Of a stretch of 64,000 nt of DNA, positions 1-64,000 are shown piece after piece; positions within the stretch are counted from its first letter, which is position 1, and each line of letters opens with the position of its first letter. The stretch comes from Agrobacterium tumefaciens (GTDB lineage Bacteria; Pseudomonadota; Alphaproteobacteria; Rhizobiales; Rhizobiaceae), in NCBI RefSeq assembly GCF_017726655.1, contig NZ_CP072309.1:1360501-1424500 (forward strand). Direction: 5' to 3'. Under the pieces are notes generated by a model. That model was not told where the DNA came from. It saw nothing but the letters and a program-made list of their open reading frames with translations, and ran no database searches. The position numbers and the translations under genes were made by a program.

Positions 1-735
1 ATCGAGCGCGGCAAGAAGCTTTTCCGCCGATTGAACGGCGAGAGCCTTCGCGGCGTCTGACAGTGCCGCCGGAACGGTCGACGTGTGCAGGATGCCGTTC
101 AGATGGACGTTCTCGGCCGGATCGTAACAGGTGACGGTGCCGTCCTGGAAACGGGCGGCGATCAAAGAGATTTCCCGCTCGAAGGCTACGAAGCTTTCCA
201 GGATCAGCGGCACGCCGCCGAGCGCCGCAAAGGCGCCTGCGGCGTCTTCGCCGCCCCGAAAAAGACGCTGCCCCTTGCCGTCGTAACCCATGCGGCGAGT
301 CTTCAGCACGCCCTTTCCACCGAAGGCGGCCAAGGCTGCTTCCAGTTCTTCCTGGCTATCCACGGCGCGGAATTCGGCGGTGGGAATGCCGCAGTTGTTG
401 AGGAAGCGCTTCTCTGTCAACCGATCCTGCGAGGCGCTGAGCGCTTTTGCAGGCGGGTAGACCGGCACGGAGAGGCTGAGTTTCTCAGCCGCTGTAACCG
501 GGACATTTTCGAATTCGTAAGTGACGACATCGCAACGGCTTGCGAGTTCCGCAAGCGCTGTCGCGTCATCATATGCCGCAACGATCTGATCGTTGCAGAC
601 TTGCGCTGCCGGACAATCCGCCTGCGGCTCCAGCACGATGGTCCGGTGGTTGAGACGCGCGGCGGCCATCGCCAGCATGCGGCCAAGTTGCCCGCCGCCG
701 ATGATGCCGATGGTGAGATTGGTGGTCTTTGCCAT
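1..735 (-). CDS. purK: N5-carboxyaminoimidazole ribonucleotide synthase PurK (3' end outside window)
   Basis: PurK carries out the ATP-dependent carboxylation of aminoimidazole ribonucleotide in de novo purine synthesis, feeding PurE. Only the first 245 codons are present; the C-terminal part lies beyond base 1. The N-terminus reads MAKTTNLTIGIIGGGQLGRM, the glycine-rich nucleotide-binding start typical of this ATP-grasp enzyme, followed by segments such as YEFENVP and KTRRMGYDGKGQ that match the family. It follows purE on the same strand with an 11-base gap, so the two are co-transcribed. Nothing unusual is visible in the part shown. Confidence 0.95.
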   Translation of the reverse strand, partial: MAKTTNLTIGIIGGGQLGRMLAMAAARLNHRTIVLEPQADCPAAQVCNDQIVAAYDDATALAELASRCDVVTYEFENVPVTAAEKLSLSVPVYPPAKALSASQDRLTEKRFLNNCGIPTAEFRAVDSQEELEAALAAFGGKGVLKTRRMGYDGKGQRLFRGGEDAAGAFAALGGVPLILESFVAFEREISLIAARFQDGTVTCYDPAENVHLNGILHTSTVPAALSDAAKALAVQSAEKLLAALD

Positions 736-746
736 GGCGTCTGTCG

Positions 747-1247
747 TCACTGGGCGCTGTCCATGGGATATTCCGCGACGGCGGCCGATTGGCGCGCGCG
801 CCAGGCATCCAGCCGGTCGGCCAGATCTTCATCGCTGAGCGCAAGCACTGCTGCGGCAAGAAGTGCGGCATTGATCGCGCCAGCCTTGCCGATGGCAAGT
901 GTGCCTACGGGGATGCCGGCAGGCATCTGTACGATGGAATAGAGGCTGTCCTGACCGGACATGGTCTTGGACTGGACCGGAACACCAAAGACAGGCAGCA
1001 GGGTCATGGCTGCGGTCATGCCCGGCAGATGGGCGGCGCCGCCCGCACCCGCGATGATGACCTTGAAGCCTTCGTCCTTCGCGCCATTGGCGAAGTCATA
1101 AAGCCGGTCGGGCGTGCGGTGGGCGGAAATGATACGGGCTTCGTATTCTATGTCGAGCGCATCCAGCGTGTCGGCGGCGTTCTTCATGGTCTCCCAGTCG
1201 GACTGGCTGCCCATGATGATGGCGACGGGGGGCGTTTCTGCTGTCAC
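747..1247 (-). CDS. purE: N5-carboxyaminoimidazole ribonucleotide mutase PurE
   Basis: PurE moves the carboxyl group of N5-CAIR to C4, giving CAIR in purine synthesis. The 166-residue product has the expected length for class I PurE. It shows the hallmark GSQSDWETM near residue 13, SAHRTPDRL near residue 41 with the catalytic histidine, and [10 protein letters not shown] near residue 68. The product leads into purK downstream; the short gap suggests one transcript. A DUF465 gene lies just upstream on the same strand, with only 14 bases between, so the three may form one operon. Confidence 0.97.
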
Positions 1248-1261
1248 GTAATCTCTCCGGC

Positions 1262-1465
1262 TCAGGCGATGATATCGGGAATGACCTGGTCTTCAAGCTG
1301 GGTCATCTTGTCCTTGACCGCCAGCTTTTTCTTCTTCATGCGCTGGATTCTCAGCGCATCGCAGCTGGTCTGGATCATCGCGTTGATCGCCGCGTCGTAA
1401 TCCTCATGCTCCTGGCGCAGCCGCGCCAGCGTGAGCCTGATGTCCGCCTGGTCCTGATCGGGCAT
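1262..1465 (-). CDS. YdcH/DUF465 family small protein
   Basis: A 67-residue, highly charged protein that should form a helical hairpin or coiled coil. The segment [20 protein letters not shown] matches the DUF465 (YdcH) pattern of a basic KKKKL run followed by KD and L. The function of the family is unknown. It lies 14 bases upstream of purE on the same strand and is probably the first gene of a short operon with purE and purK. A second DUF465-like gene is divergently placed about 230 bases away. Confidence 0.85.
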
Positions 1466-1698
1466 CTCGTCATCCCCATTTTATGCCGCCGGATCGGCTC
1501 CGGCGTGTCTCTGATCGTAAACGAGCCTCTATCATCAAATCGCGGTAACGGGAAGTTATCCCTTGCGACCAAATTGCCCACTTATTGCCTTCATTTCGCC
1601 TTCGACAAGCGGCGCGATCCGTGTCACATTGCCGTCGTAAACCTGAAACTCCAGCGATGGAGAGCTGGAGGTAGGTTCAAAAAGGAAGGACGTGCCGC

Positions 1699-1875
1699 AT
1701 GACCATTCAGGCTCATATTGCATCGCTCGAAAAGAAACACGGTGCTCTGGAGGAGGAGCTCGAAAGTATTCTTGCTTCCCCGTCGTCTGACGATAAAGAG
1801 ATCGCGGACCTTAAACGTCGAAAACTGCGCCTGAAGGATGAACTCCAGAGGCTCAAGGCCTCAACAAGGCATTAA
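1699..1875 (+). CDS. YdcH/DUF465 family small protein (58 aa)
   Basis: A 58-residue open frame starting MTIQAHIASLEKKHGALEEE and ending LKRRKLRLKDELQRLKASTRH, which fits the DUF465 pattern of two charged helices. A good ribosome-binding site (AAGGAAGG) lies about nine bases before the ATG at 1699. It is divergent from the other DUF465 gene at 1262-1465 and resembles it in the (K/R)-(K/R)-K-L-x-x-K-D segment, so the two look like paralogues. Function unknown. A 9-bp hairpin (1884-1892 with 1911-1919) follows the stop codon but has no T run. Confidence 0.8.
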   Translation: MTIQAHIASLEKKHGALEEELESILASPSSDDKEIADLKRRKLRLKDELQRLKASTRH

Positions 1876-1974
1876 TTTTGCCGGACCACCGATTCTCGAT
1901 GAACGAAGGGTCGGTGGTCTGAGCCTTCAAGCTCTGGCAGCCCAACCGGCTTCCAGGGCTTTTTATTGCGCGGT

Positions 1975-2739
1975 TCAGAATGGAAGCCCGTCCCATAACA
2001 GCTTCAGCGCCGCAATCAGCGCCATGGAATACATCAGCGGGTAAAAGACCGACGGTTTCAGATATTTGACGACCCGTGCGCCGGCTAGCGTCGCCAGCAT
2101 CGCAACCGGCAGCAGGCTCGCCGATGTCTTGAGGTTGGTGGCATCAAGCGCGCCGAGCGCAAAATAGGGAATGAGCTTGATTGCGTTCATGATGGCGAAG
2201 AAGCGCACGCTCATGCCGGTATAGGTCTTCGGGTCGAGCTTCAGCGGCAGCACGTAAATCTGAAAGGGCGGTCCCCCCGCATGGGCCACGAAACTGGCAT
2301 AGCCGGAGAGAGAGGACCAGAGTGTGGCAGCCGCAGGTCTTTGCGGCTTGGCTGGGATTTCCTGGCCATTGCGGCTTTTGAAGCTCTCATAGAAATACCG
2401 CAGCACGAACAGGATCGTGACCGAGGCGACGACGAGGCGCATGGCGTCGGCGGATACGAGGCTCGACGTCGCCCAGCCGAGCGCGATGCCGGCGATGGCG
2501 CCGGGGAGCATGATGAGCAGCGTTTCCCGGTGGTTATGATGCCGCCAGGCCCACAGCGCCACGAGATCCATGACGATCAGGATCGGCAGGAAGATTGCCG
2601 CTGCCTGCACGGGTGAAACGGCAAGCGCCATCAAAGGCACGCCCATGAGCGCCAATGCGCCGCCAAGACCTCCTTTGGAAAGGCCGACGAGGACGACTGC
2701 GGGAATGGCGACGAGATAAAAATGAAAATCGGTCAGCAT
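1975..2739 (-). CDS. TauE/SafE family sulfite or anion exporter, inner membrane
   Basis: A polytopic membrane protein with about eight hydrophobic segments. It opens MLTDFHFYLVAIPAVVLVGLSKGGLGG, the glycine-rich first repeat typical of TauE/SafE (DUF81) permeases, and a related motif (FVAHAGGPPFQIY) marks the second half. The family exports sulfite, sulfoacetate or other small organic anions; the substrate here cannot be told. The start at 2739 is preferred to an upstream ATG at 2787 because an AAAGGA lies before it and the protein then begins with the first membrane segment. The gene is divergent from the ThiE-like gene. Confidence 0.88.
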   Translation of the reverse strand: MLTDFHFYLVAIPAVVLVGLSKGGLGGALALMGVPLMALAVSPVQAAAIFLPILIVMDLVALWAWRHHNHRETLLIMLPGAIAGIALGWATSSLVSADAMRLVVASVTILFVLRYFYESFKSRNGQEIPAKPQRPAAATLWSSLSGYASFVAHAGGPPFQIYVLPLKLDPKTYTGMSVRFFAIMNAIKLIPYFALGALDATNLKTSASLLPVAMLATLAGARVVKYLKPSVFYPLMYSMALIAALKLLWDGLPF

Positions 2740-2843
2740 GGATGGACGGTTGATCCTTTCGCCGGTCCGGTTTATCGGATTTGTCATATGAAAACGAGTG
2801 CAGATTGCGCAGCAAGCGTCTTCTGCCTGAAATGGACGAACCG

Positions 2844-3497
2844 ATGACCCCAGTTGAAGATCGTTGCCGCCTTGTCCTCATCGTTCCGCAAATGGACGAT
2901 GCGCAAAAGCAGGCGACCGCGGTGGAGGAGGCGTTGCGGGGCGGCGACGTCGCATCCGTTATCATTCCGCAATATGGTCTGGATGACGCTGCTTTCCAGA
3001 AACGTGCCGAACTGATCGTGCCCGTCGTGCAGAAGGCCGGTGCAGCAGCGCTTATCGCCGGCGATAGCCGTGTTGCAGGCCGGGTGAAGGCGGACGGGCT
3101 GCATGTTGTTGGCAATGGCGAGGCGCTTGCGGAGGCCGTGGAAAAATTCACGCCGAAGCTGATCGTCGGCGGCGGCAATGCGGATGATCGTCACAAAGCT
3201 CTTGAGCAGGGCGAAGCCAACCCTGACTACGTGTTTTTCGGAAAGCTGGAGGGCGATATCAAGCCTGAGGCACACCCGAAAAATCTGGCGCTTGGCGAGT
3301 GGTGGGCGTCGATGATCGAAATTCCTGCCATTGTCATGGGCGGGACCGATCTGTCCTCGGCTGTTGCCGTGGCAGAAACCGGCGTGGAGTTTGTGGCGAT
3401 GCGCAGCGCCGTTTTTGACAATGCCGGCGGTGCGGCCCAGGCGGTTTCCGAAATCAACGCCCTGCTTGACGAAAAAGCGCCACGGTTTGACGGTTGA
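2844..3497 (+). CDS. Thiamine phosphate synthase family protein (ThiE-like)
   Basis: A 217-residue TIM-barrel protein of the ThiE/TenI superfamily. It shows AALIAGDSRVAGRVKADGLHV, like the flavinless ThiE/TenI strand that precedes the pyrophosphate site, DYVFFGKL near the middle, and IPAIVMGG followed by VAMRSAVF near the C-terminus. No other thi gene is adjacent, so a role in thiamine synthesis is inferred only from the fold; a TenI-like or orphan role is possible. The start is uncertain: ATG 2844 has a GGA seven bases upstream, but ATG 2832 is also in frame. The stop overlaps the region before the Sel1 gene. Confidence 0.75.
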   Translation: MTPVEDRCRLVLIVPQMDDAQKQATAVEEALRGGDVASVIIPQYGLDDAAFQKRAELIVPVVQKAGAAALIAGDSRVAGRVKADGLHVVGNGEALAEAVEKFTPKLIVGGGNADDRHKALEQGEANPDYVFFGKLEGDIKPEAHPKNLALGEWWASMIEIPAIVMGGTDLSSAVAVAETGVEFVAMRSAVFDNAGGAAQAVSEINALLDEKAPRFDG

Positions 3498-3505
3498 TAC
3501 AGGCC

Positions 3506-4606
3506 ATGATCATGCGCTCGCTTCCACGCTGCCTTTCCGTTTCGCTGCTGGCGCTCGCTTTCGGCGGGCCGGCGGGTGGCGTGTTTGCCCAGTCCGGGCC
3601 GCAGAGCGAAAGCAACGCGCTTTCCCGCCAGCTGGAAAATGAGGCGCAGCCGACCCGGCAGGGCCGGGTGCAATCCGAAGAACAGAAGGACCTGCAGCCC
3701 TCCGCGGGTGTGAATGTCTATCAGCGGATGGGCGCTGAGTTACCGGCACTGCCGCCGGAGAAGGAATTCAAGGGCCGGGTGGATGAGGCCTATGGCCATT
3801 TTCAGCGTGGCGAATATGTTCAGGCGCTCGACAAGGCGCTGACCCGCGCGCAGAGCGGCGACGCAGCGGCCCAGACACTGGTTGCCGAAATGATGTCGCG
3901 CGGCCTTGGCATCGCACGCGACGAGAAAACCGCTGCCTTCTGGTACCAGCAGGCGGCAGAGGGCGGCGACCCCGTCGCCATGTTCAAATTTGCGCTGATC
4001 CTGATGGAGGGCAAGTTCGTCACGCGCGACAAGGCAAAGGCTGACGATTACATGCGGCGGGCGGCGGAAGCCGGCAACGCCTCTGCGCAGTTCAATTGGG
4101 GCCAGATTCTGGTTTCGGAAAATCCGGGCGCCAAGGGTCTGCTGATGGCCTTGCCTTTTTATGAAAAATCCGCCGAGCAGGGGATCGCAGACGCTCAATA
4201 TGCGGTATCGCAGATCTACTGGTCGGTCAAAGATGTGCCTGCGGATAAGAAAGCCAAGGCACGCGACTGGCTGATGCGCGCGGCAAAGGCTGGATATGAC
4301 ACTGCCCAGGTCGATCTCGGAATCTGGCTGGTCAATGGTTTCGGCGGTGAACGCAATCTGGATGAGGGCTTCCGCTGGCTTTATGGCGCGGCGCAGCGCG
4401 GCAATATCGTGGCGCAAAATAAGGTCGCGCATCTTTACGTACAGGCGCTTGGCACTCGGCCGGACCCTATCGAGGCCGCCAAATGGTACGTGCTTTCCCG
4501 CCGTGCGGGCCTGAAGGATCCGAAGCTGGAAGACTTCTATCTCGGCATCACCGACGAGCAGCAGAAAAAGGCGATTGAGGCGGCAAATCGTTTCCGCCCG
4601 AGCTGA
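3506..4606 (+). CDS. Secreted Sel1-repeat (TPR-like) protein
   Basis: A 366-residue protein beginning with a clear Sec signal peptide (LPRCLSVSLLALAFGGPAGG then VFAQS). After a low-complexity stretch it contains several Sel1-like repeats from about residue 90 to 340, recognisable as G-x-x-x-A-x-x-W-Y-x-x-A-A-x-x-G units (for example FWYQQAAEGGDPVAMFKF and WLYGAAQRGNIVAQNKVAHL). Such repeats mediate protein-protein contacts; Rhizobiales members include envelope and exopolysaccharide regulators, but no partner can be named. Candidate starts are ATG 3506 and ATG 3512; a TTG at 3494 overlaps the ThiE-like stop. It probably shares a transcript with the upstream gene. Confidence 0.85.
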   Translation: MIMRSLPRCLSVSLLALAFGGPAGGVFAQSGPQSESNALSRQLENEAQPTRQGRVQSEEQKDLQPSAGVNVYQRMGAELPALPPEKEFKGRVDEAYGHFQRGEYVQALDKALTRAQSGDAAAQTLVAEMMSRGLGIARDEKTAAFWYQQAAEGGDPVAMFKFALILMEGKFVTRDKAKADDYMRRAAEAGNASAQFNWGQILVSENPGAKGLLMALPFYEKSAEQGIADAQYAVSQIYWSVKDVPADKKAKARDWLMRAAKAGYDTAQVDLGIWLVNGFGGERNLDEGFRWLYGAAQRGNIVAQNKVAHLYVQALGTRPDPIEAAKWYVLSRRAGLKDPKLEDFYLGITDEQQKKAIEAANRFRPS

Positions 4607-4758
4607 TGCTGCCGTTGCGACACAGCGTTCGGGCTTTTTACCTTGAATTTCCGCGCGTTTTGTGGTCTTGAACCGCAAACTTTCAATTCATGAAAATAAT
4701 GACGTGCCGGCCCGGCGAGCTTCCGGTCGGTTCGCAAGCTTTCCAGGAAACAACATCG

Positions 4759-5559
4759 ATGGCCCGTTCAGCCCTTCTCAATGTCATGGTTCAGGCCGCC
4801 ATCAAGGCGGGTAAGTCTTTGTCGCGTGACTTCGGTGAAGTGCAGAACCTTCAGGTTTCGGTCAAGGGACCGAGCGATTTCGTCTCCCAGGCAGACCTGA
4901 AAGCTGAAAAGATCGTGCGCGAAGAGCTGATGAAGGCTCGCCCGACCTATGACTTCCTGGGTGAGGAAGGCGGCGAGGAAAAGGGCACAGACGGCGCGCA
5001 TCGCTGGATCGTTGATCCGCTTGATGGCACCACTAATTTCCTGCACGGCATTCCGCATTTCGCGGTTTCCATCGCGCTGGAGCGTAACGGCGAGGTCGTC
5101 GCTGGCGTGATCTTCAACCCGGCGACCGATGAACTATACACTGCCGAGCGTGGCGGTGGCGCATTCCTTAATGATCGCCGCATCCGCGTTGCCGCGCGCA
5201 AGGCCCTGACGGATTGCGTCATTGGCTGTGGCGTGCCGCATCTCGGTCGCGGCAACCACGGCAAGTTCCTGGTGGAACTTCGCCATGTCATGGGTGAGGC
5301 TGCCGGCATCCGCCGTATGGGTGCTGCGTCGCTCGATCTCGCCTATGTCGCAGCAGGCCGCCTCGACGGTTACTGGGAGGCCGACCTCTCGCCATGGGAC
5401 ATGGCTGCCGGTCTGGTGCTGATTCGCGAAGCTGGCGGCTTTGCCTCCGACATCAAGGGCGGCTCTGATATCTTCGGAAGCGGCACTGTGGCTGCCGGTA
5501 ATGAATATATCCACAAGGCGCTCGTTGAAGTCGCAAACCGGCCCATTCCCGGCCGTTGA
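4759..5559 (+). CDS. suhB: Inositol-1-monophosphatase family protein SuhB
   Basis: A 266-residue Mg2+-dependent phosphatase of the IMPase family. Metal-binding motifs are visible: GEEGGEE near residue 66, the hallmark WIVDPLDGTTNF near residue 82, and WEADLSPWDMAAG near residue 206. In bacteria this family hydrolyses inositol or related sugar phosphates, and SuhB can also join rRNA antitermination complexes. The start MARSALLN at 4759 gives the usual length; an upstream ATG at 4690 would add a 23-residue tail unlike the family. It stands alone and is followed by a strong terminator at 5601. Confidence 0.93.
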   Translation: MARSALLNVMVQAAIKAGKSLSRDFGEVQNLQVSVKGPSDFVSQADLKAEKIVREELMKARPTYDFLGEEGGEEKGTDGAHRWIVDPLDGTTNFLHGIPHFAVSIALERNGEVVAGVIFNPATDELYTAERGGGAFLNDRRIRVAARKALTDCVIGCGVPHLGRGNHGKFLVELRHVMGEAAGIRRMGAASLDLAYVAAGRLDGYWEADLSPWDMAAGLVLIREAGGFASDIKGGSDIFGSGTVAAGNEYIHKALVEVANRPIPGR

Positions 5560-5600
5560 TTGATTTCAACGGAAACTCCTTGATTTCTTCAGGTTTGGGA

Positions 5601-5629
5601 CGCCCGGCGGGTCATCGCCGGGCGTTTTT
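5601..5629 (+). terminator. Rho-independent terminator after suhB
   Basis: A perfect 9-bp stem (CGCCCGGCG paired with CGCCGGGCG), a 6-base loop and five T residues, starting 42 bases after the suhB stop. Confidence 0.9.
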
Positions 5630-5759
5630 GGTTCGCGTTACCCGCGCCCGGCTTTTTTTCATGAAATGCCTGTGACGAAAGACGGGCTTTTCGCTTCAAA
5701 TCGTCGCAATTTTCAAATAGCTTTCCGCTGGATAGGTGACCATAGGGAATGCGAACGTT

Positions 5760-6779
5760 ATGGCGGATTCGGAGCGGCTCGATCTTGGTGTCGAGAAACC
5801 GGTGACCACACGGGAATATAGCCACAAGCTGTCCAGTCCCACGCCGTTTCTCTGGACGATGGTTCTGTTCCTGGTCCTTGTAGGCTTTCTGGCGGCCATT
5901 CTTTACAGGCAGGCACACACGGCCTTCATGACCAATCCCGGTCTTAACGGCTTCATTCTTGGCGTGCTTGTCATCGGCATCATCTTGGTTTTTACCCAGA
6001 CGATGAGCCTGCGCTCCGAAGTCAGCTGGTTTAATGCCTTCCGCGCCGCCGGTAGTGTCGACAAGGTGGGCCGCGCGCCGAAACTGCTGGCGCCAATGAG
6101 CACGCTGATCGGCAAGCGCGGAGAAACCCGGCTGTCCACAGTCACGCAGCGGACGATCCTTGATTCCATTGCGACGCGACTCGATGAATCACGCGACACG
6201 TCGCGCTACCTTGTCGGCCTGCTGGTATTTCTGGGTCTGCTCGGCACCTTCTGGGGGCTGATCGGGACAATCGGCGCCATCAGCAACGTCATTCAGTCAC
6301 TCGACCCGAGCGCGGGTGACAGCAATGATATTCTCGGCTCCCTCAAGGCTGGTCTCACCGCGCCCCTGTCCGGCATGGGAACCGCATTTTCCTCATCGCT
6401 GCTAGGCCTTTCCGGCTCGCTCGTTCTCGGTTTCCTTGATCTTCAGGCGGGCCGGGCTCAGAACCGATTCTACACGCAGCTCGAAAATTGGCTCTCGTCA
6501 GTAACAGATACCTCCGCTGAAGGCCCGAGGGAGTTCAAGGGTGAACCCGGCGCGGTTGTCAGCACCGAGCGTTCGCTGGCGGCCATGACCAGCCTTGCGG
6601 AAGGCATCCAGGGTCTTGTGAAGAACATGCGTAGCGAACAGCAGATGTTGCGCGACTGGATCGAGGCACAGCAAGAGGAATCGAAATCGCTCCGCCGCAC
6701 GCTCGACAGGCTGTCGGCGCGGATCGATGGCGAGTCAAAATCCCCCGGACGCACCCGGCACGATAACGGGAGCGAGTAG
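5760..6779 (+). CDS. MotA/TolQ/ExbB-type ion channel subunit of an uncharacterised envelope motor
   Basis: A 339-residue inner-membrane protein with two N-terminal hydrophobic segments (about residues 31-49 and 63-80) and two more (about 150-172 and 205-228). The second pair carries the family signature: LLGTFWGLIGTIGAI and LSGMGTAFSSSLLGLSGSL, the helices that line the proton path in MotA/TolQ/ExbB. A long charged C-terminal tail follows. It sits two bases before a MotB/OmpA-type partner, so the two should form a 5:2-type ion-driven complex. ATG 5760 is chosen; an in-frame GTG lies at 5736. It is not tolQ, which occurs at 37803, and no flagellar genes are nearby. Confidence 0.85.
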   Translation: MADSERLDLGVEKPVTTREYSHKLSSPTPFLWTMVLFLVLVGFLAAILYRQAHTAFMTNPGLNGFILGVLVIGIILVFTQTMSLRSEVSWFNAFRAAGSVDKVGRAPKLLAPMSTLIGKRGETRLSTVTQRTILDSIATRLDESRDTSRYLVGLLVFLGLLGTFWGLIGTIGAISNVIQSLDPSAGDSNDILGSLKAGLTAPLSGMGTAFSSSLLGLSGSLVLGFLDLQAGRAQNRFYTQLENWLSSVTDTSAEGPREFKGEPGAVVSTERSLAAMTSLAEGIQGLVKNMRSEQQMLRDWIEAQQEESKSLRRTLDRLSARIDGESKSPGRTRHDNGSE

Positions 6780-6781
6780 CC

Positions 6782-7812
6782 ATGGCGCTCGCGCGCAACC
6801 GCCGCCGCGACAGGGGCGTAGATTACTGGCCGGGTTTCGTCGATGCGCTCTCGACGCTGCTGATGGCCATCATGTTTTTGCTGACGGTCTTTGTGCTGGC
6901 GCAGTTCGTGTTGTCGCGTGAAATTACCGGCAAGGACGAGGTGTTGACCCGCCTCAACAGCCAGATAGCCGAGTTGACCGAACTTCTGGCGATGGAAAAA
7001 GGTAACAAGCAGGATGTCGAGGATGCGCTGGCGAGCCTGCAGTCCACGCTCGCAGCGTCCGAAAATGAGCGTTCGCGCCTCCAGGCGTTGCTCGATGCCG
7101 GCTCTGGCAGCAATGCGAGCGCCAACGCCCGCATTGGCAGTCTGACAGGCGAGTTGGACGAACAGCGGCAGGCCAATTCCCGCGCCTCGGCACAGATTGA
7201 ATTGCTGAACCAGCAGATCGCGGCACTGAGAGCGCAGATCGCCTCGGTCGAAGCGGCGTTGCAGGCGTCGGAGGCCAAGGATGCGTCGTCTCAAGTCAAG
7301 ATCGCCGATCTCGGCCGACGCCTGAACGTGGCTCTTGCCCAGCGCGTGCAGGAACTGAACCGTTATCGCTCTGACTTCTTCGGGCGTCTGCGTGAAATCC
7401 TGTCGGATCGCGAAAACATTCGCATTGTCGGCGACCGATTCGTCTTCCAGTCGGAAGTTCTTTTTCCCTCGGGGGGAATGAACTCAATCCGGAAGGGCAG
7501 GCGGAGATGGCTAAGCTCGCCACGGCGCTGCTCGATCTCTCCAAGGAAATTCCGGCCGAGATCAACTGGGTTCTGCGCGTCGATGGCCATACGGATAATG
7601 TTCAGCTGTCTGGATCGGGCCGTTACCGGGACAATTGGGAGCTTTCCTCCGCGCGTGCGACATCGGTCGTAAAATTCCTGATCTCCAGGGGTGTTCCGGC
7701 GAACCGGCTGGTTGCTGCCGGCTTTGGCGAAAATCAGCCGATCGCGGAAGGTGATTCGCCTGTAGCACGTCAGCAGAACCGCCGGATCGAACTCAAGCTG
7801 ACCGAGCGCTGA
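6782..7812 (+). pseudogene. OmpA/MotB-type peptidoglycan-binding motor subunit, frameshifted
   Basis: Partner of the preceding channel gene. The N-terminus has a short basic tail, then DYWPGFVDALSTLLMAIMFL, a single membrane helix carrying Asp21 at the place of the proton-binding aspartate of MotB. A long coiled coil follows (about residues 45-190), then a C-terminal OmpA-like domain with LRVDGHTDN, NWELSSARA and QQNRRIEL. The frame breaks at a run of six G residues (7471-7476): the first 230 or so codons read in one frame and the OmpA domain (from about 7477) in another. One extra G would restore a 343-residue protein. It could be a genuine mutation, programmed or phase-variable slippage, or a sequencing error. 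Confidence 0.85.
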
Positions 7813-7899
7813 ATCGCGATTCCGCCATGGCGATTGCCTTCCGGCGAAACTGAACTTACGTTCGCGTAAAAGTAATTCCGTCATATCTGGGAGGGGCTG

Positions 7900-9543
7900 A
7901 TGGAACGTTACGATGTGATCGTTGTTGGGGCGGGGCTATCCGGGCTGGTGGCGGCAACCGAGGCTGCTGAGCGCGGTTTCAGCGTTTGCGTGCTGGATCA
8001 GGAGGGCGAGCAGAACCTTGGGGGGCAGGCCTTTTGGTCGCTCGGGGGTCTGTTCTTCGTTGATAGTCCGGAGCAGCGGCAGATGCGCGTTCGCGACAGC
8101 CTCGATCTTGCGCGGCAGGACTGGTTTGGGTCGGCCGGTTTTGATCGCCCTGAGGATCATTGGCCGCGCCGTTGGGCGGAGGCCTATCTTGATTTCGCCG
8201 CCGGTGAAAAACGCGCGTGGCTGCATCGCATGGGCATGCGCTGGTTTCCCATTGTGGGTTGGGCCGAGCGCGGCGGTTCTCTGGCGGATGGTCACGGCAA
8301 TTCCGTGCCGCGTTTTCATGTCACGTGGGGCACCGGTCCCGGTGTCCTGGCACCCTTCGTGAAGAAAGCGAGGACAATGGCGGCGAGCGGTCGATTGAGT
8401 ATTCGCTTTCGCCATCAGGTTGATCGTCTGGAATTGACGGATGGCCGCATAACGGGCGTTTCCGGGGTCGTGCTTGTCGCTGATCCGGTTCTTCGTGGCC
8501 AAAAAAGCAGCCGCAATACTGAGGGAGATTTCCGCCTTTCTGCCGCTGCAGTCATCGTCAGTTCTGGTGGCATCGGCGGCAATCAGGAACTGGTACGACG
8601 CAATTGGCCGGTCGAGCGGCTTTGCAGTCCACCCGAAGAGATGGTGTGCGGTGTGCCTGCACATGTGGATGGCCGCATGATCGGTATCACCGAGCTCGCG
8701 GGCGGCGCCGTCATCAATCGGGATCGCATGTGGCACTATACCGAGGGCGTGAAAAATCATCATCCGATCTGGCCGAACCACGGCATCCGAATTCTCCCCG
8801 GGCCATCGTCCTTCTGGTGCGATGCGGATGGCAACCGGCTTGATGCTCCCGCCATGCCGGGCTTCGATACGCTTGGCACGCTGAAGATGCTGGGACAGCG
8901 TGGCAGCAGCCACAGCTGGTTCATTTTGACCAAGGCGATCATCAAGAAGGAATTCGCGCTCTCAGGCTCCGAGCAAAATCCTGATCTGACGGGCAAGGAT
9001 GTGCGGCTGCTGCTGAAGCGGTTGGGCAAGGAACCGCCGGGTCCGGTGCGGGCGTTCATGGAGCGGGGCGAAGACTTTGTCGTTCGCGACACGCTGGAAG
9101 AGCTGGTGGCGGGAATGAATGCCATCGGCGGCAATAGGCTCGACACTGATCACATCCGCCGACAGATTGAAGCCCGTGACCGGCAGATCGAAAACGGCTT
9201 CGGCAAGGACGCGCAGGTGACGGCGATCCATGGTGCCCGACGTTACCTCGGTGACCGCCTGATGCGAACGGCCAAGCCGCACCGGCTGCTCGACCCGGCC
9301 ATGGGCCCGCTGATCGCCGTGCGACTGCATGTGCTGACGCGCAAGACGCTTGGTGGGCTGCACACCGACCTCGAAGCGCGGGTGCTGGATGTTGTGGGCC
9401 AGCCGGTGCCGGGTCTCTATGCCGCCGGCGAAGCGGCAGGTTTCGGCGGCGGCGGCATGCATGGCTACAATGCGCTGGAAGGCACATTCCTTGGCGGCTG
9501 CCTGTTTTCGGGCCGCGTTGCGGGGCGCAGCGTCATGTGTTGA
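7900..9543 (+). CDS. FAD-binding dehydrogenase (KstD / fumarate reductase flavoprotein family)
   Basis: A 547-residue flavoprotein. The N-terminus has the FAD Rossmann motif VVGAGLSGLVAATEAAERG with the ribose-binding acid in VCVLDQEG, and the C-terminus the second FAD contact GLYAAGEAAGFGGGGMHGYNALEG. The middle resembles the flavocytochrome c/3-ketosteroid 1-dehydrogenase group (for example AVIVSSGGIGGN). Substrate unknown; a steroid is unlikely to be the native one in this context. There is a good ribosome-binding site (GGGAGGGG) before the ATG. The gene converges with the ABC exporter gene, with only two bases between stops. Confidence 0.88.
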   Translation: MERYDVIVVGAGLSGLVAATEAAERGFSVCVLDQEGEQNLGGQAFWSLGGLFFVDSPEQRQMRVRDSLDLARQDWFGSAGFDRPEDHWPRRWAEAYLDFAAGEKRAWLHRMGMRWFPIVGWAERGGSLADGHGNSVPRFHVTWGTGPGVLAPFVKKARTMAASGRLSIRFRHQVDRLELTDGRITGVSGVVLVADPVLRGQKSSRNTEGDFRLSAAAVIVSSGGIGGNQELVRRNWPVERLCSPPEEMVCGVPAHVDGRMIGITELAGGAVINRDRMWHYTEGVKNHHPIWPNHGIRILPGPSSFWCDADGNRLDAPAMPGFDTLGTLKMLGQRGSSHSWFILTKAIIKKEFALSGSEQNPDLTGKDVRLLLKRLGKEPPGPVRAFMERGEDFVVRDTLEELVAGMNAIGGNRLDTDHIRRQIEARDRQIENGFGKDAQVTAIHGARRYLGDRLMRTAKPHRLLDPAMGPLIAVRLHVLTRKTLGGLHTDLEARVLDVVGQPVPGLYAAGEAAGFGGGGMHGYNALEGTFLGGCLFSGRVAGRSVMC

Positions 9544-9545
9544 GG

Positions 9546-11345
9546 TTACGCCTGCGCGCGCAGATCCTCAGGCCCGGTCTGGAATTGCAGCTTGGCAAGC
9601 CGCGCATAAAGGCCGTTCTGGCGAATGAGGCTCTGATGCGTGCCTTCCTCAATGATACGGCCTTCGTCCATCACCAGAATGCGGTCGGCCTTCAGCACGG
9701 TGGCGAGGCGATGGGCGATGACGATGGTGGTGCGGGTCTTCATCAGCTCATCAAGCGCCTTCTGTACCAGCGTTTCGCTCTCCGCATCGAGTGCCGAGGT
9801 GGCCTCGTCCAGAAGCAGGATCGGCGCATTGCGCAGGATGGCACGGGCTATGGCGATACGCTGGCGCTGGCCGCCGGAAAGGGTCACGCCACGTTCGCCG
9901 ACCTGGGTATCATATCCGTCGGTCATGCGTTCGATGAAGCTGTCGGCCTGTGCGGCAATCGCGGCGGCCCGTACTTCGTCACGGGTCGCGTCAGGTCTTC
10001 CAAAGGCGATATTGTCGTGGATGGATGAGGCGAAGATCGCCACATCCTGGGGCACGATAGAAAGACGCGCGCGCAGATCGGCAAGGATGACATCACGGAT
10101 GTCGATGCCATCAACGGTGATACGACCGTGCTGCGGATCGTAGAAGCGCATCAATAGGGAAAATACGGTGCTTTTGCCTGCGCCTGATGGCCCGACGATC
10201 GCAACGGTTTCGCCGGTGCTGACCTTGAAGGAAAGGCCGGAGACGATTGGCCGTCCGGTTGCGAGCGGATAGCTGAAATCGACATTTTCGAATTGTGCCT
10301 CCCCGCGTGGCGGCTGCGGCATGGTGAGGGGTGCCGCAGGCTCGGCGACTGGCGAGCGCTCAGTCAGCAGTTCGGAAAGGCGTTCGGCTGCACCTCCCGC
10401 CTGTGCCAGTTCCCCCCAGACCTCTGACAGCTGACCAAGACCGCTGGCGGCGATAACCGAATAAAGGACGAACTGCCCGAGGGTGCCCGCGGTCATGCTT
10501 CCTGAGAGGACGCTCTGCGCGCCGTACCAGAGAATACCAACCACGCTGCCAAAGACGAGTGTAATGGCGACCGCGGTGAGAATCGAACGCGCGCCGATCG
10601 CAGCGCGAGCGCCCTTGTAGGCGGCTTCCACGGAGGCGCCGTAACGGGCATTTGCCAGTGCCTCGGCGTTGAAGGATTGCACGGTCCGGCTTGCTGCAAT
10701 CGTTTCGGACGCATAGGCGGCGGAATTCGCCAACGTATCCTGCGTCGTGCGCGAGCGGGCGCGGACCGATCGTCCGAAGGCGATCAGCGGAAAAACAATG
10801 AAGGGGATGGCAAGGAGCGCAAGCCCGGAGAGACCGGGGCTGGTATAGATCATCATCACCACAGCACCACTGCACATGATGATGTTGCGAAGGGCAACGG
10901 ATGCCGACGAGCCGAACGCCGATCGAATCTGCACCGTGTCTGCCGTCAACCGCGACGTGAGCTCACCGGACCTGTTGGCATCGAAGAACTGCTGCGAGAG
11001 GGTTGTGAGATGCGCAAAGACATCATGACGAAGATCGGCAACGACCCTCTCACCAATCGTCATGACGTAGTAGTAGCGCATGGCGCTGGCGAGCGCGAGG
11101 ATGACGGCGATTGCCAGGAGCATGGCGAAATAGCTGTTGATCATGCCGCCATCGGGTGTCTGGAAACCGTGATCGATAATTCGTCGTACGGCGAGCGGCA
11201 GGGCCAGGGTCGTCGCGGAGGACAGCACAAGCGCAAAAAGCGCTGCAGCCACCAGCCCGCGATACCGCCTGAGGTAGGGAAAGAGGCTGAGAAGCGGCTT
11301 CAGGCTTCTTTGTTTTGCCGCTTTCTGCGCTTCAATGTCTGCCAC
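9546..11345 (-). CDS. ABC exporter, fused permease and ATPase (MsbA/LmrA-like)
   Basis: A 599-residue half-transporter. Residues about 20-310 form a six-helix ABC type I exporter domain; residues about 345-590 form the ATPase. Visible ATPase motifs are Walker A GPSGAGKST, signature LSGGQRQRIAIARA, Walker B ILLLDEATSALD and the switch histidine in IVIAHRL. It would act as a homodimer in the inner membrane. Substrate could be a lipid, drug or glycan and cannot be assigned. It is monocistronic and divergent from rpmE. Confidence 0.92.
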   Translation of the reverse strand: MADIEAQKAAKQRSLKPLLSLFPYLRRYRGLVAAALFALVLSSATTLALPLAVRRIIDHGFQTPDGGMINSYFAMLLAIAVILALASAMRYYYVMTIGERVVADLRHDVFAHLTTLSQQFFDANRSGELTSRLTADTVQIRSAFGSSASVALRNIIMCSGAVVMMIYTSPGLSGLALLAIPFIVFPLIAFGRSVRARSRTTQDTLANSAAYASETIAASRTVQSFNAEALANARYGASVEAAYKGARAAIGARSILTAVAITLVFGSVVGILWYGAQSVLSGSMTAGTLGQFVLYSVIAASGLGQLSEVWGELAQAGGAAERLSELLTERSPVAEPAAPLTMPQPPRGEAQFENVDFSYPLATGRPIVSGLSFKVSTGETVAIVGPSGAGKSTVFSLLMRFYDPQHGRITVDGIDIRDVILADLRARLSIVPQDVAIFASSIHDNIAFGRPDATRDEVRAAAIAAQADSFIERMTDGYDTQVGERGVTLSGGQRQRIAIARAILRNAPILLLDEATSALDAESETLVQKALDELMKTRTTIVIAHRLATVLKADRILVMDEGRIIEEGTHQSLIRQNGLYARLAKLQFQTGPEDLRAQA

Positions 11346-11503
11346 GCTGTGTGCTCCTCATTACGCCTTTCGCGCGTCATATTGGACGGGTTTTTCCCTC
11401 CGGGGTTAAAAATCCTGTCCCTGCGGCCATCTCCCTTCACAAGGGGATAGCAGGCTCTTGTTATCTCGGCGACCTTCATGTATAGGCTCCGCATCAAATT
11501 GGG

Positions 11504-11531
11504 AAGCCATAGCCCATCTGGACTATGGCTT
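11504..11531 (+). promoter_or_regulatory. Hairpin in the rpmE leader region
   Basis: AAGCCATAG (11504-11512) pairs perfectly with CTATGGCTT (11523-11531) around a 10-base loop, about 72 bases before the rpmE start. A T-rich stretch follows. It could be an attenuator or a protein-binding leader element for L31, or a terminator of upstream transcription. Ribosomal-protein leader RNAs for L31 are known in other phyla; none is known to me for this group. Confidence 0.45.
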
Positions 11532-11603
11532 CATTTATTGAATTGGCTCAGTTGACGCAATTGCGGCAAATGGACCGCACGTCACTTAACCAGGAAGATT
11601 GTC

Positions 11604-11825
11604 ATGAAGGCTGATATCCATCCCGATTATCACACGATCAAGGTGGTCATGACCGATGGCACCGAATACGAAACCCGCTCTACCTGGGGTTCGGAAGGCG
11701 CCGTCATGAACCTTGAAATCGACCCCAAGTCCCATCCGGCATGGACGGGCGGCAACCAGCAGCTTATGGACCGCGGTGGTCGCGTTTCCAAGTTTAACAA
11801 GCGTTTCGGCGGCCTCGGCCTCTGA
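11604..11825 (+). CDS. rpmE: 50S ribosomal protein L31
   Basis: A 73-residue ribosomal protein of the large subunit. [20 protein letters not shown] and [21 protein letters not shown] match L31 closely. The CxxC zinc motif found in some L31 proteins is absent: the segment reads [12 protein letters not shown], so this is the zinc-free form usual in alphaproteobacteria. An AGGAAG ribosome-binding site precedes the ATG. The gene is monocistronic, with a strong terminator at 11850. Confidence 0.97.
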
Positions 11826-11849
11826 TCCCTTGCGAACAGATCGTTTGAA

Positions 11850-11875
11850 AAAGCCCGGTTTAACCGGGCTTTTTT
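11850..11875 (+). terminator. Rho-independent terminator after rpmE
   Basis: A 10-bp perfect stem (AAAGCCCGGT with ACCGGGCTTT), 3-base loop and T run, 25 bases after the rpmE stop. Confidence 0.93.
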
Positions 11876-11975
11876 GTTGCCGGAATCCGGACATTTCGAT
11901 CAGAAAAGACCTGAAAACAAAAAAAGCAGGTCTGGAGAGACCTGCTTTTCAAAGCATCTGGGTAATGTCGATTTA

Positions 11976-12491
11976 TCAGTTGATCGTGAAAGCCGTGCGT
12001 AGAAGGTTGAGCTGTGCCTGGACGCTGTTCTCGTTGTCCGGCACCTTGGCGGCTTCGGACGGGCGATAGATTTCGCGGTCAAGCAGGGCAACCCGGTTCT
12101 GCAGGCGCAGCGAACGCTCGATCAGATCACGGAAGGATTCCGGCAGGTCGTTCCAGCCTGGCGCATTCCGGTCAACATTGAAGCTGTCGAGGCGTACCTT
12201 GTTCTTTTCACTCAGAACCTGGTCGCGCGTCATTTCGCCATTGTTGACGGCGCGCTGCAGAAGAAGCCACGATGCCATCTGCATCAGTCGCGTTGTAAGA
12301 CGCATCGATTCTGCAGCATAAAGAACTGACGCCATACGTGGCAGAACCTTGGAAGCGGTGCGGCCTGCACCGTCGAGATAGCTGGCCGTTTCCTCGACCA
12401 AGGTCATGCCTTCGGTATAGAGGGTCTTGAACTGGTTGGAAGCAGCCGCGCGACCCGCAAAGCTAATGGTATTTAAAACCTGTTCTGACAT
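11976..12491 (-). CDS. DUF1465 family protein
   Basis: A 171-residue, mainly helical, cytoplasmic protein found in alphaproteobacteria. Family-like features are the N-terminal SFAGRAAASNQFKTLYTEGM segment, the central MRLTTRLMQMASWLLLQRAVNNGEM and the C-terminal RNRVALLDREIYR-like region. The function of DUF1465 is unknown. The start at 12491 is chosen over an ATG at 12530 because AGGGA lies about nine bases upstream and the protein then begins MSEQVLNT. A TTAA-N7-TTAA box lies about 116 bases upstream, suggesting CtrA control. Confidence 0.85.
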   Translation of the reverse strand: MSEQVLNTISFAGRAAASNQFKTLYTEGMTLVEETASYLDGAGRTASKVLPRMASVLYAAESMRLTTRLMQMASWLLLQRAVNNGEMTRDQVLSEKNKVRLDSFNVDRNAPGWNDLPESFRDLIERSLRLQNRVALLDREIYRPSEAAKVPDNENSVQAQLNLLRTAFTIN

Positions 12492-12606
12492 TTCTTTAAA
12501 TCCCTGCTCACGCACCACACTGTCAGGCAACGACGATCCGGATATTTTGTTCCGGCCTTTAGTGTTTTCAGGATCGTATCTTTACCTGAAATGCGCAAGG
12601 CAATTA

Positions 12607-12621
12607 TTAAAGAAGGGTTAA
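12607..12621. promoter_or_regulatory. CtrA-like box (TTAA-N7-TTAA) upstream of the DUF1465 gene
   Basis: TTAA at 12607-12610 and again at 12618-12621, seven bases apart, the spacing of the CtrA recognition core. On the minus strand it reads TTAACCC first. It lies between a candidate sRNA terminator and the DUF1465 gene, which it may control. Confidence 0.5.
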
Positions 12622-12653
12622 TACCCACAGTTTTACCAAATAGGATGCACGGC

Positions 12654-12679
12654 AAAAAAAGAGCCGCGAAAGCGGCTCT
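12654..12679 (-). terminator. Rho-independent terminator of the candidate sRNA (or of the DUF1192 transcript)
   Basis: On the minus strand a perfect 8-bp stem (AGAGCCGC with GCGGCTCT) and a four-base loop run directly into seven T residues. It lies 214 bases beyond the DUF1192 stop codon, so it could also end that operon. Confidence 0.85.
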
Positions 12680-12752
12680 CAAGGTAAAACAGGGAGAAAA
12701 ATCAGACCAATTCGCCGTATGGAGAAGATGCCTGAGGTCCAGAAGAACTGGA
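12654..12752 (-). ncRNA. Candidate trans-acting small RNA with its own CtrA-box promoter
   Basis: No protein frame occupies this interval. On the minus strand there is, in order, a TTAA-N7-TTAA box (12792 to 12778), 16 bases, CTATAC as a -10 element (12761 to 12756), and a transcript that would start near 12752. Its first hairpin is GTCCAG/CTGGAC with a five-base loop. A pyrimidine-rich single-stranded part follows (CTTCTCC and TTTTTCTCCC), able to pair with Shine-Dalgarno sequences. It ends in a perfect GAGCCGC/GCGGCTC terminator with seven T residues. The length is about 97-99 nt. The size and CU-rich region recall rhizobial cell-cycle sRNAs such as EcpR1, but identity with it is not established. 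Confidence 0.5.
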
Positions 12753-12777
12753 CATGTATAGTAATCTCTCAGAAAGC

Positions 12778-12792
12778 TTAATTTTTGGTTAA
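12778..12792 (-). promoter_or_regulatory. CtrA-like box (TTAA-N7-TTAA) at the candidate sRNA promoter
   Basis: TTAA at 12778-12781 and 12789-12792 with seven bases between. Read on the minus strand it is TTAACCAAAAATTAA and overlaps the expected -35 region of the CTATAC -10 element at 12761-12756, the arrangement seen at CtrA-activated promoters. Confidence 0.55.
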
Positions 12793-12891
12793 TGGTAAAC
12801 GAAAGACTGCACCGGAATCACTGGTCTGATTAATCTTGATCTCGTAGAAATCCAACTTGAGCTTCCTGCTGGCGAAGTTGCAGACGACTCG

Positions 12892-13083
12892 TCACGAGCG
12901 AAACAGGTTCTCCGCCGCCTCCCTGCCGGCAGACTTCTTCTTTTTCTCGTCTTCGAGTCGGGCAATCTCCGCCTGCAGAATTTCGATGCGATTGCTCAAT
13001 TCATCCACCGATAGAAGGCTGAGATCGCTGCCGATCTCGTGTGCTCGCGGCTTCTGCGGACGATCATCATCAAAGAGGCTCAT
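12892..13083 (-). CDS. DUF1192 family small protein
   Basis: A 63-residue protein with a DUF1192-like layout: MSLFDDDRPQKPRAHEIGSD, then LSLLSVDELSNRIEILQAEI, then a charged coiled-coil end. The family is restricted to alphaproteobacteria and has no assigned function. Its start overlaps the stop of the MFS gene by four bases (ATGA arrangement), showing translational coupling. Confidence 0.88.
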   Translation of the reverse strand: MSLFDDDRPQKPRAHEIGSDLSLLSVDELSNRIEILQAEIARLEDEKKKKSAGREAAENLFRS

Positions 13084-14369
13084 ATGCCTGCTCCTTTTTC
13101 AACATAGCCGTCCCCTTCCTCAGGATATTGCGGTGCGCGGGGATCGAGCGCAATACTTTCCGGCGTCACCAGCGGCGAGGGTGTTGTCGGCATCATCGTT
13201 GAGAAATTGTCTTTTTCGTCGGTCGAAAGAGCGGCACGTCTGCGGCTTCTGATGATGGCGTAGGCGGTGATCAAGACGTGAGCGAGGGCGGTGACAAAGA
13301 AGAGGGCGTAGGGTCCGGAATAGGTCATGACCGCACCGCCGAGCGTCGGCCCGATGATTGTGCCAATGCCGTAAAGCAGAAGCAGGCCGCCCGACACCTT
13401 AACGAAATCCTGTGACGCCGCAAAGTCATTGGCATGGGCGACGGCAATGGGATAGAGCGCATTTGCTGCAGCGCCATAAATGGCAATCATCGGGATGAGC
13501 ACATAAACGTTGTGCGGTTGGACCGCCGCAACGGAGAGACCGGCAACCGCGCCGAGACCGGCGAGGCCCGCCAGGACATAACGCCGGTCAATCCTGTCGG
13601 AAAGGCGTCCGGCCGGAAATTGTGCGAGCGCGCCGACGAAGATCGTGACCGAAACCATGATGGCGATCATGGTCGGATCGAGACCGGCCCTGGCGCCGAA
13701 GACGGCGCCCAGCGTGCCGTACGCACCGTTGGCGATGCCGATCATCAGGATGCCGACGAAGGAGACGGGTGAGTTGCGGTAAAGAGCGGGCAGATCCAGC
13801 TTGACCTTTTGCAACGGCTGGGGGCTGGCGGCCTTCGAGAGTGTCGCCGGCAAGATGGCGATGCAATAGATGATGCCGCATATCATGAACAGCGACGTAT
13901 TGCTGACATCGCCCATCGGCACGATCATCTGACCCGCGACGACGCCGAGCAGGGTGATGGCAATGTAAAGCGAAAAGATCATGCCGCGGCTCTCATTGGT
14001 CGCGCGTTCGTTCAGCCAACTCTCAATGATCATGGAGGTGCCGGCGGTGCAGAAGCCGGTAAGCGCGCGCAACGTGATCCACCAGATGTCATCGACGATC
14101 AGGCCGGTCATCAGGACTGTCAGGCACACCAGTGCGACAAAAGAGGCGAACGCCCGAACATGTCCCGCGCGGCGAACGATGGCCGGGGCGACGAAGCAAC
14201 CGATGACAAAGCCCGCCGCCCAGGACGTGCCGAGGAAACCGAGGATTTCGTTGGAATAACCCTCCGCCGAACCGCGCACCGGCAGGATGAGACCCTGAAG
14301 GCCGTTACCGAGAAAAAGAAACAGAGTGCTGGATAAAAGAGCGAATACAGGTAGAAGATTTCTGCTCAT
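13080..14369 (-). CDS. Major facilitator superfamily transporter
   Basis: A 429-residue membrane protein with about twelve hydrophobic segments. MFS features include the cytoplasmic loop between helices 2 and 3 (VRRAGHVRAF), a central loop near residue 200, and the second-half equivalent FPAGRLSDRIDRRYVL. A roughly 45-residue hydrophilic C-terminal tail follows the last helix. Substrate unknown. The start at 14369 (MSRNLLPVFALLSS) places the first helix at the N-terminus; an ATG at 14411 would add a 14-residue basic leader. It is coupled to the DUF1192 gene downstream. Confidence 0.88.
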   Translation of the reverse strand: MSRNLLPVFALLSSTLFLFLGNGLQGLILPVRGSAEGYSNEILGFLGTSWAAGFVIGCFVAPAIVRRAGHVRAFASFVALVCLTVLMTGLIVDDIWWITLRALTGFCTAGTSMIIESWLNERATNESRGMIFSLYIAITLLGVVAGQMIVPMGDVSNTSLFMICGIIYCIAILPATLSKAASPQPLQKVKLDLPALYRNSPVSFVGILMIGIANGAYGTLGAVFGARAGLDPTMIAIMVSVTIFVGALAQFPAGRLSDRIDRRYVLAGLAGLGAVAGLSVAAVQPHNVYVLIPMIAIYGAAANALYPIAVAHANDFAASQDFVKVSGGLLLLYGIGTIIGPTLGGAVMTYSGPYALFFVTALAHVLITAYAIIRSRRRAALSTDEKDNFSTMMPTTPSPLVTPESIALDPRAPQYPEEGDGYVEKGAGI

Positions 14370-14505
14370 AAAGTCACTCTCATGCGTTCGTACGGACAGC
14401 CGACAAGCCAATCAACCGGGGTCACCCGAATGAGTTGCACTCTTCTGGTGAACGGTAAAAATGTCCAGCCTGTGACGATGCAGAAATAAAGAAAAGGCTC
14501 AATAA

Positions 14506-14661
14506 ATGACGAAGGCGATCGGCCTTTTTTTACTGCTGGCCATGCTGGTTCAGATCATTCGGCCTCTGGGCCTGCCGGGCCTCAAGAAAAGGGGTGATTG
14601 CTGGAAGATTGCGGTTGCCGCTTTTGTCATCTGGTCGGCGACGCTACTCTTGCGGCCCTAG
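14506..14661 (+). CDS. Small membrane protein, 51 residues
   Basis: A short frame on the plus strand: MTKAIGLFLLLAMLVQIIRP, a Pro-Gly-Leu-rich turn (LGLPGLKKRGDC), then a second hydrophobic stretch WKIAVAAFVIWSATLLLRP. This predicts a two-helix hairpin with a positively charged loop. The ATG has an AAAAGG about ten bases upstream, and a terminator follows the stop at 14694. No function is known to me. Two clean membrane segments, a ribosome-binding site and a terminator argue for a real gene. Confidence 0.7.
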   Translation: MTKAIGLFLLLAMLVQIIRPLGLPGLKKRGDCWKIAVAAFVIWSATLLLRP

Positions 14662-14693
14662 GCCTTCATTAACGCCATATCGCTCTAAAGAAA

Positions 14694-14720
14694 AAGCCGC
14701 CCCGGGAGGCGGCTTCTTTT
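14694..14720. terminator. Bidirectional terminator between the small membrane protein gene and fba
   Basis: GCCGCC (14696-14701) pairs with GGCGGC (14708-14713), flanked by A-rich sequence on one side and TTCTTTT on the other, so it can end transcripts from both convergent genes. Confidence 0.85.
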
Positions 14721-14743
14721 ATGGTATGTCTGCGGCGGAAGCC

Positions 14744-15769
14744 TCAGGCTGCCTTTTCGAGTTCCTGTTTCCAGCTGCCCTTGGCGGCGAGGCTGTTCAT
14801 GGCGGCGCGATGCGTGAAGGCACGCTGGCCGGCAGCGACGTTCTCCTGCTTGCCGCCCCACGTCTTGAGAGCGGTATCCTGAAGGGCGCGGCCATATGAA
14901 TAGGTGAGCGACCACGGCAGGTCGTAACCGGAATTCATGGCGGAGAGGTGCGCCGTCGCTTCTTCCGATGATTGGCCGCCGGAAAGGAAGGCAATGCCCG
15001 GAACGGCTGACGGCACGGTTGCTTTCAGCACCTTGACGGTTTTTTCCGCCACTTCTTCAACCGAAGCCTTGCGGGCCTTTTTGCCGTCGATGATCATGTT
15101 CGGCTTCAGGATCATGCCTTCAAGGTTGACGCGGGCGTCGAACAGGTCTGCAAAGACGGTCTGGAGAACCCATTGCGTGACTTCTGCACAGCGGTCGATG
15201 TCATGCGTGCCCGGTTCGCCATCCATCAGCACTTCAGGCTCCACGATCGGAACGATATCCGCCTGCTGGCAGAGCGCGGCATAACGGGCGAGAGACTGGG
15301 AGTTGGCCTTAATCGAACCCCAGCTCGGACGCTGCTCTCCGATGGTGATGACGCCGCGCCACTTGGCGAAACGCGCGCCGGCTTCGTGATACTTGCGCAG
15401 GCGCTCGTAAAGACCATCGAGGCCTTCTGTAATGAATTCATACGGGTGGAAGGCCATCGGCTTGGCGCCGATATCCACCTTGATGCCCGGCAGGCTGCCC
15501 GCGGCCTTGATGATGTCAACGAACGGCGTGCCGTCGGCGGCCTTCTGGAACAGGGTCTCTTCGTAAAGGATAACGCCGGAGATGTATTTCTTCATGGCGT
15601 CTTCGGAGCGGAACAGCATCTCGCGATAGTCGCGGCGCGAGGTTTCAGTCGATTCCAGGTTGATGCTGTCGAAACGCTTCTTGATCGTTCCCGTGGATTC
15701 GTCGGCGGCGAGCAGGCCTTTGCCGTCGGCGACCATTTTGATTGCGATGTCTTCGAGACGTTCGGTCAT
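14744..15769 (-). CDS. fbaB: Class I fructose-bisphosphate aldolase
   Basis: A 341-residue Schiff-base aldolase that interconverts fructose 1,6-bisphosphate with DHAP and glyceraldehyde 3-phosphate. It begins with GKGLLAADESTGTIKKRF, a class I hallmark, and has MILKPNMI with the Schiff-base lysine region and GIAFLSGGQSSEEAT near residue 250. Class I aldolases of this kind in rhizobia serve gluconeogenesis and glycolysis. pgk lies upstream on the same strand but a terminator lies between them, so fba has its own promoter. A 27-bp palindrome at 15846-15872, about 80 bases before the start, is the likely operator. Confidence 0.95.
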   Translation of the reverse strand: MTERLEDIAIKMVADGKGLLAADESTGTIKKRFDSINLESTETSRRDYREMLFRSEDAMKKYISGVILYEETLFQKAADGTPFVDIIKAAGSLPGIKVDIGAKPMAFHPYEFITEGLDGLYERLRKYHEAGARFAKWRGVITIGEQRPSWGSIKANSQSLARYAALCQQADIVPIVEPEVLMDGEPGTHDIDRCAEVTQWVLQTVFADLFDARVNLEGMILKPNMIIDGKKARKASVEEVAEKTVKVLKATVPSAVPGIAFLSGGQSSEEATAHLSAMNSGYDLPWSLTYSYGRALQDTALKTWGGKQENVAAGQRAFTHRAAMNSLAAKGSWKQELEKAA

Positions 15770-15845
15770 TTGCTATTCTCCCAAGGCACAATAAATTCCC
15801 GATAACAGAAGTTCCAGGGCAGGGAAATGGCACGCTAACTCATTG

Positions 15846-15872
15846 AAACGATTGAAATGATTTCAATCGTTT
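15846..15872. promoter_or_regulatory. 27-bp perfect palindrome, probable operator of fba
   Basis: AAACGATTGAAAT (15846-15858) and ATTTCAATCGTTT (15860-15872) are exact reverse complements around a central G. TTGAAA also recurs three times between 15843 and 15876. The site lies in the promoter region of the class I aldolase gene. Such a palindrome suits a dimeric repressor; LacI-family (PckR-like) and RpiR/HexR-like regulators of central carbon metabolism are candidates by role only. Confidence 0.7.
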
Positions 15873-15907
15873 GAAACTTTTCCTCCGCGTGCACTTACCA
15901 AAAGACA

Positions 15908-15936
15908 AGGCCGGACAAGCATGGCTTGTCCGGCCT
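15908..15936 (-). terminator. Terminator after pgk
   Basis: A 13-bp perfect stem (15908-15920 with 15924-15936) and a three-base ATG loop. On the minus strand it is followed by TTGTCTTTT. It separates pgk from fba. Confidence 0.8.
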
Positions 15937-15959
15937 CGTGTCAGGCAAGTGAGATAAGT

Positions 15960-17162
15960 TTACTTGGCGGCGGTCAGGATGGCAACGCCCGGCAGTTCCT
16001 TGCCTTCCATCCATTCTAGGAACGCGCCGCCGGCGGTCGAGATGTAGGAGAAATCGTCCGATACCCCCGCATGGTTCAACGCAGCGACGGTATCGCCCCC
16101 ACCGGCGACGGAGATGAGCTTGCCGGCTTTGGTGCATTCGGCTGCATGTTTCGCCGCAGCCACGGTTGCTGCATCGAAGGGCTCGATTTCGAATGCGCCG
16201 AGCGGGCCGTTCCAGACGAGGGTCTCGGCGCGGGAAATCCAGGCCTTGATGCTTTCAACGGATTTTGGGCCCACATCGAGAACCATGGCATCGGCCGGAA
16301 TAGCGTTGATATCGACGGTTTCGTTAGCGGCACCTGCCTTGAACTCGCGCGCGACAACGCCATCTTCCGGCAGCACGATGGCGCAGCCGGCCGTCGCCGC
16401 TTCGATCATGATATGTTTTGCGGTTTCGGCCAGATCATGCTCGCAGAGAGACTTGCCGACATTTGTCCCGCGCGCCGCGAGGAACGTGTTGGCCATGCCG
16501 CCGCCGATCACGAGGGCATCGACCTTTTTGACGAGGTTCATCAAGAGATCGATCTTGCTCGAAACCTTGGCACCGCCGACGATGGCAACCACCGGGCGAA
16601 CGGGCTGGCCGAGGCCTTTTTCCAACGCCTCGAGTTCGGCCTGCATAGTGCGGCCGGCATAGGCAGGCAGATGACGCGCCAGCCCCTCGGTCGAGGCATG
16701 GGCGCGGTGGGCCGCGGAAAAGGCGTCGTTGACATAGATATCGCCATTTGCTGCGAGCGCCTCGACGAAAGCGGGATCGTTCTTCTCTTCGCCCTTATGA
16801 AAACGGGTGTTTTCCAGAAGCAGGATGTCACCGTCATTCATTTTTGCAACGGCGTCTGCCGCCGGTGCGCCGACGCAGTCGCTGGCGAAGGAAACGGCAT
16901 GGTCCAGCACGTCTTCAACGGCAGGCACGATCTGCGAGAGCGACATCTCGGCGACCGGCTCGCCCTGTGGACGGCCAAAGTGGGCGAGCAGGATGACTTT
17001 GGCTCCCTTTGAAGACAGCTCCAGGATAGTCGGCGCGACGCGCTCGATCCGGGTCGCGTCCGTCACCTTGCCATCTGCGACCGGCACGTTGAGATCAACG
17101 CGTACAAGAACGCGCTTTCCGGCGATGTCGTTGAGGTCGTCGAGGGTCTTGAAAGAGGGCAT
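15960..17162 (-). CDS. pgk: Phosphoglycerate kinase
   Basis: A 400-residue two-domain kinase transferring phosphate between 1,3-bisphosphoglycerate and ADP. The N-terminal signature [18 protein letters not shown], the substrate segment [11 protein letters not shown] and the C-terminal nucleotide-site [13 protein letters not shown] are visible. The start [10 protein letters not shown] at 17162 gives the family length; an ATG at 17240 would add an unrelated 26-residue leader overlapping the antiporter stop. It follows the antiporter gene with a 67-base gap and is ended by the hairpin at 15908. Confidence 0.96.
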
Positions 17163-17229
17163 GGGTCGATCCTGATTTGTTGCGAGTTCGGCAGGGAACA
17201 TACTATGCCTGAATGCCGACGCAAGTCGG

Positions 17230-19095
17230 TCAACCCTCATTTTCTCTCACGGTATTGGGAGGCGCAGGCACGTTCTCCTGGTGGTCCTGAAGGCGTGGCT
17301 GGCGCCTGCGCGCCACGTATTCCCGAACGCGATTGAGGATTTCCGAGAAGCTGATGAAGATCGGGAGGCTGGTTGCCGGCTCAACCGGTTCAAGCGAAAT
17401 TCCGACGCCGGTGATCGCCTCATGTTCGTCCAGCGCCCGCACGATCAGAACGATGGAGCCAAGACGGACCCGATCGGCATAATCAGCCTTGCCGGCAAGG
17501 CGTGCCTCGATCAATTCCGCGACGCTCATCGCCTGCTCGGTAGGCGACAGCAAACCGGGACCATAGGCTGCGTCCAGTTCTTTTGCTGGGCGGGTGGGCG
17601 AGATCGCGAATGTGCCGAAGAAATCGGCATCGTCATCTGCAACGGGCAGGGCGCTGGCAAACAGCCGGTCGATCAGCCGGGAGTAACCGGGCGCTATGAA
17701 GAGATAAACGAGGTCGTTTTCACGCAGCCGCCCGGCATATTGGTAGCGGATCGACTTGCCGTCGCGCACGACGAGTGAAGGCATCGCCCAGCGCGGAATG
17801 CGCTCGCCCTGCATGATGGCGCTGCCTCTGGCGACGCGATAGGAAATCAGTTCGTGATTGGCCGTGCCGGGAAGGTCTACCTCCAGCTTGTCCACTTCGC
17901 CCATGCGTGGAGGCACGATAAGCCCCAGCCGTGTCGCCACCGGCTTGATGGTCCAGCCCTGCACGAGAAGCGATACCAGCACGATGATGAAGGCGGCATT
18001 GAAATAGATCTGCGCATCATCAAGCCCGCCAAGAATTGGCATGATGGCAAGCAGGATCGAGACCGCTCCGCGCAAGCCGACCCAGGCGACGAAGGATGTT
18101 TCCTGTTGCGTGTAGTTGAAAGGCATGAGGCTCAGCCAAACGGCGAGCGGACGGGCGACGAAGATCAGGAACAGCGCCAGCAGGATGGCTGGAATCGCGA
18201 TTGCTGGAAATTGCGACGGCGTCGCAAGCAGGCCGAGCATCAGGAACATGATGATCTGGGCAAGCCATGTCAGCCCCTCGTGGAAGCGACGGATGGTTTC
18301 CTTGGCAAAGATCCTGCGATTGCCGGCGACGATGCCGGCGACATAGACCGCCAGAAAGCCGCTGCCGCCAATCGTGCCGGTAAAGGAAAACACGAGGAGC
18401 GCCAGGGCTAGCACGAATATCGGCGCCAGTCCGCGGTCGGCGGCGAAACGGTTGACGACGGTGGCGATCATGAGGCCGCCCAGCACGCCGAAGATCACGC
18501 CGAGCCCCATTTCCTCAACAAAAAGCAGCAGAAAACCGCTGTCGATACCGGAGAGGCCCTGTCCTTTGGCGATGATCTCGACCAGGGCGACTGTGAGGAA
18601 GATGGCCATCGGATCGTTGGTGCCGGATTCGACTTCCAGCGTCGAGCGCACCTGGTCGCGAATGTGGATGCCGCCGATGCGCAGCAGGAAGAAGACCGCT
18701 GCCGCATCGGTTGAGGCGACGATAGCGCCAAGCAGCAGGCCTTCGAGCCAGGAGAGCCCGAGCAGCAGGGCGGCAGCGCCTGCAAAGAAGACGGATGTTA
18801 AAATGACGCCGACCGTAGCAAGCGCCATTGCCGGCGCCGCGGAAAGTCGGAAAGACTGGATCGACGTGCCAAACCCGGAGTCGAACAGGATGACGGCGAG
18901 CACCAGCGAACCGAGCATATAAGCGAGAGGGTTGTTGGTGAATTCAATACCGAGACCGTCCACACCCGCCGCGAGTCCAATCACGAGGAAGAGCAGCAGC
19001 AGCGGCGCACCGAAACGGTAGGCGATCAGGCTCGAGAAGGCAGCGACAAGGACAAGAACAGTTGCCACCAGCAACAGAAGATAAAATGATTCCAC
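17230..19095 (-). CDS. Potassium/proton antiporter, NhaP2/CvrA-type CPA1 family
   Basis: A 621-residue protein with a Na+/H+ exchanger membrane domain of about 12 helices (residues about 1-395). It contains the paired acidic ion-binding region ([14 protein letters not shown]) and the upstream [11 protein letters not shown]. The C-terminal half is cytoplasmic and resembles the TrkA-C and CorC-like regulatory domains of NhaP2/CvrA. The likely start is a GTG at 19095 ([12 protein letters not shown] follows), with GAGG eight bases upstream; earlier starts would add a soluble leader. It is inserted between gap and pgk, unusual company for glycolytic genes. Confidence 0.87.
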
Positions 19096-19360
19096 GTCCA
19101 CCGCCTCTTCACGCCGCGCTGGCCGCTGCAATGATTGCTCTGCACGTTCGCAGTCAATGCGCCACGGGTTGCGATCTGTCAGCGCTTGTTCGGCGGCGTT
19201 GAAAGGTGACGCAAGGCGGGGTGTATCGAAAGATACGGCAGGGCCGAAGTGCATTGCGCACGACCGTTATCCCTGCGTCACTTGTCCGTTTCAAAATGGA
19301 CCAGACAAAGGCAGGAACTTGAAAACTTGGCGGCACTTGAGAGGAAAAATCCGGAAATAA

Positions 19361-19388
19361 AAAATCCGGCAGGATTGCTCCCGCCGGA
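19361..19388 (-). terminator. Terminator after gap
   Basis: On the minus strand TCCGGCGGGA pairs with TCCTGCCGGA (one mismatch), followed by a TTTTTTATTT run. It lies 24 bases after the gap stop codon. Confidence 0.88.
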
Positions 19389-19412
19389 CCTGCATTGATT
19401 GAAGATTATTCG

Positions 19413-20423
19413 TTAGATTGTCTTCGCGAAGGCGACGGCCGTGTCCGACATACGGTTGGAGAAGCCCCACTCGTTGTCGTACCAGGACAGAACGCGCACG
19501 AAATTGCCTTCCATGACCTTGGTCTGGTCGTTGGCGAAGATCGACGAATGGCTGTCGTGGTTGAAGTCGCGCGAAACCAGCGGCTCGTCCGTGTAGCCGA
19601 GGATACCCTTGAGCTTGCCGTTGGCGGCGGACTTGATCGCTTCGTTGATTTCACCGACCGAGGTGGCGCGCTTGGCAATGAACTTGAAGTCCACGACCGA
19701 AACGTTCGGGGTCGGAACGCGGATCGACGTGCCGTCCAGCTTGCCCTTAAGGTGCGGCAGAACCAGACCAACGGCCTTGGCAGCACCGGTCGAAGTCGGG
19801 ATCATGGACAGGGCTGCGGCGCGAGCGCGGTATAGATCCTTGTGCATGGTGTCGAGCGTCGGCTGGTCGCCCGTGTAGGAGTGGATCGTGGTCATGAAGC
19901 CATGATCGATGCCAACGACGTCATCGAGAACCTTCACGACCGGCACCAGGCAGTTGGTGGTGCAGGACGCATTGGAAATGACCAGATGGTCCTTGGTCAA
20001 CTGGTCGTCGTTGACGCCGAAAACGACCGTCAGGTCGGCGCCGTCAGCCGGTGCCGAAACGATGACGCGCTTGGCGCCGGCCGTCAGGTGGGCAGCGGCC
20101 TTGTCGCGGGCGGTGAAGATGCCGGTGCACTCGAGCGCGATGTCGACGCCGACTTCCTTGTGCGGCAGCGTTGCCGGATCGCGAACGGCGGTGACCTTGA
20201 TCGGCTTGCCGCCGCCAACGATGATCGTGTCGCCTTCGACCTTTACCTCGGCCGGGAACTTGCCATGGATCGAATCGTAGCGCAGCAGGTGTGCGTTGGT
20301 TTCAACCGGGCCGAGGTCGTTGATGGCAACGACTTCGATATCGGTGCGGCCGGATTCGACGATGGCGCGCAGAACATTGCGGCCGATGCGGCCGAAGCCG
20401 TTAATGGCAACTTTTACAGTCAT
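19413..20423 (-). CDS. gap: Glyceraldehyde-3-phosphate dehydrogenase, type I
   Basis: A 336-residue NAD(P)-dependent dehydrogenase that oxidises glyceraldehyde 3-phosphate to 1,3-bisphosphoglycerate. The N-terminal [16 protein letters not shown] binds the dinucleotide, SNASCTTNC carries the catalytic cysteine near residue 150, and [12 protein letters not shown] closes the protein. It lies 62 bases downstream of tkt on the same strand and is probably co-transcribed with it; a terminator follows. Confidence 0.97.
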
Positions 20424-20485
20424 TTACAGTCTCCCGAACAAAAATGGGCGTGGTCTTTGCTGAGTGGTAAGGGCTCTCGAAGCCC

Positions 20486-22468
20486 TCACGCAAGTTTTGC
20501 CTCGACGGCGGCGACAACGGCTTCCGCCGTGATGCCGAAGTGCTTGAAGAGATCCTTTGCCGGGGCCGACGCACCGAAGGAATGCATGCCGACGAAAGCG
20601 CCATCGTTACCGATGAAGTAATCCCAACCCTGGCGGATGGCGGCTTCCACCGCGATCTTGACCGGAGCCTTGCCGATGATGGCGTTGCGATAGGTTTCCG
20701 GCTGTTCCTTGAAGAGTTCGAAGCAGGGAACGGAAACCACGCGGGCGGATACGCCCTTGTCCTTCAGCGTTGCGGCAGCCTTCAGAGCCACTTCGACTTC
20801 CGAACCGGAAGCGAAGATCGAAACCTTGGCATCGCTGGCGGAAACGAGTTCGTATGCGCCGTAAGCAGAGAGGTTCTTTTCTTCATATTCCTTGCGCGAC
20901 GGAGCGAGATTCTGGCGGGTGAGTGCCAGCGCTGACGGGCGATGCTTCTGTTCCAGCGCCAGCTGCCAGCATTCCGCCGTCTCGGTCTCATCTGCCGGGC
21001 GGAAGACGAGCAGGTTTGGAATGGCGCGAAGCGCTGCGATCTGCTCCACCGGCTGGTGGGTGGGGCCGTCTTCGCCAACGCCGATGGAATCATGCGTCAG
21101 AACGTGGACGACACGGATGCCCATGAGGGCAGCCAGACGGATCGACGGACGGCAGTAATCCGAGAAGATCAGGAAGCCGCCGGCATAGGGGATGAGGCCG
21201 CCATGCAGGGCGATGCCGTTCATGGCAGCGGCCATGCCGTGCTCGCGGATGCCGTAATGAAGGTAACGGCCGGAGAAGTCCGTCGGCGTGATGGACTTCA
21301 TCTGGCTGGTCTTGGTGTTGTTGGACGGCGTCAGGTCGGCAGAACCGCCGATCATTTCCGGAAGCACGCCGTTGATGACTTCGAGCGAGTCTTCCGATGC
21401 CTTGCGGGTTGCAACGGTCGGGTTGTTCTCGATGATCTTCTTCTTGAAAGCGTCGATCGAGCTGTCGAAGTTGCCCGTCAGGTCACCGGCGAAGCGACGC
21501 TTGAACTCGGCCTTCTTGGCCGTCTCAGTCGCTTCGAGGCGGGCTTCCCAGTCCTGGCGGGTCTTGGTGGAGCGCAGACCGGCAAGACGCCACGCATCCA
21601 GCACGTCTTCCGGAATGACGAAAGCTTCGGCTTCCCAGTTCAGGCTCTTGCGGGCCGCAGCGATTTCTTCTGCGCCGAGCGGGTTGCCGTGGACCTTATG
21701 GGTACCCTGTTTGTTGGGCGCGCCGAAACCGATGACGGTCTTGCAGGCGATAAAGGTCGGACGATCGGATTTATGCGCGGCCTCGATGGCAGCGGCAATC
21801 GCGTCGGGATCATGGCCGTCAACGCGGATCGTGTTCCAGTGAACGGCCTGGAAGCGGGCGATCTGGTCGGTGCTGTCGGAAAGACCAACTTCACCGTCAA
21901 TGGTGATGTTGTTGTCATCCCAGAAGAGGACGAGCTTGTTCAGCTTCAGGTGGCCGGCAAGCGCAATCGCCTCATGGCTGATGCCTTCCATCAGGCAGCC
22001 GTCGCCGCACAGGACGTAGGTGAAGTGGCTCTGCAGGTCGGAGCCGAATTCTTCTTCGAGCTTGCGCTCGGCGATCGCCATGCCAACAGCGTTGGCGATG
22101 CCCTGGCCGAGCGGGCCGGTCGTCGTTTCAATGCCGGTCGCATGGCCATATTCGGGATGGCCGGCGGTCTTGGAGCCGAACTGACGGAAGCGCTTGATTT
22201 CGTCGATCGTCATGTCCTCGTAGCCCGTCAAATAGAGCAGCGAGTAAAGAAGCATCGAGCCATGGCCCGCCGACAGCACGAAGCGGTCGCGATCCGGCCA
22301 ATGCGGCGCCTTCGGATCGAATTTCAGGTAGCGGGTGAAGAGAACGGTGGCGACATCAGCGGCGCCCATCGGCAGACCGGGATGGCCGGAATTGGCCTTC
22401 TCCACTGCATCCATGGCAAGAAAGCGGATCGCATTGGCCATCCGGTTGTGTTTGTCGCGAGAAATCAT
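20486..22468 (-). CDS. tkt: Transketolase
   Basis: A 660-residue thiamine-diphosphate enzyme of the pentose phosphate pathway, moving two-carbon units between sugar phosphates. Visible features: [15 protein letters not shown] with the substrate-binding His region, the ThDP-binding [25 protein letters not shown] segment (shown in part), and [15 protein letters not shown] in the Pyr domain. The start at 22468 ([13 protein letters not shown]) gives the family length; an ATG at 22513 is also in frame. gap follows closely, so the two are probably one operon. Confidence 0.96.
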
Positions 22469-22792
22469 GGCTTTTCCGTCTGTTTCCGGGTGAAAGGAGA
22501 TAGTTTTACGCAACTATCCAAAAAGCGGGTTGATCCATAGCAGGTGAGGCAGGCAAGTCAATAAATCGACGGGCAATTGCGGTTCTGCGGTCGATAAAAA
22601 TCGTTTCGCAGAGCGGGGGCTGGAACGGATTTGGTGTACCACCCAGCCTGGTTTCTTCGTTCATCCACAGAGCAAAACGCCACAATGCACTGGTTTGATT
22701 GACGGGATGGTAAATCGGGTAATAACCTCGTGAGCGTTTAAGTGGCCTGAAACCGGACGATTCGGCCGGTGACGTGCGAGTTGGAAAAAACA
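22469..22792. promoter_or_regulatory. Divergent promoter region between tkt and the DUF4164 gene
   Basis: No protein gene seen in these 324 bases. Next to the tkt start there is a short inverted repeat (GATAGTT 22499-22505 with AACTATC 22512-22518). TTCATCCACAG near 22660 resembles a DnaA box with one mismatch, which may be chance. Confidence 0.4.
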
Positions 22793-23065
22793 ATGTCGGC
22801 TGAGAAGACCGTGCAATCTGCGCTGACGGAGCTGAATGCTGCCATCACAAATCTCGAAAATGCCATCGATATGCGTATCGAGCGGCAGCGGGAGACGGGC
22901 GAAATCGACAATGAGGTCAAACGGGTCCATGTCGATCGAGCGAGACTTGCGCAGGAGCTTGATCAGGCCGAGTTTCGCGCCAACCGTCTTGAAGAAGTCA
23001 ATCGCGAGGTTTCCCGTCGGCTGGTAACGGCGATGGAAACGATCCGCGCGGTGCTGGATCGATAG
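22793..23065 (+). CDS. DUF4164 family coiled-coil protein
   Basis: A 90-residue, highly charged protein predicted to be almost entirely coiled coil, with heptad-like leucines through TELNAAITNLENAI and RARLAQELDQAEFRANRLEE. DUF4164 proteins are found in Rhizobiales directly upstream of zapA, and the gap to zapA here is 10 bases. This suggests a division-related accessory role, which is inference. The start at 22793 is chosen over an in-frame ATG at 22769 because of AAAAAAC just before it; neither has a strong ribosome-binding site. Confidence 0.82.
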   Translation: MSAEKTVQSALTELNAAITNLENAIDMRIERQRETGEIDNEVKRVHVDRARLAQELDQAEFRANRLEEVNREVSRRLVTAMETIRAVLDR

Positions 23066-23075
23066 GAGCGGGCTC

Positions 23076-23453
23076 ATGGCGCAAGTCACAGTTATGATCG
23101 ACGGCAAGGCCTATCGTATGGCCTGCGAGGCAGGGCAGGAGGAACATCTGACCGATCTCGCCACCCGTTTCGACCGGTATGTCGGGCATCTCAAGAGCCA
23201 GTTCGGGGAGATTGGCGATCTGCGTTTGACTGTCATGGCCGGCATCATGGTGATGGACGAGCTTTCCGAGCTCAATCGCAAGATCGATAAGCTTGAAGGC
23301 GAGGTGGCATCCCTTTCGCGCAACCGTGACGGCATGGCCGAGCACAAGGCCAAATCGGATGAACTGGTGGCGCTTGCCATCGGCGACCTGGCGGACCGCC
23401 TGAACGGTATCACCGAAAAACTGCTGGCGCGGCCAAAGCCGGCGACGCACTGA
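23076..23453 (+). CDS. zapA: Cell division protein ZapA
   Basis: A 125-residue Z-ring-associated protein that cross-links FtsZ filaments. The N-terminal domain has QVTVMIDGKAYRMACEAGQE and HLTDLATRFDRYVGHLK, typical of ZapA, followed by a coiled coil. It is in an operon with the DUF4164 coiled-coil gene and directly precedes 6S RNA, an arrangement conserved across many proteobacteria. A GGAGCGGG ribosome-binding site lies before the ATG. Confidence 0.93.
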   Translation: MAQVTVMIDGKAYRMACEAGQEEHLTDLATRFDRYVGHLKSQFGEIGDLRLTVMAGIMVMDELSELNRKIDKLEGEVASLSRNRDGMAEHKAKSDELVALAIGDLADRLNGITEKLLARPKPATH

Positions 23454-23494
23454 CTGTTAGATGCTTCTGTTACGGTAAAATTTCGCTTCCCGCC

Positions 23495-23524
23495 TCTGGC
23501 GGTTTTCGCTGATCCGTCCTATAT
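23495..23524 (+). promoter_or_regulatory. Promoter of 6S RNA
   Basis: CTATAT at 23519-23524 is a good alphaproteobacterial -10 element, six bases before the predicted 6S RNA start at 23531. The -35 region (TCTGGC at 23495-23500) is weak. Confidence 0.55.
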
Positions 23525-23530
23525 CTTGGT

Positions 23531-23688
23531 TGCGTTCTGCGCTTCCCGACAGGAACCACAATCCCTGGGGCCATACTCGATCCAAAGGGAGCTGTCCCTG
23601 GCCAGTCCCGTGGGGCTGGACACACGGTGCCCACCTACTTTTGTAGGCACCCAGGATCGTAACTCTCCATCGGTCGCCGTGGAACGCA
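23531..23688 (+). ncRNA. ssrS: 6S RNA
   Basis: 6S RNA binds the housekeeping RNA polymerase holoenzyme as a promoter mimic in stationary phase. The 158-nt interval follows zapA directly. Its two ends pair: TGCGTTC (23531-23537) with GAACGCA (23682-23688). Internal arms such as CCCTGGGG, AAAGGGAGCTGTCCC, and GTGCCCACCTAC/GTAGGCAC form the long stem with a central bulge known for rhizobial 6S RNA. The 5-formyl-tetrahydrofolate cyclo-ligase gene, the usual 3' neighbour of 6S RNA, lies downstream, but here a CNNM/CorC gene stands between. Open frames across it on both strands are not real genes. Confidence 0.9.
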
Positions 23689-23753
23689 CTTCAGGCTTCG
23701 GATCAAACCGGTGCTTTTTCCATTTCTGATATAGTCGACAGTGATTTTTCATG

Positions 23754-23774
23754 GCTGCCGGAGGCGGCTTTTTT
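23754..23774 (+). terminator. Terminator downstream of 6S RNA
   Basis: GCTGCC (23754-23759) pairs with GGCGGC (23763-23768, one wobble pair), followed by six T residues. It may end a longer 6S RNA precursor. Confidence 0.6.
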
Positions 23775-23901
23775 ATTGTGTCGTCATTGCAATGGCGGAA
23801 CAATTCCCTATTATCCGGATTGGTATGTCTGTCATGCCCTTTAAAAAGGGGCGCTGCGGTCACAACCGCGACGTGCCGTTCAACAGCCCAAAGAGCTAAA
23901 C

Positions 23902-25179
23902 TTGTTTACTGAAATTATGATCGTGGTCCTGCTCACCGTATTGAACGGTGTGCTTGCCATGTCCGAGCTTGCCGTTGTCTCCTCCAGACCGGCGAGGCTT
24001 AAAGTGCTTGCCGCTCAAGGCAGCAAAGGCGCCACGCTGGCGCTCACGCTTTCCGAAAATCCGGGACGCTTTCTTTCGACCGTTCAGATCGGCATCACGT
24101 TGGTCGGCGTGCTGTCCGGCGCATTTTCAGGCGCAACCCTCGGCGCCCGGTTCACTGCCTGGCTGGTGGAACAGGGCGTGCCAGACCGTGCCGCCGATGC
24201 GCTTGGCGTCGGTTCGGTGGTCGTCGCCATCACCTATCTGTCGCTCATCGTCGGGGAACTCGTACCGAAGCAGATTGCGCTGCGTGATCCCGAAAAGGTC
24301 GCCGCGCGCGTCGCTCCCACTATGTTGTTGCTTTCCAAGATCGGCGCGCCGCTGGTGTGGCTGCTCGACCGGTCGGGCAAGGCGGTCCTTGCCCTGCTTG
24401 GCCACAGCGGCGAGTCCAATGCGTCTGTCACGGACGATGAAATTCGCACCGTTCTGGCCGAGGCCCACAGCGCTGGCGTGATCGAAACCGAGGAATCGGC
24501 CATGATCACCAGCGTCATGCGCCTTGCCGACCGCAATGCGCGCGGACTGATGACGCCGCGTCGCGATGTGGAGGTGGTTGATATCGAAGACACGGCGGAC
24601 GAAATCCGCGAACAGTTGCGCCAGACCCAGCGCTCGCGCCTGCCGGTGCGAAACGGCGCTTCGGACGAGATCCTCGGTGTGCTTTTTGCCAAGGATGCCT
24701 TCGATGCCCTCGCTTCCGGCAAGGAACTCAATATCCGCGAACTGCTTCGTGAGGTTCCCGTTGTTTCCGACCTGACAAGTGCGGTCGACGTCATCCAGTC
24801 CCTGCGTCGTTCCACCGTGCATATGGTGCTGGTTTACGACGAGTACGGCCATTTCGAAGGCATCATCAGTTCCGGCGACGTTCTGGAAGCTATTACCGGT
24901 GCCTTCCAGGAAGAGGACGATGAAGAGCCTGCCATGGTCGAGCGCGAGGATGGTTCGTTCCTGGTTGCCGGCTGGATGCCTGCGGATGAATTCGCCGACC
25001 GCATGGGTTTCCAGATCGCCGAGGATGCCGAGTTCGAAACCGTCGCCGGTCTGGTTCTCGATGAATTCCGTCGTCTGCCGGAGCTTGGCGAACACGTGAC
25101 GCGGAATGGCTGGCGTTTCGAGGTTATCGACCTCGATGGGCACCGCATCGACAAGGTTCTTGTGAGCCGGGCCGCCTGA
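23902..25179 (+). CDS. CNNM/CBS-domain transporter family protein (CorC/HlyC-type hemolysin family)
   Basis: A 425-residue protein with an N-terminal CNNM (DUF21) domain of four hydrophobic segments (about residues 1-170), then a pair of CBS domains (about 200-330) and a C-terminal CorC_HlyC domain (from about 345). GELVPKQIAL is typical of the CNNM domain and RGLMTPRRDVEVVD of the first CBS domain. Members are linked to magnesium and cobalt efflux; older annotations call them hemolysins. Translation apparently starts at TTG 23902 (MFTEIMIVVLL), as no ATG lies upstream in frame. The stop overlaps the next start (TGATG). Confidence 0.88.
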   Translation: MFTEIMIVVLLTVLNGVLAMSELAVVSSRPARLKVLAAQGSKGATLALTLSENPGRFLSTVQIGITLVGVLSGAFSGATLGARFTAWLVEQGVPDRAADALGVGSVVVAITYLSLIVGELVPKQIALRDPEKVAARVAPTMLLLSKIGAPLVWLLDRSGKAVLALLGHSGESNASVTDDEIRTVLAEAHSAGVIETEESAMITSVMRLADRNARGLMTPRRDVEVVDIEDTADEIREQLRQTQRSRLPVRNGASDEILGVLFAKDAFDALASGKELNIRELLREVPVVSDLTSAVDVIQSLRRSTVHMVLVYDEYGHFEGIISSGDVLEAITGAFQEEDDEEPAMVEREDGSFLVAGWMPADEFADRMGFQIAEDAEFETVAGLVLDEFRRLPELGEHVTRNGWRFEVIDLDGHRIDKVLVSRAA

Positions 25180-25796
25180 TGTTCGGCGACGCTGGCGAAA
25201 AAGCACGGTTGCGCGGCGAAAAACTCGCCGCGCGTGACACGTTGACGCCTTTGGAACGGCAGCAGAAAAGCCTTTCCATAACAGAACACGGTGCCACCGG
25301 CCTGCCATTTGCGCCGGGCACGGTGATTTCCGGTTTCATGCCGATCCGCTCCGAAGCTGATATCCGTCCCCTGATGGAAGCGTTGCGTGGGCGTGGTGCG
25401 CGTCTGGTGCTTCCAGTCGTTCTGGATCGGGAGACGATTGTTTTCCGCGCTTTCGATGTGGACACGCCGCTGGTGAAGACCGGCTTCGGCACGACGGGCC
25501 CGGGCGAGGACGCGTACGTTCTGGATCCCGATATGCTGCTCGTGCCACTCTCCGTGTTCGATGGCCAGGGCCAGCGGGTCGGCTATGGAGCGGGGCATTA
25601 TGACCGCGCCATTGCCCGGCTTTATGAAAAGGGTAAAAACCCTGTTCTCGTCGGTGTGGCGTTCGACTGCCAGGAAGCGGCCTCCATCCCCGCCGAGCCG
25701 CATGATGTCCCGCTTCATGCCGTCCTGACCGAGAGCGGTCTGCATTGGTTCTCTGCCCCGTCGTCGGTTCCGTTCAGCGGGCAAAACGCGGTTTAG
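25179..25796 (+). CDS. 5-formyltetrahydrofolate cyclo-ligase
   Basis: A 205-residue enzyme converting 5-formyl-THF to 5,10-methenyl-THF with ATP. Family markers are RGEKLAARDTLTPLE at the N-terminus, the folate-site segment MPIRSEADIRPLM and the C-terminal ATP loop RVGYGAGHYDRAIARL. This gene is often linked to zapA and 6S RNA in proteobacteria, and it is here one gene away. Its ATG overlaps the stop of the CNNM gene, so the two are translationally coupled. Confidence 0.93.
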   Translation: MFGDAGEKARLRGEKLAARDTLTPLERQQKSLSITEHGATGLPFAPGTVISGFMPIRSEADIRPLMEALRGRGARLVLPVVLDRETIVFRAFDVDTPLVKTGFGTTGPGEDAYVLDPDMLLVPLSVFDGQGQRVGYGAGHYDRAIARLYEKGKNPVLVGVAFDCQEAASIPAEPHDVPLHAVLTESGLHWFSAPSSVPFSGQNAV

Positions 25797-25868
25797 CACT
25801 TTTTAAAAGATCGATTACCCGCTAGAGGGGACGAAACATCGAAACATGCGCAAGATCGGGGCGGGTGA

Positions 25869-26693
25869 ATGAGGCTGCTTTTTCTCGGAGATATGGTTGG
25901 CAAGACAGGTCGTACGGCCGTCTGGGAACGATTGCCGGGTCTTATTTCCGATCTGAAGCTGGATTTTGTCATCGTCAACGGTGAGAACGCGGCCGGCGGG
26001 TTTGGAATCACCGAAGACATCTATCTCGAGACCATCAACGCCGGTGCAGATGTCGTAACCACTGGTAACCATGTCTGGGACCAGAAGGAAGCTGTCTCCT
26101 TCAGCGAGCGTCACGACCAGTTTCTACGGCCGGCCAATTATCCCGATGGTACGCCGGGCAAGGGTTCCGGCCTGTTTTACGCCCGCAACGGCGCACGCGT
26201 GCTCGTCGCCAACATCATGGGGCGGGTCTTCATGCATCCGGAACTGGACGATCCCTTCAAATCCGCCGAGACCATTCTTGCTGCCTGTCCCCTTAAGGAG
26301 CAGGCCGATGCCATCATCTTCGACTTCCATGCCGAGGCGACCAGCGAGAAGCAGTGCTTCGGTCATTTTGTGGATGGTCGGGCGAGTTTTGTCGTCGGCA
26401 CCCACACTCATGTGCCGACGGCCGACGCACAGATCCTGAACGGCGGTACGGCCTATATGTCCGATGCCGGCATGTGCGGCGACTACGATTCCTCACTCGG
26501 AATGGAGAAAGAGGAGCCGATCAACCGCTTCATTTCCAAAATGCCGAAAGGACGTTTCGAAGCCGCGAGTGGCCCAGCGACGATCTGCGGCGTTGGTGTT
26601 GAAATATCCGACCGCACCGGTCTCGCCGAAAAGATTGCGCCCCTGCGTCTTGGCCCGAGGCTTTCGGAAACTATCCCGTCTTTTTGGGTTTGA
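25869..26693 (+). CDS. YmdB-like metallophosphoesterase (TIGR00282 family)
   Basis: A 274-residue binuclear-metal phosphoesterase. Metal-site motifs are visible in order: FLGDMVGKTGR (Asp), VNGENAAGG (Glu/Asn), TTGNHVWD (Asn-His), FDFHAEATSEK, and GTHTHVPT near the C-terminus. Homologues hydrolyse 2',3'-cyclic nucleotides and influence RNA and biofilm behaviour in Bacillus. It lies 72 bases after the cyclo-ligase and may be in the same operon. The role in this organism is unknown. Confidence 0.9.
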   Translation: MRLLFLGDMVGKTGRTAVWERLPGLISDLKLDFVIVNGENAAGGFGITEDIYLETINAGADVVTTGNHVWDQKEAVSFSERHDQFLRPANYPDGTPGKGSGLFYARNGARVLVANIMGRVFMHPELDDPFKSAETILAACPLKEQADAIIFDFHAEATSEKQCFGHFVDGRASFVVGTHTHVPTADAQILNGGTAYMSDAGMCGDYDSSLGMEKEEPINRFISKMPKGRFEAASGPATICGVGVEISDRTGLAEKIAPLRLGPRLSETIPSFWV

Positions 26694-26805
26694 GCCCCTG
26701 AAGCGTTCACAATGACGCGAGGGCAGACGTTCCTGCGCTGTTGTCGCTGGACGCTCCGCAAAACCTGCCGCATCTTCCTAAACTTCGCAAGTTCAGGGGA
26801 GTGGC

Positions 26806-27648
26806 ATGATGCTGCGCGTGCTAATGCTTGCAATATCCGGGCTGATCGCGTCAACGGCTGGCGCCTTCTCGCAAACGGCCAGCAGACCACCTGTCAGCCA
26901 ATGCCAGGCGATCGCCAGCAACATTCCCGACGTTACCTTCGCAAGCTTCAAGTCGCCTGATATTCAATTGGCGCAGGCGACAGCGAAGGAAGAGGTGAAG
27001 ATAAGCTTCATCGGTCACTCCACCTACCTCATCGAGAGTCCCGGCGGGGTCACCATCGCGACGGATTATAACGGTGTCTTTCGGCCACCAGTCACGCCGA
27101 CTGTGGTGACGATGAACAGGGCTCATTCCACCCACTTCACGCTTAATCCGGACCCGGCAATCCAATATGTCCTGCACGGCTGGGGCGAGGCGCCCGGCGA
27201 GAAGGCAGATCACAAGGTACTGGTCGGCGACGTTTATATTCGTAATGTTGCAACCGATATTCGCAACCGATGGGGCGATTACGAAACGTTCCAGGAGAAT
27301 GGCAACTCCATCTTCATCTTCGAGGTTGCCGGACTTTGCATCGGCCATCTCGGCCATCTGCATCACGAACTGACGGACACGCATTATGCGGAAATTGGCC
27401 GGCTGGATGTGCTGATGGTGCCGGTTGACGGCGGGTTGACCATGGGGGCGGATAGCATGAGCCGGGTGGTTAAGCGCCTGCGCTCCGCGCTCATTCTGCC
27501 GATGCACCGCACCGGGCCGCCGCTCGAGCAATTCCTTGGCATGTTTGCAGGGAATTTTCAGATTGCCTATGCCGGCGATTCTGTCATTCGCGTGTCAATG
27601 AGAAACCTTCCCCGCCAGCCTCAGATACTGGTGCCAAAAGGCATGTAA
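26806..27648 (+). CDS. Exported metallo-beta-lactamase-fold hydrolase
   Basis: A 280-residue protein starting with a signal peptide (LRVLMLAISGLIASTAGAFS). The mature part has the UlaG/RomA-like MBL pattern: ISFIGHSTYLIESPGGVTIA, then MNRAHSTHFT at the place of the metal-binding HxHxDH loop, GHLGHLHHELT and LPMHRTGPPLEQ. The usual HxHxDH reads AHSTHFT, so metal ligands differ from the canonical set. Substrate unknown; the location is probably periplasmic. It converges with the PPOX gene. Confidence 0.8.
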   Translation: MMLRVLMLAISGLIASTAGAFSQTASRPPVSQCQAIASNIPDVTFASFKSPDIQLAQATAKEEVKISFIGHSTYLIESPGGVTIATDYNGVFRPPVTPTVVTMNRAHSTHFTLNPDPAIQYVLHGWGEAPGEKADHKVLVGDVYIRNVATDIRNRWGDYETFQENGNSIFIFEVAGLCIGHLGHLHHELTDTHYAEIGRLDVLMVPVDGGLTMGADSMSRVVKRLRSALILPMHRTGPPLEQFLGMFAGNFQIAYAGDSVIRVSMRNLPRQPQILVPKGM

Positions 27649-27683
27649 CTGGTGGCGGGCGAGGAAGGCCGGGGGAGCTGTGA

Positions 27684-28187
27684 TCAGGCGAAGGTGAGGT
27701 GCTGGCGCACGCCCACGTCGGGCATTTTTTCATCCGACATGTTGGCTTTTGCGATTTCCCAGCCGAACTTGAGCTTGCTGTCGGTGGAAGCCCAGATATC
27801 GGCGTCGTCGACGTGAAGCGCCAACATCACCAGCTCTGGATCGCTCTTGCCGTGCTCGTACCAGGCGGCCGTGACGGAATTCCAGTATTCATCGAGCTTT
27901 GCTTTATCGTCGCGGACTTCGAGAACGCCTGACAGGCACGCGTGATAATCATGGTCCTTGCCAATGACGCAGAAATGGGCGCGAGAGCCGGACTTCAGGG
28001 ATTTTACGAGGTCCGTATCTCTTTTGGAGAAAAACCAGATCGTGTTCGTCTTTGGGTCAGCGTGGGGTGCCATTGGCTGCATGTGACTGTGCAGGCCCTC
28101 CAGGCCAAGCATGCCGGCATGAACGGAATTGATTTCGTCCCAGAGCTGGCGGGCCGGGGCTTCTCTTGCTTCAGTCAGACTGACCAT
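27684..28187 (-). CDS. Pyridoxamine 5'-phosphate oxidase-related protein (general stress protein 26 type)
   Basis: A 167-residue split-barrel flavin-binding protein. [24 protein letters not shown] resembles the N-terminal strands of the general stress protein 26 group, and [24 protein letters not shown] the C-terminal part. Such proteins bind FMN or FAD and are stress-induced in several bacteria; the reaction here is not known. It stands alone, divergent from yebC. Confidence 0.85.
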
Positions 28188-28382
28188 ATGTTCTCTCCTT
28201 CCGGTTTGATGCCTCGGCGGAGAGAATTGGCGCTCTTCTCTGCCGGTTCTCCATCAAAACGAGAAGCGATTAATTCAGTTCCTTCAATTGTTACGCTAAG
28301 AGAAAGCGCCTGCGGGCTTGAACGATGCGCTTATCGCACTTATAAGGCCGGCAATCTCCAAATTTCGACAATCAGGTTATCC

Positions 28383-29129
28383 ATGGCTGGTCATTCACAG
28401 TTCAAGAACATCATGCACCGCAAGGGCAAGCAGGACTCCGTGCGGTCCAAAATGTTTTCCAAGCTTGCGCGTGAAATCACCGTTGCTGCCAAGACGGGCA
28501 TGCCCGACCCGAATATGAACCCGCGCCTGCGTCTGGCCATCCAGAACGCCAAGGCCCAGTCCATGCCGAAGGACAACATCGAGCGCGCCATCAAAAAGGC
28601 CTCAGGTGCCGAAGGCGAGAACTATGATGAAGTCCGGTATGAGGGCTATGGCCCGGGCGGTGTCGCTGTCATCGTTGAGGCTTTGACCGATAATCGTAAC
28701 CGCACCGCGTCCAACGTCCGCTCCATCTTCACCAAGGCTGGGGGCGCGCTGGGCGAAACAGGTTCGGTTTCGTTCTCCTTCGACCGCGTAGGCGAAATCA
28801 CTTACAAGGCGGAAGTCGGCGATGCCGACAAGGTCATGGAAGCCGCTATTGAAGCCGGCGCCGACGACGTGGAATCGTCTGAAGACGGCCACACCATCAT
28901 CTGTGGATTCGAGGCGATGAACGAAGTCTCCAAGGCGCTGGAAGGGGTGCTTGGCGAAGCCGAAAGCGTCAAGGCCATCTGGAAGCCGCAGAACACGGTG
29001 CCGGTCGATGAAGAAAAGGCGCAGTCTTTGATGAAGCTTATCGACAATCTCGAAGACGATGACGATGTCCAGAATGTCTATTCGAACTTCGAAGTCTCAG
29101 AAGAAGTCATGGCCAAGCTTTCAGCTTGA
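28383..29129 (+). CDS. yebC: YebC/PmpR family protein
   Basis: A 248-residue protein beginning [18 protein letters not shown], the invariant YebC start. [15 protein letters not shown] and [19 protein letters not shown] in domain 2 are diagnostic. YebC homologues act as transcription regulators or help ribosomes through proline stretches. In many bacteria, including this one, it lies upstream of ruvC (here about 3.7 kb away, with two genes between). In-frame codons extend upstream to about 27942 but the AGGTTATCC region and the family start fix ATG 28383. Confidence 0.95.
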
Positions 29130-29149
29130 CCTTTCGTGGCTGACGAAAA

Positions 29150-29178
29150 GCCCCGGTAGCGATCCGCTCCGGGGCCTT
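29150..29178 (+). terminator. Terminator after yebC
   Basis: GCCCCGG (29150-29156) pairs with CCGGGGC (29169-29175) around a 12-base loop, followed by CTTTG. It sits just before the convergent flavin monooxygenase stop. Confidence 0.8.
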
Positions 29179-29181
29179 TGT

Positions 29182-30183
29182 TTAGGCGGCCTTCTTTATG
29201 GAGGTTCGCACGTCGGCAAAGATCTCCACGGAGCGCAGCCGCTTCTCGATATCATGGATCGGCATCGACACGATCAGCTCATCCGCCTGCGTTTCCGCAA
29301 GGAAGCCGTCGAGATGACGCTTGATCGTCTGGGGAGAGCCAACGGCCGCGAAACGCAGCGTGTGCTCGACCGAGAAACGCTCCATCTCGTTCCAGTAGTC
29401 GTCCATGCTGTCCACCGGCTTTGGAAACTGCGTTCGAACGTTGCGGCGCAGGTTCACGAATTGCTGCTGCGACGAGGTGAACAGATGCTGCGCTTCCTCG
29501 TCCGTATCGGCCCCGACGCCCATCACGCCGACCATCACATAAGGCTTGTCCAGAACCTCTGAAGGCTGGAAACGCTCGCGATAGATATGGATCGCTTCCA
29601 TGAGCATATCGGGCGCGAAATGCGATGCGAAGGAATAGGGCAGGCCGAGTGCTGCGGCGAGATGCGCACTGTAGATGCTCGAGCCCAGCAGCCATATCGG
29701 AACGTTCGAGTTCATGCCGGGGACTGCGAGGATGGCCTGATCGGCCTGCGGTGGGCCGAGGTAACGCTGCAACTCGACAATGTCGTGTGGGAAATTTTCA
29801 GCGCCCGCATCAAGGTTACGGCGCAACGCCCTTGCCGTGCGCATATCGGTCCCGGGGGCACGACCGAGACCCAGATCGACGCGGCCGGGCAGCAGCGCGG
29901 CGAGTGTACCGAACTGCTCCGCGATGACGAGCGGCGAATGGTTGGGCAGCATGATGCCGCCCGAGCCGACACGGATGTGTTTCGTGGCCGCGCCGACATG
30001 GGCGATGACAAGCGAGGTCGCGGCGCTGGCAATGCCTGGCATGCCGTGGTGTTCAGCAAGCCAGATGCGATTGTAGCCGTGGTCTTCTGCCTTGATCGCC
30101 ATGCGGCGGGAATTTTCAAGCGCCGCACTGACGCTCTCGCCTTCGCCAATCGGCGACAGGTCGAGAATGGAAAAAGGGATCAT
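29182..30183 (-). CDS. LLM-class flavin-dependent monooxygenase
   Basis: A 333-residue luciferase-like TIM barrel. It begins [17 protein letters not shown], a segment shared by the MsnO8/YhbW group, and shows [23 protein letters not shown] and [19 protein letters not shown], the flavin-site strands. Members oxidise organic substrates with reduced FMN; the substrate cannot be assigned. It converges with yebC. The gene upstream on the same strand is a chemoreceptor separated by a terminator, so this is probably monocistronic. Confidence 0.9.
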
Positions 30184-30281
30184 GCCGACACTCCTGCAAT
30201 AAGTCGTTGCTGCGGATGTAAGGCGGTTGGCGACATTTACCAGACAGGTCGCGCAGAATTGAAGGATGATTCAAAAAAAAT

Positions 30282-30309
30282 GGGGCCTCCGAAGGGGCCC
30301 CGATTTTTT
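30282..30309. terminator. Terminator after the chemoreceptor gene
   Basis: GGGGCC (30282-30287) pairs with GGCCCC (30296-30301). An eight-A run lies on the left and six T residues on the right, so it can work on both strands; the relevant transcript is the minus-strand chemoreceptor. Confidence 0.85.
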
Positions 30310-30324
30310 GCCGGCGGCTCTGTC

Positions 30325-32634
30325 TTAGCCGGCGCGCCTGAGTTGACTGCCGCCTCTCGCCTTTGCTGCGTCAGAAGTGGAAGGCAGCACGAACTGCCCG
30401 AGCCTGCCATCCATTTCACCTGCCTCGGAAGCAAGGCTGTGAATGGCTGCCGTCGTTTCTTCCACCATTGCCGCATTCTGCTGGGTCATGGTGTCGAGGC
30501 TTGCAACGGTGCTGTTGATTTCCGACAGCGTGTGCGCCTCCTCTTGTGTGGATTCCATGATCTCTTCAATACGTGCGCTGATGGTCTGCACGTGCTTGCC
30601 GATGCCGGTGAGTGATGCGCCGGCCTTTTCCACCAGCGTGACGCCGGCGGAAACCTCGTCGGTGGAGCGTTTGAGAAGGCTGGTGATTTCCTTTGCCGCG
30701 GCGGCAGACCGCTGCGCCAACTCGCGGACTTCCTGCGCGACCACTGCGAACCCCTTGCCGGCTTCTCCTGCGCGCGCCGCTTCAACGCCGGCGTTGAGCG
30801 CCAGAAGATTTGTCTGGAAAGCGATTTCGTCGATGACGCCGATGATCTGGTTGATCTGGCGCGACGACGTCTGGATGGCTTCCATGGCGGCGATCGTCTG
30901 TTCCATCACGCGGCTCGATGCAGTTGCCTCCGCACTGGCGTCGCGCGCAATGCGCGTGGCCTGTTCGGCGCGCTCGATCTGGTCACGGACGGCCTCGGTA
31001 ATCGCCTTGATGGCGCTGGCCGTCTCGGTGATGGAAGCCGCCTGTCTTTCGGTGCGCTCCGCAAGTTGATCGGCCCCCACGCGCATTTCCTCCGAGCCGC
31101 CGCGCACGGCAGCGGAATTGCCGCCAATGGCTTCCATGGTCTCGCTCAGACGGGCGAGGGCTGTGTTGAAGTTGTGGCGCAGGCTCTCAAGATCAGCCGG
31201 AAAAACGGTTTCTATGCGATAAGCCAGATTGCCATTCGCCAACCGGTCAAGCCCCTCATCCAAGGAATGGACGACCATCTGCAGAGTCCCGGCCTCTGCC
31301 TCCCGTTCCGCCAGATGCGCGCGACGCGCTGTTTCGGCTTCCTCTCGTGTGCGCGAAGCGGTTTCTTCCATCTCCCGCTGGAGAATGAGCTTCTCACGGA
31401 AACTGCCCAGCGCCCGCGCCATGCGGCCGATCTCATCCTTGCGGTCCTGATTTCCGATTTCCGCATCGAGACGGCCTGCCGCTACTTCGCCGGTCAGGCC
31501 TGCAAGCTTTTCGAGTGGCGCGAAAAGACGCCGGGCGAAGAAGGCCGTTGCCGCGCACATTGCAGCCAGAACGCAAAGACCGATGACAGCGAGCGTCCCG
31601 GCAATCGAGATCGACCCGGCATTCAATTCGCTGCGCAGCATGCTTTCCACTGCAAGATATTTTTCACCCGCAAAGGAAAAGGGTCGGGCATAGGCGTTTG
31701 CCTCGCCATCGGCGCGTTCGATCGTGGCGACTGTCATGCCCGCAGCGTTAAGGGCCTGCCCGTGAAATCCATAAATCGCCGGATCAAGGCTGACGAGTTT
31801 GCTGCCCTCCACACCGAGAACCTTGCCATCGGCAGAAATGATCGCGGATTGCTCGGAGCTGCCCGCCGAGACACCCTTCGTCAGGATTTGGCTGAAGACA
31901 TCCTCCTTCACGCGGAAAAGAACGATGCCCTTGAAGGCGCCGAACTTGACCACGGGAACACCGAAATAAATGCCCGCTTCGTTTGTTGCGGCATCGATCC
32001 GAAGGCCGGAGAAGCTCGTCTGAGCCACATCGTCCACGGCCTTTTGGGCATTCGCAGCACCCCGACCGAACGCGGCGCCAAGACCGCTTTCCGCCCAGAC
32101 GCCGTTATTGACGGTCTCCCCGAAGGCCGCCCCCTTGAGATAAGAGTAATAGACAGTGCCGGCCGGATCGATGAAGAGCACGTCGCTGAACGGCGTTCCC
32201 TTGAGATAACCGGCTATGTCCGTCTGGGTCTTTTCATGGGTTGAATAATAAAAGCCGCTCGGGTTTTCCGGCTTGATCAGCTTTTCCTTCTCGCTGAAGG
32301 GGTTTTCCTTGACGAAAACGCGCTGAAGCTCCGCCTTGGCGTCACCAGAGTTTTTCTGAACCGTGCCCCAGCCGCTTCGCATGGAGACGACCGCCATTTG
32401 CAGGGATTCGATCTTGGCGATGGAATCCGCCTGGGTTTTCAGCTGCTCGAGGCGTTCCTGAAGCATGTCGCCGCGGAAGACGAGAACGCTTTCCATGGAC
32501 TTCGATGCCTGCTCTTCGAGAACGTGGCTGCTGCTCTGGTAGCCGAGAAGCGTGAGCGTCCCGGTCGAGATCGCCATCAGCGCTAAAAAAATAATCAGGA
32601 CTTTGGTCGATATAGAATGAAAACGGTTGAGCAT
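30325..32634 (-). CDS. Methyl-accepting chemotaxis protein
   Basis: A 769-residue transmembrane receptor. Residues about 10-30 are the first membrane helix ([20 protein letters not shown]), about 31-345 the periplasmic sensor domain, probably Cache-like, and about 350-375 the second helix, followed by HAMP ([19 protein letters not shown]). The signalling hairpin contains [20 protein letters not shown] and [17 protein letters not shown], the invariant tip. Ligand unknown. The start at 32634 is chosen over an ATG at 32691 because it puts the helix at the usual place. No other chemotaxis genes are in the window. No WxxF-type CheR-binding end is seen. Confidence 0.92.
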
Positions 32635-32881
32635 GGCCGATGCAGCCCCCAATGCCGGATCAGTTCCCGCGCCTCGGATGACGGGCGCCATTGGACGGCT
32701 GATTTGGCGAACATATTGCGCCGCGGCTCGTCATGGCCGCAGCTCCCCATTTTATTTTTGTGGGCGAACAATGCGGCACGCGGCTTAAGCAGTGGTAAAT
32801 GCTGCACTGCAAATATGATGAATGTTGTCGTTTTGTTCACTTATCGCTGGCAGGGTCGGGGCCAGAAAGATAAGGTAGCTC

Positions 32882-33394
32882 ATGCAAAACACGATTCGGA
32901 TCATCGGCATCGACCCCGGGCTACGGCGCACCGGCTGGGGTGTCATCGACACCCTCGGCAACAGCCTCAGATTTGTCGCCTCCGGTACGGTGACGTCGGA
33001 TGGCGATATGGACCTCGCCTCCCGGCTCTGCCAGTTGCATGATGGGCTGGCTGAAGTGGTACACGGCTACCAGCCGGATGAGGCTGCGGTGGAGCAGACC
33101 TTTGTGAACAAGGACGCGGTTGCAACGCTGAAACTCGGTCAGGCGCGGGGCATTGCCATGCTCGTGCCGGCGCGCGCCGGATTGCCTGTCTTCGAGTATG
33201 CGCCCAATGCGGTCAAGAAAGCTGTGATCGGCGTCGGGCATGGGGAAAAGCAGCAAATTCATATGATGCTGAAAATCCTGATGCCGAAGGCCGAATTCAA
33301 GGGTAACGATGCGGCGGACGCGCTCGCCATCGCCATCTGCCACGCGCACAATCGCGGTGGTGACAGGATGCGGCGGCTTCTGGCAGCCGGTTAA
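32882..33394 (+). CDS. ruvC: Holliday junction endonuclease RuvC
   Basis: A 170-residue resolvase that cuts Holliday junctions as a dimer. [17 protein letters not shown] holds the first catalytic aspartate, [11 protein letters not shown] the glutamate, and [16 protein letters not shown] the last acidic pair. ruvA follows after 27 bases and ruvB after that, so the three form the usual operon. I saw no GTTC-N7-GTTC LexA box of the alphaproteobacterial kind upstream. Confidence 0.97.
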
Positions 33395-33421
33395 TTACAT
33401 TTTTAGTGAGCGGGCGGCATC

Positions 33422-34039
33422 ATGATCGGAAAACTGAAAGGCAGCATCGAGGAAATCGGCGCGGATTACGTGCTGGTGGATGTGCATGGCGTCTGTTACG
33501 TCGCCTATTGTTCGGCGCGCACTTTGTCGAAAATCGGCTCTGTCGGGGAGGCTGTGGTGCTCTTCATCGAAACTTATGTGCGTGAAGACCAGCTGAAGCT
33601 CTTCGGCTTTCTCTCGGCGCTGGAGCGGGAGTGGTTTAATCTGTTGCAAAGCGTGCAAGGCGTCGGCTCGAAGGTGGCGCTGGCCGTTCTTTCCACGCTC
33701 TCGCCTTCCGAACTTGCCAATGCAATAGCCCTGCAAGACAAAACCATGATCTCGCGTGCACCGGGCGTTGGGCCGAAGGTGGCCGTGCGCCTCGTGACCG
33801 AGTTGCGCAATAAGGCCCCGGCCTTTGCGGGAGACGCTCCCGCCTCCATCGGGCTCAAGCAGGAGCTTGGAGAAGGTGTCGCTTCCGCGCCGGTCGCGGA
33901 TGCCGTATCAGCGCTGACAAATCTTGGTTACTCTCGTGACCAGGCTGCCAATGCGGTTGCCGCTGCGCTCAAAAATGGCGGGGAGGGCGGCGATAGCGCC
34001 AAGCTCATCCGGCTCGGTCTCAAGGAGCTTTCGCGGTAA
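33422..34039 (+). CDS. ruvA: Holliday junction branch migration protein RuvA
   Basis: A 205-residue protein whose tetramer holds the Holliday junction. It begins [24 protein letters not shown] (OB domain), has the helix-hairpin-helix segments [18 protein letters not shown] and [16 protein letters not shown], and ends with the RuvB-binding domain [20 protein letters not shown]. It lies between ruvC and ruvB. Confidence 0.97.
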
Positions 34040-34121
34040 ATTTCGTGAAGCGCGTTGTCGCGATAGTCATGCTATAGCGGCGACACTTGAGGAATTCGAC
34101 TAGAACAATGGAATGCCCTGA

Positions 34122-35162
34122 ATGAGCGATGCGGAGAGACTGATTACCCCGGAGAAGCGCGGCGAGGATATCGACACCACGCTGCGCCCGCAGTCGCTGG
34201 ACGATTTTACGGGCCAGGCAGAGGCTCGCGCCAATCTGAAAGTGTTCATCGAGGCGGCCAAGAATCGGGGCGAGGCGCTTGATCATGTGCTCTTCGTCGG
34301 CCCGCCTGGCCTTGGCAAGACAACGCTGGCACAGATCATGGCGAAGGAGCTCGGCGTCAACTTCAAGTCTACATCCGGTCCTGTCATTGCCAAAGCGGGG
34401 GATCTTGCGGCGCTTCTCACCAATCTTGAGGAGCGCGACGTTCTCTTCATCGATGAAATCCATCGTCTCAATCCGGCGGTGGAGGAAATCCTTTATCCCG
34501 CCATGGAAGATTTTCAGCTCGATCTCATTATTGGCGAGGGGCCTGCGGCGCGGTCGGTGAAGATCGATCTCTCCAAGTTCACGCTTGTCGCCGCTACGAC
34601 CCGGCTCGGCCTGTTGACCACGCCGCTGCGCGACAGATTTGGTATCCCCGTTCGATTGGCCTTTTATACCGTGGACGAGTTGGAGCTGATTGTCCGGCGT
34701 GGGGCGCGGCTGATGGGTCTGAACATGACCGACGAGGGCGCGCGCGAAGTGGCACGACGCGCGCGGGGAACGCCACGCATCGCTGGCAGGCTGTTGCGCC
34801 GCGTCCGCGATTTTGCGGAGGTGGCAAGGGCGCAGGCCGTCACCCGCGAGATTGCAGACGAGGCTTTGACGCGGCTTCTGGTCGACAATATGGGGCTCGA
34901 TCAGCTTGATATGCGGTACCTTACCATGATCGCCGTTAATTTCGGCGGCGGCCCCGTGGGCATCGAAACCATCGCTGCGGGCCTTTCGGAGCCGCGCGAT
35001 GCCATTGAGGACATTATCGAGCCGTATATGATTCAGCAGGGCTTCATCCAGCGTACGCCGCGTGGGCGCGTTTTGACCGGCACGGCATGGAAACATCTCG
35101 GCATGCAGCCGCCGAAGGATCTTGAGGCGGCGCAATTCCGTCTGACGCTGGAAGACGATTGA
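34122..35162 (+). CDS. ruvB: Holliday junction helicase motor RuvB
   Basis: A 346-residue AAA+ ATPase that drives branch migration with RuvA. Walker A is GPPGLGKTT, Walker B is [12 protein letters not shown], and the C-terminal winged-helix domain ends [13 protein letters not shown]. It starts 82 bases after the ruvA stop with no terminator seen between, consistent with one ruvCAB transcript. Confidence 0.97.
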
Positions 35163-35214
35163 GGGAACAAGCCCGCCGCCGTTGCATTTGACCGTCTTTG
35201 GTACGGAGATGATC

Positions 35215-35433
35215 ATGTCGGCATATCGCAAGGGTACGAAAGTGCGCTGGAAATGGGGCAAGGGCACAGCGGAAGGAAAAATCATCGAGACCTTCACTGA
35301 AGATGTCGAGAAAACGATTTCCGGCGCCAAGATAAAGCGCAAGGCAAGCAATGACGAACCTGCCTATCTCATCGAGCAGGACGATGGCGCGAAGGTCCTG
35401 AAAAGCAAGTCGGAACTCGAACACGCCGGTTGA
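35215..35433 (+). CDS. DUF2945 / hypervirulence-associated TUDOR-like small protein
   Basis: A 72-residue protein, MSAYRKGTKVRWKWGKGTAE then GKIIETFTEDVEKTI and EPAYLIEQDDGAKVLKSKSEL, matching the DUF2945 (HVA1-like) beta-barrel pattern. The function is unknown. The start at 35215 has GGAG six bases upstream; an ATG at 35209 is an alternative. It lies 52 bases after ruvB and 36 bases before the DinB gene. Confidence 0.8.
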   Translation: MSAYRKGTKVRWKWGKGTAEGKIIETFTEDVEKTISGAKIKRKASNDEPAYLIEQDDGAKVLKSKSELEHAG

Positions 35434-35469
35434 AGGCGCCGCAGGGGAGGCGTCAGAAAGGGGAAGCTG

Positions 35470-36057
35470 ATGCCTTACGATCCGTTGCGAGTTTTCCGCA
35501 AACTTGCCCGCAACAACCGTCTTGCAAATTTCAGGCTGCATCAGGCCTGCCGTCAGCTGTCTGAGGATGCGTTCGTTGCGCAGCGCGTCAGTTTCTTCCC
35601 GACCCTCAGGGCAACGCTCAATCACATTTTCATCGTCGACCGGTTTTATATCGATGCTCTCCAGGGAGGTACGCTTGGACACGCAGCCTTCGTGGTGAGC
35701 GAGCCCTACCCGACGGTTGCTGAGTTACACGAAGCGCAGACGCAGCTGGATAAAGCGTTGATTGCCTTTGTCGATGATCTCGATGAAGATGGCCTTGCCG
35801 GGATCGTTGATATACATCGGGGCGCGCGTGTGCAGCAGGATCGCTGCGATGATGTTCTCTCCCACCTCTTCCAGCATCAGACTCATCATCGCGGCCAGGC
35901 ACATGCGATGTTGGCGGGCACGTCGGTCAAGCCGCCCCAACTGGATGAATTCATTGTGGGCGATGATGCAGGAGCAAGAAAAGAGGAAATGGATGCGCTA
36001 GGGTGGACGGAAACCGATTTGATGTTTCCAGCCCGCAGGCCCAACCATGACGCATGA
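35470..36057 (+). CDS. DinB/YfiT-like four-helix metal-binding protein
   Basis: A 195-residue protein of the DinB superfamily. LNHIFIVDRFYIDAL supplies the first metal-binding histidine region and LSHLFQHQTHHRGQAHAML the HxxxH pair near the C-terminus. These proteins are damage- or stress-linked and some are thiol-dependent S-transferases; the exact activity is not known. An AGGGG-type ribosome-binding site precedes the ATG. Its stop overlaps the next gene by 11 bases. Confidence 0.85.
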   Translation: MPYDPLRVFRKLARNNRLANFRLHQACRQLSEDAFVAQRVSFFPTLRATLNHIFIVDRFYIDALQGGTLGHAAFVVSEPYPTVAELHEAQTQLDKALIAFVDDLDEDGLAGIVDIHRGARVQQDRCDDVLSHLFQHQTHHRGQAHAMLAGTSVKPPQLDEFIVGDDAGARKEEMDALGWTETDLMFPARRPNHDA

Positions 36058-36571
36058 TAACAAGCAGGACACCCGCATCCGCATCAAGTTCAAGCCGAAA
36101 CGCATCTTCCAGATGCGTGTCGCGGGACTTGCATTTCGCCACGGCCACGTGCTGGTGCACCGCGCGACGCATGAGAAATTCTGGACCTTTCCAGGCGGCC
36201 GCGCTGAAATGGGCGAACGCTCCGCAGAAACGCTGGCGCGCGAGATGGTGGAAGAGCTTGGCGTTGAGGCAAAGGTTGGACGCCTTCTCTGGGCGGTCGA
36301 GAATTTCTTCCACTACGAAGGCAAGGATTGGCATGAGCTCGGGTTCTATTACCTGATGGACCTGCCGGAGGGGCTCAGATTTCATCCCACGGACATCATC
36401 CACCGGGTCCAGGACGGCGATAACGAGCTTGAGTTTCGCTGGGTGGCTGCAACAAGGAAGGCATTGACCGAGCTTGATATTCCGCCTTATTTCATCGCCG
36501 ATGAAATTGAAAACCTGCCGAAGACCACCAGGCATCTCGTGTGGGACGACGGCGATCTGGACGATAAATGA
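36047..36571 (+). CDS. Nudix hydrolase, first of a tandem pair
   Basis: A 174-residue Nudix protein. The full Nudix box is present: GGRAEMGERSAETLAREMVE then ELGV, with all metal-binding glutamates. Such enzymes cleave nucleoside diphosphates linked to other groups; the substrate is unknown. It overlaps the DinB gene before it and the second Nudix gene after it (four bases), so all three are coupled. It resembles the next protein in order and length (AVENFFHYEGKDWHELGFYY against SAENFFAYDVYSAHELGFYY), which points to local duplication. Confidence 0.9.
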   Translation: MTHDNKQDTRIRIKFKPKRIFQMRVAGLAFRHGHVLVHRATHEKFWTFPGGRAEMGERSAETLAREMVEELGVEAKVGRLLWAVENFFHYEGKDWHELGFYYLMDLPEGLRFHPTDIIHRVQDGDNELEFRWVAATRKALTELDIPPYFIADEIENLPKTTRHLVWDDGDLDDK

Positions 36572-37104
36572 CCTCTGCCCCCGAACGCCATATGATCCGG
36601 TTGGATCGCAAACCGCAGCTCTTCAGCATGCGTGTGGCGGCCCTCATTTTCCAGAATGAACATCTTCTGGTACAGCGTGGCGTGAAGGACGACTATTGGG
36701 CCCTGCCCGGAGGTCGTGCCGAAATCGGCGAAAGCTCCGAGCAAACCATCGTCCGTGAGATCGGCGAGGAGCTCGATCGGGCGTGTTCGGTGGAGCGCCT
36801 TGTATGGTCGGCGGAAAACTTTTTTGCCTATGACGTTTATTCGGCCCATGAGCTGGGGTTTTATTATCTCGTCTCGCTGGATCATCCTATGCCGTTCCAT
36901 GACAACGATATAGTCCATCGTGTGGTGGATGGCATCGAAGTCGAATTTCGTTGGCTCCCCGCGCGCATTTCCGCGTTGATCGAGAACGACCTCCGCCCGC
37001 GCTTCATTGCAGAGCGGATAGAGGCGCTGCCCTCGCGGCACGAGCATCTAATCGTCCGCGAAGGCCGCACTGGCGCTGCTGAAAATCCCAAGGAGACAGT
37101 ATGA
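36568..37104 (+). CDS. Nudix hydrolase, second of a tandem pair
   Basis: A 178-residue paralogue of the preceding protein. Its Nudix box reads GGRAEIGESSEQTIVREIGE then ELDRA: the metal-binding glutamates are kept but the late conserved glycine is Asp. It may therefore have altered substrate preference or reduced activity. The start overlaps the previous stop and the ybgC start overlaps its own stop, giving a tightly coupled set. Confidence 0.88.
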   Translation: MTSAPERHMIRLDRKPQLFSMRVAALIFQNEHLLVQRGVKDDYWALPGGRAEIGESSEQTIVREIGEELDRACSVERLVWSAENFFAYDVYSAHELGFYYLVSLDHPMPFHDNDIVHRVVDGIEVEFRWLPARISALIENDLRPRFIAERIEALPSRHEHLIVREGRTGAAENPKETV

Positions 37105-37541
37105 ACGAGCTTTTGGTTTCACTTTCGGGTGAACTGATTGACCATGGTCACCGCCTGATGCAACGCGTCTATTATGAGGACACGGATTTTTCCGGCCTCG
37201 TTTATCACGCGCGTTACCTGCATTTTCTCGAGCGTGGCCGGACCGATTATCTGCGTTGCCTCGGCTGCGAACAAAGCGCGCTTCTGACAGCCGATGAAGA
37301 GGGCCTCGTCTTCGTGGTTCACCGCATGGAGATCGATTTCAAAAGCCCTGCGCGGATGGATGACGTCCTGACGATCACGACGATTACCGAGAAGGCCGGT
37401 GGCGCGAAAATGGTGCTCAATCAGGAAATTCGGCGCGGCGAAACGCTTCTTGTCGCCGCCAAGGTCATCATCGCTGTCATCAATGCCAGCGGTCGGCCAA
37501 GGCGTTTGCCGGAGACGGTTGCAGAAAAATTCCTGAAGTAA
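37101..37541 (+). CDS. ybgC: Acyl-CoA thioesterase YbgC (Tol-Pal associated)
   Basis: A 146-residue hot-dog-fold thioesterase. RVYYEDTDFSGLVYHARYLHFLERGRT holds the catalytic aspartate (YEDTD) and is the classic YbgC signature (shown with its key region only). YbgC is the usual first gene of tol-pal clusters and is linked to phospholipid metabolism at the inner membrane. Here it overlaps the second Nudix gene and lies 260 bases before tolQ, with a separate promoter region in between. Confidence 0.93.
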   Translation: MNELLVSLSGELIDHGHRLMQRVYYEDTDFSGLVYHARYLHFLERGRTDYLRCLGCEQSALLTADEEGLVFVVHRMEIDFKSPARMDDVLTITTITEKAGGAKMVLNQEIRRGETLLVAAKVIIAVINASGRPRRLPETVAEKFLK

Positions 37542-37594
37542 TTGAGCTGTTCAACCAGTAAATCCATCCGGTGTGGCACGGTCGTAACACTCCT

Positions 37595-37602
37595 TTAACC
37601 AT
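37595..37602 (+). promoter_or_regulatory. CtrA-like half-site (TTAACCAT) upstream of tolQ
   Basis: TTAACCAT at 37595-37602, preceded seven bases earlier by GTAA, one mismatch from the full TTAA-N7-TTAAC consensus. It lies about 200 bases before tolQ in the only sizeable gap of the cluster. Confidence 0.45.
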
Positions 37603-37757
37603 AATGGTGTCTTACTTTAGCAACCGGCATTTGTGCAGTGCACGCCTTCCTTTCACCAAATTTATTGGCGAGTAAGGCTCACTGGCAAGTATCGGGGTAT
37701 GGCAAAGGGGTTGGCGACTGCCGTCGCATAGCTTCGAGCGTTAACACGCGTTTGAAT

Positions 37758-37781
37758 CGCCCGGTCCCGTACCGGGCGTTT
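37758..37781 (+). promoter_or_regulatory. Terminator-like hairpin 22 bases before tolQ
   Basis: CGCCCGGT (37758-37765) pairs perfectly with ACCGGGCG (37771-37778), followed by only three T residues. It could be a weak terminator of ybgC transcripts or an attenuator or processing site in the tolQ leader. Confidence 0.5.
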
Positions 37782-37802
37782 GGATTCGGGGATTGGATTT
37801 TT

Positions 37803-38522
37803 ATGGAACAGGCAGGTTTGGCAGCGGCGACGCACGATGTAAGTCTCTGGGCGCTGTTTATGCAGGCGGGCCTCATCGTGAAGCTCGTAATGATCGGACT
37901 GATCGCCGCCTCGGTCTGGACGTGGGCGATCGTCTTCGACAAATATGTGACTTTCGGCAAGGCAAAGCGCCAGTTCGACCAGTTCGAGCAGGTGTTCTGG
38001 TCGGGGCAGTCGCTCGAGGAACTCTATCGCACGCTGGCGGAACGTCAGAATGGCGGCCTCGCCGCGATCTTCGTTTCCGCCATGCGCGAATGGAAGAAAT
38101 CATTCGAGCGCGGCGCGCGTTCGCCCATTGGTTTGCAGATGCGTATCGACCGGGCGATGGATGTGACGATTGCGCGTGAAGGCGAACAATACGAAGCGCG
38201 CCTCGGTTCGCTCGCGACCATCGGTTCGGCTGGTCCGTTTATCGGACTTTTCGGCACGGTGGTCGGTATCATGACCTCGTTCCAGGCGATTGCCGGCTCG
38301 AAGTCGACCAACCTCGCCGTTGTGGCGCCCGGCATCGCGGAAGCGCTACTGGCAACGGCTATCGGTCTTGTCGCGGCTATTCCCGCGGTTATCGCCTACA
38401 ACAAGTTTACGGCCGACGCGCACAAGCTTTCTGCGCGTATGGAAGGCTTTGCCGATGAATTCTCCGCGATCCTGTCGCGCCAGATCGACGAAAAACTTCA
38501 GACACGGCAGGCCGCCCAATAA
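37803..38522 (+). CDS. tolQ: Tol-Pal proton channel subunit TolQ
   Basis: A 239-residue inner-membrane protein with three helices; the last two carry GSAGPFIGLFGTVVGIMTSF and IAEALLATAIGLVAAIPAVIAY, the proton path of the TolQ/ExbB/MotA family. With TolR and TolA it uses the proton gradient to pull the outer membrane inward during division. The start ATG 37803 (MEQAGLAAATHD) gives family length; in-frame codons continue upstream through the hairpin and are not expected to be coding. Confidence 0.96.
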   Translation: MEQAGLAAATHDVSLWALFMQAGLIVKLVMIGLIAASVWTWAIVFDKYVTFGKAKRQFDQFEQVFWSGQSLEELYRTLAERQNGGLAAIFVSAMREWKKSFERGARSPIGLQMRIDRAMDVTIAREGEQYEARLGSLATIGSAGPFIGLFGTVVGIMTSFQAIAGSKSTNLAVVAPGIAEALLATAIGLVAAIPAVIAYNKFTADAHKLSARMEGFADEFSAILSRQIDEKLQTRQAAQ

Positions 38523-38581
38523 GCGGCCACAACTGAAACGCCGTTGAATGATTTGCCGTCGGGCAAAATGGAGTAGATGAA

Positions 38582-39043
38582 ATGGGTATGTCAGCAGGTG
38601 GCAGCGGCGGCGGGTCCGGTGGACGCCGTGGTGGGCGCGGCGGGCGGCGCAAAGGCGGCGCGATCAGCGAAATCAACGTGACGCCGCTCGTCGACGTCAT
38701 GCTCGTGCTGCTTATCATTTTCATGGTCGCTGCGCCGATGATGACGGTGGGCGTGCCGATCGATCTGCCGCAAACCTCAGCCAATGCCTTGAATTCGGAC
38801 ACGCAGCCGATCACGATTTCCGTGAATGCCAATGGTCAGATCCATTTGCAGGAAACTGAAATTCAGGCGGCCGAAGTGGCGGACAAGCTGCAGGCAATCG
38901 CCACGACGGGCTACAATGAACGCATTTTCGTGCGCGCGGATTCCGTTGCCGCCTATGGCGTGGTCGCGGATGTGATGGCGCGTATCCAGGCGGCCGGCTT
39001 CAAAAATATCGGCCTTGTGACCCAACAGAAACAGGACAATTGA
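38582..39043 (+). CDS. tolR: Tol-Pal subunit TolR
   Basis: A 153-residue protein with one membrane helix. A glycine/arginine-rich N-terminal tail (GGSGGGSGGRRGGRGGRR) precedes ISEINVTPLVDVMLVLLIIF, whose aspartate is the proton-relay residue. The periplasmic domain follows. The long Gly/Arg tail is longer than in E. coli. It lies 59 bases after tolQ and 9 bases before tolA. Confidence 0.95.
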   Translation: MGMSAGGSGGGSGGRRGGRGGRRKGGAISEINVTPLVDVMLVLLIIFMVAAPMMTVGVPIDLPQTSANALNSDTQPITISVNANGQIHLQETEIQAAEVADKLQAIATTGYNERIFVRADSVAAYGVVADVMARIQAAGFKNIGLVTQQKQDN

Positions 39044-39052
39044 CGTAAAGCA

Positions 39053-40222
39053 ATGAAGGGCAGCCTTACCACATCCGCGATCGTGCATGCGTCGCTTCTG
39101 GCTTTCGCCCTTGTCTCCCTGGGCTCGCCGGAACCGCTCGACGTGTCGCAGGCTGAGGCCCTGCCGGTGGAGCTGGTGCCGATTGAGGAACTGACTCAGA
39201 TTCAACAGGGTGACAAGAATGCACCCAAGGCGGAAAAATCCGCACCGGTTCCCACGACTCGTCCGGATATCATCGAAAACGCGCAGAATATTGGCAACAA
39301 CACCGCCGATATCGAAGCGCCGCCGACGCCGACTGCCAAGCCTAACGATAATATCAGTGCCGCCGCTCCACCCAAGCAGGAGAAGCCCCAGCCGGTTGTC
39401 GATACCAAGGCGAACGAGGTGAAGGAAATCGTCAAGGAAGAAACCTCGGCTCCGAAGCCGCAGGAAATAGCCGCCTTGCCGCAAACTAAGCCTGAGATCA
39501 CACCGCAGCCAAAGAACGAGCCGCCACCGCAGGAAACGAAAGCGGAAGAGCCGCCGCCGCCAACGCAAGAGCCGGCCGAAATCCCCGTGCCGCAGAACGT
39601 TCCCCGCCCGAATTCCCGGCCTGAGCCGCCAAAGCCGGAGGAGCCCAAGCAGGCCGAGACGAAGCCCGCCGAGCAGAAACCAGCCGAAAAACCGGCTGAG
39701 AAGAAGCCCGATCAGGCCAAGTCTACGGACAAGCCTTCGGATAAGAAACCGGGCGAGAAGAAGCAGGAAACGGCGAAATCCGCTTCATCGAAAGAAAGCG
39801 ATTTCAACGCTGATGATATTGCCGCGCTGTTGAACAAACAGGCGCCTTCAGGCGGCGGTGCGAAGCGCTCGACGCAGACGGCAGCCCTCGGCGGCAAAAA
39901 ATCGACCGGCGGTTCGACGCTGAGCCAGACGGAAATGGATGCGCTCCGCGGCGCGATCCAGAAGAACTGGCAGATTATTCCCGGTATGGCGGATGCTTCC
40001 GATGTGCGCGTACGGGTCACCATGAAGCTCGATCGTGACGGCACCATTATTGGCCGGCCGGAGATCGAGGCAACCGGCGGTTCTGAAGGAACACGCCGTG
40101 CACTTTCCGGCGGAGCGTATCGCGCCATCATGCGTTCTGCTCCGTTCACAAACCTTCCTGCCGAAAAATACGATGCATGGAGCGAAGTCGTCGTGAACTT
40201 CGATCCCAGTGAATTGCTATGA
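39053..40222 (+). CDS. tolA: Tol-Pal bridging protein TolA
   Basis: A 389-residue protein spanning the periplasm. One N-terminal helix ([20 protein letters not shown]) anchors it, then residues about 50-260 are a Pro/Glu/Lys-rich low-complexity stalk, and the C-terminal domain (from about residue 285, [19 protein letters not shown]) is the TolA/TonB-like end that contacts TolB and Pal. The stalk is rich in [12 protein letters not shown] units rather than the Ala/Lys helix of E. coli. Its stop overlaps an ATG at 40219. Confidence 0.93.
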
Positions 40223-40242
40223 ATGCTGAAAGGCCTGGCAAC

Positions 40243-41550
40243 ATGAAGATATTTTCGCCGATCCGGCTGGTGCTCGCTGTCGCAGCCATCATGTCGGTTT
40301 TTTCCGCACCAGCTTTTGCCCGCGTGGAAATCAACATCAACAAGGGTAATGTCGAGCCGCTGCCCATCGCTATCACCGATTTTATGTCGAGCGACGGCAT
40401 CGGCGCGCAGGTTTCTGCGGTTATCGCTGCTGACCTGCAGCGCTCCGGCCTGTTTTCCCCGGTCAACAAGAATGCGTTCATTGAAAAGATCAGCAACCCG
40501 GATCAGCAGCCGCGTTTCGAGGACTGGAAAGTCATCAATGCCCAGGCTCTCGTGACCGGACGCGTCACCCGTGAAAGCGATGGCCGCCTGCGGGCTGAGT
40601 TTCGCCTCTGGGACACTTTCGCCGGCCAGCAGATGACCGGCCAGCAGTTCTTCACCCAGCCGGAAAACTGGCGCCGTGTGGCCCACATCATTGCTGACGC
40701 TATCTACGAGCGTATCACCGGTGAAAAGGGCTACTTCGATACCCGCGTCGTTTTTGTTTCCGAGAGTGGTCCGAAGACGGCCCGCAAGCGGCAGCTGTCG
40801 ATCATGGACCAGGACGGTTTCAACGTCCGCAACCTGACTAACTCGAACGACATCGTCCTGACACCGCGTTTTTCGCCGAGCCGCCAGGAGGTCACCTACA
40901 TGTCCTTTGAAGGCCAGCAGCCGCGCGTTTATCTTCTGCAGCTGGAAACCGGACAGCGTGAAGTCGTTGGCAATTTCCCAGGCATGACGTTCTCGCCGCG
41001 CTTCTCGCCTGACGGCCAGAAGGTCATCATGAGCCTTCAGCAGGACGGCAACGCCAATATTTACACTATGGATCTGCGCTCTCGCACCACGACACGCCTG
41101 ACCAATACGTCGGCGATCGATACGGCTCCGTCCTATTCGCCTGACGGCCAGCGCGTCGCCTTTGAAAGTGACCGTGGTGGCCGCCAGCAGATTTACGTCA
41201 TGAATGCCGATGGCTCCGGCCAGCAGCGCATTTCCTTCGGCGATGGTTCCTATTCCACGCCGGTATGGTCTCCGCGCGGCGATCTGATTGCCTTTACCAA
41301 GCAATCGGGTGGCAAGTTCTCGATCGGTGTCATGAAGACCGACGGTTCGGGAGAACGCATCCTGACGAGCGGTTTCCACAATGAAGGCCCGACATGGGCG
41401 CCGAACGGCCGCGTGCTGATGTTCTTCCGTCAGAACGCCGGCGCCGGTGGCCCGCAGCTCTATTCGATCGACCTGACCGGCTATAACGAACAGCTCATCA
41501 AGACGCCAACATTCGCTTCGGACCCGGCATGGTCGCCGCTTCTGGACTGA
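40243..41550 (+). CDS. tolB: Tol-Pal periplasmic beta-propeller TolB
   Basis: A 435-residue periplasmic protein with a signal peptide ([20 protein letters not shown] then APAFA). An N-terminal alpha/beta domain is followed by a WD40-like propeller with repeated [24 protein letters not shown], and [11 protein letters not shown] units. TolB binds Pal and is pulled by TolA. ATG 40243 has AAAGG nine bases upstream and starts the signal peptide; the ATG at 40219 overlapping the tolA stop would lengthen it by eight residues. A strong terminator follows. Confidence 0.95.
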
Positions 41551-41560
41551 TATGACTGCC

Positions 41561-41597
41561 ACGATGGCGCCGGTCTGAACCGGCGCCATCGTGTTTT
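41561..41597 (+). terminator. Strong terminator between tolB and pal
   Basis: A 14-bp perfect stem (41561-41574 with 41579-41592) around a CTGA loop, followed by GTTTT. It separates the tolQRAB transcript from pal. Confidence 0.92.
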
Positions 41598-41678
41598 AAT
41601 TGATACCATGGGGAACCGTGCCTCTTTCTTGCCGCAAAGTGTTGTGAGGGAGCAAAAAAGTGGGACATTTCCTTTCTG

Positions 41679-41708
41679 TTAACCATAAGCGTTTGTCGGC
41701 CGTTAACC
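41679..41708 (+). promoter_or_regulatory. Two TTAACC (CtrA half-site-like) boxes in the pal promoter
   Basis: TTAACCAT at 41679-41686 and TTAACC at 41703-41708, both on the plus strand, 53-82 bases before the pal start. No full TTAA-N7-TTAA is formed, so these would be half-sites. Confidence 0.4.
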
Positions 41709-41760
41709 GCGATCAGTTAGTGTCCGGCAACGTTATTGAAATCCTAAGGAGAGACCGGCG

Positions 41761-42294
41761 ATGAGCCGTACACAAACTTCGGCACTCAGCCCCATGCAGA
41801 AACTGGCCCGTAACCCGGCTGTCATCGCCATGACGCTCGCACTGGCTCTCGCTGGCTGCGCGAACAAGAAGAACATGCCGAACAGCGCCGGTGAGCTCGG
41901 CCTTGGTGGCGCGGGCTCCGCAACGCCGGGATCCCAGCAGGACTTCACGGTCAATGTCGGCGACCGCATCTTCTTCGACACCGACTCCACCTCGATCCGC
42001 GCCGACGCGCAGCAGACCCTTCAGCGTCAGGCGCAGTGGTTGGCTCGTTATCCGAAATACGCCATCACTGTTGAAGGTCATGCCGACGAGCGCGGCACGC
42101 GCGAATACAACCTTGCGCTCGGTGCCCGCCGTGCCGCAGCCACCCGTGACTTCCTGATCTCTCAGGGCGTGCCGGCAAACCGCATGAAGACGATCTCCTA
42201 CGGCAAGGAACGTCCGGTCGCTGTCTGCGACGACATCTCCTGCTGGTCGCAGAACCGTCGCGCTGTGACGGTTCTCGGCGGCGCTGGCATGTAA
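41761..42294 (+). CDS. pal: Peptidoglycan-associated lipoprotein Pal
   Basis: A 177-residue outer-membrane lipoprotein. The lipobox LAGC places the lipidated cysteine at residue 33, after an unusually long basic leader. The OmpA-like domain has FFDTDSTSIRADA, the peptidoglycan-binding EGHADERGTREYNLALGARRA and NRRAVTVL. Pal anchors the outer membrane to the wall and binds TolB. An AGGAGAG ribosome-binding site precedes the ATG. Unlike in many bacteria it has its own promoter region, because a terminator follows tolB. Confidence 0.96.
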   Translation: MSRTQTSALSPMQKLARNPAVIAMTLALALAGCANKKNMPNSAGELGLGGAGSATPGSQQDFTVNVGDRIFFDTDSTSIRADAQQTLQRQAQWLARYPKYAITVEGHADERGTREYNLALGARRAAATRDFLISQGVPANRMKTISYGKERPVAVCDDISCWSQNRRAVTVLGGAGM

Positions 42295-42325
42295 TCGTCT
42301 GACGTTATTGTGAACGTGAATGAAG

Positions 42326-42355
42326 GGCGGTCTTCGGGCCGCCTTTTATTTTTTC
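42326..42355 (+). terminator. Terminator after pal
   Basis: GGCGGTC and GGCCGCC pair (one wobble) around a TTCG tetraloop, followed by TTTTATTTTTT, 32 bases after the pal stop. Confidence 0.9.
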
Positions 42356-42451
42356 ATAGTTTGGCCGAAGTTAAGTTGCTTTTTCGGTTGATATGGAAAA
42401 AATCCGGGTTGCATCATTCCGATGCAAATCAGTTAAGGCAGGACGAATGAG

Positions 42452-43459
42452 ATGAAGAAACTTGTCGTGGCGGGAATGCTGGGGCTTGCAGCCTGCACCG
42501 GCTTGAGCGGCACTGCCGTTTCGGGTCCGCTGTTCGGTGCGGGGGGTAGCTTCGGCACGATCAACTCTCAACAGCAGCCCCCGGTCATCCGGGTTCAGGC
42601 CAATGAAGCCTATCGCGTTCAGCAGCTTGAAGAGCAGATCCGGCAGCTCAACGGCCGTATCGAAGAAATGAGCTTCCAGCTTCTGCAGATGCAGGAAACC
42701 ATCCGCAAGGCGCAGGAAGACAATGAATTCCGCTTCCAGGAACTGGAAGGCGGCAAGGGTGCAAGTCCCGCAGCAGCGCCGAAAAAGAAGGCGGAAGCAA
42801 GCCCGGTCAGTCCGGCGACACCTCCGACCGACGACGTTGCAACAATCATCGAAACGCCACCCCAGGGTGGCGCTTCCGTTTCTCCGTCTGCTCCCTCCAA
42901 TGCTCCGACCGCCGCGCCGGGTGAGACGACGCTCGGTTCGATCGAACTCGACTCGAAGGGGATGCCGATCGGTGGTACGCTTAACTCGGGCGCGAACAAT
43001 TCTTCCGGCAGCCTTCCGGGTGTGACGACGGGCAACACCCCGCGTAAAACGGACCCGGTCAATACCGCGGCGCTGACGAGCGAGGGCGACATTTATCAGG
43101 CAGCCTATGGTCATGTGCTGTCCGGTGATTACAAGCTGGCAGAACAGGGCTTCCAGCAGTACCTTCAGGGGTATCCAAAGGGTTCAAAGGCTGCGGATGC
43201 CAGCTTCTGGCTGGGTGAAGCGCAATATTCTCAAGGCAAGTTCAACGAAGCTGCCAAGACTTTCCTGAACGGCCACCAGGCTTACGGCAAATCGCCCAAG
43301 GCTCCCGAAATGTTGATGAAGCTCGGCATGTCGCTTGCGGCTCTCGACAATACCGAAACGGCCTGCGCGACCCTGCGAGAGGTGCCGAAGCGCTACCCCA
43401 ACGCGTCGAAGACCGTGCTGAGCAAGGTTGCCAGCGAACAGAAGCGTCTCAGCTGCTGA
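42452..43459 (+). CDS. cpoB: Cell division coordinator CpoB (YbgF)
   Basis: A 335-residue Tol-Pal accessory protein. An N-terminal coiled coil (RVQQLEEQIRQLNGRIEEM) and a Ser/Pro/Ala-rich linker precede three tetratricopeptide repeats from about residue 210 (YQAAYGHVLSGDYKLAEQGF, SFWLGEAQYSQGKFNEAAKT). CpoB links Tol function to septal wall synthesis. The leader KKLVVAGMLGLAACTGL contains a LAAC lipobox-like sequence, so it may be a lipoprotein rather than a soluble periplasmic protein. It is separated from pal by a terminator and followed closely by tilS. Confidence 0.92.
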   Translation: MKKLVVAGMLGLAACTGLSGTAVSGPLFGAGGSFGTINSQQQPPVIRVQANEAYRVQQLEEQIRQLNGRIEEMSFQLLQMQETIRKAQEDNEFRFQELEGGKGASPAAAPKKKAEASPVSPATPPTDDVATIIETPPQGGASVSPSAPSNAPTAAPGETTLGSIELDSKGMPIGGTLNSGANNSSGSLPGVTTGNTPRKTDPVNTAALTSEGDIYQAAYGHVLSGDYKLAEQGFQQYLQGYPKGSKAADASFWLGEAQYSQGKFNEAAKTFLNGHQAYGKSPKAPEMLMKLGMSLAALDNTETACATLREVPKRYPNASKTVLSKVASEQKRLSC

Positions 43460-43480
43460 TTTTCCCCTGCGAGGGCGGGT

Positions 43481-44821
43481 ATGTCTATGCCTGATGATGG
43501 CACCCAGCCGGAAGCGCCGGTTTCGCCGCTCACCGCGGCACGGTCCTTTGTCGAAAATCTAGGCAAGCCCACCCACATCCTCGTTGCAATCTCCGGCGGC
43601 AGCGATTCAACAGGTCTGTTGCTGGCGCTGTGTCAGGTACAGGCGGAAACAGGGCGGGAGCGCCTCCAGCTTTCCGCCGTCACTGTCGATCATGCGTTGA
43701 GAGCCGAGTCGGCTTATGAGGCTGAAAGGGTCGCGAAACTTTGCGCTGAGCTTTCAGTTCCCCACATGATCCGCCGATGGGAGGGCGCCAAGCCCGCCTC
43801 CGGCATTTCCGAGGCGTCGCGATTGGCCCGCTACCGTCTGGTCGCGGAGGTGTTCCGGCAAACCCGCGCTGATTTTGTGGTGACCGGGCATACGCTGGGC
43901 GACCAGCGGGAAACCGTGGCGATGCGTGCCGCCCGCAATGGCGGCAGTGAGGCTGTCGGCCTTTCCGGTATGGCAGATGCGGTTTTATACGAGGGTCAAT
44001 GCTGGGTCATGCGGCCCTTCCTCCGTTGTGAGAGGCAGGCGATCCGTGACTATGTCCTGTCCCGTGCGCAGACTTGGCTCGACGACCCCAGCAATGAAAA
44101 CGTACGATATGAACGTGTGCGGGTCCGCAACAGCCTCTCTCGGTCTCCCTCACCAATCGATTTTGAGCTGTCCCTCAAACGACAGGTCCTTGCTCGGAAG
44201 ACAGCCGCATTTCTGGCGGATCGCGCCCAAATCTTGCATGCGGCACTGGCCAGAATCGCCAATGAAGACGTCGATCCCGATCGCCCGGAGTTTCGCCACG
44301 GGCTGGCAGCCCTGATTGCCACTCTGGGCGGCAGAGCGTTTTTCCCGGCTGCACGCAGCATGGAGCGTGTCCTGGTGTTTCTGCGAGAGGGCGACACCGG
44401 ACGGATGACGGTGGGGCGTGTGCTTCTGGATCGACGGCGCGACGCCCTTTATCTGCTACGCGAGCAACGAAACCTTCCGCAGCTGTTGGTCGGTTCGCAA
44501 AAGACAGCGGTTTGGGATGACCGCTTCGCCGTGAAGAATGGATCGCCCGTTTCGGTGCTTGTCAAAGCGGGCAGCGCTGGCGATGCCGCTCGGCTGGTAG
44601 CGCCTTTTGCCACGGCGCCATCAAGCGTCCTGAAACAGGCTGTGGCGGGGCTGCCGCAAATTGCCGCAGCTGAGGTTGGTGTGGCGTTGCCGCCTGATGC
44701 CGTCAGCATCGCACCGAGACTTGCGCCTTTCGACCTTTTCCTGCCGCGTTTCGACCTCGAACTGGCAAATGCAATCGCTGCTTTATTCGGCCGACCTGCC
44801 TATCCACAGCCACCGGTTTAA
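43481..44821 (+). CDS. tilS: tRNA(Ile)-lysidine synthase TilS
   Basis: A 446-residue N-type ATP pyrophosphatase that converts C34 of tRNA-Ile2(CAU) to lysidine. The P-loop [14 protein letters not shown] near residue 38 is diagnostic; [17 protein letters not shown] and [18 protein letters not shown] also match. The tilS-ftsH pair after the tol-pal genes is a common order. It lies 21 bases after cpoB and could share its transcript. Confidence 0.93.
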
Positions 44822-44975
44822 ATCCGGCCTCTTTTTCATGAATTGCCTTGGAAGAGTTTTTACACCAAAACGCATCAGAAAGTGCGCTTTGCCTTGGCAA
44901 GGGCATATGTCGTCCTTATGTTAGGGGCACATAATGGCGGGCAGCAGGTTTGTCCGTGTGAGTTCGGGGAGTTCG

Positions 44976-46940
44976 ATGAACCCAAATTTCAGAAATTTCG
45001 CCTTGTGGGCCGTGATCGCCCTGTTGCTGATCGCGTTGTTCAGTATGTTCCAGACATCGCCGACGCAGACTGGTTCGCGGGAAATCCCTTATTCCCAGTT
45101 CCTTCGTGATGTGGACTCCGGGCGAGTTCGTGACGTGACCGTCACTGGTAACCGGGTTCTCGGAACCTATACTGAAAACGGCACGGCCTTTCAGACCTAT
45201 TCCCCCGTCATTGACGACAGCCTGATGGAGCGCTTGCAGAGCAAGAACGTCACCATTGTTGCGCGTCCGGAAAGTGACGGCTCCTCCGGCTTCCTGAGCT
45301 ACCTCGGCACACTTTTGCCGATGTTCCTCATCCTCGGCGTCTGGCTGTTTTTCATGCGGCAAATGCAGGGCGGCTCGCGGGGCGCGATGGGCTTTGGCAA
45401 ATCCAAGGCAAAGCTGCTGACGGAAGCGCATGGACGCGTCACATTTGACGACGTGGCTGGCGTGGACGAAGCCAAGCAGGATCTTGAGGAAATCGTGGAA
45501 TTCCTGCGTGACCCGCAGAAGTTTCAGCGCCTTGGCGGCAAGATTCCGCGCGGCGTGCTGCTTGTCGGTCCCCCCGGCACTGGTAAGACGCTTCTTGCGC
45601 GCTCCGTCGCGGGTGAGGCAAACGTCCCGTTCTTCACCATTTCAGGCTCGGACTTCGTTGAAATGTTCGTCGGCGTCGGCGCAAGCCGCGTCCGCGACAT
45701 GTTCGAGCAGGCCAAGAAGAATGCGCCCTGCATCATCTTCATCGATGAAATCGACGCCGTCGGCCGCCATCGTGGTGCCGGCTTGGGTGGCGGTAACGAC
45801 GAACGCGAACAGACGCTGAACCAGCTTCTCGTCGAGATGGACGGCTTCGAGGCGAATGAGGGCATCATCCTCATCGCGGCGACCAACCGTCCTGACGTTC
45901 TGGACCCCGCACTTCTGCGTCCCGGCCGCTTCGACCGTCAGGTTGTCGTGCCGAACCCTGACATCGTCGGGCGTGAACGCATCCTCAAGGTGCATATCCG
46001 CAACGTGCCGCTGGCACCGAATGTCGACCTCAAGGTTCTGGCCCGCGGCACTCCCGGTTTTTCTGGTGCGGACTTGATGAACCTCGTCAACGAAGCTGCC
46101 CTGATGGCCGCCCGTCGCAACAAGCGCGTGGTTACCATGCAGGAGTTCGAAGACGCCAAGGACAAGATCATGATGGGCGCGGAGCGCCGCTCCTCCGCCA
46201 TGACCGAGGCCGAAAAGAAGCTGACCGCCTACCATGAAGCCGGTCACGCCATCACCGCGCTGAAAGTTGCCGTTGCCGATCCGTTGCACAAGGCGACGAT
46301 CATTCCGCGCGGTCGCGCTCTGGGCATGGTGATGCAGCTGCCGGAAGGCGACCGCTATTCCATGAGCTACAAGTGGATGGTATCGCGTCTTGTGATCATG
46401 ATGGGTGGCCGCGTTGCCGAAGAGCTGACTTTCGGCAAGGAGAACATCACCTCGGGCGCGTCCTCGGACATCGAGCAGGCGACCAAGCTTGCCCGCGCCA
46501 TGGTCACGCAGTGGGGCTTCTCCGACGCTCTTGGCCAGGTGTCCTACGGTGAAAACCAGCAGGAAGTCTTCCTCGGCCACTCCGTGTCTCAGTCGAAGAA
46601 TGTTTCTGAAGCCACTGCTCAGACGATCGATACCGAAGTTCGTCGCCTGATCGATGAGGCTTACGCCGAAGCGCGGCGCATCCTGACGGAAAACCACGAT
46701 GGCTTCGTGGCGATTGCAGAAGGTCTGCTTGAATACGAGACCCTGACGGGCGACGAAATCAAGGCCCTCTTGAAGGGCGAGAAGCCCGCGCGCGATCTGG
46801 GCGATGATTCGCCTGGTAGCCGTGGCTCGGCAGTGCCGAAGGCTGGCACCAAGAAGGACGGCCCGAGCGAGGCCAAGGGTGACGGCGAGGCCAAAGGCGA
46901 CGGTGAGGCGGAGGGTGGCATGGAGCCGCAGCCGCACTGA
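44976..46940 (+). CDS. ftsH: ATP-dependent zinc metalloprotease FtsH
   Basis: A 654-residue membrane-bound AAA protease that degrades misfolded membrane proteins and short-lived regulators. It has two N-terminal helices, the Walker A GPPGTGKT near residue 198, [15 protein letters not shown], the second region of homology [20 protein letters not shown], and the zinc site HEAGHA near residue 419. A Lys/Gly/Glu-rich tail with repeated AKGDGE units ends it. ATG 44976 is set by GGGGAG five bases upstream; an in-frame ATG at 44934 is less likely. A terminator follows. Confidence 0.97.
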
Positions 46941-46968
46941 CAGCTCCAGCAGTTTTGCTATTGTCAAA

Positions 46969-46997
46969 GGCCACCCGGATTTCCAGGTGGCCTTTTT
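46969..46997 (+). terminator. Terminator after ftsH
   Basis: GGCCACC (46969-46975) pairs with GGTGGCC (46986-46992), followed by five T residues. Confidence 0.92.
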
Positions 46998-47129
46998 ATT
47001 CTGGTAACAAGATATAAGCCATTTTTGTGGTAATTTACGTGCTGTTTATTCTCGTTTGTGGCATCTAGCCAAAAACGCTGCCGGTTATTTCCGTCTTTGC
47101 CCGGCAAGCCTGAGAGATTTGGAGTTCAA

Positions 47130-48482
47130 ATGGCACGCCGTTATTTCGGAACCGATGGTATCCGCGGACAATCGAACGTCTTTCCGATGACGCCTGATCT
47201 GGCGATGCGGGTGGGCATTGCCGTAGGAACGATTTTCCGCCGTGGTCATCATCGCCATCGCGTGGTCATCGGTAAGGATACCCGACTTTCCGGATATATG
47301 CTTGAGAATGCGCTGGTCGCGGGCTTTACGGCGGCAGGACTGGACGTGTTTCTGCTCGGGCCGATCCCGACCCCGGCCGTGGCAATGCTGACGCGCTCGC
47401 TGCGGGCCGATATCGGTGTGATGATCTCCGCATCCCATAATCCGTTCTCTGACAATGGCATCAAGCTCTTCGGGCCCGACGGCTACAAGCTTTCCGACGA
47501 ACTGGAACTGGAGATTGAAGACCTCCTCGACAAGGATATTTACGCCCAGCTTGCCAAGCCTTCTGAGATCGGCCGGGCGAAGCGTGTGGATGGCGATATC
47601 TATCGCTATATTGAATTCGTCAAACGCACCCTGCCGCGTGACGTCACGCTGAGCGGCCTTCGGATTGCCATCGACTGTGCGAATGGTGCGGCCTACAAGG
47701 TAGCGCCTGCCGCTCTGTGGGAGCTTGGTGCCGAGGTTGTCACCATCGGCAACGAGCCGAATGGTATCAACATCAACCTCGAATGTGGCTCCACTCACCC
47801 GGAAGCCCTTCAGAAGAAGGTCCACGAGGTGCGGGCCGATATCGGCATTGCGCTCGATGGCGATGCGGATCGCGTTATTATCGTCGACGAACGCGGCGAA
47901 ATCGTCGACGGCGACCAGTTGATGGCAACGATTGCCGATAGCTGGGCGGCCGACAACATGCTTCGTGGCGGCGGCATCGTTGCAACTGTCATGTCCAATC
48001 TTGGCCTTGAGCGATTCCTCGGCGATCAGGGACTGACGCTTGCGCGCACAAAGGTCGGTGACCGGTACGTTGTTGAGCATATGCGCAACCACAATTTCAA
48101 CGTCGGTGGCGAGCAGTCGGGTCATATCGTGTTGTCGGACTACGGCACGACGGGGGACGGCCTTGTCGCCGCCCTGCAGGTTCTGGCGAAGGTCAAGCGC
48201 TCGGGCCGCACTGTCAGCGAGGTCTGCCGCAAGTTCGAGCCTGTGCCGCAGCTTCTGAAGAATGTCCGTATTTCCGGTGGCAAGCCGCTCGAAAATCCTG
48301 TGGTGCAGCAGGCCATTGCGGATGCCGAAAGTGCATTGGCCAGTAATGGCCGCCTGGTTATCCGTCCTTCCGGCACCGAGCCGCTCATCCGCGTCATGGC
48401 GGAAGGGGACGACAGCGCCAAGGTGGAGCAGATCGTCAATGATCTCGTCGTCGCCATCACCAACGCACGCTCTGCGGCGTAA
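47130..48482 (+). CDS. glmM: Phosphoglucosamine mutase
   Basis: A 450-residue enzyme converting glucosamine 6-phosphate to glucosamine 1-phosphate for UDP-GlcNAc, hence peptidoglycan and [19 protein letters not shown] is the GlmM start, [18 protein letters not shown] holds the phosphorylated serine, [11 protein letters not shown] binds the metal and [15 protein letters not shown] binds the sugar phosphate. GGAG lies five bases before ATG 47130. It follows ftsH with its own terminator between them. Confidence 0.97.
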
Positions 48483-48500
48483 CAGATCTGGATTGAATGT

Positions 48501-48529
48501 AAAAAGCCGGTCCCGGGGGCCGGCTTTTT
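48501..48529 (+). terminator. Terminator after glmM
   Basis: AAAAAGCCGG (48501-48510) pairs with CCGGCTTTTT (48520-48529). Confidence 0.93.
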
Positions 48530-48568
48530 CTTTGAGGTTTATCTAATAAACATAGTGAATCATCGTGG

Positions 48569-48587
48569 TTAATCGGGACTTAACCAT
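48569..48587 (+). promoter_or_regulatory. Full CtrA consensus box upstream of the outer-membrane protein gene
   Basis: TTAA (48569-48572), seven bases, then TTAACCAT (48580-48587): an exact match to TTAA-N7-TTAAC, extended to CCAT. It lies about 80-97 bases before the start codon at 48666, a usual position for an activator near the -35 region. Confidence 0.7.
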
Positions 48588-48665
48588 TTTACGTCAATCT
48601 CCATGACTGAACAGTTCACTGGCATCTGCTGCCGAACCGCACGTGCCTCTTCTGGAGTGGAAGTC

Positions 48666-49511
48666 ATGAAAAACGTCCTGGCCGGATTTCTGGCCGTCCT
48701 GCTGACCGGTACAAGCGCCATCGCTGCCGATCTTTATCAAGCCGAGCCCGCACCTGCCTATGTCGATGCCCCCGAGGTGTCCGTCACTCAGGCAAGTGGC
48801 TGGTACCTGCGCGGCGACGTCGGTTATTCCTTCAACAAGCTTCGTGGTGCTAATTATTATCAGGGTGGACCTGGTGGCTATCTCGCGGATTTCGAAACCG
48901 CGAAAATCAAGGACAGCTACAATATCGGCGCGGGCGTCGGTTACCAGTTCAACAACTATTTCCGCAGCGATCTGACCTTCGACTATATGGGCAAGTCGGA
49001 CTTCCGTGGCTCTACCCGCGGCTTCTGTGGCAATGGCGCCCCCTGCGTTTCTACCGATCTGGCTGCGTTGCGCGCCTACACGCTGATGGCTAATGCCTAT
49101 GTCGATCTCGGCACCTATGGTCGCGTCACGCCTTACGTTGGCGGCGGCGTCGGTGCTGCCTACGTTAAGTGGGACAAGCTTCGTAACACCTCCTGCGCGA
49201 CCGACGGGTCGGGTTACTGCGACGAGACGACGGAGCACGGCGGCAGTGGCAAGTGGCGTTTCGCTTATGCCCTCATGGCTGGCGCGTCGATCGACGTGAC
49301 CTGTAACCTGAAGGCCGATGTCGGCTATCGTTTCCGCCACATCAACAAGGGCGAAATGTTTGCCTATGAGAACAATGGCGGCCCCGGCCGCGACAAGGGC
49401 CTCTATTCGCATGAAGTGCGTCTCGGCGGTCGTTATGTCTTCAACGGCTGCGATACAGCGCAATACATGCCGCCCGCCGATATTCCGCTGCAGCCTGCCG
49501 TTTATAAATAA
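48666..49511 (+). CDS. Outer-membrane beta-barrel protein
   Basis: A 281-residue exported protein. The signal peptide is MKNVLAGFLAVLLTGTSAIA, followed by ADLYQAEPAPAY. The rest has amphipathic strands typical of Rhizobiales porin-like or OmpA-barrel proteins: WYLRGDVGYSFNKLRG, YNIGAGVGYQFNNYFRSDLT, RVTPYVGGGVGAAYVKWDK. The C-terminus (DTAQYMPPADIPLQPAVYK) lacks the usual terminal phenylalanine. Four cysteines lie in presumed loops. The start at 48666 begins the signal peptide; an upstream in-frame ATG at 48603 lacks support. Probably CtrA-controlled (box at 48569). Confidence 0.85.
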   Translation: MKNVLAGFLAVLLTGTSAIAADLYQAEPAPAYVDAPEVSVTQASGWYLRGDVGYSFNKLRGANYYQGGPGGYLADFETAKIKDSYNIGAGVGYQFNNYFRSDLTFDYMGKSDFRGSTRGFCGNGAPCVSTDLAALRAYTLMANAYVDLGTYGRVTPYVGGGVGAAYVKWDKLRNTSCATDGSGYCDETTEHGGSGKWRFAYALMAGASIDVTCNLKADVGYRFRHINKGEMFAYENNGGPGRDKGLYSHEVRLGGRYVFNGCDTAQYMPPADIPLQPAVYK

Positions 49512-49538
49512 ACGTCACGCACCGCTGGTAGTTTCAGA

Positions 49539-49575
49539 CCGTCCGCACCCTTCGGGTTGCGGGCGGTTTTGTTTT
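49539..49575 (+). terminator. Terminator after the outer-membrane protein gene
   Basis: A 12-bp imperfect stem (49539-49550 with 49555-49566) closed by a TTCG tetraloop and followed by TTTTGTTTT. Confidence 0.9.
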
Positions 49576-49640
49576 ACCGGCATCTGACGCCGCGCATGAC
49601 GCATATTGGCCAAGATTCTTTTGCGCAGCGACATTATCCG

Positions 49641-49669
49641 CTTGACTGGAACCGGCGACAGGAATAGCA
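49641..49669 (+). promoter_or_regulatory. Probable promoter of serC
   Basis: CTTGAC at 49641-49646 is an exact alphaproteobacterial -35 element. The -10 (ATAGCA at 49664-49669, 17-base spacer) is weak. Transcription would begin near 49676, just before the structured leader. Confidence 0.5.
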
Positions 49670-49675
49670 ACGGCG

Positions 49676-49720
49676 TCAGGACACCTCTCCCTAACGAGAG
49701 GCGCCTATCTGAAAGGGTAG
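49676..49720 (+). ncRNA. serC leader RNA motif (two hairpins before serC)
   Basis: Immediately before the serC start there are two adjacent hairpins. The first is CCTCTC paired with GAGAGG around CCTAAC (near 49684-49701). The second is CTATC paired with GGTAG around a TGAAAG-type loop (49706-49720) and contains the AGGG of the ribosome-binding site. Position and shape fit the serC motif described upstream of serC in alphaproteobacteria (Rfam), whose ligand, if any, is not established. Folding of the second hairpin would hide the ribosome-binding site. Confidence 0.65.
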
Positions 49721-49724
49721 TTAA

Positions 49725-50903
49725 ATGACAGATCTCGTGAAGCCGGACGTTCGTCCGGGCAATACGCATTTTTCCTCTGGTCCCTGCTCGAAGCGCCCCG
49801 GTTGGTCGCTAGATGCTCTCTCCGATGCACCGCTCGGTCGCTCGCATCGCGCCAAGGTTGGCAAAGCCAAGCTGAAGCAGGCCATCGATCTCACCCGTGA
49901 AATTCTCAATGTTCCCGCCGATTATCGTATCGGCATCGTTCCTGCATCCGACACCGGCGCTGTTGAAATGGCGCTCTGGTCGCTGCTCGGTGAACGTGGC
50001 GTCGATATGCTGGCCTGGGAAAGCTTCGGCGCTGGCTGGGTCACCGACGTTGTCAAGCAGCTGAAGCTGAAGGACGTTCGCAAGTTCGAGGCCGATTATG
50101 GCCTGCTGCCGAACCTTGCCGACGTCGATTTCGACCGTGACGTGGTCTTTACATGGAACGGCACGACCTCGGGCGTTCGTGTTCCCAACGCCGATTTCAT
50201 TCCCGCCGACCGCAAGGGCCTGACCATTTGCGACGCCACATCCGCGGCGTTTGCGCAGGACATGGACTTTGCGAAACTCGACGTCGTCACCTTCTCTTGG
50301 CAGAAGGTTCTGGGCGGCGAGGGCGGTCATGGCGTCATCATCCTGTCGCCGCGCGCCGTTGAGCGTCTGCTGAGCTATGCCCCTGCCTGGCCGCTGCCGA
50401 AAATCTTCCGCATGGTCTCCGGCGGCAAGCTGATCGAAGGCATCTTTACCGGCGAAACCATCAACACGCCGTCCATGCTCTGCGTTGAAGATTACATTGA
50501 CGCGCTGCTCTGGGCAAAGAACCTCGGTGGCCTCAACGCGCTGATCGGCCGTGCTGACGCCAATGCCAAGGTTATCTACGACTTCATCGAGAAGAACGAC
50601 TGGATTGCCAATCTGGCCGTGAAGCCGGAAACCCGCTCCAACACGTCCGTCTGCCTCAAAATCGTTGATCCCGAGGTACAGGCGCTCGATGCGGCCGCGC
50701 AGGCAGATTTTGCCAAGGGCATCGTCGCCTTGCTCGAAAAGGAGAATGTCGCCCTCGATATCGGCGCTTACCGTGACGCACCGTCCGGTCTGCGCATCTG
50801 GGCCGGCGCGACCATCGAGACGGCGGATATGGAAGCCGTCATGCCCTGGCTCGCCTGGGCGTATGAGACGCAGAAGGCAACGCTTTCCAAGGCTGCCGCC
50901 TGA
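49725..50903 (+). CDS. serC: Phosphoserine aminotransferase
   Basis: A 392-residue PLP enzyme making 3-phosphoserine from 3-phosphohydroxypyruvate and glutamate. It is of the alphaproteobacterial/archaeal type: [38 protein letters not shown] and the PLP-lysine segment [16 protein letters not shown]. Translation starts 5 bases after a leader hairpin that includes the Shine-Dalgarno sequence, so initiation may be regulated. serA follows after 85 bases; together they carry out the first two steps of serine synthesis. Confidence 0.96.
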
Positions 50904-50913
50904 TTTTGATACC

Positions 50914-50935
50914 GGCCCTGTGATGATGCAGGGCC
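50914..50935 (+). other. Hairpin in the serC-serA spacer
   Basis: GGCCCTG (50914-50920) pairs with CAGGGCC (50929-50935) around TGATGATG. No T run follows, so it is more likely a stability or processing element than a terminator. Confidence 0.5.
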
Positions 50936-50988
50936 GCGCATTTCCCATTCGCACATTTCCATCCCTTCCTCCAAGGAGCCCGTGAACC

Positions 50989-52584
50989 ATGGCACCTCGC
51001 GTACTCGTATCCGACGAACTGTCGGAAACCGCCGTCCAGATTTTCCGTGATCGTGGCGTCGAAGTCGATTTCCAGCCGAAGCTCGGCAAGGACAAGGATA
51101 AGCTCGCCGAAATCATCGGCAATTATGATGGTCTCGCCATCCGCTCCGCCACCAAGGCGACCGAAAAGCTGATCGAAGCCGCGACCAATCTTAAGGTCAT
51201 CGGCCGCGCAGGTATCGGCGTCGACAATGTCGATATTCCCGCCGCCTCGCGCCGCGGTATCATCGTCATGAACACGCCCTTTGGCAACTCCATCACGACG
51301 GCGGAACACGCCATCGCTTTGATGTTTGCCGTCGCGCGCCAGCTTCCGGCAGCCGATAGCTCCACGCAGGCCGGCAAGTGGGAAAAGTCGAAGTTCATGG
51401 GTGTAGAGATCACCGGCAAGACGCTCGGCGTCATCGGTGCCGGCAATATCGGCTCCATCGTCTGCTCGCGTGCGCTTGGCCTCAAGATGCATGTTCTGGC
51501 CTACGACCCCTTCCTTTCGCCGGAGCGCGCGCAGGAGATGGGCGTCACCAAGGTTGAGCTGGACGAGCTCCTGGCGCAGGCCGATTTCATCACCCTGCAT
51601 GTACCGATGACCGACAAGACGCGCGGCATCCTCAATGCCGAGAACCTTGCCAAGACCAAGAAGGGCGTTCGTATCGTCAACTGCGCCCGTGGCGGTCTGG
51701 TGGATGAGGCAGCTCTTGCCGAAGCCATCAAGTCCGGCCATGTCGCTGGTGCCGGTTTTGACGTGTTCGAAGTCGAGCCCGCCACCGAGAGCCCGCTCTT
51801 CGGCTTGCCGAACGTCGTCTGCACGCCGCATCTTGGCGCGTCGACCACCGAAGCTCAGGAGAATGTCGCTCTTCAGGTTGCCGAGCAGATGTCGGACTAC
51901 CTCGTCAAGGGTGCGGTCTCCAACGCCATCAACATGCCGTCGATCACGGCTGATGAAGCACCGCGTCTGAAGCCCTTCATTCGTCTGGCGGATGTTCTCG
52001 GTTCTTTCGTTGGTCAGGTGCAGGAAAGCGCAACCAAGGAAATCGAAATCCTTTACGATGGCGCAACCGCCAACATGAACACCAAGGCGTTGACCAGCGC
52101 GTTGCTGGCCGGCCTCATTCGCAGCCAGGTTGCGGATGTCAACATGGTTTCGGCGCCTGTCATGATCAAAGAAAAGGGCATCATCCTGTCCGAAGTCAAG
52201 CGCGACAAGACCGGCGTTTACGATGGCTACATCAAGCTGACGGTGAAGACGGAAAACCAGATCCGCTCGGTTGCCGGCACGGTGTTTTCGGACGGCAAGC
52301 CACGCTTCATCCAGATCAAGAACATCAATATGGACGCCGACGTTGGCGCGCACATGATCTACATCACCAATACGGACGTTCCCGGCATGATCGGCTTCAT
52401 GGGCACCACACTCGGCGAAGCTGGCGTCAACATCGCGAACTTCCAGCTCGGCCGTGAAAAGGAAGGCGGCGACGCCATCGCCCTGCTTTACGTTGACGGC
52501 CCGGTTTCCGAAAAGGTGCTGGACAAGCTGCGCGCCAACCCGGCCATCCGCCAGGTCAAACCGCTGACGTTTAACGTCGACTGA
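50989..52584 (+). CDS. serA: D-3-phosphoglycerate dehydrogenase
   Basis: A 531-residue long-form SerA, oxidising 3-phosphoglycerate as the first step of serine synthesis. Domains in order: catalytic (RAGIGVDNVDIPAASRRGI), NAD-binding with VIGAGNIGSIV near residue 145, CARGGLVDEAAL and the catalytic TPHLGASTTEAQENVA region, an ASB domain (about 330-450), and a C-terminal ACT domain (MIYITNTDVPGMIGFMGTTL) that senses serine. AAGGAG lies before the ATG. Confidence 0.97.
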   Translation: MAPRVLVSDELSETAVQIFRDRGVEVDFQPKLGKDKDKLAEIIGNYDGLAIRSATKATEKLIEAATNLKVIGRAGIGVDNVDIPAASRRGIIVMNTPFGNSITTAEHAIALMFAVARQLPAADSSTQAGKWEKSKFMGVEITGKTLGVIGAGNIGSIVCSRALGLKMHVLAYDPFLSPERAQEMGVTKVELDELLAQADFITLHVPMTDKTRGILNAENLAKTKKGVRIVNCARGGLVDEAALAEAIKSGHVAGAGFDVFEVEPATESPLFGLPNVVCTPHLGASTTEAQENVALQVAEQMSDYLVKGAVSNAINMPSITADEAPRLKPFIRLADVLGSFVGQVQESATKEIEILYDGATANMNTKALTSALLAGLIRSQVADVNMVSAPVMIKEKGIILSEVKRDKTGVYDGYIKLTVKTENQIRSVAGTVFSDGKPRFIQIKNINMDADVGAHMIYITNTDVPGMIGFMGTTLGEAGVNIANFQLGREKEGGDAIALLYVDGPVSEKVLDKLRANPAIRQVKPLTFNVD

Positions 52585-52613
52585 TCTATCGTTCCTCCCA
52601 AGGGGACAATCGA

Positions 52614-52650
52614 ACCGGTGCGGGGGAAACCCTGTGCCGGTTTTTGTTTT
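52614..52650 (+). terminator. Terminator after serA
   Basis: ACCGG (52614-52618) pairs with CCGGT (52637-52641), with an inner GGG/CCC stem and GAAA-like loop, followed by TTTTGTTTT. Confidence 0.85.
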
Positions 52651-52804
52651 CCAGTTGTCATTATTGCGGCTTTTGCCATCTGGATCGCGCAGCGGTTGCA
52701 TATCACAAAAAATTTAAGCCGGGCGGTCTAAAAATGATGATCGTGAGTTGCTATATCGGCTGGCGAGATGCCGCTCATGGGAGGGTGGCCAACAGGAGAT
52801 AACG

Positions 52805-53887
52805 ATGTTTGCTGCCTTTCGGCGCTTCAAGGGTTTGTTTGCAGTCGCCGCGCTTGGTATCGCGGTGTCTTTCGTTGCGGTTGACATGGCAGAGGCGCGC
52901 CGCGCCAGCGGCGGATTCGGCAGCCGTGGAACGCGGACCTACTCCGCACCCCCTTCGACCAGCACGGCACCCGGCCAGACCGCGCCGATCAATCGTAGCA
53001 TGACGCCCAACACCAATCAGGCTGCACCGAGCACGGCTCAGCCTGCCCGTCCAGGCGCCCAGGCTCCGCAGCAGAGCCGCGGCCTGTTTGGCGGCATGAT
53101 GGGTGGTTTGATGGGCGGCCTGCTCATGGGCGGCCTGTTCGGCATGCTCCTTGGCGGCGGCTTCGGCGGCATGGCTGGCTTCTTCGGCATGTTGTTGCAG
53201 GTGGCATTGATTGGCTTGCTCGTCATGCTCGCCATGCGCTTCTTCGCCTCGCGCCGTCAGGGCCAGCCGGCCTATGGTTCTGCAGGCAATTCGCAGCGCG
53301 CTGATAACGCGCGCTCCTCCTTCAACGGTGGTCCTCAGTCTGGCTCGGCAGCATCGTCCTTCAAGATCCCGAAAATCGGAGCGCTGGCTGGCACGACCGT
53401 CGGCGCGACGACGGCCACGGCGGCGACTGCGGCGGCCAAGCCTGTAGCGCATGCCAACGCCATGTCCGAAGGCGATGAAATCGGGATTACTCAGAGCGAT
53501 CTCGAAACCTTCCAGAAGATGCTGGAGGATGTTCAGGCCGCCTATGCTGCTGAAGACTACGGCACGTTGCGCAAACTGACGACGCCGGAAGCCATGTCCT
53601 ATCTCGCCGAGGAACTGAGCGACAACGCGACGAGCGGCGTGAAGAACGACGTGCGTGACGTGACCCTGCTCCAAGGCGATGTTGCCGAGGCATGGCACGA
53701 GGAAGGACAGGATTACGCAACCGTTGCGATGCGTTATTCCGCTATTGACGTGATGCGGGATCGCAATTCTGGCAAGGTGATCGAGGGCGATGAGACGCAT
53801 CCGTCCGAAGCGATCGAGATGTGGACCTTCGTTCGCCGTCCAGGAAATGATAATTGGCAGGTCGCCGCGATTCAGGCCGCCGCCTGA
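52805..53887 (+). CDS. Tim44-like domain membrane protein
   Basis: A 360-residue protein with an N-terminal hydrophobic leader (LFAVAALGIAVSFVAVDMAE) and a Pro/Thr/Gln-rich linker. A glycine/methionine-rich segment with repeated MGGL units and a strong membrane helix follows (about residues 95-150). The C-terminal Tim44-like domain starts near residue 225 (ITQSDLETFQKMLEDVQAAY) and ends WTFVRRPGNDNWQVAAIQ. Bacterial Tim44 (TimA-like) proteins have been linked to inner-membrane and lipid functions; the role here is unknown. ATG 52805 has AGGAGAT six bases upstream. Confidence 0.85.
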   Translation: MFAAFRRFKGLFAVAALGIAVSFVAVDMAEARRASGGFGSRGTRTYSAPPSTSTAPGQTAPINRSMTPNTNQAAPSTAQPARPGAQAPQQSRGLFGGMMGGLMGGLLMGGLFGMLLGGGFGGMAGFFGMLLQVALIGLLVMLAMRFFASRRQGQPAYGSAGNSQRADNARSSFNGGPQSGSAASSFKIPKIGALAGTTVGATTATAATAAAKPVAHANAMSEGDEIGITQSDLETFQKMLEDVQAAYAAEDYGTLRKLTTPEAMSYLAEELSDNATSGVKNDVRDVTLLQGDVAEAWHEEGQDYATVAMRYSAIDVMRDRNSGKVIEGDETHPSEAIEMWTFVRRPGNDNWQVAAIQAAA

Positions 53888-53912
53888 TAATTTTTGTTAC
53901 GCATGATTCGAG

Positions 53913-53943
53913 AAGCCCGGGGTTCAATTGCTCTGGGCTTTTT
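53913..53943 (+). terminator. Terminator after the Tim44-like gene
   Basis: AAGCCC (53913-53918) pairs with GGGCTT (53935-53940) with further inner pairing, followed by a T run. Confidence 0.8.
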
Positions 53944-54314
53944 CCTGTCGGGAACCGCCGTCCTCACAGGAGAAAGCGCGGCAAAATCTTACGGACGACA
54001 TCTCGCCGGGCGATTCACGGCCGTTTTTCGTCTCGCGTTGCTATGCAAGGCTTTACACCCTGAAAGCCGAGGCATATCACCCGCGCATGGCTCATTCCTC
54101 CACGGAATCGCCTTTTTTCATTCATCGGCCATTCAGTCCCGACATTCTAACCACGCTCTGTACACGCCAATGTGAATTTTCGCGATAGTCCTAAACCGCT
54201 TTGGGCAGGGAACTTCAGCAGAAAATCCGCGTTGACAATCCAATTCCCGGCGTCTCGCAGGCCGGGCTGGGTGGCCGGGCAATGCACGGCCCGCGAGAAC
54301 GGAGAGCTATCGAA
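53944..54314. other. Non-coding stretch before the OpgC-like gene
   Basis: About 370 bases with no convincing gene. Short open frames here lack ribosome-binding sites and recognisable sequence. TTGACA at 54233-54238 could be the -35 of the opgC-like promoter. Nothing else recognised. Confidence 0.4.
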
Positions 54315-55505
54315 ATGAAACGCTTCGACCTGATCGACGGGATGCGTGGTTACTTCCTCGTCTTCATGATGATCAACCATCTGGTGTTTGCCGGCGGCTT
54401 CTGGCTGGTGGAAATCAATCACCGACAATTCGCATTCGTCGAGGATGCACAGGGCTTCGTGTTCCTGTCCGGTCTGCTGATCGGCATGGTCTATGCCCGA
54501 AAAATGATGAAATACGGCTATGATGCCGGCAAGCAGATGATCTGGAACAGGGCCATGGAGCTTTATCGCTACGCGATGGGTCTTGTCATCGCGGTCCTGT
54601 TTTTCCGCATGGTCATCCCCCATGCGCCTTACATCTGGTACAACTGGCTTGGCATGACGTCGTTTGACGATCCGCTGCGTCTCGCAGCGATTGCGACATT
54701 CCTATTCCAGCCAACCTTTATGGATATTCTGCCGCAATATATCGTCTACATGCTGTTCGCGCCGATCCTTGTAAAGCTTTGCCTAGATGGCAAGTGGGCC
54801 TATGTCATGGCTGGCTCGTTGCTGGTCTGGATGGCCGGGCAGCTCGGCCTGCAGCAGATCGTGACGGCCCCGCTGAACGAACTTGTCAAAGGTGCAGATG
54901 AGCAGGGTATCCGCGTGAGCTTCAATCTGCTTGGTTGGCAGCTTGTGTTTTATTCGGCGCTTGTGATGGGCGCGATGACCGCACAGAACCGCATTCCGTG
55001 GAAGAAGATTTTCTCGCCAGAGCATACGTGGCTGCCGAAGGCCGCTCTTCTCATCTGCCTGTTCTTCATGCCGCTGCGCATTGCCACGGCCTGGGGCCTG
55101 ATGCCCGAATTCATGATGGGCAAGTTTTCGACCATGGAAATCCGTGCCGACTTCGGCCCGGTTTACCTCATCAACTTCCTCGCCGTCGGCGTAGGGGTGA
55201 CATGGCTTGTTATTGCAGGTCCGTACCATCACCGGCCGATCGTGCGTTCGATCGCCGAAGGTGTGATCTGGGTCCTGTCACTGAAGTTCCTGCAGCTGCT
55301 CGGCCGCCACTCGCTTCAGGTCTACGTCTGGCATGTGGCTATCGTCTACGCCGTCTACTATCTGGATGGCCGCACGGCGGAGCTCTCGCAGCTCAACAAA
55401 ACGCTCATCGCCTTTACCGCTATTGGATTGCTGGCCCTGCCGGCGCTGTGGAGGGAACGCGACAAGTGGTTCGGCAGCAGCGGTCAGAAGACGGCAGGCG
55501 CCTAA
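54315..55505 (+). CDS. OpgC-type membrane acyltransferase (osmoregulated periplasmic glucan modification family)
   Basis: A 396-residue integral membrane protein with about ten hydrophobic segments. It begins MKRFDLIDGMRGYFLVFMMI, then FVEDAQGFVFLSGLLIGMVYARK, the pattern of the OpgC/acyltransferase-3 group whose N-terminal D-x-x-R-G and acidic/Ser-Gly segments are conserved. OpgC adds succinyl groups to periplasmic or cyclic glucans. In rhizobia such genes modify cyclic beta-glucan, but no glucan synthase gene is in this window. ATG 54315 is supported by GGAGAG nine bases upstream. Confidence 0.82.
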   Translation: MKRFDLIDGMRGYFLVFMMINHLVFAGGFWLVEINHRQFAFVEDAQGFVFLSGLLIGMVYARKMMKYGYDAGKQMIWNRAMELYRYAMGLVIAVLFFRMVIPHAPYIWYNWLGMTSFDDPLRLAAIATFLFQPTFMDILPQYIVYMLFAPILVKLCLDGKWAYVMAGSLLVWMAGQLGLQQIVTAPLNELVKGADEQGIRVSFNLLGWQLVFYSALVMGAMTAQNRIPWKKIFSPEHTWLPKAALLICLFFMPLRIATAWGLMPEFMMGKFSTMEIRADFGPVYLINFLAVGVGVTWLVIAGPYHHRPIVRSIAEGVIWVLSLKFLQLLGRHSLQVYVWHVAIVYAVYYLDGRTAELSQLNKTLIAFTAIGLLALPALWRERDKWFGSSGQKTAGA

Positions 55506-55528
55506 GGTCGTCTCAGAGTTCGCGACAG

Positions 55529-55552
55529 TACGGGGCGGTTTTCCGCCCCGTA
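55529..55552. terminator. Hairpin after the OpgC-like gene
   Basis: TACGGGGCGG pairs perfectly with CCGCCCCGTA around a TTTT loop (55529-55552). Only a poor T tract follows, so termination may be partial. Confidence 0.6.
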
Positions 55553-55683
55553 CTTGCGTGCGAGGCCATTCCTTTCTATATGCAGCCCTTAAATCCGCAG
55601 GCAGGCAGTCGGAAACGACGGTCAATATGCTCGCTGTGGACGACCGACAGGCGGCGGGGCCTTTACCCCCGTTATGACTGACG

Positions 55684-56892
55684 ATGGGAAAAAACGTGAA
55701 CACGCTCGATTTTGACAAGAGGCCGGAAGATACCCGGATCGTTGTTGCCATGTCCGGTGGCGTCGATTCTTCCGTAGTTGCTGGAATCCTCAAACGCGAG
55801 GGCTATGATGTCCTTGGCATAACGCTGCAGCTCTATGATCATGGTGCGGCGGTGCACCGCGCGGGTTCCTGTTGCGCCGGGCAGGATATCGATGACGCGC
55901 GCAGGGTCTGCGAAACCCTTGGCATTCCGCATTACGTGCTGGATTATGAGGCGCGGTTCCGCGAAACCGTGATCAATCCCTTTGCAGAGGCCTACGCGAT
56001 GGGTGAAACGCCAATACCCTGCGTTGCCTGTAACCAGACGGTCAAATTCGCGGATCTGCTCGCAACGGCGCAGGAACTTGGCGCCGATGCGCTGGCGACA
56101 GGCCACTACATCCGCTCGCGCCCCAACCCGGTTCCCGGCCAGCCGGGACGGCGGGCGCTCTATAGACCGATCGATAGCGACCGCGACCAGAGCTGGTTCC
56201 TGTTTGCGACCACGCAGGAACAGATCGATTATCTGCGTTTTCCGCTCGGCGGTCTCTCCAAGGCCGAGACCCGGGCGCTCGCCGAGGATATGGGACTTGT
56301 CGTTGCCAAGAAGGCCGACAGTCAGGACATCTGTTTTGTCCCGCAGGGCAAATACACCGATATCATCAACAAGCTGAAGCCGAATGCGGCGCTGGCGGGC
56401 GATATCGTCCATCTGGACGGCCGTGTGCTCGGCCGCCACGACGGCATCGTGCATTATACGATTGGTCAGCGCCGCGGCATCGGTGTGGCGACAGGTGAGC
56501 CCCTCTATGTGGTGCATCTCGATGCGCGTGGCCGCCGTGTCATCGTTGGCCCGCGCGAGGCCCTGGAAACCCACCGCGTCTATCTCCGTGACATGAACTG
56601 GCTGGGTGACGGTGAGCTGACCGAGGATGCCGGGAAGGGGTTTGCCTGTTACGCCAAGGTGCGCTCCACCCGCCCGCCGACAGAAGCGGTGCTGCACGCC
56701 GATGAAAACGGAATCTATGTGGATCTGATGACGGGTGAGGCGGGTGTCGCGCCCGGTCAGGCCTGCGTTCTCTATTCCGCCCCAGGTGCCGATGCCCGCG
56801 TTTACGGCGGCGGCTTCATCGAGCGCTCCGAGCGCTCGGCGGAAGCCGAGGCATCGCTGAAGGCTCTTCTCGAAAAGCCGGTTGCCGCCTGA
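55684..56892 (+). CDS. mnmA: tRNA-specific 2-thiouridylase MnmA
   Basis: A 402-residue enzyme that thiolates U34 of tRNA-Lys, -Glu and -Gln. The PP-loop [17 protein letters not shown] is near residue 20, the catalytic cysteines lie in [15 protein letters not shown] and [12 protein letters not shown], and TGHYIRSR and [11 protein letters not shown] are also typical. An extra [14 protein letters not shown] stretch is common to MnmA. The start ATG 55684 lacks a strong ribosome-binding site; GTG 55696 is a possible alternative. Confidence 0.95.
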
Positions 56893-57027
56893 AACCATTC
56901 GCTTTTCGCAACAATGCGGAAAGAGAATTATTTGCGCATCTTGCGCTTGACACTTTAGGGAGCAGCACCTTATAAGCCGCTCATCCTGATGGAGCGGCCA
57001 GTCAAATGACTGTCACGTTTCCCCTGT

Positions 57028-57104
57028 GGCGGGGTAGCTCAGGTGGTTAGAGCAGCGGAATCATAATCCGCGTGTCGGGGGTTCAAGTCCCTCTCCCGCT
57101 ACCA
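57028..57104 (+). tRNA. tRNA-Met (anticodon CAT, elongator type)
   Basis: A 77-base cloverleaf. The acceptor strands are GGCGGGG and TCCCGCT with G-U pairs at the outer and inner ends, the D arm is GCTC/GAGC, the anticodon stem is GCGGA/TCCGC with the loop ATCATAA, the T arm is GGGGG/CCCTC, and CCA is encoded. The anticodon CAT could also mean tRNA-Ile2, the substrate of TilS; overall sequence favours elongator Met. It precedes a lower-GC segment. Confidence 0.9.
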
Positions 57105-57257
57105 TTTTTATAATTTCGACTTTCTGTTTGAGCATTGTATTCAACAACAATGCTGTCGGAATTTTGACTATACCCTATAGTGGTGTTTTGCAAATTTGAC
57201 GCGCGAAATTGCAGAATCATGCGATTGCAATAGACGTGTCAAAGCCGGAAAAAAGGA

Positions 57258-57494
57258 ATGCTGTTTGGCATCCACGATGTGTTCCTGCCATTCGATTACC
57301 CCAAGGAATGGCTCACTCGATTTTATAATGAGCAGTATTTGTTGCTGGCCTACATCCACGGTGATATGGGCGGTGGATCTATTGAACTACCAGTTTTCCA
57401 CGTAAGCGCGTCTGGGGAAGCCTCAAAAATTATCGGCGAAAGCCTCGGTACACATATGGGAATCGGCGGCGGCGCGTTTTGGATGCGCCGCTAG
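57258..57494 (+). CDS. Orphan small protein, 78 aa, unknown
   Basis: An open frame starting MLFGIHDVFLPFDYPKEWLT and ending GTHMGIGGGAFWMRR. AAGGA immediately abuts the ATG, too close for a good ribosome-binding site, so the true start may differ or the frame may be a remnant of a longer gene. The composition is protein-like. No homologue recognised. It lies in the lower-GC stretch after the tRNA. Confidence 0.35.
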   Translation: MLFGIHDVFLPFDYPKEWLTRFYNEQYLLLAYIHGDMGGGSIELPVFHVSASGEASKIIGESLGTHMGIGGGAFWMRR

Positions 57495-57509
57495 GCAACG
57501 CCATGCGTT

Positions 57510-57728
57510 TCACAGCCGGAACGCCACCGGCTGTTTCCACCCCCAGACGATACTGGTTAGATCCCCAGTGGTGCCGCCCGCCTGAACAGCCGCGGACGGC
57601 GCTTCCATCGACGACTGGCAAGCTTTCGCGTTAAGGATGTTGGTCCAATTATTATTCTGCCACCAATCTCCTCCCCAATGTCTCACTACAAGTTCTTTTA
57701 GGTGATTCTTATAAAAGACATTACTCAT
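57510..57728 (-). CDS. Doubtful small protein, 72 aa, possible gene remnant
   Basis: MSNVFYKNHLKELVVRHWGG then DWWQNNNWTNILNAKACQSS and a GC-rich second half. Base composition changes sharply along its length, which suggests a junction or a decayed gene rather than an intact one. Nothing recognised. Confidence 0.2.
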   Translation of the reverse strand: MSNVFYKNHLKELVVRHWGGDWWQNNNWTNILNAKACQSSMEAPSAAVQAGGTTGDLTSIVWGWKQPVAFRL

Positions 57729-57777
57729 TCAATCTGGTAGGGCAGCGCTTTGCAGCGTACACCACCGGTAATGTAGA

Positions 57778-58854
57778 ATGTTGAACGAAAGAATCGTTAT
57801 ATCTGGGGATTTGACCCGGGTAGACGAGAACATGGCGCCACATCAGGCAGGCAATATCGCCTGGTTTTCACGTATTTTCACGCCGGTTCTTGAGGGCCTC
57901 GGATGTAGCGTTGACACCATCGGGGCAGGGAAAGAAGATTTCCCCCTAGAGCGTCTTCTTCAATCGATTTACGATCCGACAGTCGGCCTCCTCAGAGATC
58001 AATGGGCTGCGTCTTACGATAATGGGTTGCCGCCACGCGTATCCAGGGAACTGATTGAAGCGCTGGGGGCAGCAACATTTCTTTTGTTTGAAGCTCCGCC
58101 CTCGATGATGGCGGCTTTGGATGCCGCGGGTCATGTCTATCTAAATTTTCGAGTACATCCGATCCGCTTCGCCTCCGATCTCGTTTTCGCTATCAAGACG
58201 AACGACAAAGGTATTGCGCGAAGATTGAAACGCTTCGCTATGGAAAGCGATTTCGTGAAGCGAGAGGTGGAACTCTGTCGTAAGCGGTGGGAAAACGGGA
58301 AAAGCGACGTGCCCAGCAAATCGACCCTTTTTATGGCCCAGACCTTCGAAGATGCCAGCTTGATCGAGAGCGGAAAATTTCTGAGAATTAATGATTTCGC
58401 GGAAAAATTGAGAGACATTGTACGGGCTGAGGATCCAATCTTTTATAAGAGGCATCCTCTAGAGCGCAATCAAGCGTCTTTCGATTTTTGGAATGAACTA
58501 TTCCCCCGCACCGTAGAGATATCAGCAGATGTCTCGACATATGAATTGTTCTGCAAAAGCGATGACCTGAGAATAGTTACAATATCTTCCGGATCTGCTT
58601 ATGAAGCGACTCTTTTTGGTCACTCCGCTTCATACCTTTCCCCTCGCAATTGGGGAGGTGAATATTACTTGGACTACATCCCCATATCCCACGAATACTG
58701 GTATAGTGCGTTCTGGAAAGACATTTTGACTGAGCCCGGAATCATCCGATCCGCAATACAATATGCCGTTCCACGGAGGCGGAAGCGAGATGATTTGCCC
58801 TTTGTGGAGGGTAGGCTTCGAACTCTCATCAATGTGGAATGGTCTAAGCGGTAA
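57778..58854 (+). CDS. Putative capsule/glycan glycosyltransferase-like protein (Kps-like), probably acquired
   Basis: A 358-residue soluble protein with no signal peptide or membrane helix. The segment AEDPIFYKRHPLERNQASFDF contains a K-x-H-P motif like that of KpsC/KpsS and related polysaccharide transferases, followed by VEISADVSTYELFCKSDDLR and a serine-rich SSGSAYEATLFGH, the usual place of the donor nucleotide loop. Function is assigned only to this level. AT content is visibly higher than in flanking genes and rare-looking codons are common, suggesting transfer. No ribosome-binding site better than AATG context is seen. It stands between tRNA-Met and panB. Confidence 0.6.
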   Translation: MLNERIVISGDLTRVDENMAPHQAGNIAWFSRIFTPVLEGLGCSVDTIGAGKEDFPLERLLQSIYDPTVGLLRDQWAASYDNGLPPRVSRELIEALGAATFLLFEAPPSMMAALDAAGHVYLNFRVHPIRFASDLVFAIKTNDKGIARRLKRFAMESDFVKREVELCRKRWENGKSDVPSKSTLFMAQTFEDASLIESGKFLRINDFAEKLRDIVRAEDPIFYKRHPLERNQASFDFWNELFPRTVEISADVSTYELFCKSDDLRIVTISSGSAYEATLFGHSASYLSPRNWGGEYYLDYIPISHEYWYSAFWKDILTEPGIIRSAIQYAVPRRRKRDDLPFVEGRLRTLINVEWSKR

Positions 58855-59017
58855 GGGTGCGGGCACAGACCTCTTGCGTCACATCTGCATTTCAAAGATG
58901 CAAAAAATCGTTGATGCAAAGTCAATTTATTCGCTGTCGGCGCAGACGTCCATTACCGCAGACCAGCTGCTTGGCATCCTTCCTGACGGCTTGGAACATG
59001 ATCCCGATTCTCCCAGG

Positions 59018-59857
59018 CTATTGCTTTGACGAAGGCCTCGGACGCACCTGAAATGTATGCTCGGGCCCGGGAAACGCGCCGGAACGAACCTCATCGGCGT
59101 AAGTTGCCGCTGCTTCTGAGACGGTCGATCCGATATCTGCATATCGTTTTACAAATTTCGGTTTGAAGTCGGAAAACAGGCCGAGCATGTCGTCCGAGAC
59201 CAGAACCTGACCGTCGCATGCGGGGGAGGCGCCGATGCCGATTGTCGGTGCGGCGAGTGTTTCGGTCAGTTCGCGCGCCAGAGGTTCGACCGTGCCTTCG
59301 ATCACGATGGCGAAGGCGCCTGCCTGGTCTATGGCAATGGCATCGCGCCAGATTTTCTGGGTTTCGGCATCTGAGTGTCCGAGCGAACGGAACCCGCCTG
59401 CGGTGTGGACCTGTTGCGGCATCAGCCCGACATGCCCAAACACCGGGATGCCACGCGCCACCAGAAAGGCGACGGTTTCGGCCATTTCCTCGCCGCCCTC
59501 CAGTTTCACGCCGTCGCAACCGGTTTCCTGCATCAGCCGCACGGCGTTGCGGAAAGCCTGTTCCTTGGATTCCTGATAGGTGCCGAAGGGAAGATCAACG
59601 ATGACGCAGGCATTTTCGACGCCGCGCATGACGGCGCGTCCGTGGGCGATCATCATGTCCATCGTGACGCCGACAGTCGTATCCATACCGTAAAGCACCA
59701 TGCCGAGGGAATCGCCCACCAGCAGCAGATCACAGTGCGGGTCGAGCAGACGTGCAATCGGGGTCGTGTAGGCGGTCAGGCACACAATCCGTGCTTCACC
59801 TTTCATCTGCCGAATGGAAGCCGTCGTCAGCCGCTTGTGTTTCGCATGGGCGCTCAT
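59018..59857 (-). CDS. panB: 3-methyl-2-oxobutanoate hydroxymethyltransferase
   Basis: A 279-residue enzyme that makes ketopantoate for pantothenate and coenzyme [39 protein letters not shown] and [13 protein letters not shown] show the metal and substrate sites. Its start overlaps the panC stop by four bases, so it is translationally coupled. The C-terminal [18 protein letters not shown] ends at the edge of the post-tRNA segment. Confidence 0.96.
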
Positions 59858-60732
59858 GGTGCTGCCTCCGGTTGATCGGCCCGGACGCGCCCGAGGACGC
59901 GATTGTCGAGAAGCCGCGTGCTGCCGACACGCACGAAAAGCGCAACCAGAACAGGCCCGGCCTGAACGGAGGTCACGGGTGCAAGCGTATCTGGAGCGCG
60001 CACCGCAACGACCTCTGCCTGCGCAAGCGGCTCGATAGCAATGAATTTTTTTATGGCCGCTTCGAATGCGGCTGGGTCGTCCAAACCTTCGTCATAAAGC
60101 CGTTCCGCTTCGGCGAGCGCGCGTGGCACGATGACGGCGGCGGCCCGCTCCGTGGGGCTGAGATAGACATTGCGTGAGGAACAGGCGAGCCCGTCAGCCT
60201 CCCGCACGGTGGCAACGGGCACGACCCTCACCGGCTGGGCGAGGTCTTCGACCATGCGGCGGATCAATGCCACCTGCTGATAGTCCTTCTCACCGAAATA
60301 GGCGGCGTCCGGCTGAACGAGATTGAAAAGCTTGGTCACAACAGTCGCAACGCCCGCGAAATGGCCGGGGCGTACAGCACCTTCCAGCTGACTGCCAAGT
60401 TCTGGGACATCAACAACTGTGGCCATGGGGCGTGGATACATTTCGCTCACATCCGGGGCAAAGAGAATATAGACGCCAGCCCGTTCCAGTAGCTCCCGGT
60501 CTCGCTCGAGATTTCTTGGGTAGCGTGCCAGGTCCTCATTCGCGCCGAATTGCAGTGGATTAACAAAAATCGAGGTGACGGTGGCGTCGTTTTCCGCCTT
60601 CGCTTTGGCCACGAGGGCGAGATGGCCGATATGGAGAAAGCCCATGGTCGGCACGAAGCCAATGGTTTTGCCCGCGCGGCGTAAGGCAGCGGTGGCATCC
60701 CGCAATTCGGCGACGGTTGTTATAAGCTGCAT
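59854..60732 (-). CDS. panC: Pantothenate synthetase
   Basis: A 292-residue ligase joining pantoate and beta-alanine with [16 protein letters not shown] is the HIGH-type nucleotide site, [18 protein letters not shown] binds pantoate, and the second ATP motif reads [11 protein letters not shown] (KMSKS-like region). ATG 60732 has GGAGGAG about six bases upstream; an ATG at 60807 is less likely. It is the first gene of panC-panB. Confidence 0.96.
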
Positions 60733-60878
60733 TGGTCTCCTCCGGCTCCCCCGACCACCGTCCGGTGAAAGGTGCTGGATAGAACGCGATTTGCTGAACC
60801 GGGTCAACGCGCGGTCTGGGATTATATCAATTACACCGACGAAGCGTTGGAAAAATCCCGCAGGCGTTCAGCTGGCCC

Positions 60879-61649
60879 TCACGCCACCCAGAACGGCTTT
60901 CGTTTCTCGGCAAAGGCCGCGCGCCCCTCTTCAGCCTCGTTGCTTTTGCTTATCGTTGCGATGATGCCTTCTGCGAAAGCCAGACGCTCGCCGGGGAGCA
61001 TGGTGCGCATCTCAAGCAATGCGGCTTTTCCGGCGGATATTGCGCCTGGCGCATTCTGGCGCAGCCGCGCAAGAACGTCATCGATGAGGCTGTCGAGCTC
61101 GGCGAATGGCACGGTACGGTTGATGATGCCAATCCGTTCGGCTTCCACAGCGTTGATTGGCGTACCGAGATAGGCCATCTCCTGAAGGTCGGCCGGCGGA
61201 ATCTTCGTCAGAAGCTTCGCCGCCACCATCGCCGGGAAAAGGCCGACGCGAACTTCCGGCAGACCGAATTCCGCGCTATCAGCGGCATAAGCCAGATCGC
61301 AGGCGGCGACGAGCCCCACTCCACCGGCCAATACCCGGCCATTGATACGGGCAATGACAATTTTGTCGCACACTTCTATAGCGCGGATCACCTCGGCGAT
61401 CGGGTTGGCGCCATCCCGCGACAGAAACATGCCACCCGCGCTTTCCTTGAGATCGGCGCCGGAGCAAAAGCTGCGGTCTCCAGCACCCGTTATGACCACG
61501 GCACGCAAGCCGCTATCGCTTGACGCCGCACGGATGGCGACACAAAGCCCCTCGGTCATGGCCGCATTGAGTGCATTGTGCACTTCCGGCCGATTGAGCG
61601 TCAGCCACAGCACGTCCTTGCGCCTTTCGCTCAGCAGTTCAGCCACCAT
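60879..61649 (-). CDS. Enoyl-CoA hydratase/isomerase, probably methylglutaconyl-CoA hydratase
   Basis: A 256-residue crotonase-fold enzyme. FCSGADLKESAGGM and INGRVLAGGVGLVAACDLAY form the oxyanion and catalytic region. Its position, overlapping HMG-CoA lyase and downstream of a biotin carboxylase subunit, implies the hydration of 3-methylglutaconyl-CoA in leucine degradation (LiuC type). The start is ATG 61649, which overlaps the upstream stop by 11 bases; the longer frame to 61748 runs through the lyase gene. Confidence 0.88.
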   Translation of the reverse strand: MVAELLSERRKDVLWLTLNRPEVHNALNAAMTEGLCVAIRAASSDSGLRAVVITGAGDRSFCSGADLKESAGGMFLSRDGANPIAEVIRAIEVCDKIVIARINGRVLAGGVGLVAACDLAYAADSAEFGLPEVRVGLFPAMVAAKLLTKIPPADLQEMAYLGTPINAVEAERIGIINRTVPFAELDSLIDDVLARLRQNAPGAISAGKAALLEMRTMLPGERLAFAEGIIATISKSNEAEEGRAAFAEKRKPFWVA

Positions 61650-62565
61650 GCGCGTCACCCTTTCTCTCCGATGCAAGCAGCCCCTTGCCGGCGCGTGCGG
61701 CATTTTGCCTTCCGAGGCTACGGCTGATCCAGTCCCCCGTTTTCGCAACCGTCATGAGATCGATGCCGGTTTCGACGCCAAGTCCCTGAAGCAGGTAAAC
61801 AACATCTTCCGTCGCGACGTTGCCGGTGGCACCTGGTGCGAAAGGGCAGCCGCCCAGTCCCGCAACGGAGCTGTCAAACACGGTTATGCCCTGTTCCAGC
61901 GAGGTCAGGACGTTGGCGATACCCTGCCCGTAGGTATCGTGGAAATGCATGGCGATTTTTTCGCGTGGAATGCGTGTTGATACGCGTTCGATGATGCCGC
62001 GAACCTGCGCCGCTGTCCCGATACCGATCGTATCGCCGAGCGAGATTTCGTAACAACCGAGCTCTATAAGAGATTCCGCCATAGCTGCCACCTCATCCGG
62101 CGCCACCGTGCCGTCGTATGGGCAGCCGGCTATGCAGGAAACGTAGCCACGCATGGTGATATCGAGGCGTTGCGCGGCCGCAGCGACATCCTTTAAACGC
62201 ACCAGACTCTCAGCGCGCGAGCAGCCGATATTGTGCTGGCTGAACCCTTCGGATGCAGAGACGAAAACGGCGATCTCTTTTGCACCGGCTTCAGCGGCGG
62301 CCTCGAAGCCTTTCATATTCGGCACGAGCGCTGGATAGGAGGTGCCAGGAAGCCGTTTAAGGCTTTGAAACACCTCTTTCGAGTCGGCCATCTGCGGCAC
62401 TTTTTTTGCCGATACGAAAGCTCCGGCCTCCACCGCTTTCAATCCCGCGTCGGCCAACCGCTCGATCAGCTCGATCTTGACAGCGGTCGGAACCTCGGCG
62501 CTTTCGTTCTGTAATCCATCGCGCGCACCGACTTCGACGATTTTTACTGCTCGCGGCCAGCTCAC
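61639..62565 (-). CDS. Hydroxymethylglutaryl-CoA lyase
   Basis: A 308-residue TIM-barrel lyase that splits HMG-CoA into acetoacetate and acetyl-CoA, the last step of leucine breakdown. KIVEVGARDGLQNESAEV opens the barrel, and the signature SVAGLGGCPFAPGATGN carries the catalytic cysteine. It begins one base after the carboxylase stop (62567) and overlaps the hydratase gene, showing tight coupling. Confidence 0.94.
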   Translation of the reverse strand: MSWPRAVKIVEVGARDGLQNESAEVPTAVKIELIERLADAGLKAVEAGAFVSAKKVPQMADSKEVFQSLKRLPGTSYPALVPNMKGFEAAAEAGAKEIAVFVSASEGFSQHNIGCSRAESLVRLKDVAAAAQRLDITMRGYVSCIAGCPYDGTVAPDEVAAMAESLIELGCYEISLGDTIGIGTAAQVRGIIERVSTRIPREKIAMHFHDTYGQGIANVLTSLEQGITVFDSSVAGLGGCPFAPGATGNVATEDVVYLLQGLGVETGIDLMTVAKTGDWISRSLGRQNAARAGKGLLASERKGDAHGG

Positions 62566-62566
62566 C

Positions 62567-64000
62567 TCACGTCACCTCCGGCTCGAAATCGACTAGAACC
62601 GCGCCTGCCGTCACCATATCGCCCTCAGCACAATTGATCGCCGTCACAGTCCCCCTGGCGGGTGCGCGGATGGTGTGCTCCATCTTCATGGCCTCCATCA
62701 CGACAAGCGCCTCGCCGGCCTCCACCACGGCGCCGTCCTCGCTCAGAATGGCGCGGATAACGCCGGGCATGGGGGCTTCCAGACCTCCGATATGAGTGCT
62801 GGCCTCTTCCATATCGACGGGATCAGGTTGAGCGATACGATAACGCTCACCATCGAGAACAAGTACGAAACTGCCGCCCCCCTCAAAGAAATGTCCCTGT
62901 TTTTTCCGTCCGTCCAAGCTCGCCTGAAGTCTGCCTTCGTCTGAAAGGCCGCCGCGGGCGTCGATGGTCCGTCCATTGATGGCAAATGAAAAGGTGCCTT
63001 TCTCATAGATGGCAATAACTTGTATCGGCTTGTTATCGAACGAGAAAGAGAGCGTTTCCCGCGCTGGTGCATTAAGGCGAAATGCCGATGTGGCTTTCCA
63101 CGGACTATGGGGATCTGACTTTGAGGAGGATTCCCCTTGTTTGTGCCGTGAAAGAAGCAGGCCAAGCGCGGCCATTGCAATCTCAATGTCGCCGGTCGCT
63201 GGCGTAGCAAAAAGAGCCGGCTCGTTGCGGGCAATGAAGCCCGTATCGAGATCGGCACTGGCGAAGGCCTCCAGTCCTGCAAGACGCGTGAGGAATGCGG
63301 CATTGCTGTTCACACCCGAAATCGCCAGCTTTTCAAGTGCAAGTCGGAGACGCCGCACCGAGGATGGGCGGTCTTGGTCCCAGACGATGAGCTTGGCAAT
63401 CATCGGGTCGTAATGCACGGTAATGGCGTCACCGGCGCGGATACCGCTATCTACCCTCACATGAGGCCCTTGATCGGGGAAAACGAGATGGCTGACGGTG
63501 CCAATGGACGGCAGGAAATCATGGGACGGGTCCTCGGCGTAAATCCGTGCCTCGATGGCATGGCCATTTATGCCGAGATTGGCCCAGCTTTCCGGCAAGG
63601 CCTCCCCATTCGCCACTCTTATCTGCCACTCCACCAGATCGAGCCCGGTAATGTATTCCGTCACCGGATGTTCGACCTGAAGCCTCGTGTTCATCTCCAT
63701 GAAATAGAACTCGCCGGAGGGATCGAGCAGGAATTCGATTGTTCCCGCGCCTCGATAATCAATGGCGCGGGCAGCGGCTACGGCAGCGTCGTACATGCGT
63801 TGACGCAGCCTGTCGGACAGTCCGGGGGCAGGGGCTTCTTCTATCACCTTTTGATGGCGGCGCTGGATAGAGCAATCGCGTTCGAAGAGAGAAAAGCAAT
63901 TACCATGTGCATCGGCAAAGACCTGGACTTCCACATGGCGCGGTCGTTCAAGGTATTTCTCGATCAGCATTCGGTCATCGCCAAAGGCAGCCAGCGCCTC
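62567..64000 (-). CDS. Methylcrotonyl-CoA carboxylase biotin-carrying alpha subunit (5' end outside window)
   Basis: The 3' 478 codons of an acyl-CoA carboxylase alpha subunit; the start is beyond base 64000. Biotin carboxylase features are FERDCSIQRRHQKVIEEAP, MEMNTRLQVEHPVTE and DPMIAKLIVWD. The C-terminal biotin carrier domain ends with VVMEAMKMEHTI, whose lysine is biotinylated. Linkage to HMG-CoA lyase and a hydratase points to 3-methylcrotonyl-CoA as substrate (LiuD type) rather than propionyl-CoA. Confidence 0.92.
   Translation of the reverse strand, partial: EALAAFGDDRMLIEKYLERPRHVEVQVFADAHGNCFSLFERDCSIQRRHQKVIEEAPAPGLSDRLRQRMYDAAVAAARAIDYRGAGTIEFLLDPSGEFYFMEMNTRLQVEHPVTEYITGLDLVEWQIRVANGEALPESWANLGINGHAIEARIYAEDPSHDFLPSIGTVSHLVFPDQGPHVRVDSGIRAGDAITVHYDPMIAKLIVWDQDRPSSVRRLRLALEKLAISGVNSNAAFLTRLAGLEAFASADLDTGFIARNEPALFATPATGDIEIAMAALGLLLSRHKQGESSSKSDPHSPWKATSAFRLNAPARETLSFSFDNKPIQVIAIYEKGTFSFAINGRTIDARGGLSDEGRLQASLDGRKKQGHFFEGGGSFVLVLDGERYRIAQPDPVDMEEASTHIGGLEAPMPGVIRAILSEDGAVVEAGEALVVMEAMKMEHTIRAPARGTVTAINCAEGDMVTAGAVLVDFEPEVT

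Follow-up and report, generated by a model that had tools for sequence, protein, structure and literature searches.

We found that the gap between a DUF1192 gene and rcdA in Agrobacterium tumefaciens houses a real and old small RNA (sRNA) gene, which is known in relatives of this bacterium. We posit that it probably specifies a free-standing, trans-acting sRNA of about 100 nt, with its transcription timed by CtrA and its targets engaged by a single-stranded linker; in this proposal, the CtrA control, its sign and the mode of targeting are what we infer. The sequence, structure, conservation, synteny and CtrA-type box of the locus are direct observations. The features concerned, with positions in the window (the whole 64-kb stretch of DNA that was analysed), are:

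12892..13083, minus strand: DUF1192 gene, upstream of the sRNA (PF06698, 82.7 bits)
12778..12792, minus strand: sRNA promoter box of CtrA type, TTAACCAAAAATTAA, located about -39 to -25 relative to the probable start (sequence and conservation)
12761..12766, minus strand: -10 element GATTAC at the conserved place, GATTGT in Sinorhizobium meliloti (alignment)
12654..12753, minus strand: sRNA, ortholog of sm84/SmelC671, with a predicted start at 12753 (folding z of -5.0, genus-wide conservation and the 100-nt RNA of S. meliloti, PMC2873474)
12738..12752, minus strand: hairpin 1, UCCAG-UUCUU-CUGGA (folding and per-sequence pair check)
12702..12735, minus strand: stem-loop 2, UCAGGC...GUCUGA (folding)
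12681..12701, minus strand: single-stranded CU-rich linker UUUUUCUCCCUGUUUUACCUU (folding and alignment)
12654..12680, minus strand: intrinsic terminator GAGAGCCGC-UUUC-GCGGCUCUU with a U-run (terminator finding, folding and alignment)
12607..12621, minus strand: second CtrA-type box TTAACCCTTCTTTAA, upstream of rcdA and followed by a conserved CTTGCG at 12599-12594 (conservation)
11976..12491, minus strand: rcdA (DUF1465), adaptor of CtrA proteolysis, with ATG 12491 favoured over TTG 12530 (NF051867, 212.7 bits against a cut-off of 170; PF07323)

The first-pass annotation had described a compact RNA of about 97-99 nt starting near 12752, with a first hairpin, a CU-rich single-stranded part and a terminator. 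Folding and alignment confirm all three elements and a compact structured RNA of about 100 nt, with the correction that its most likely start, G12753, lies one base off. This start is predicted by homology: if the last T is taken as its 3' end, the 100-nt RNA of S. meliloti would begin at the A before UCCGG, which is equivalent to G12753. For the 99-nt RNA, the predicted fold has an energy of -33.5 kcal/mol (z = -5.0; 0 of 200 shuffles equally stable) and comprises hairpin 1, stem-loop 2, a 21-nt single-stranded linker and the terminator, in this order, with the terminator stem running from 12680 to 12659 and the T-run ending at 12654 on the minus strand. All five pairs of hairpin 1 form from the first base in 34 of 36 Rhizobiaceae loci (1.56 in shuffles under the same rule) and in all 36 when the start is allowed to shift by one (shuffles 2.63), and relatives display compensatory changes in pair 2 (C-G to U-A) and pair 4 (A-U to G-C). 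The CUCCCUGUUUUACC part of the linker and the core of the terminator stem are invariant across the 36 aligned Rhizobiaceae loci. In other families the linker reads GACGCCUCCCUGUU and is preceded by hairpins of differing sequence, which were found per sequence in 33 of 33 loci, a count made without a control. Consensus folding by RNAalifold gave 17 pairs on alignment A1, none with a compensatory change, and zero structure on the wider alignment A3, where gaps misplace or split the stems; the stems were therefore sought sequence by sequence. A coding RNA was rejected, as the 99-nt transcript displays, by reading, no ATG and only short frames. The suggestion of a gene-like layout without a protein is supported, in the form of an sRNA gene having its own CtrA-box promoter and terminator.

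Conservation of the interval, the absence of which was to count against the first-pass reading, extends from all 39 genomes of the genus, our own included, to far beyond it. A model built from the transcript alone, without the promoter, on 36 Rhizobiaceae loci (R1) had matches at E <= 0.01 in 130 of 297 genomes from the order, and an RcdA match accompanies 24 of the 25 best-scoring loci from outside Rhizobiaceae, several of which are of one genus. From the upper part of the list of these 130 genomes we hand-picked 50 (49 of other families and one of Rhizobiaceae), all of which have rcdA; it lies downstream of the RNA on the same contig and strand in 48 and within 600 bases in 46. Conversely, a sample anchored on RcdA and chosen without regard to the RNA (the best 80 of 572 loci, mostly Rhizobiaceae and non-independent) has a match to the RNA model just upstream of rcdA in 78 loci; of the two misses, L180 is truncated to 123 upstream bases, and in L195 the RNA precedes rcdA with a score below the threshold. 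At the class level, the Rfam model RF02356 matched 30 of 289 genomes at E <= 0.001, with 13 above its cut-off, and R1 matched 12 (three from the same order) of 29 RcdA loci at E <= 1, pointing to a family that is old and far from universal. A DNA search within the family (145/199) was not used as an ortholog count, with many matches covering only the linker and terminator. A weak second match to the sRNA model in our own genome, outside the window, lies near a sub-threshold group I intron match (L225:434-638, 37.2 bits against 50).

The TTAA-N7-TTAA box that the first-pass annotation read on the minus strand is present at 12792-12778 and spans about -39 to -25, standing in place of a -35 element. 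Its CTATAC is likewise there (12761-12756, 16 bases after the box) and is kept in Agrobacterium-type rows of the alignment, but not in most other genera; the conserved -10 is instead GATTAC at 12766-12761, with the variants GATTAC, GATTGT and TATTAC across the alignment. A promoter scan found no E. coli-type sigma-70 promoter at the locus. Exact TTAA-N7-TTAA sites number three in the window, where 0.15 would be expected; the DUF1192-rcdA gap holds two (12778-12792 and 12607-12621), and the third is at 48569-48583. In the 36-locus alignment the conserved block starts at the box, the sequence further upstream being unalignable, and the box is exact in 28 of these Rhizobiaceae loci, with one mismatch in 7 and two in 1. 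Among the 78 RcdA-anchored loci, it is exact at the fixed place (-39 to -42) in 53 and has at most one mismatch in 71 (0.01 and 0.39, respectively, in mononucleotide shuffles). An exact box within 80 nt upstream of the RNA was recovered in 54 of the 78 (dinucleotide shuffles 0.69), with none at -160 to -80, and in a scan of spacers 2-13 a spacer of 7 leads with 54 loci, followed by 12 (12 loci) and 3 (8 loci).

No exact box occupies the fixed place in 25 of the 78 loci, and more than one mismatch was seen there in 7, comprising one with an exact box further upstream, two of Stappia with a one-mismatch box further up, two with two mismatches and two with none. In L196 and L198, the one-mismatch box lies further up, as the model match begins inside the RNA; no box was found upstream of the RNA in L183 and L188. 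For loci of other families, a 105-base stretch was read in the 21 with a recognisable terminator pattern, and the box there is exact in 17, has one mismatch in 3 and two in 1; these are raw counts without shuffles, and four of the 25 loci (L068, L072, L080 and L089) were left out as the terminator pattern failed. An exact box lies near the RNA in 5 of 12 class-level loci.

The box also persists where rcdA is elsewhere: it is exact in all five loci without an adjoining rcdA that were read, namely L216-L218, with the RNA about 41-45 kb from rcdA, L077, with rcdA on another contig, and L220, from a genome without an rcdA match at E <= 0.001 (others at the class level include G708, G801, G601, G715 and G748). 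Therefore, the box belongs to the RNA, and we regard its persistence away from rcdA as the strongest sign that it serves the RNA. As judged by eye, in the class-level genome of L216 a DUF1192-like ORF stays before the RNA (L216:1063-1407) with rcdA ~41 kb off, and in L077 the boxed RNA adjoins a pyruvate phosphate dikinase-like ORF instead of rcdA (L077:1501-1632). A TTAA-N7-TTAA conserved over the -35 region is what is expected of a CtrA-regulated promoter, and we predict CtrA control of the sRNA on this basis. Taken as comparative evidence for a putative CtrA-linked transcription of the sRNA, these patterns are strong. The earlier proposal of an sRNA driven by a CtrA box thus holds with regard to the promoter, the action of CtrA on it being the predicted part.

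The second box of the gap, at 12607-12621, is absent from the first-pass account. It lies between the terminator and rcdA and is exact in 76 of the 78 RcdA-anchored loci (shuffles 0.5). The rcdA start is more likely ATG 12491 than TTG 12530, because the resulting N-terminus and ribosome-binding site (RBS) are common to the orthologs. In S. meliloti, RcdA is essential and required for correct CtrA proteolysis, and CtrA ChIP-seq gave a signal in the rcdA promoter region, yet rcdA was unchanged upon CtrA depletion (PMC4433202); the terms sRNA, small RNA and SMc06875 are absent from the main text of that paper. A scan for CtrA motifs in this organism was directed at the regions preceding protein-coding genes (PMC3616915). 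Multiple start sites, together with possible CtrA sites, are on record for rcdA (atu3742) from three agrobacterial lineages (PMC10469942). The published CtrA signal and the start sites credited to rcdA may, by our reading of the locus, come partly from the sRNA promoter.

The RNA is orthologous to one that has been described in S. meliloti. In strain Ak57 (L032), blastn found it at a sole place in the record, with 79.7% identity over 88% of the query (99 aligned bases) and the order DUF1192 > RNA > DUF1465. For sm84/SmelC671 the published position is between SMc03988 and SMc03989, on the same strand as both, and L032 has this arrangement along with the ~100-nt homology. That its neighbours are SMc03988/89 of strain 1021 and the RNA IgR 15/sm84 is a strong though unproven match of tags to genes, made in Ak57 by following gene order and orientation outward from the 6S RNA; the count came out one gene short, the gene left of 6S is oriented unlike its printed entry, and 6S lies 1.3 kb closer to the RNA than it does in 1021. 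No published link between SMc03989 and rcdA was found in the open-licence full-text literature. The existence of the RNA in S. meliloti and the binding of CtrA at the rcdA promoter region there have been demonstrated by others. As sm84 (IgR 15, Valverde 2008), it was given a predicted sigma-70 promoter, a Northern band of ~80 nt, which is shorter than the predicted RNA, and array signals under six stresses (PMC2573895). As SmelC671, it measured 100 nt by RNA-seq (PMC2873474). Relatives of SmelC671 were reported from Rhizobiaceae, Brucellaceae, Phyllobacteriaceae, Bradyrhizobiaceae and Methylobacteriaceae, including ReC71 in Rhizobium etli, and none appears among the five sRNAs that the same paper lists as verified in A. 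tumefaciens (PMC3927594); a review table enters SmelC671 without a promoter class (PMC7143759). Our RNA shares with sm84/SmelC671 (SMc06875) and ReC71 the orthologous place, the length of ~100 nt, the strand order, the terminator, the linker and hairpin 1, and the S. meliloti copy carries the CtrA box; there is no difference in kind, with hairpin 1 and the loops varying in sequence.

The Rfam search that had been suggested did return a family at the place, RF02356 (BjrC1505), which aligns end to end with the RNA plus its promoter (12799-12654), but at 36.5 bits against a gathering score of 50. Given this sub-threshold score, we claim orthology with BjrC1505 members rather than Rfam membership. 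The gathering score was passed in 15 of 18 scanned other-family loci at the R1 place, 14 of them with rcdA downstream. Two loci of Rhizobiaceae included in that scan both fell short of it. In Rhizobiaceae, UUUUCUCCCUGUU replaces the GACGCCUCCCUGUU of the model, and stem-loop 2 differs too. Positions 1 to about 45 of RF02356 look like the CtrA-box promoter included as if it were RNA. The sm84/SmelC671 and BjrC1505 RNAs appear to be one family, with the window copy as a diverged branch. The window has two further RNAs, a 6S RNA at 23531-23689 (plus strand, 78.9 bits) and a serC leader at 49674-49725 (plus strand, 61.3 bits).

Among functionally characterized RNAs, CcnA of Caulobacter crescentus is similarly non-coding, with a CtrA site predicted in the promoter and putative activation by CtrA (PMC8959179); being transcribed at the replication origin, it is a precedent for the control logic and not for the family. 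AbcR1/2 and MmgR likewise display CU-rich unpaired anti-Shine-Dalgarno motifs (PMC7143759), but belong to other loci without shared membership, the mmgR model RF00519 being weak here (22.0 bits against a gathering score of 41). GspR was rejected, as its locus is SMc03844/45 (PMC5928217). The first-pass annotation was reminded of EcpR1, also a rhizobial sRNA of similar length with a cell-cycle context. EcpR1, however, is SmelC291, downstream of divK-pleD and beside rpmG (PMC4414408, PMC12403871, PMC7143759), the 9 Rfam matches recovered at our locus up to E 10 include no family of that name, and the neighbours here are DUF1192 and rcdA, as for the sm84/SmelC671 ortholog, leaving this identity with practically no chance of being correct. 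EcpR1 represses gcrA and dnaA through its loop 1; of these two, gcrA was the one for which pairing of the linker studied here was computed, and it gave no signal (see below).

One alternative is that the RNA is a prematurely terminated rcdA leader, i.e., an attenuator in which CtrA would start transcription at the upstream box and readthrough of the terminator would feed rcdA. That the RNA precedes rcdA, with contig and strand in common, in 48 of the 50 hand-picked order-level genomes (within 600 bases in 46) would suit such a device. Nevertheless, in 76 of 78 loci a conserved boxed promoter belonging to rcdA follows the terminator, the folds computed include no alternative anti-terminator, and the RNA retains its box and shape at a distance from rcdA of about 41-45 kb (L216-L218) as well as in a genome that has rcdA on a different contig (L077). 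As the RNA and box persist away from rcdA, we rejected the leader as the main reading and deem it very unlikely. A different alternative concerns the sign of control: CtrA might repress the sRNA promoter, such that the presence of the RNA coincides with low CtrA levels (G1-S, stationary phase or stress). The overlap of the box with the -35 region, the derepression of A. tumefaciens dgcB and Atu3318 by mutation of their CtrA boxes (PMC7003649) and the array signals of sm84 under six stresses (PMC2573895) are in its favour, whereas no E. coli-type promoter usable without an activator was recognised at the locus and the putative CtrA control of CcnA is positive (PMC8959179). Repression is hence conceivable but unlikely, and activation by CtrA remains our preferred reading.

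With respect to targets, the linker looks like an anti-Shine-Dalgarno sequence, a kind of motif common to many sRNAs. The idea that its CU-rich segment acts on cell-cycle mRNAs found no backing in pairing with the mRNA starts of ctrA (median rank fraction 0.56; 28 of 30 fetched loci usable) or gcrA (0.39; 20 of 30 usable), neither of which gave a signal against 185 background starts. A genome search for the linker complement recovered 11 sites off the locus against 8 for a reversed control, i.e., no clear excess; one such site (L206) is at the start of an ORF that by eye resembles a choline/betaine-type binding protein. The rcdA RBS (GAGCAGGGA) is a weak target candidate, limited to Rhizobiaceae. 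Pairing with it could constitute a feedback, in which CtrA promotes the sRNA, the sRNA represses RcdA and CtrA thereby stabilises itself. Our own rcdA RBS pairs with the linker at -20.9 kcal/mol, a value that 2 of the 185 background starts (one of them perhaps rcdA) equal or surpass, and at z -2.9 against flank-shuffled linkers. Across 74 rcdA orthologs, nearly all from Rhizobiaceae, the mean z is -1.25 with 16 below -2, as against +0.47 and 2 of 185 in the background. The orthologs in this statistic are non-independent, and the Shine-Dalgarno core makes up much of the match; moreover, the signal is gone in 33 loci outside Rhizobiaceae, each paired with the linker of that locus (mean z -0.19; 3 below -2), and the RNA is kept where rcdA is distant. 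We accordingly consider this feedback quite unlikely. The U-run is compatible with an Hfq-dependent trans-acting sRNA.

We therefore return to a free-standing, CtrA-timed sRNA, which would be the Agrobacterium-type member of one order-wide family that has gone under unconnected names (sm84/SmelC671/ReC71 and BjrC1505). In this model, CtrA~P on the TTAA-N7-TTAA box over the -35 region would time transcription of the sRNA in the cell cycle, most likely by activation in the late S/predivisional phase. The transcript would stop at the strong intrinsic terminator before rcdA, a gene predicted to be transcribed from a CtrA-box promoter of its own. Base pairing between ribosome-binding sites and the invariant single-stranded linker (CUCCCUGUU, or CGCCUCCCUGUU in other families) would lower the translation of several mRNAs. 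No link between the sm84/SmelC671/BjrC1505 RNA and CtrA was found in the open-licence full-text literature. A bolder version, which we hold to be doubtful, makes the sRNA an unrecognised node of the CtrA circuit in Rhizobiales and beyond, driven by CtrA, partly behind the ChIP signal and distal starts of rcdA, and in Rhizobiaceae repressing rcdA translation, so that CtrA boosts its own stability.

The cell-cycle link drawn by the first-pass annotation is stronger than could then be known with regard to the rcdA neighbour and the second CtrA box, but does not extend to pairing of the linker with ctrA or gcrA; it rests on the promoter and the neighbour. The sRNA adjoins the cell-cycle gene rcdA and apparently answers to CtrA, the master regulator whose breakdown is under RcdA control. 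The formerly separate names sm84/SmelC671 and BjrC1505 are hereby joined as one rcdA-tied family, and an sRNA without a known function gains a testable regulator. The sRNA promoter could also account for the binding of CtrA near rcdA in S. meliloti despite the lack of an rcdA response to CtrA depletion. If the CtrA control is true, this family would add to the alphaproteobacterial cell cycle an arm of riboregulation that is widely conserved.
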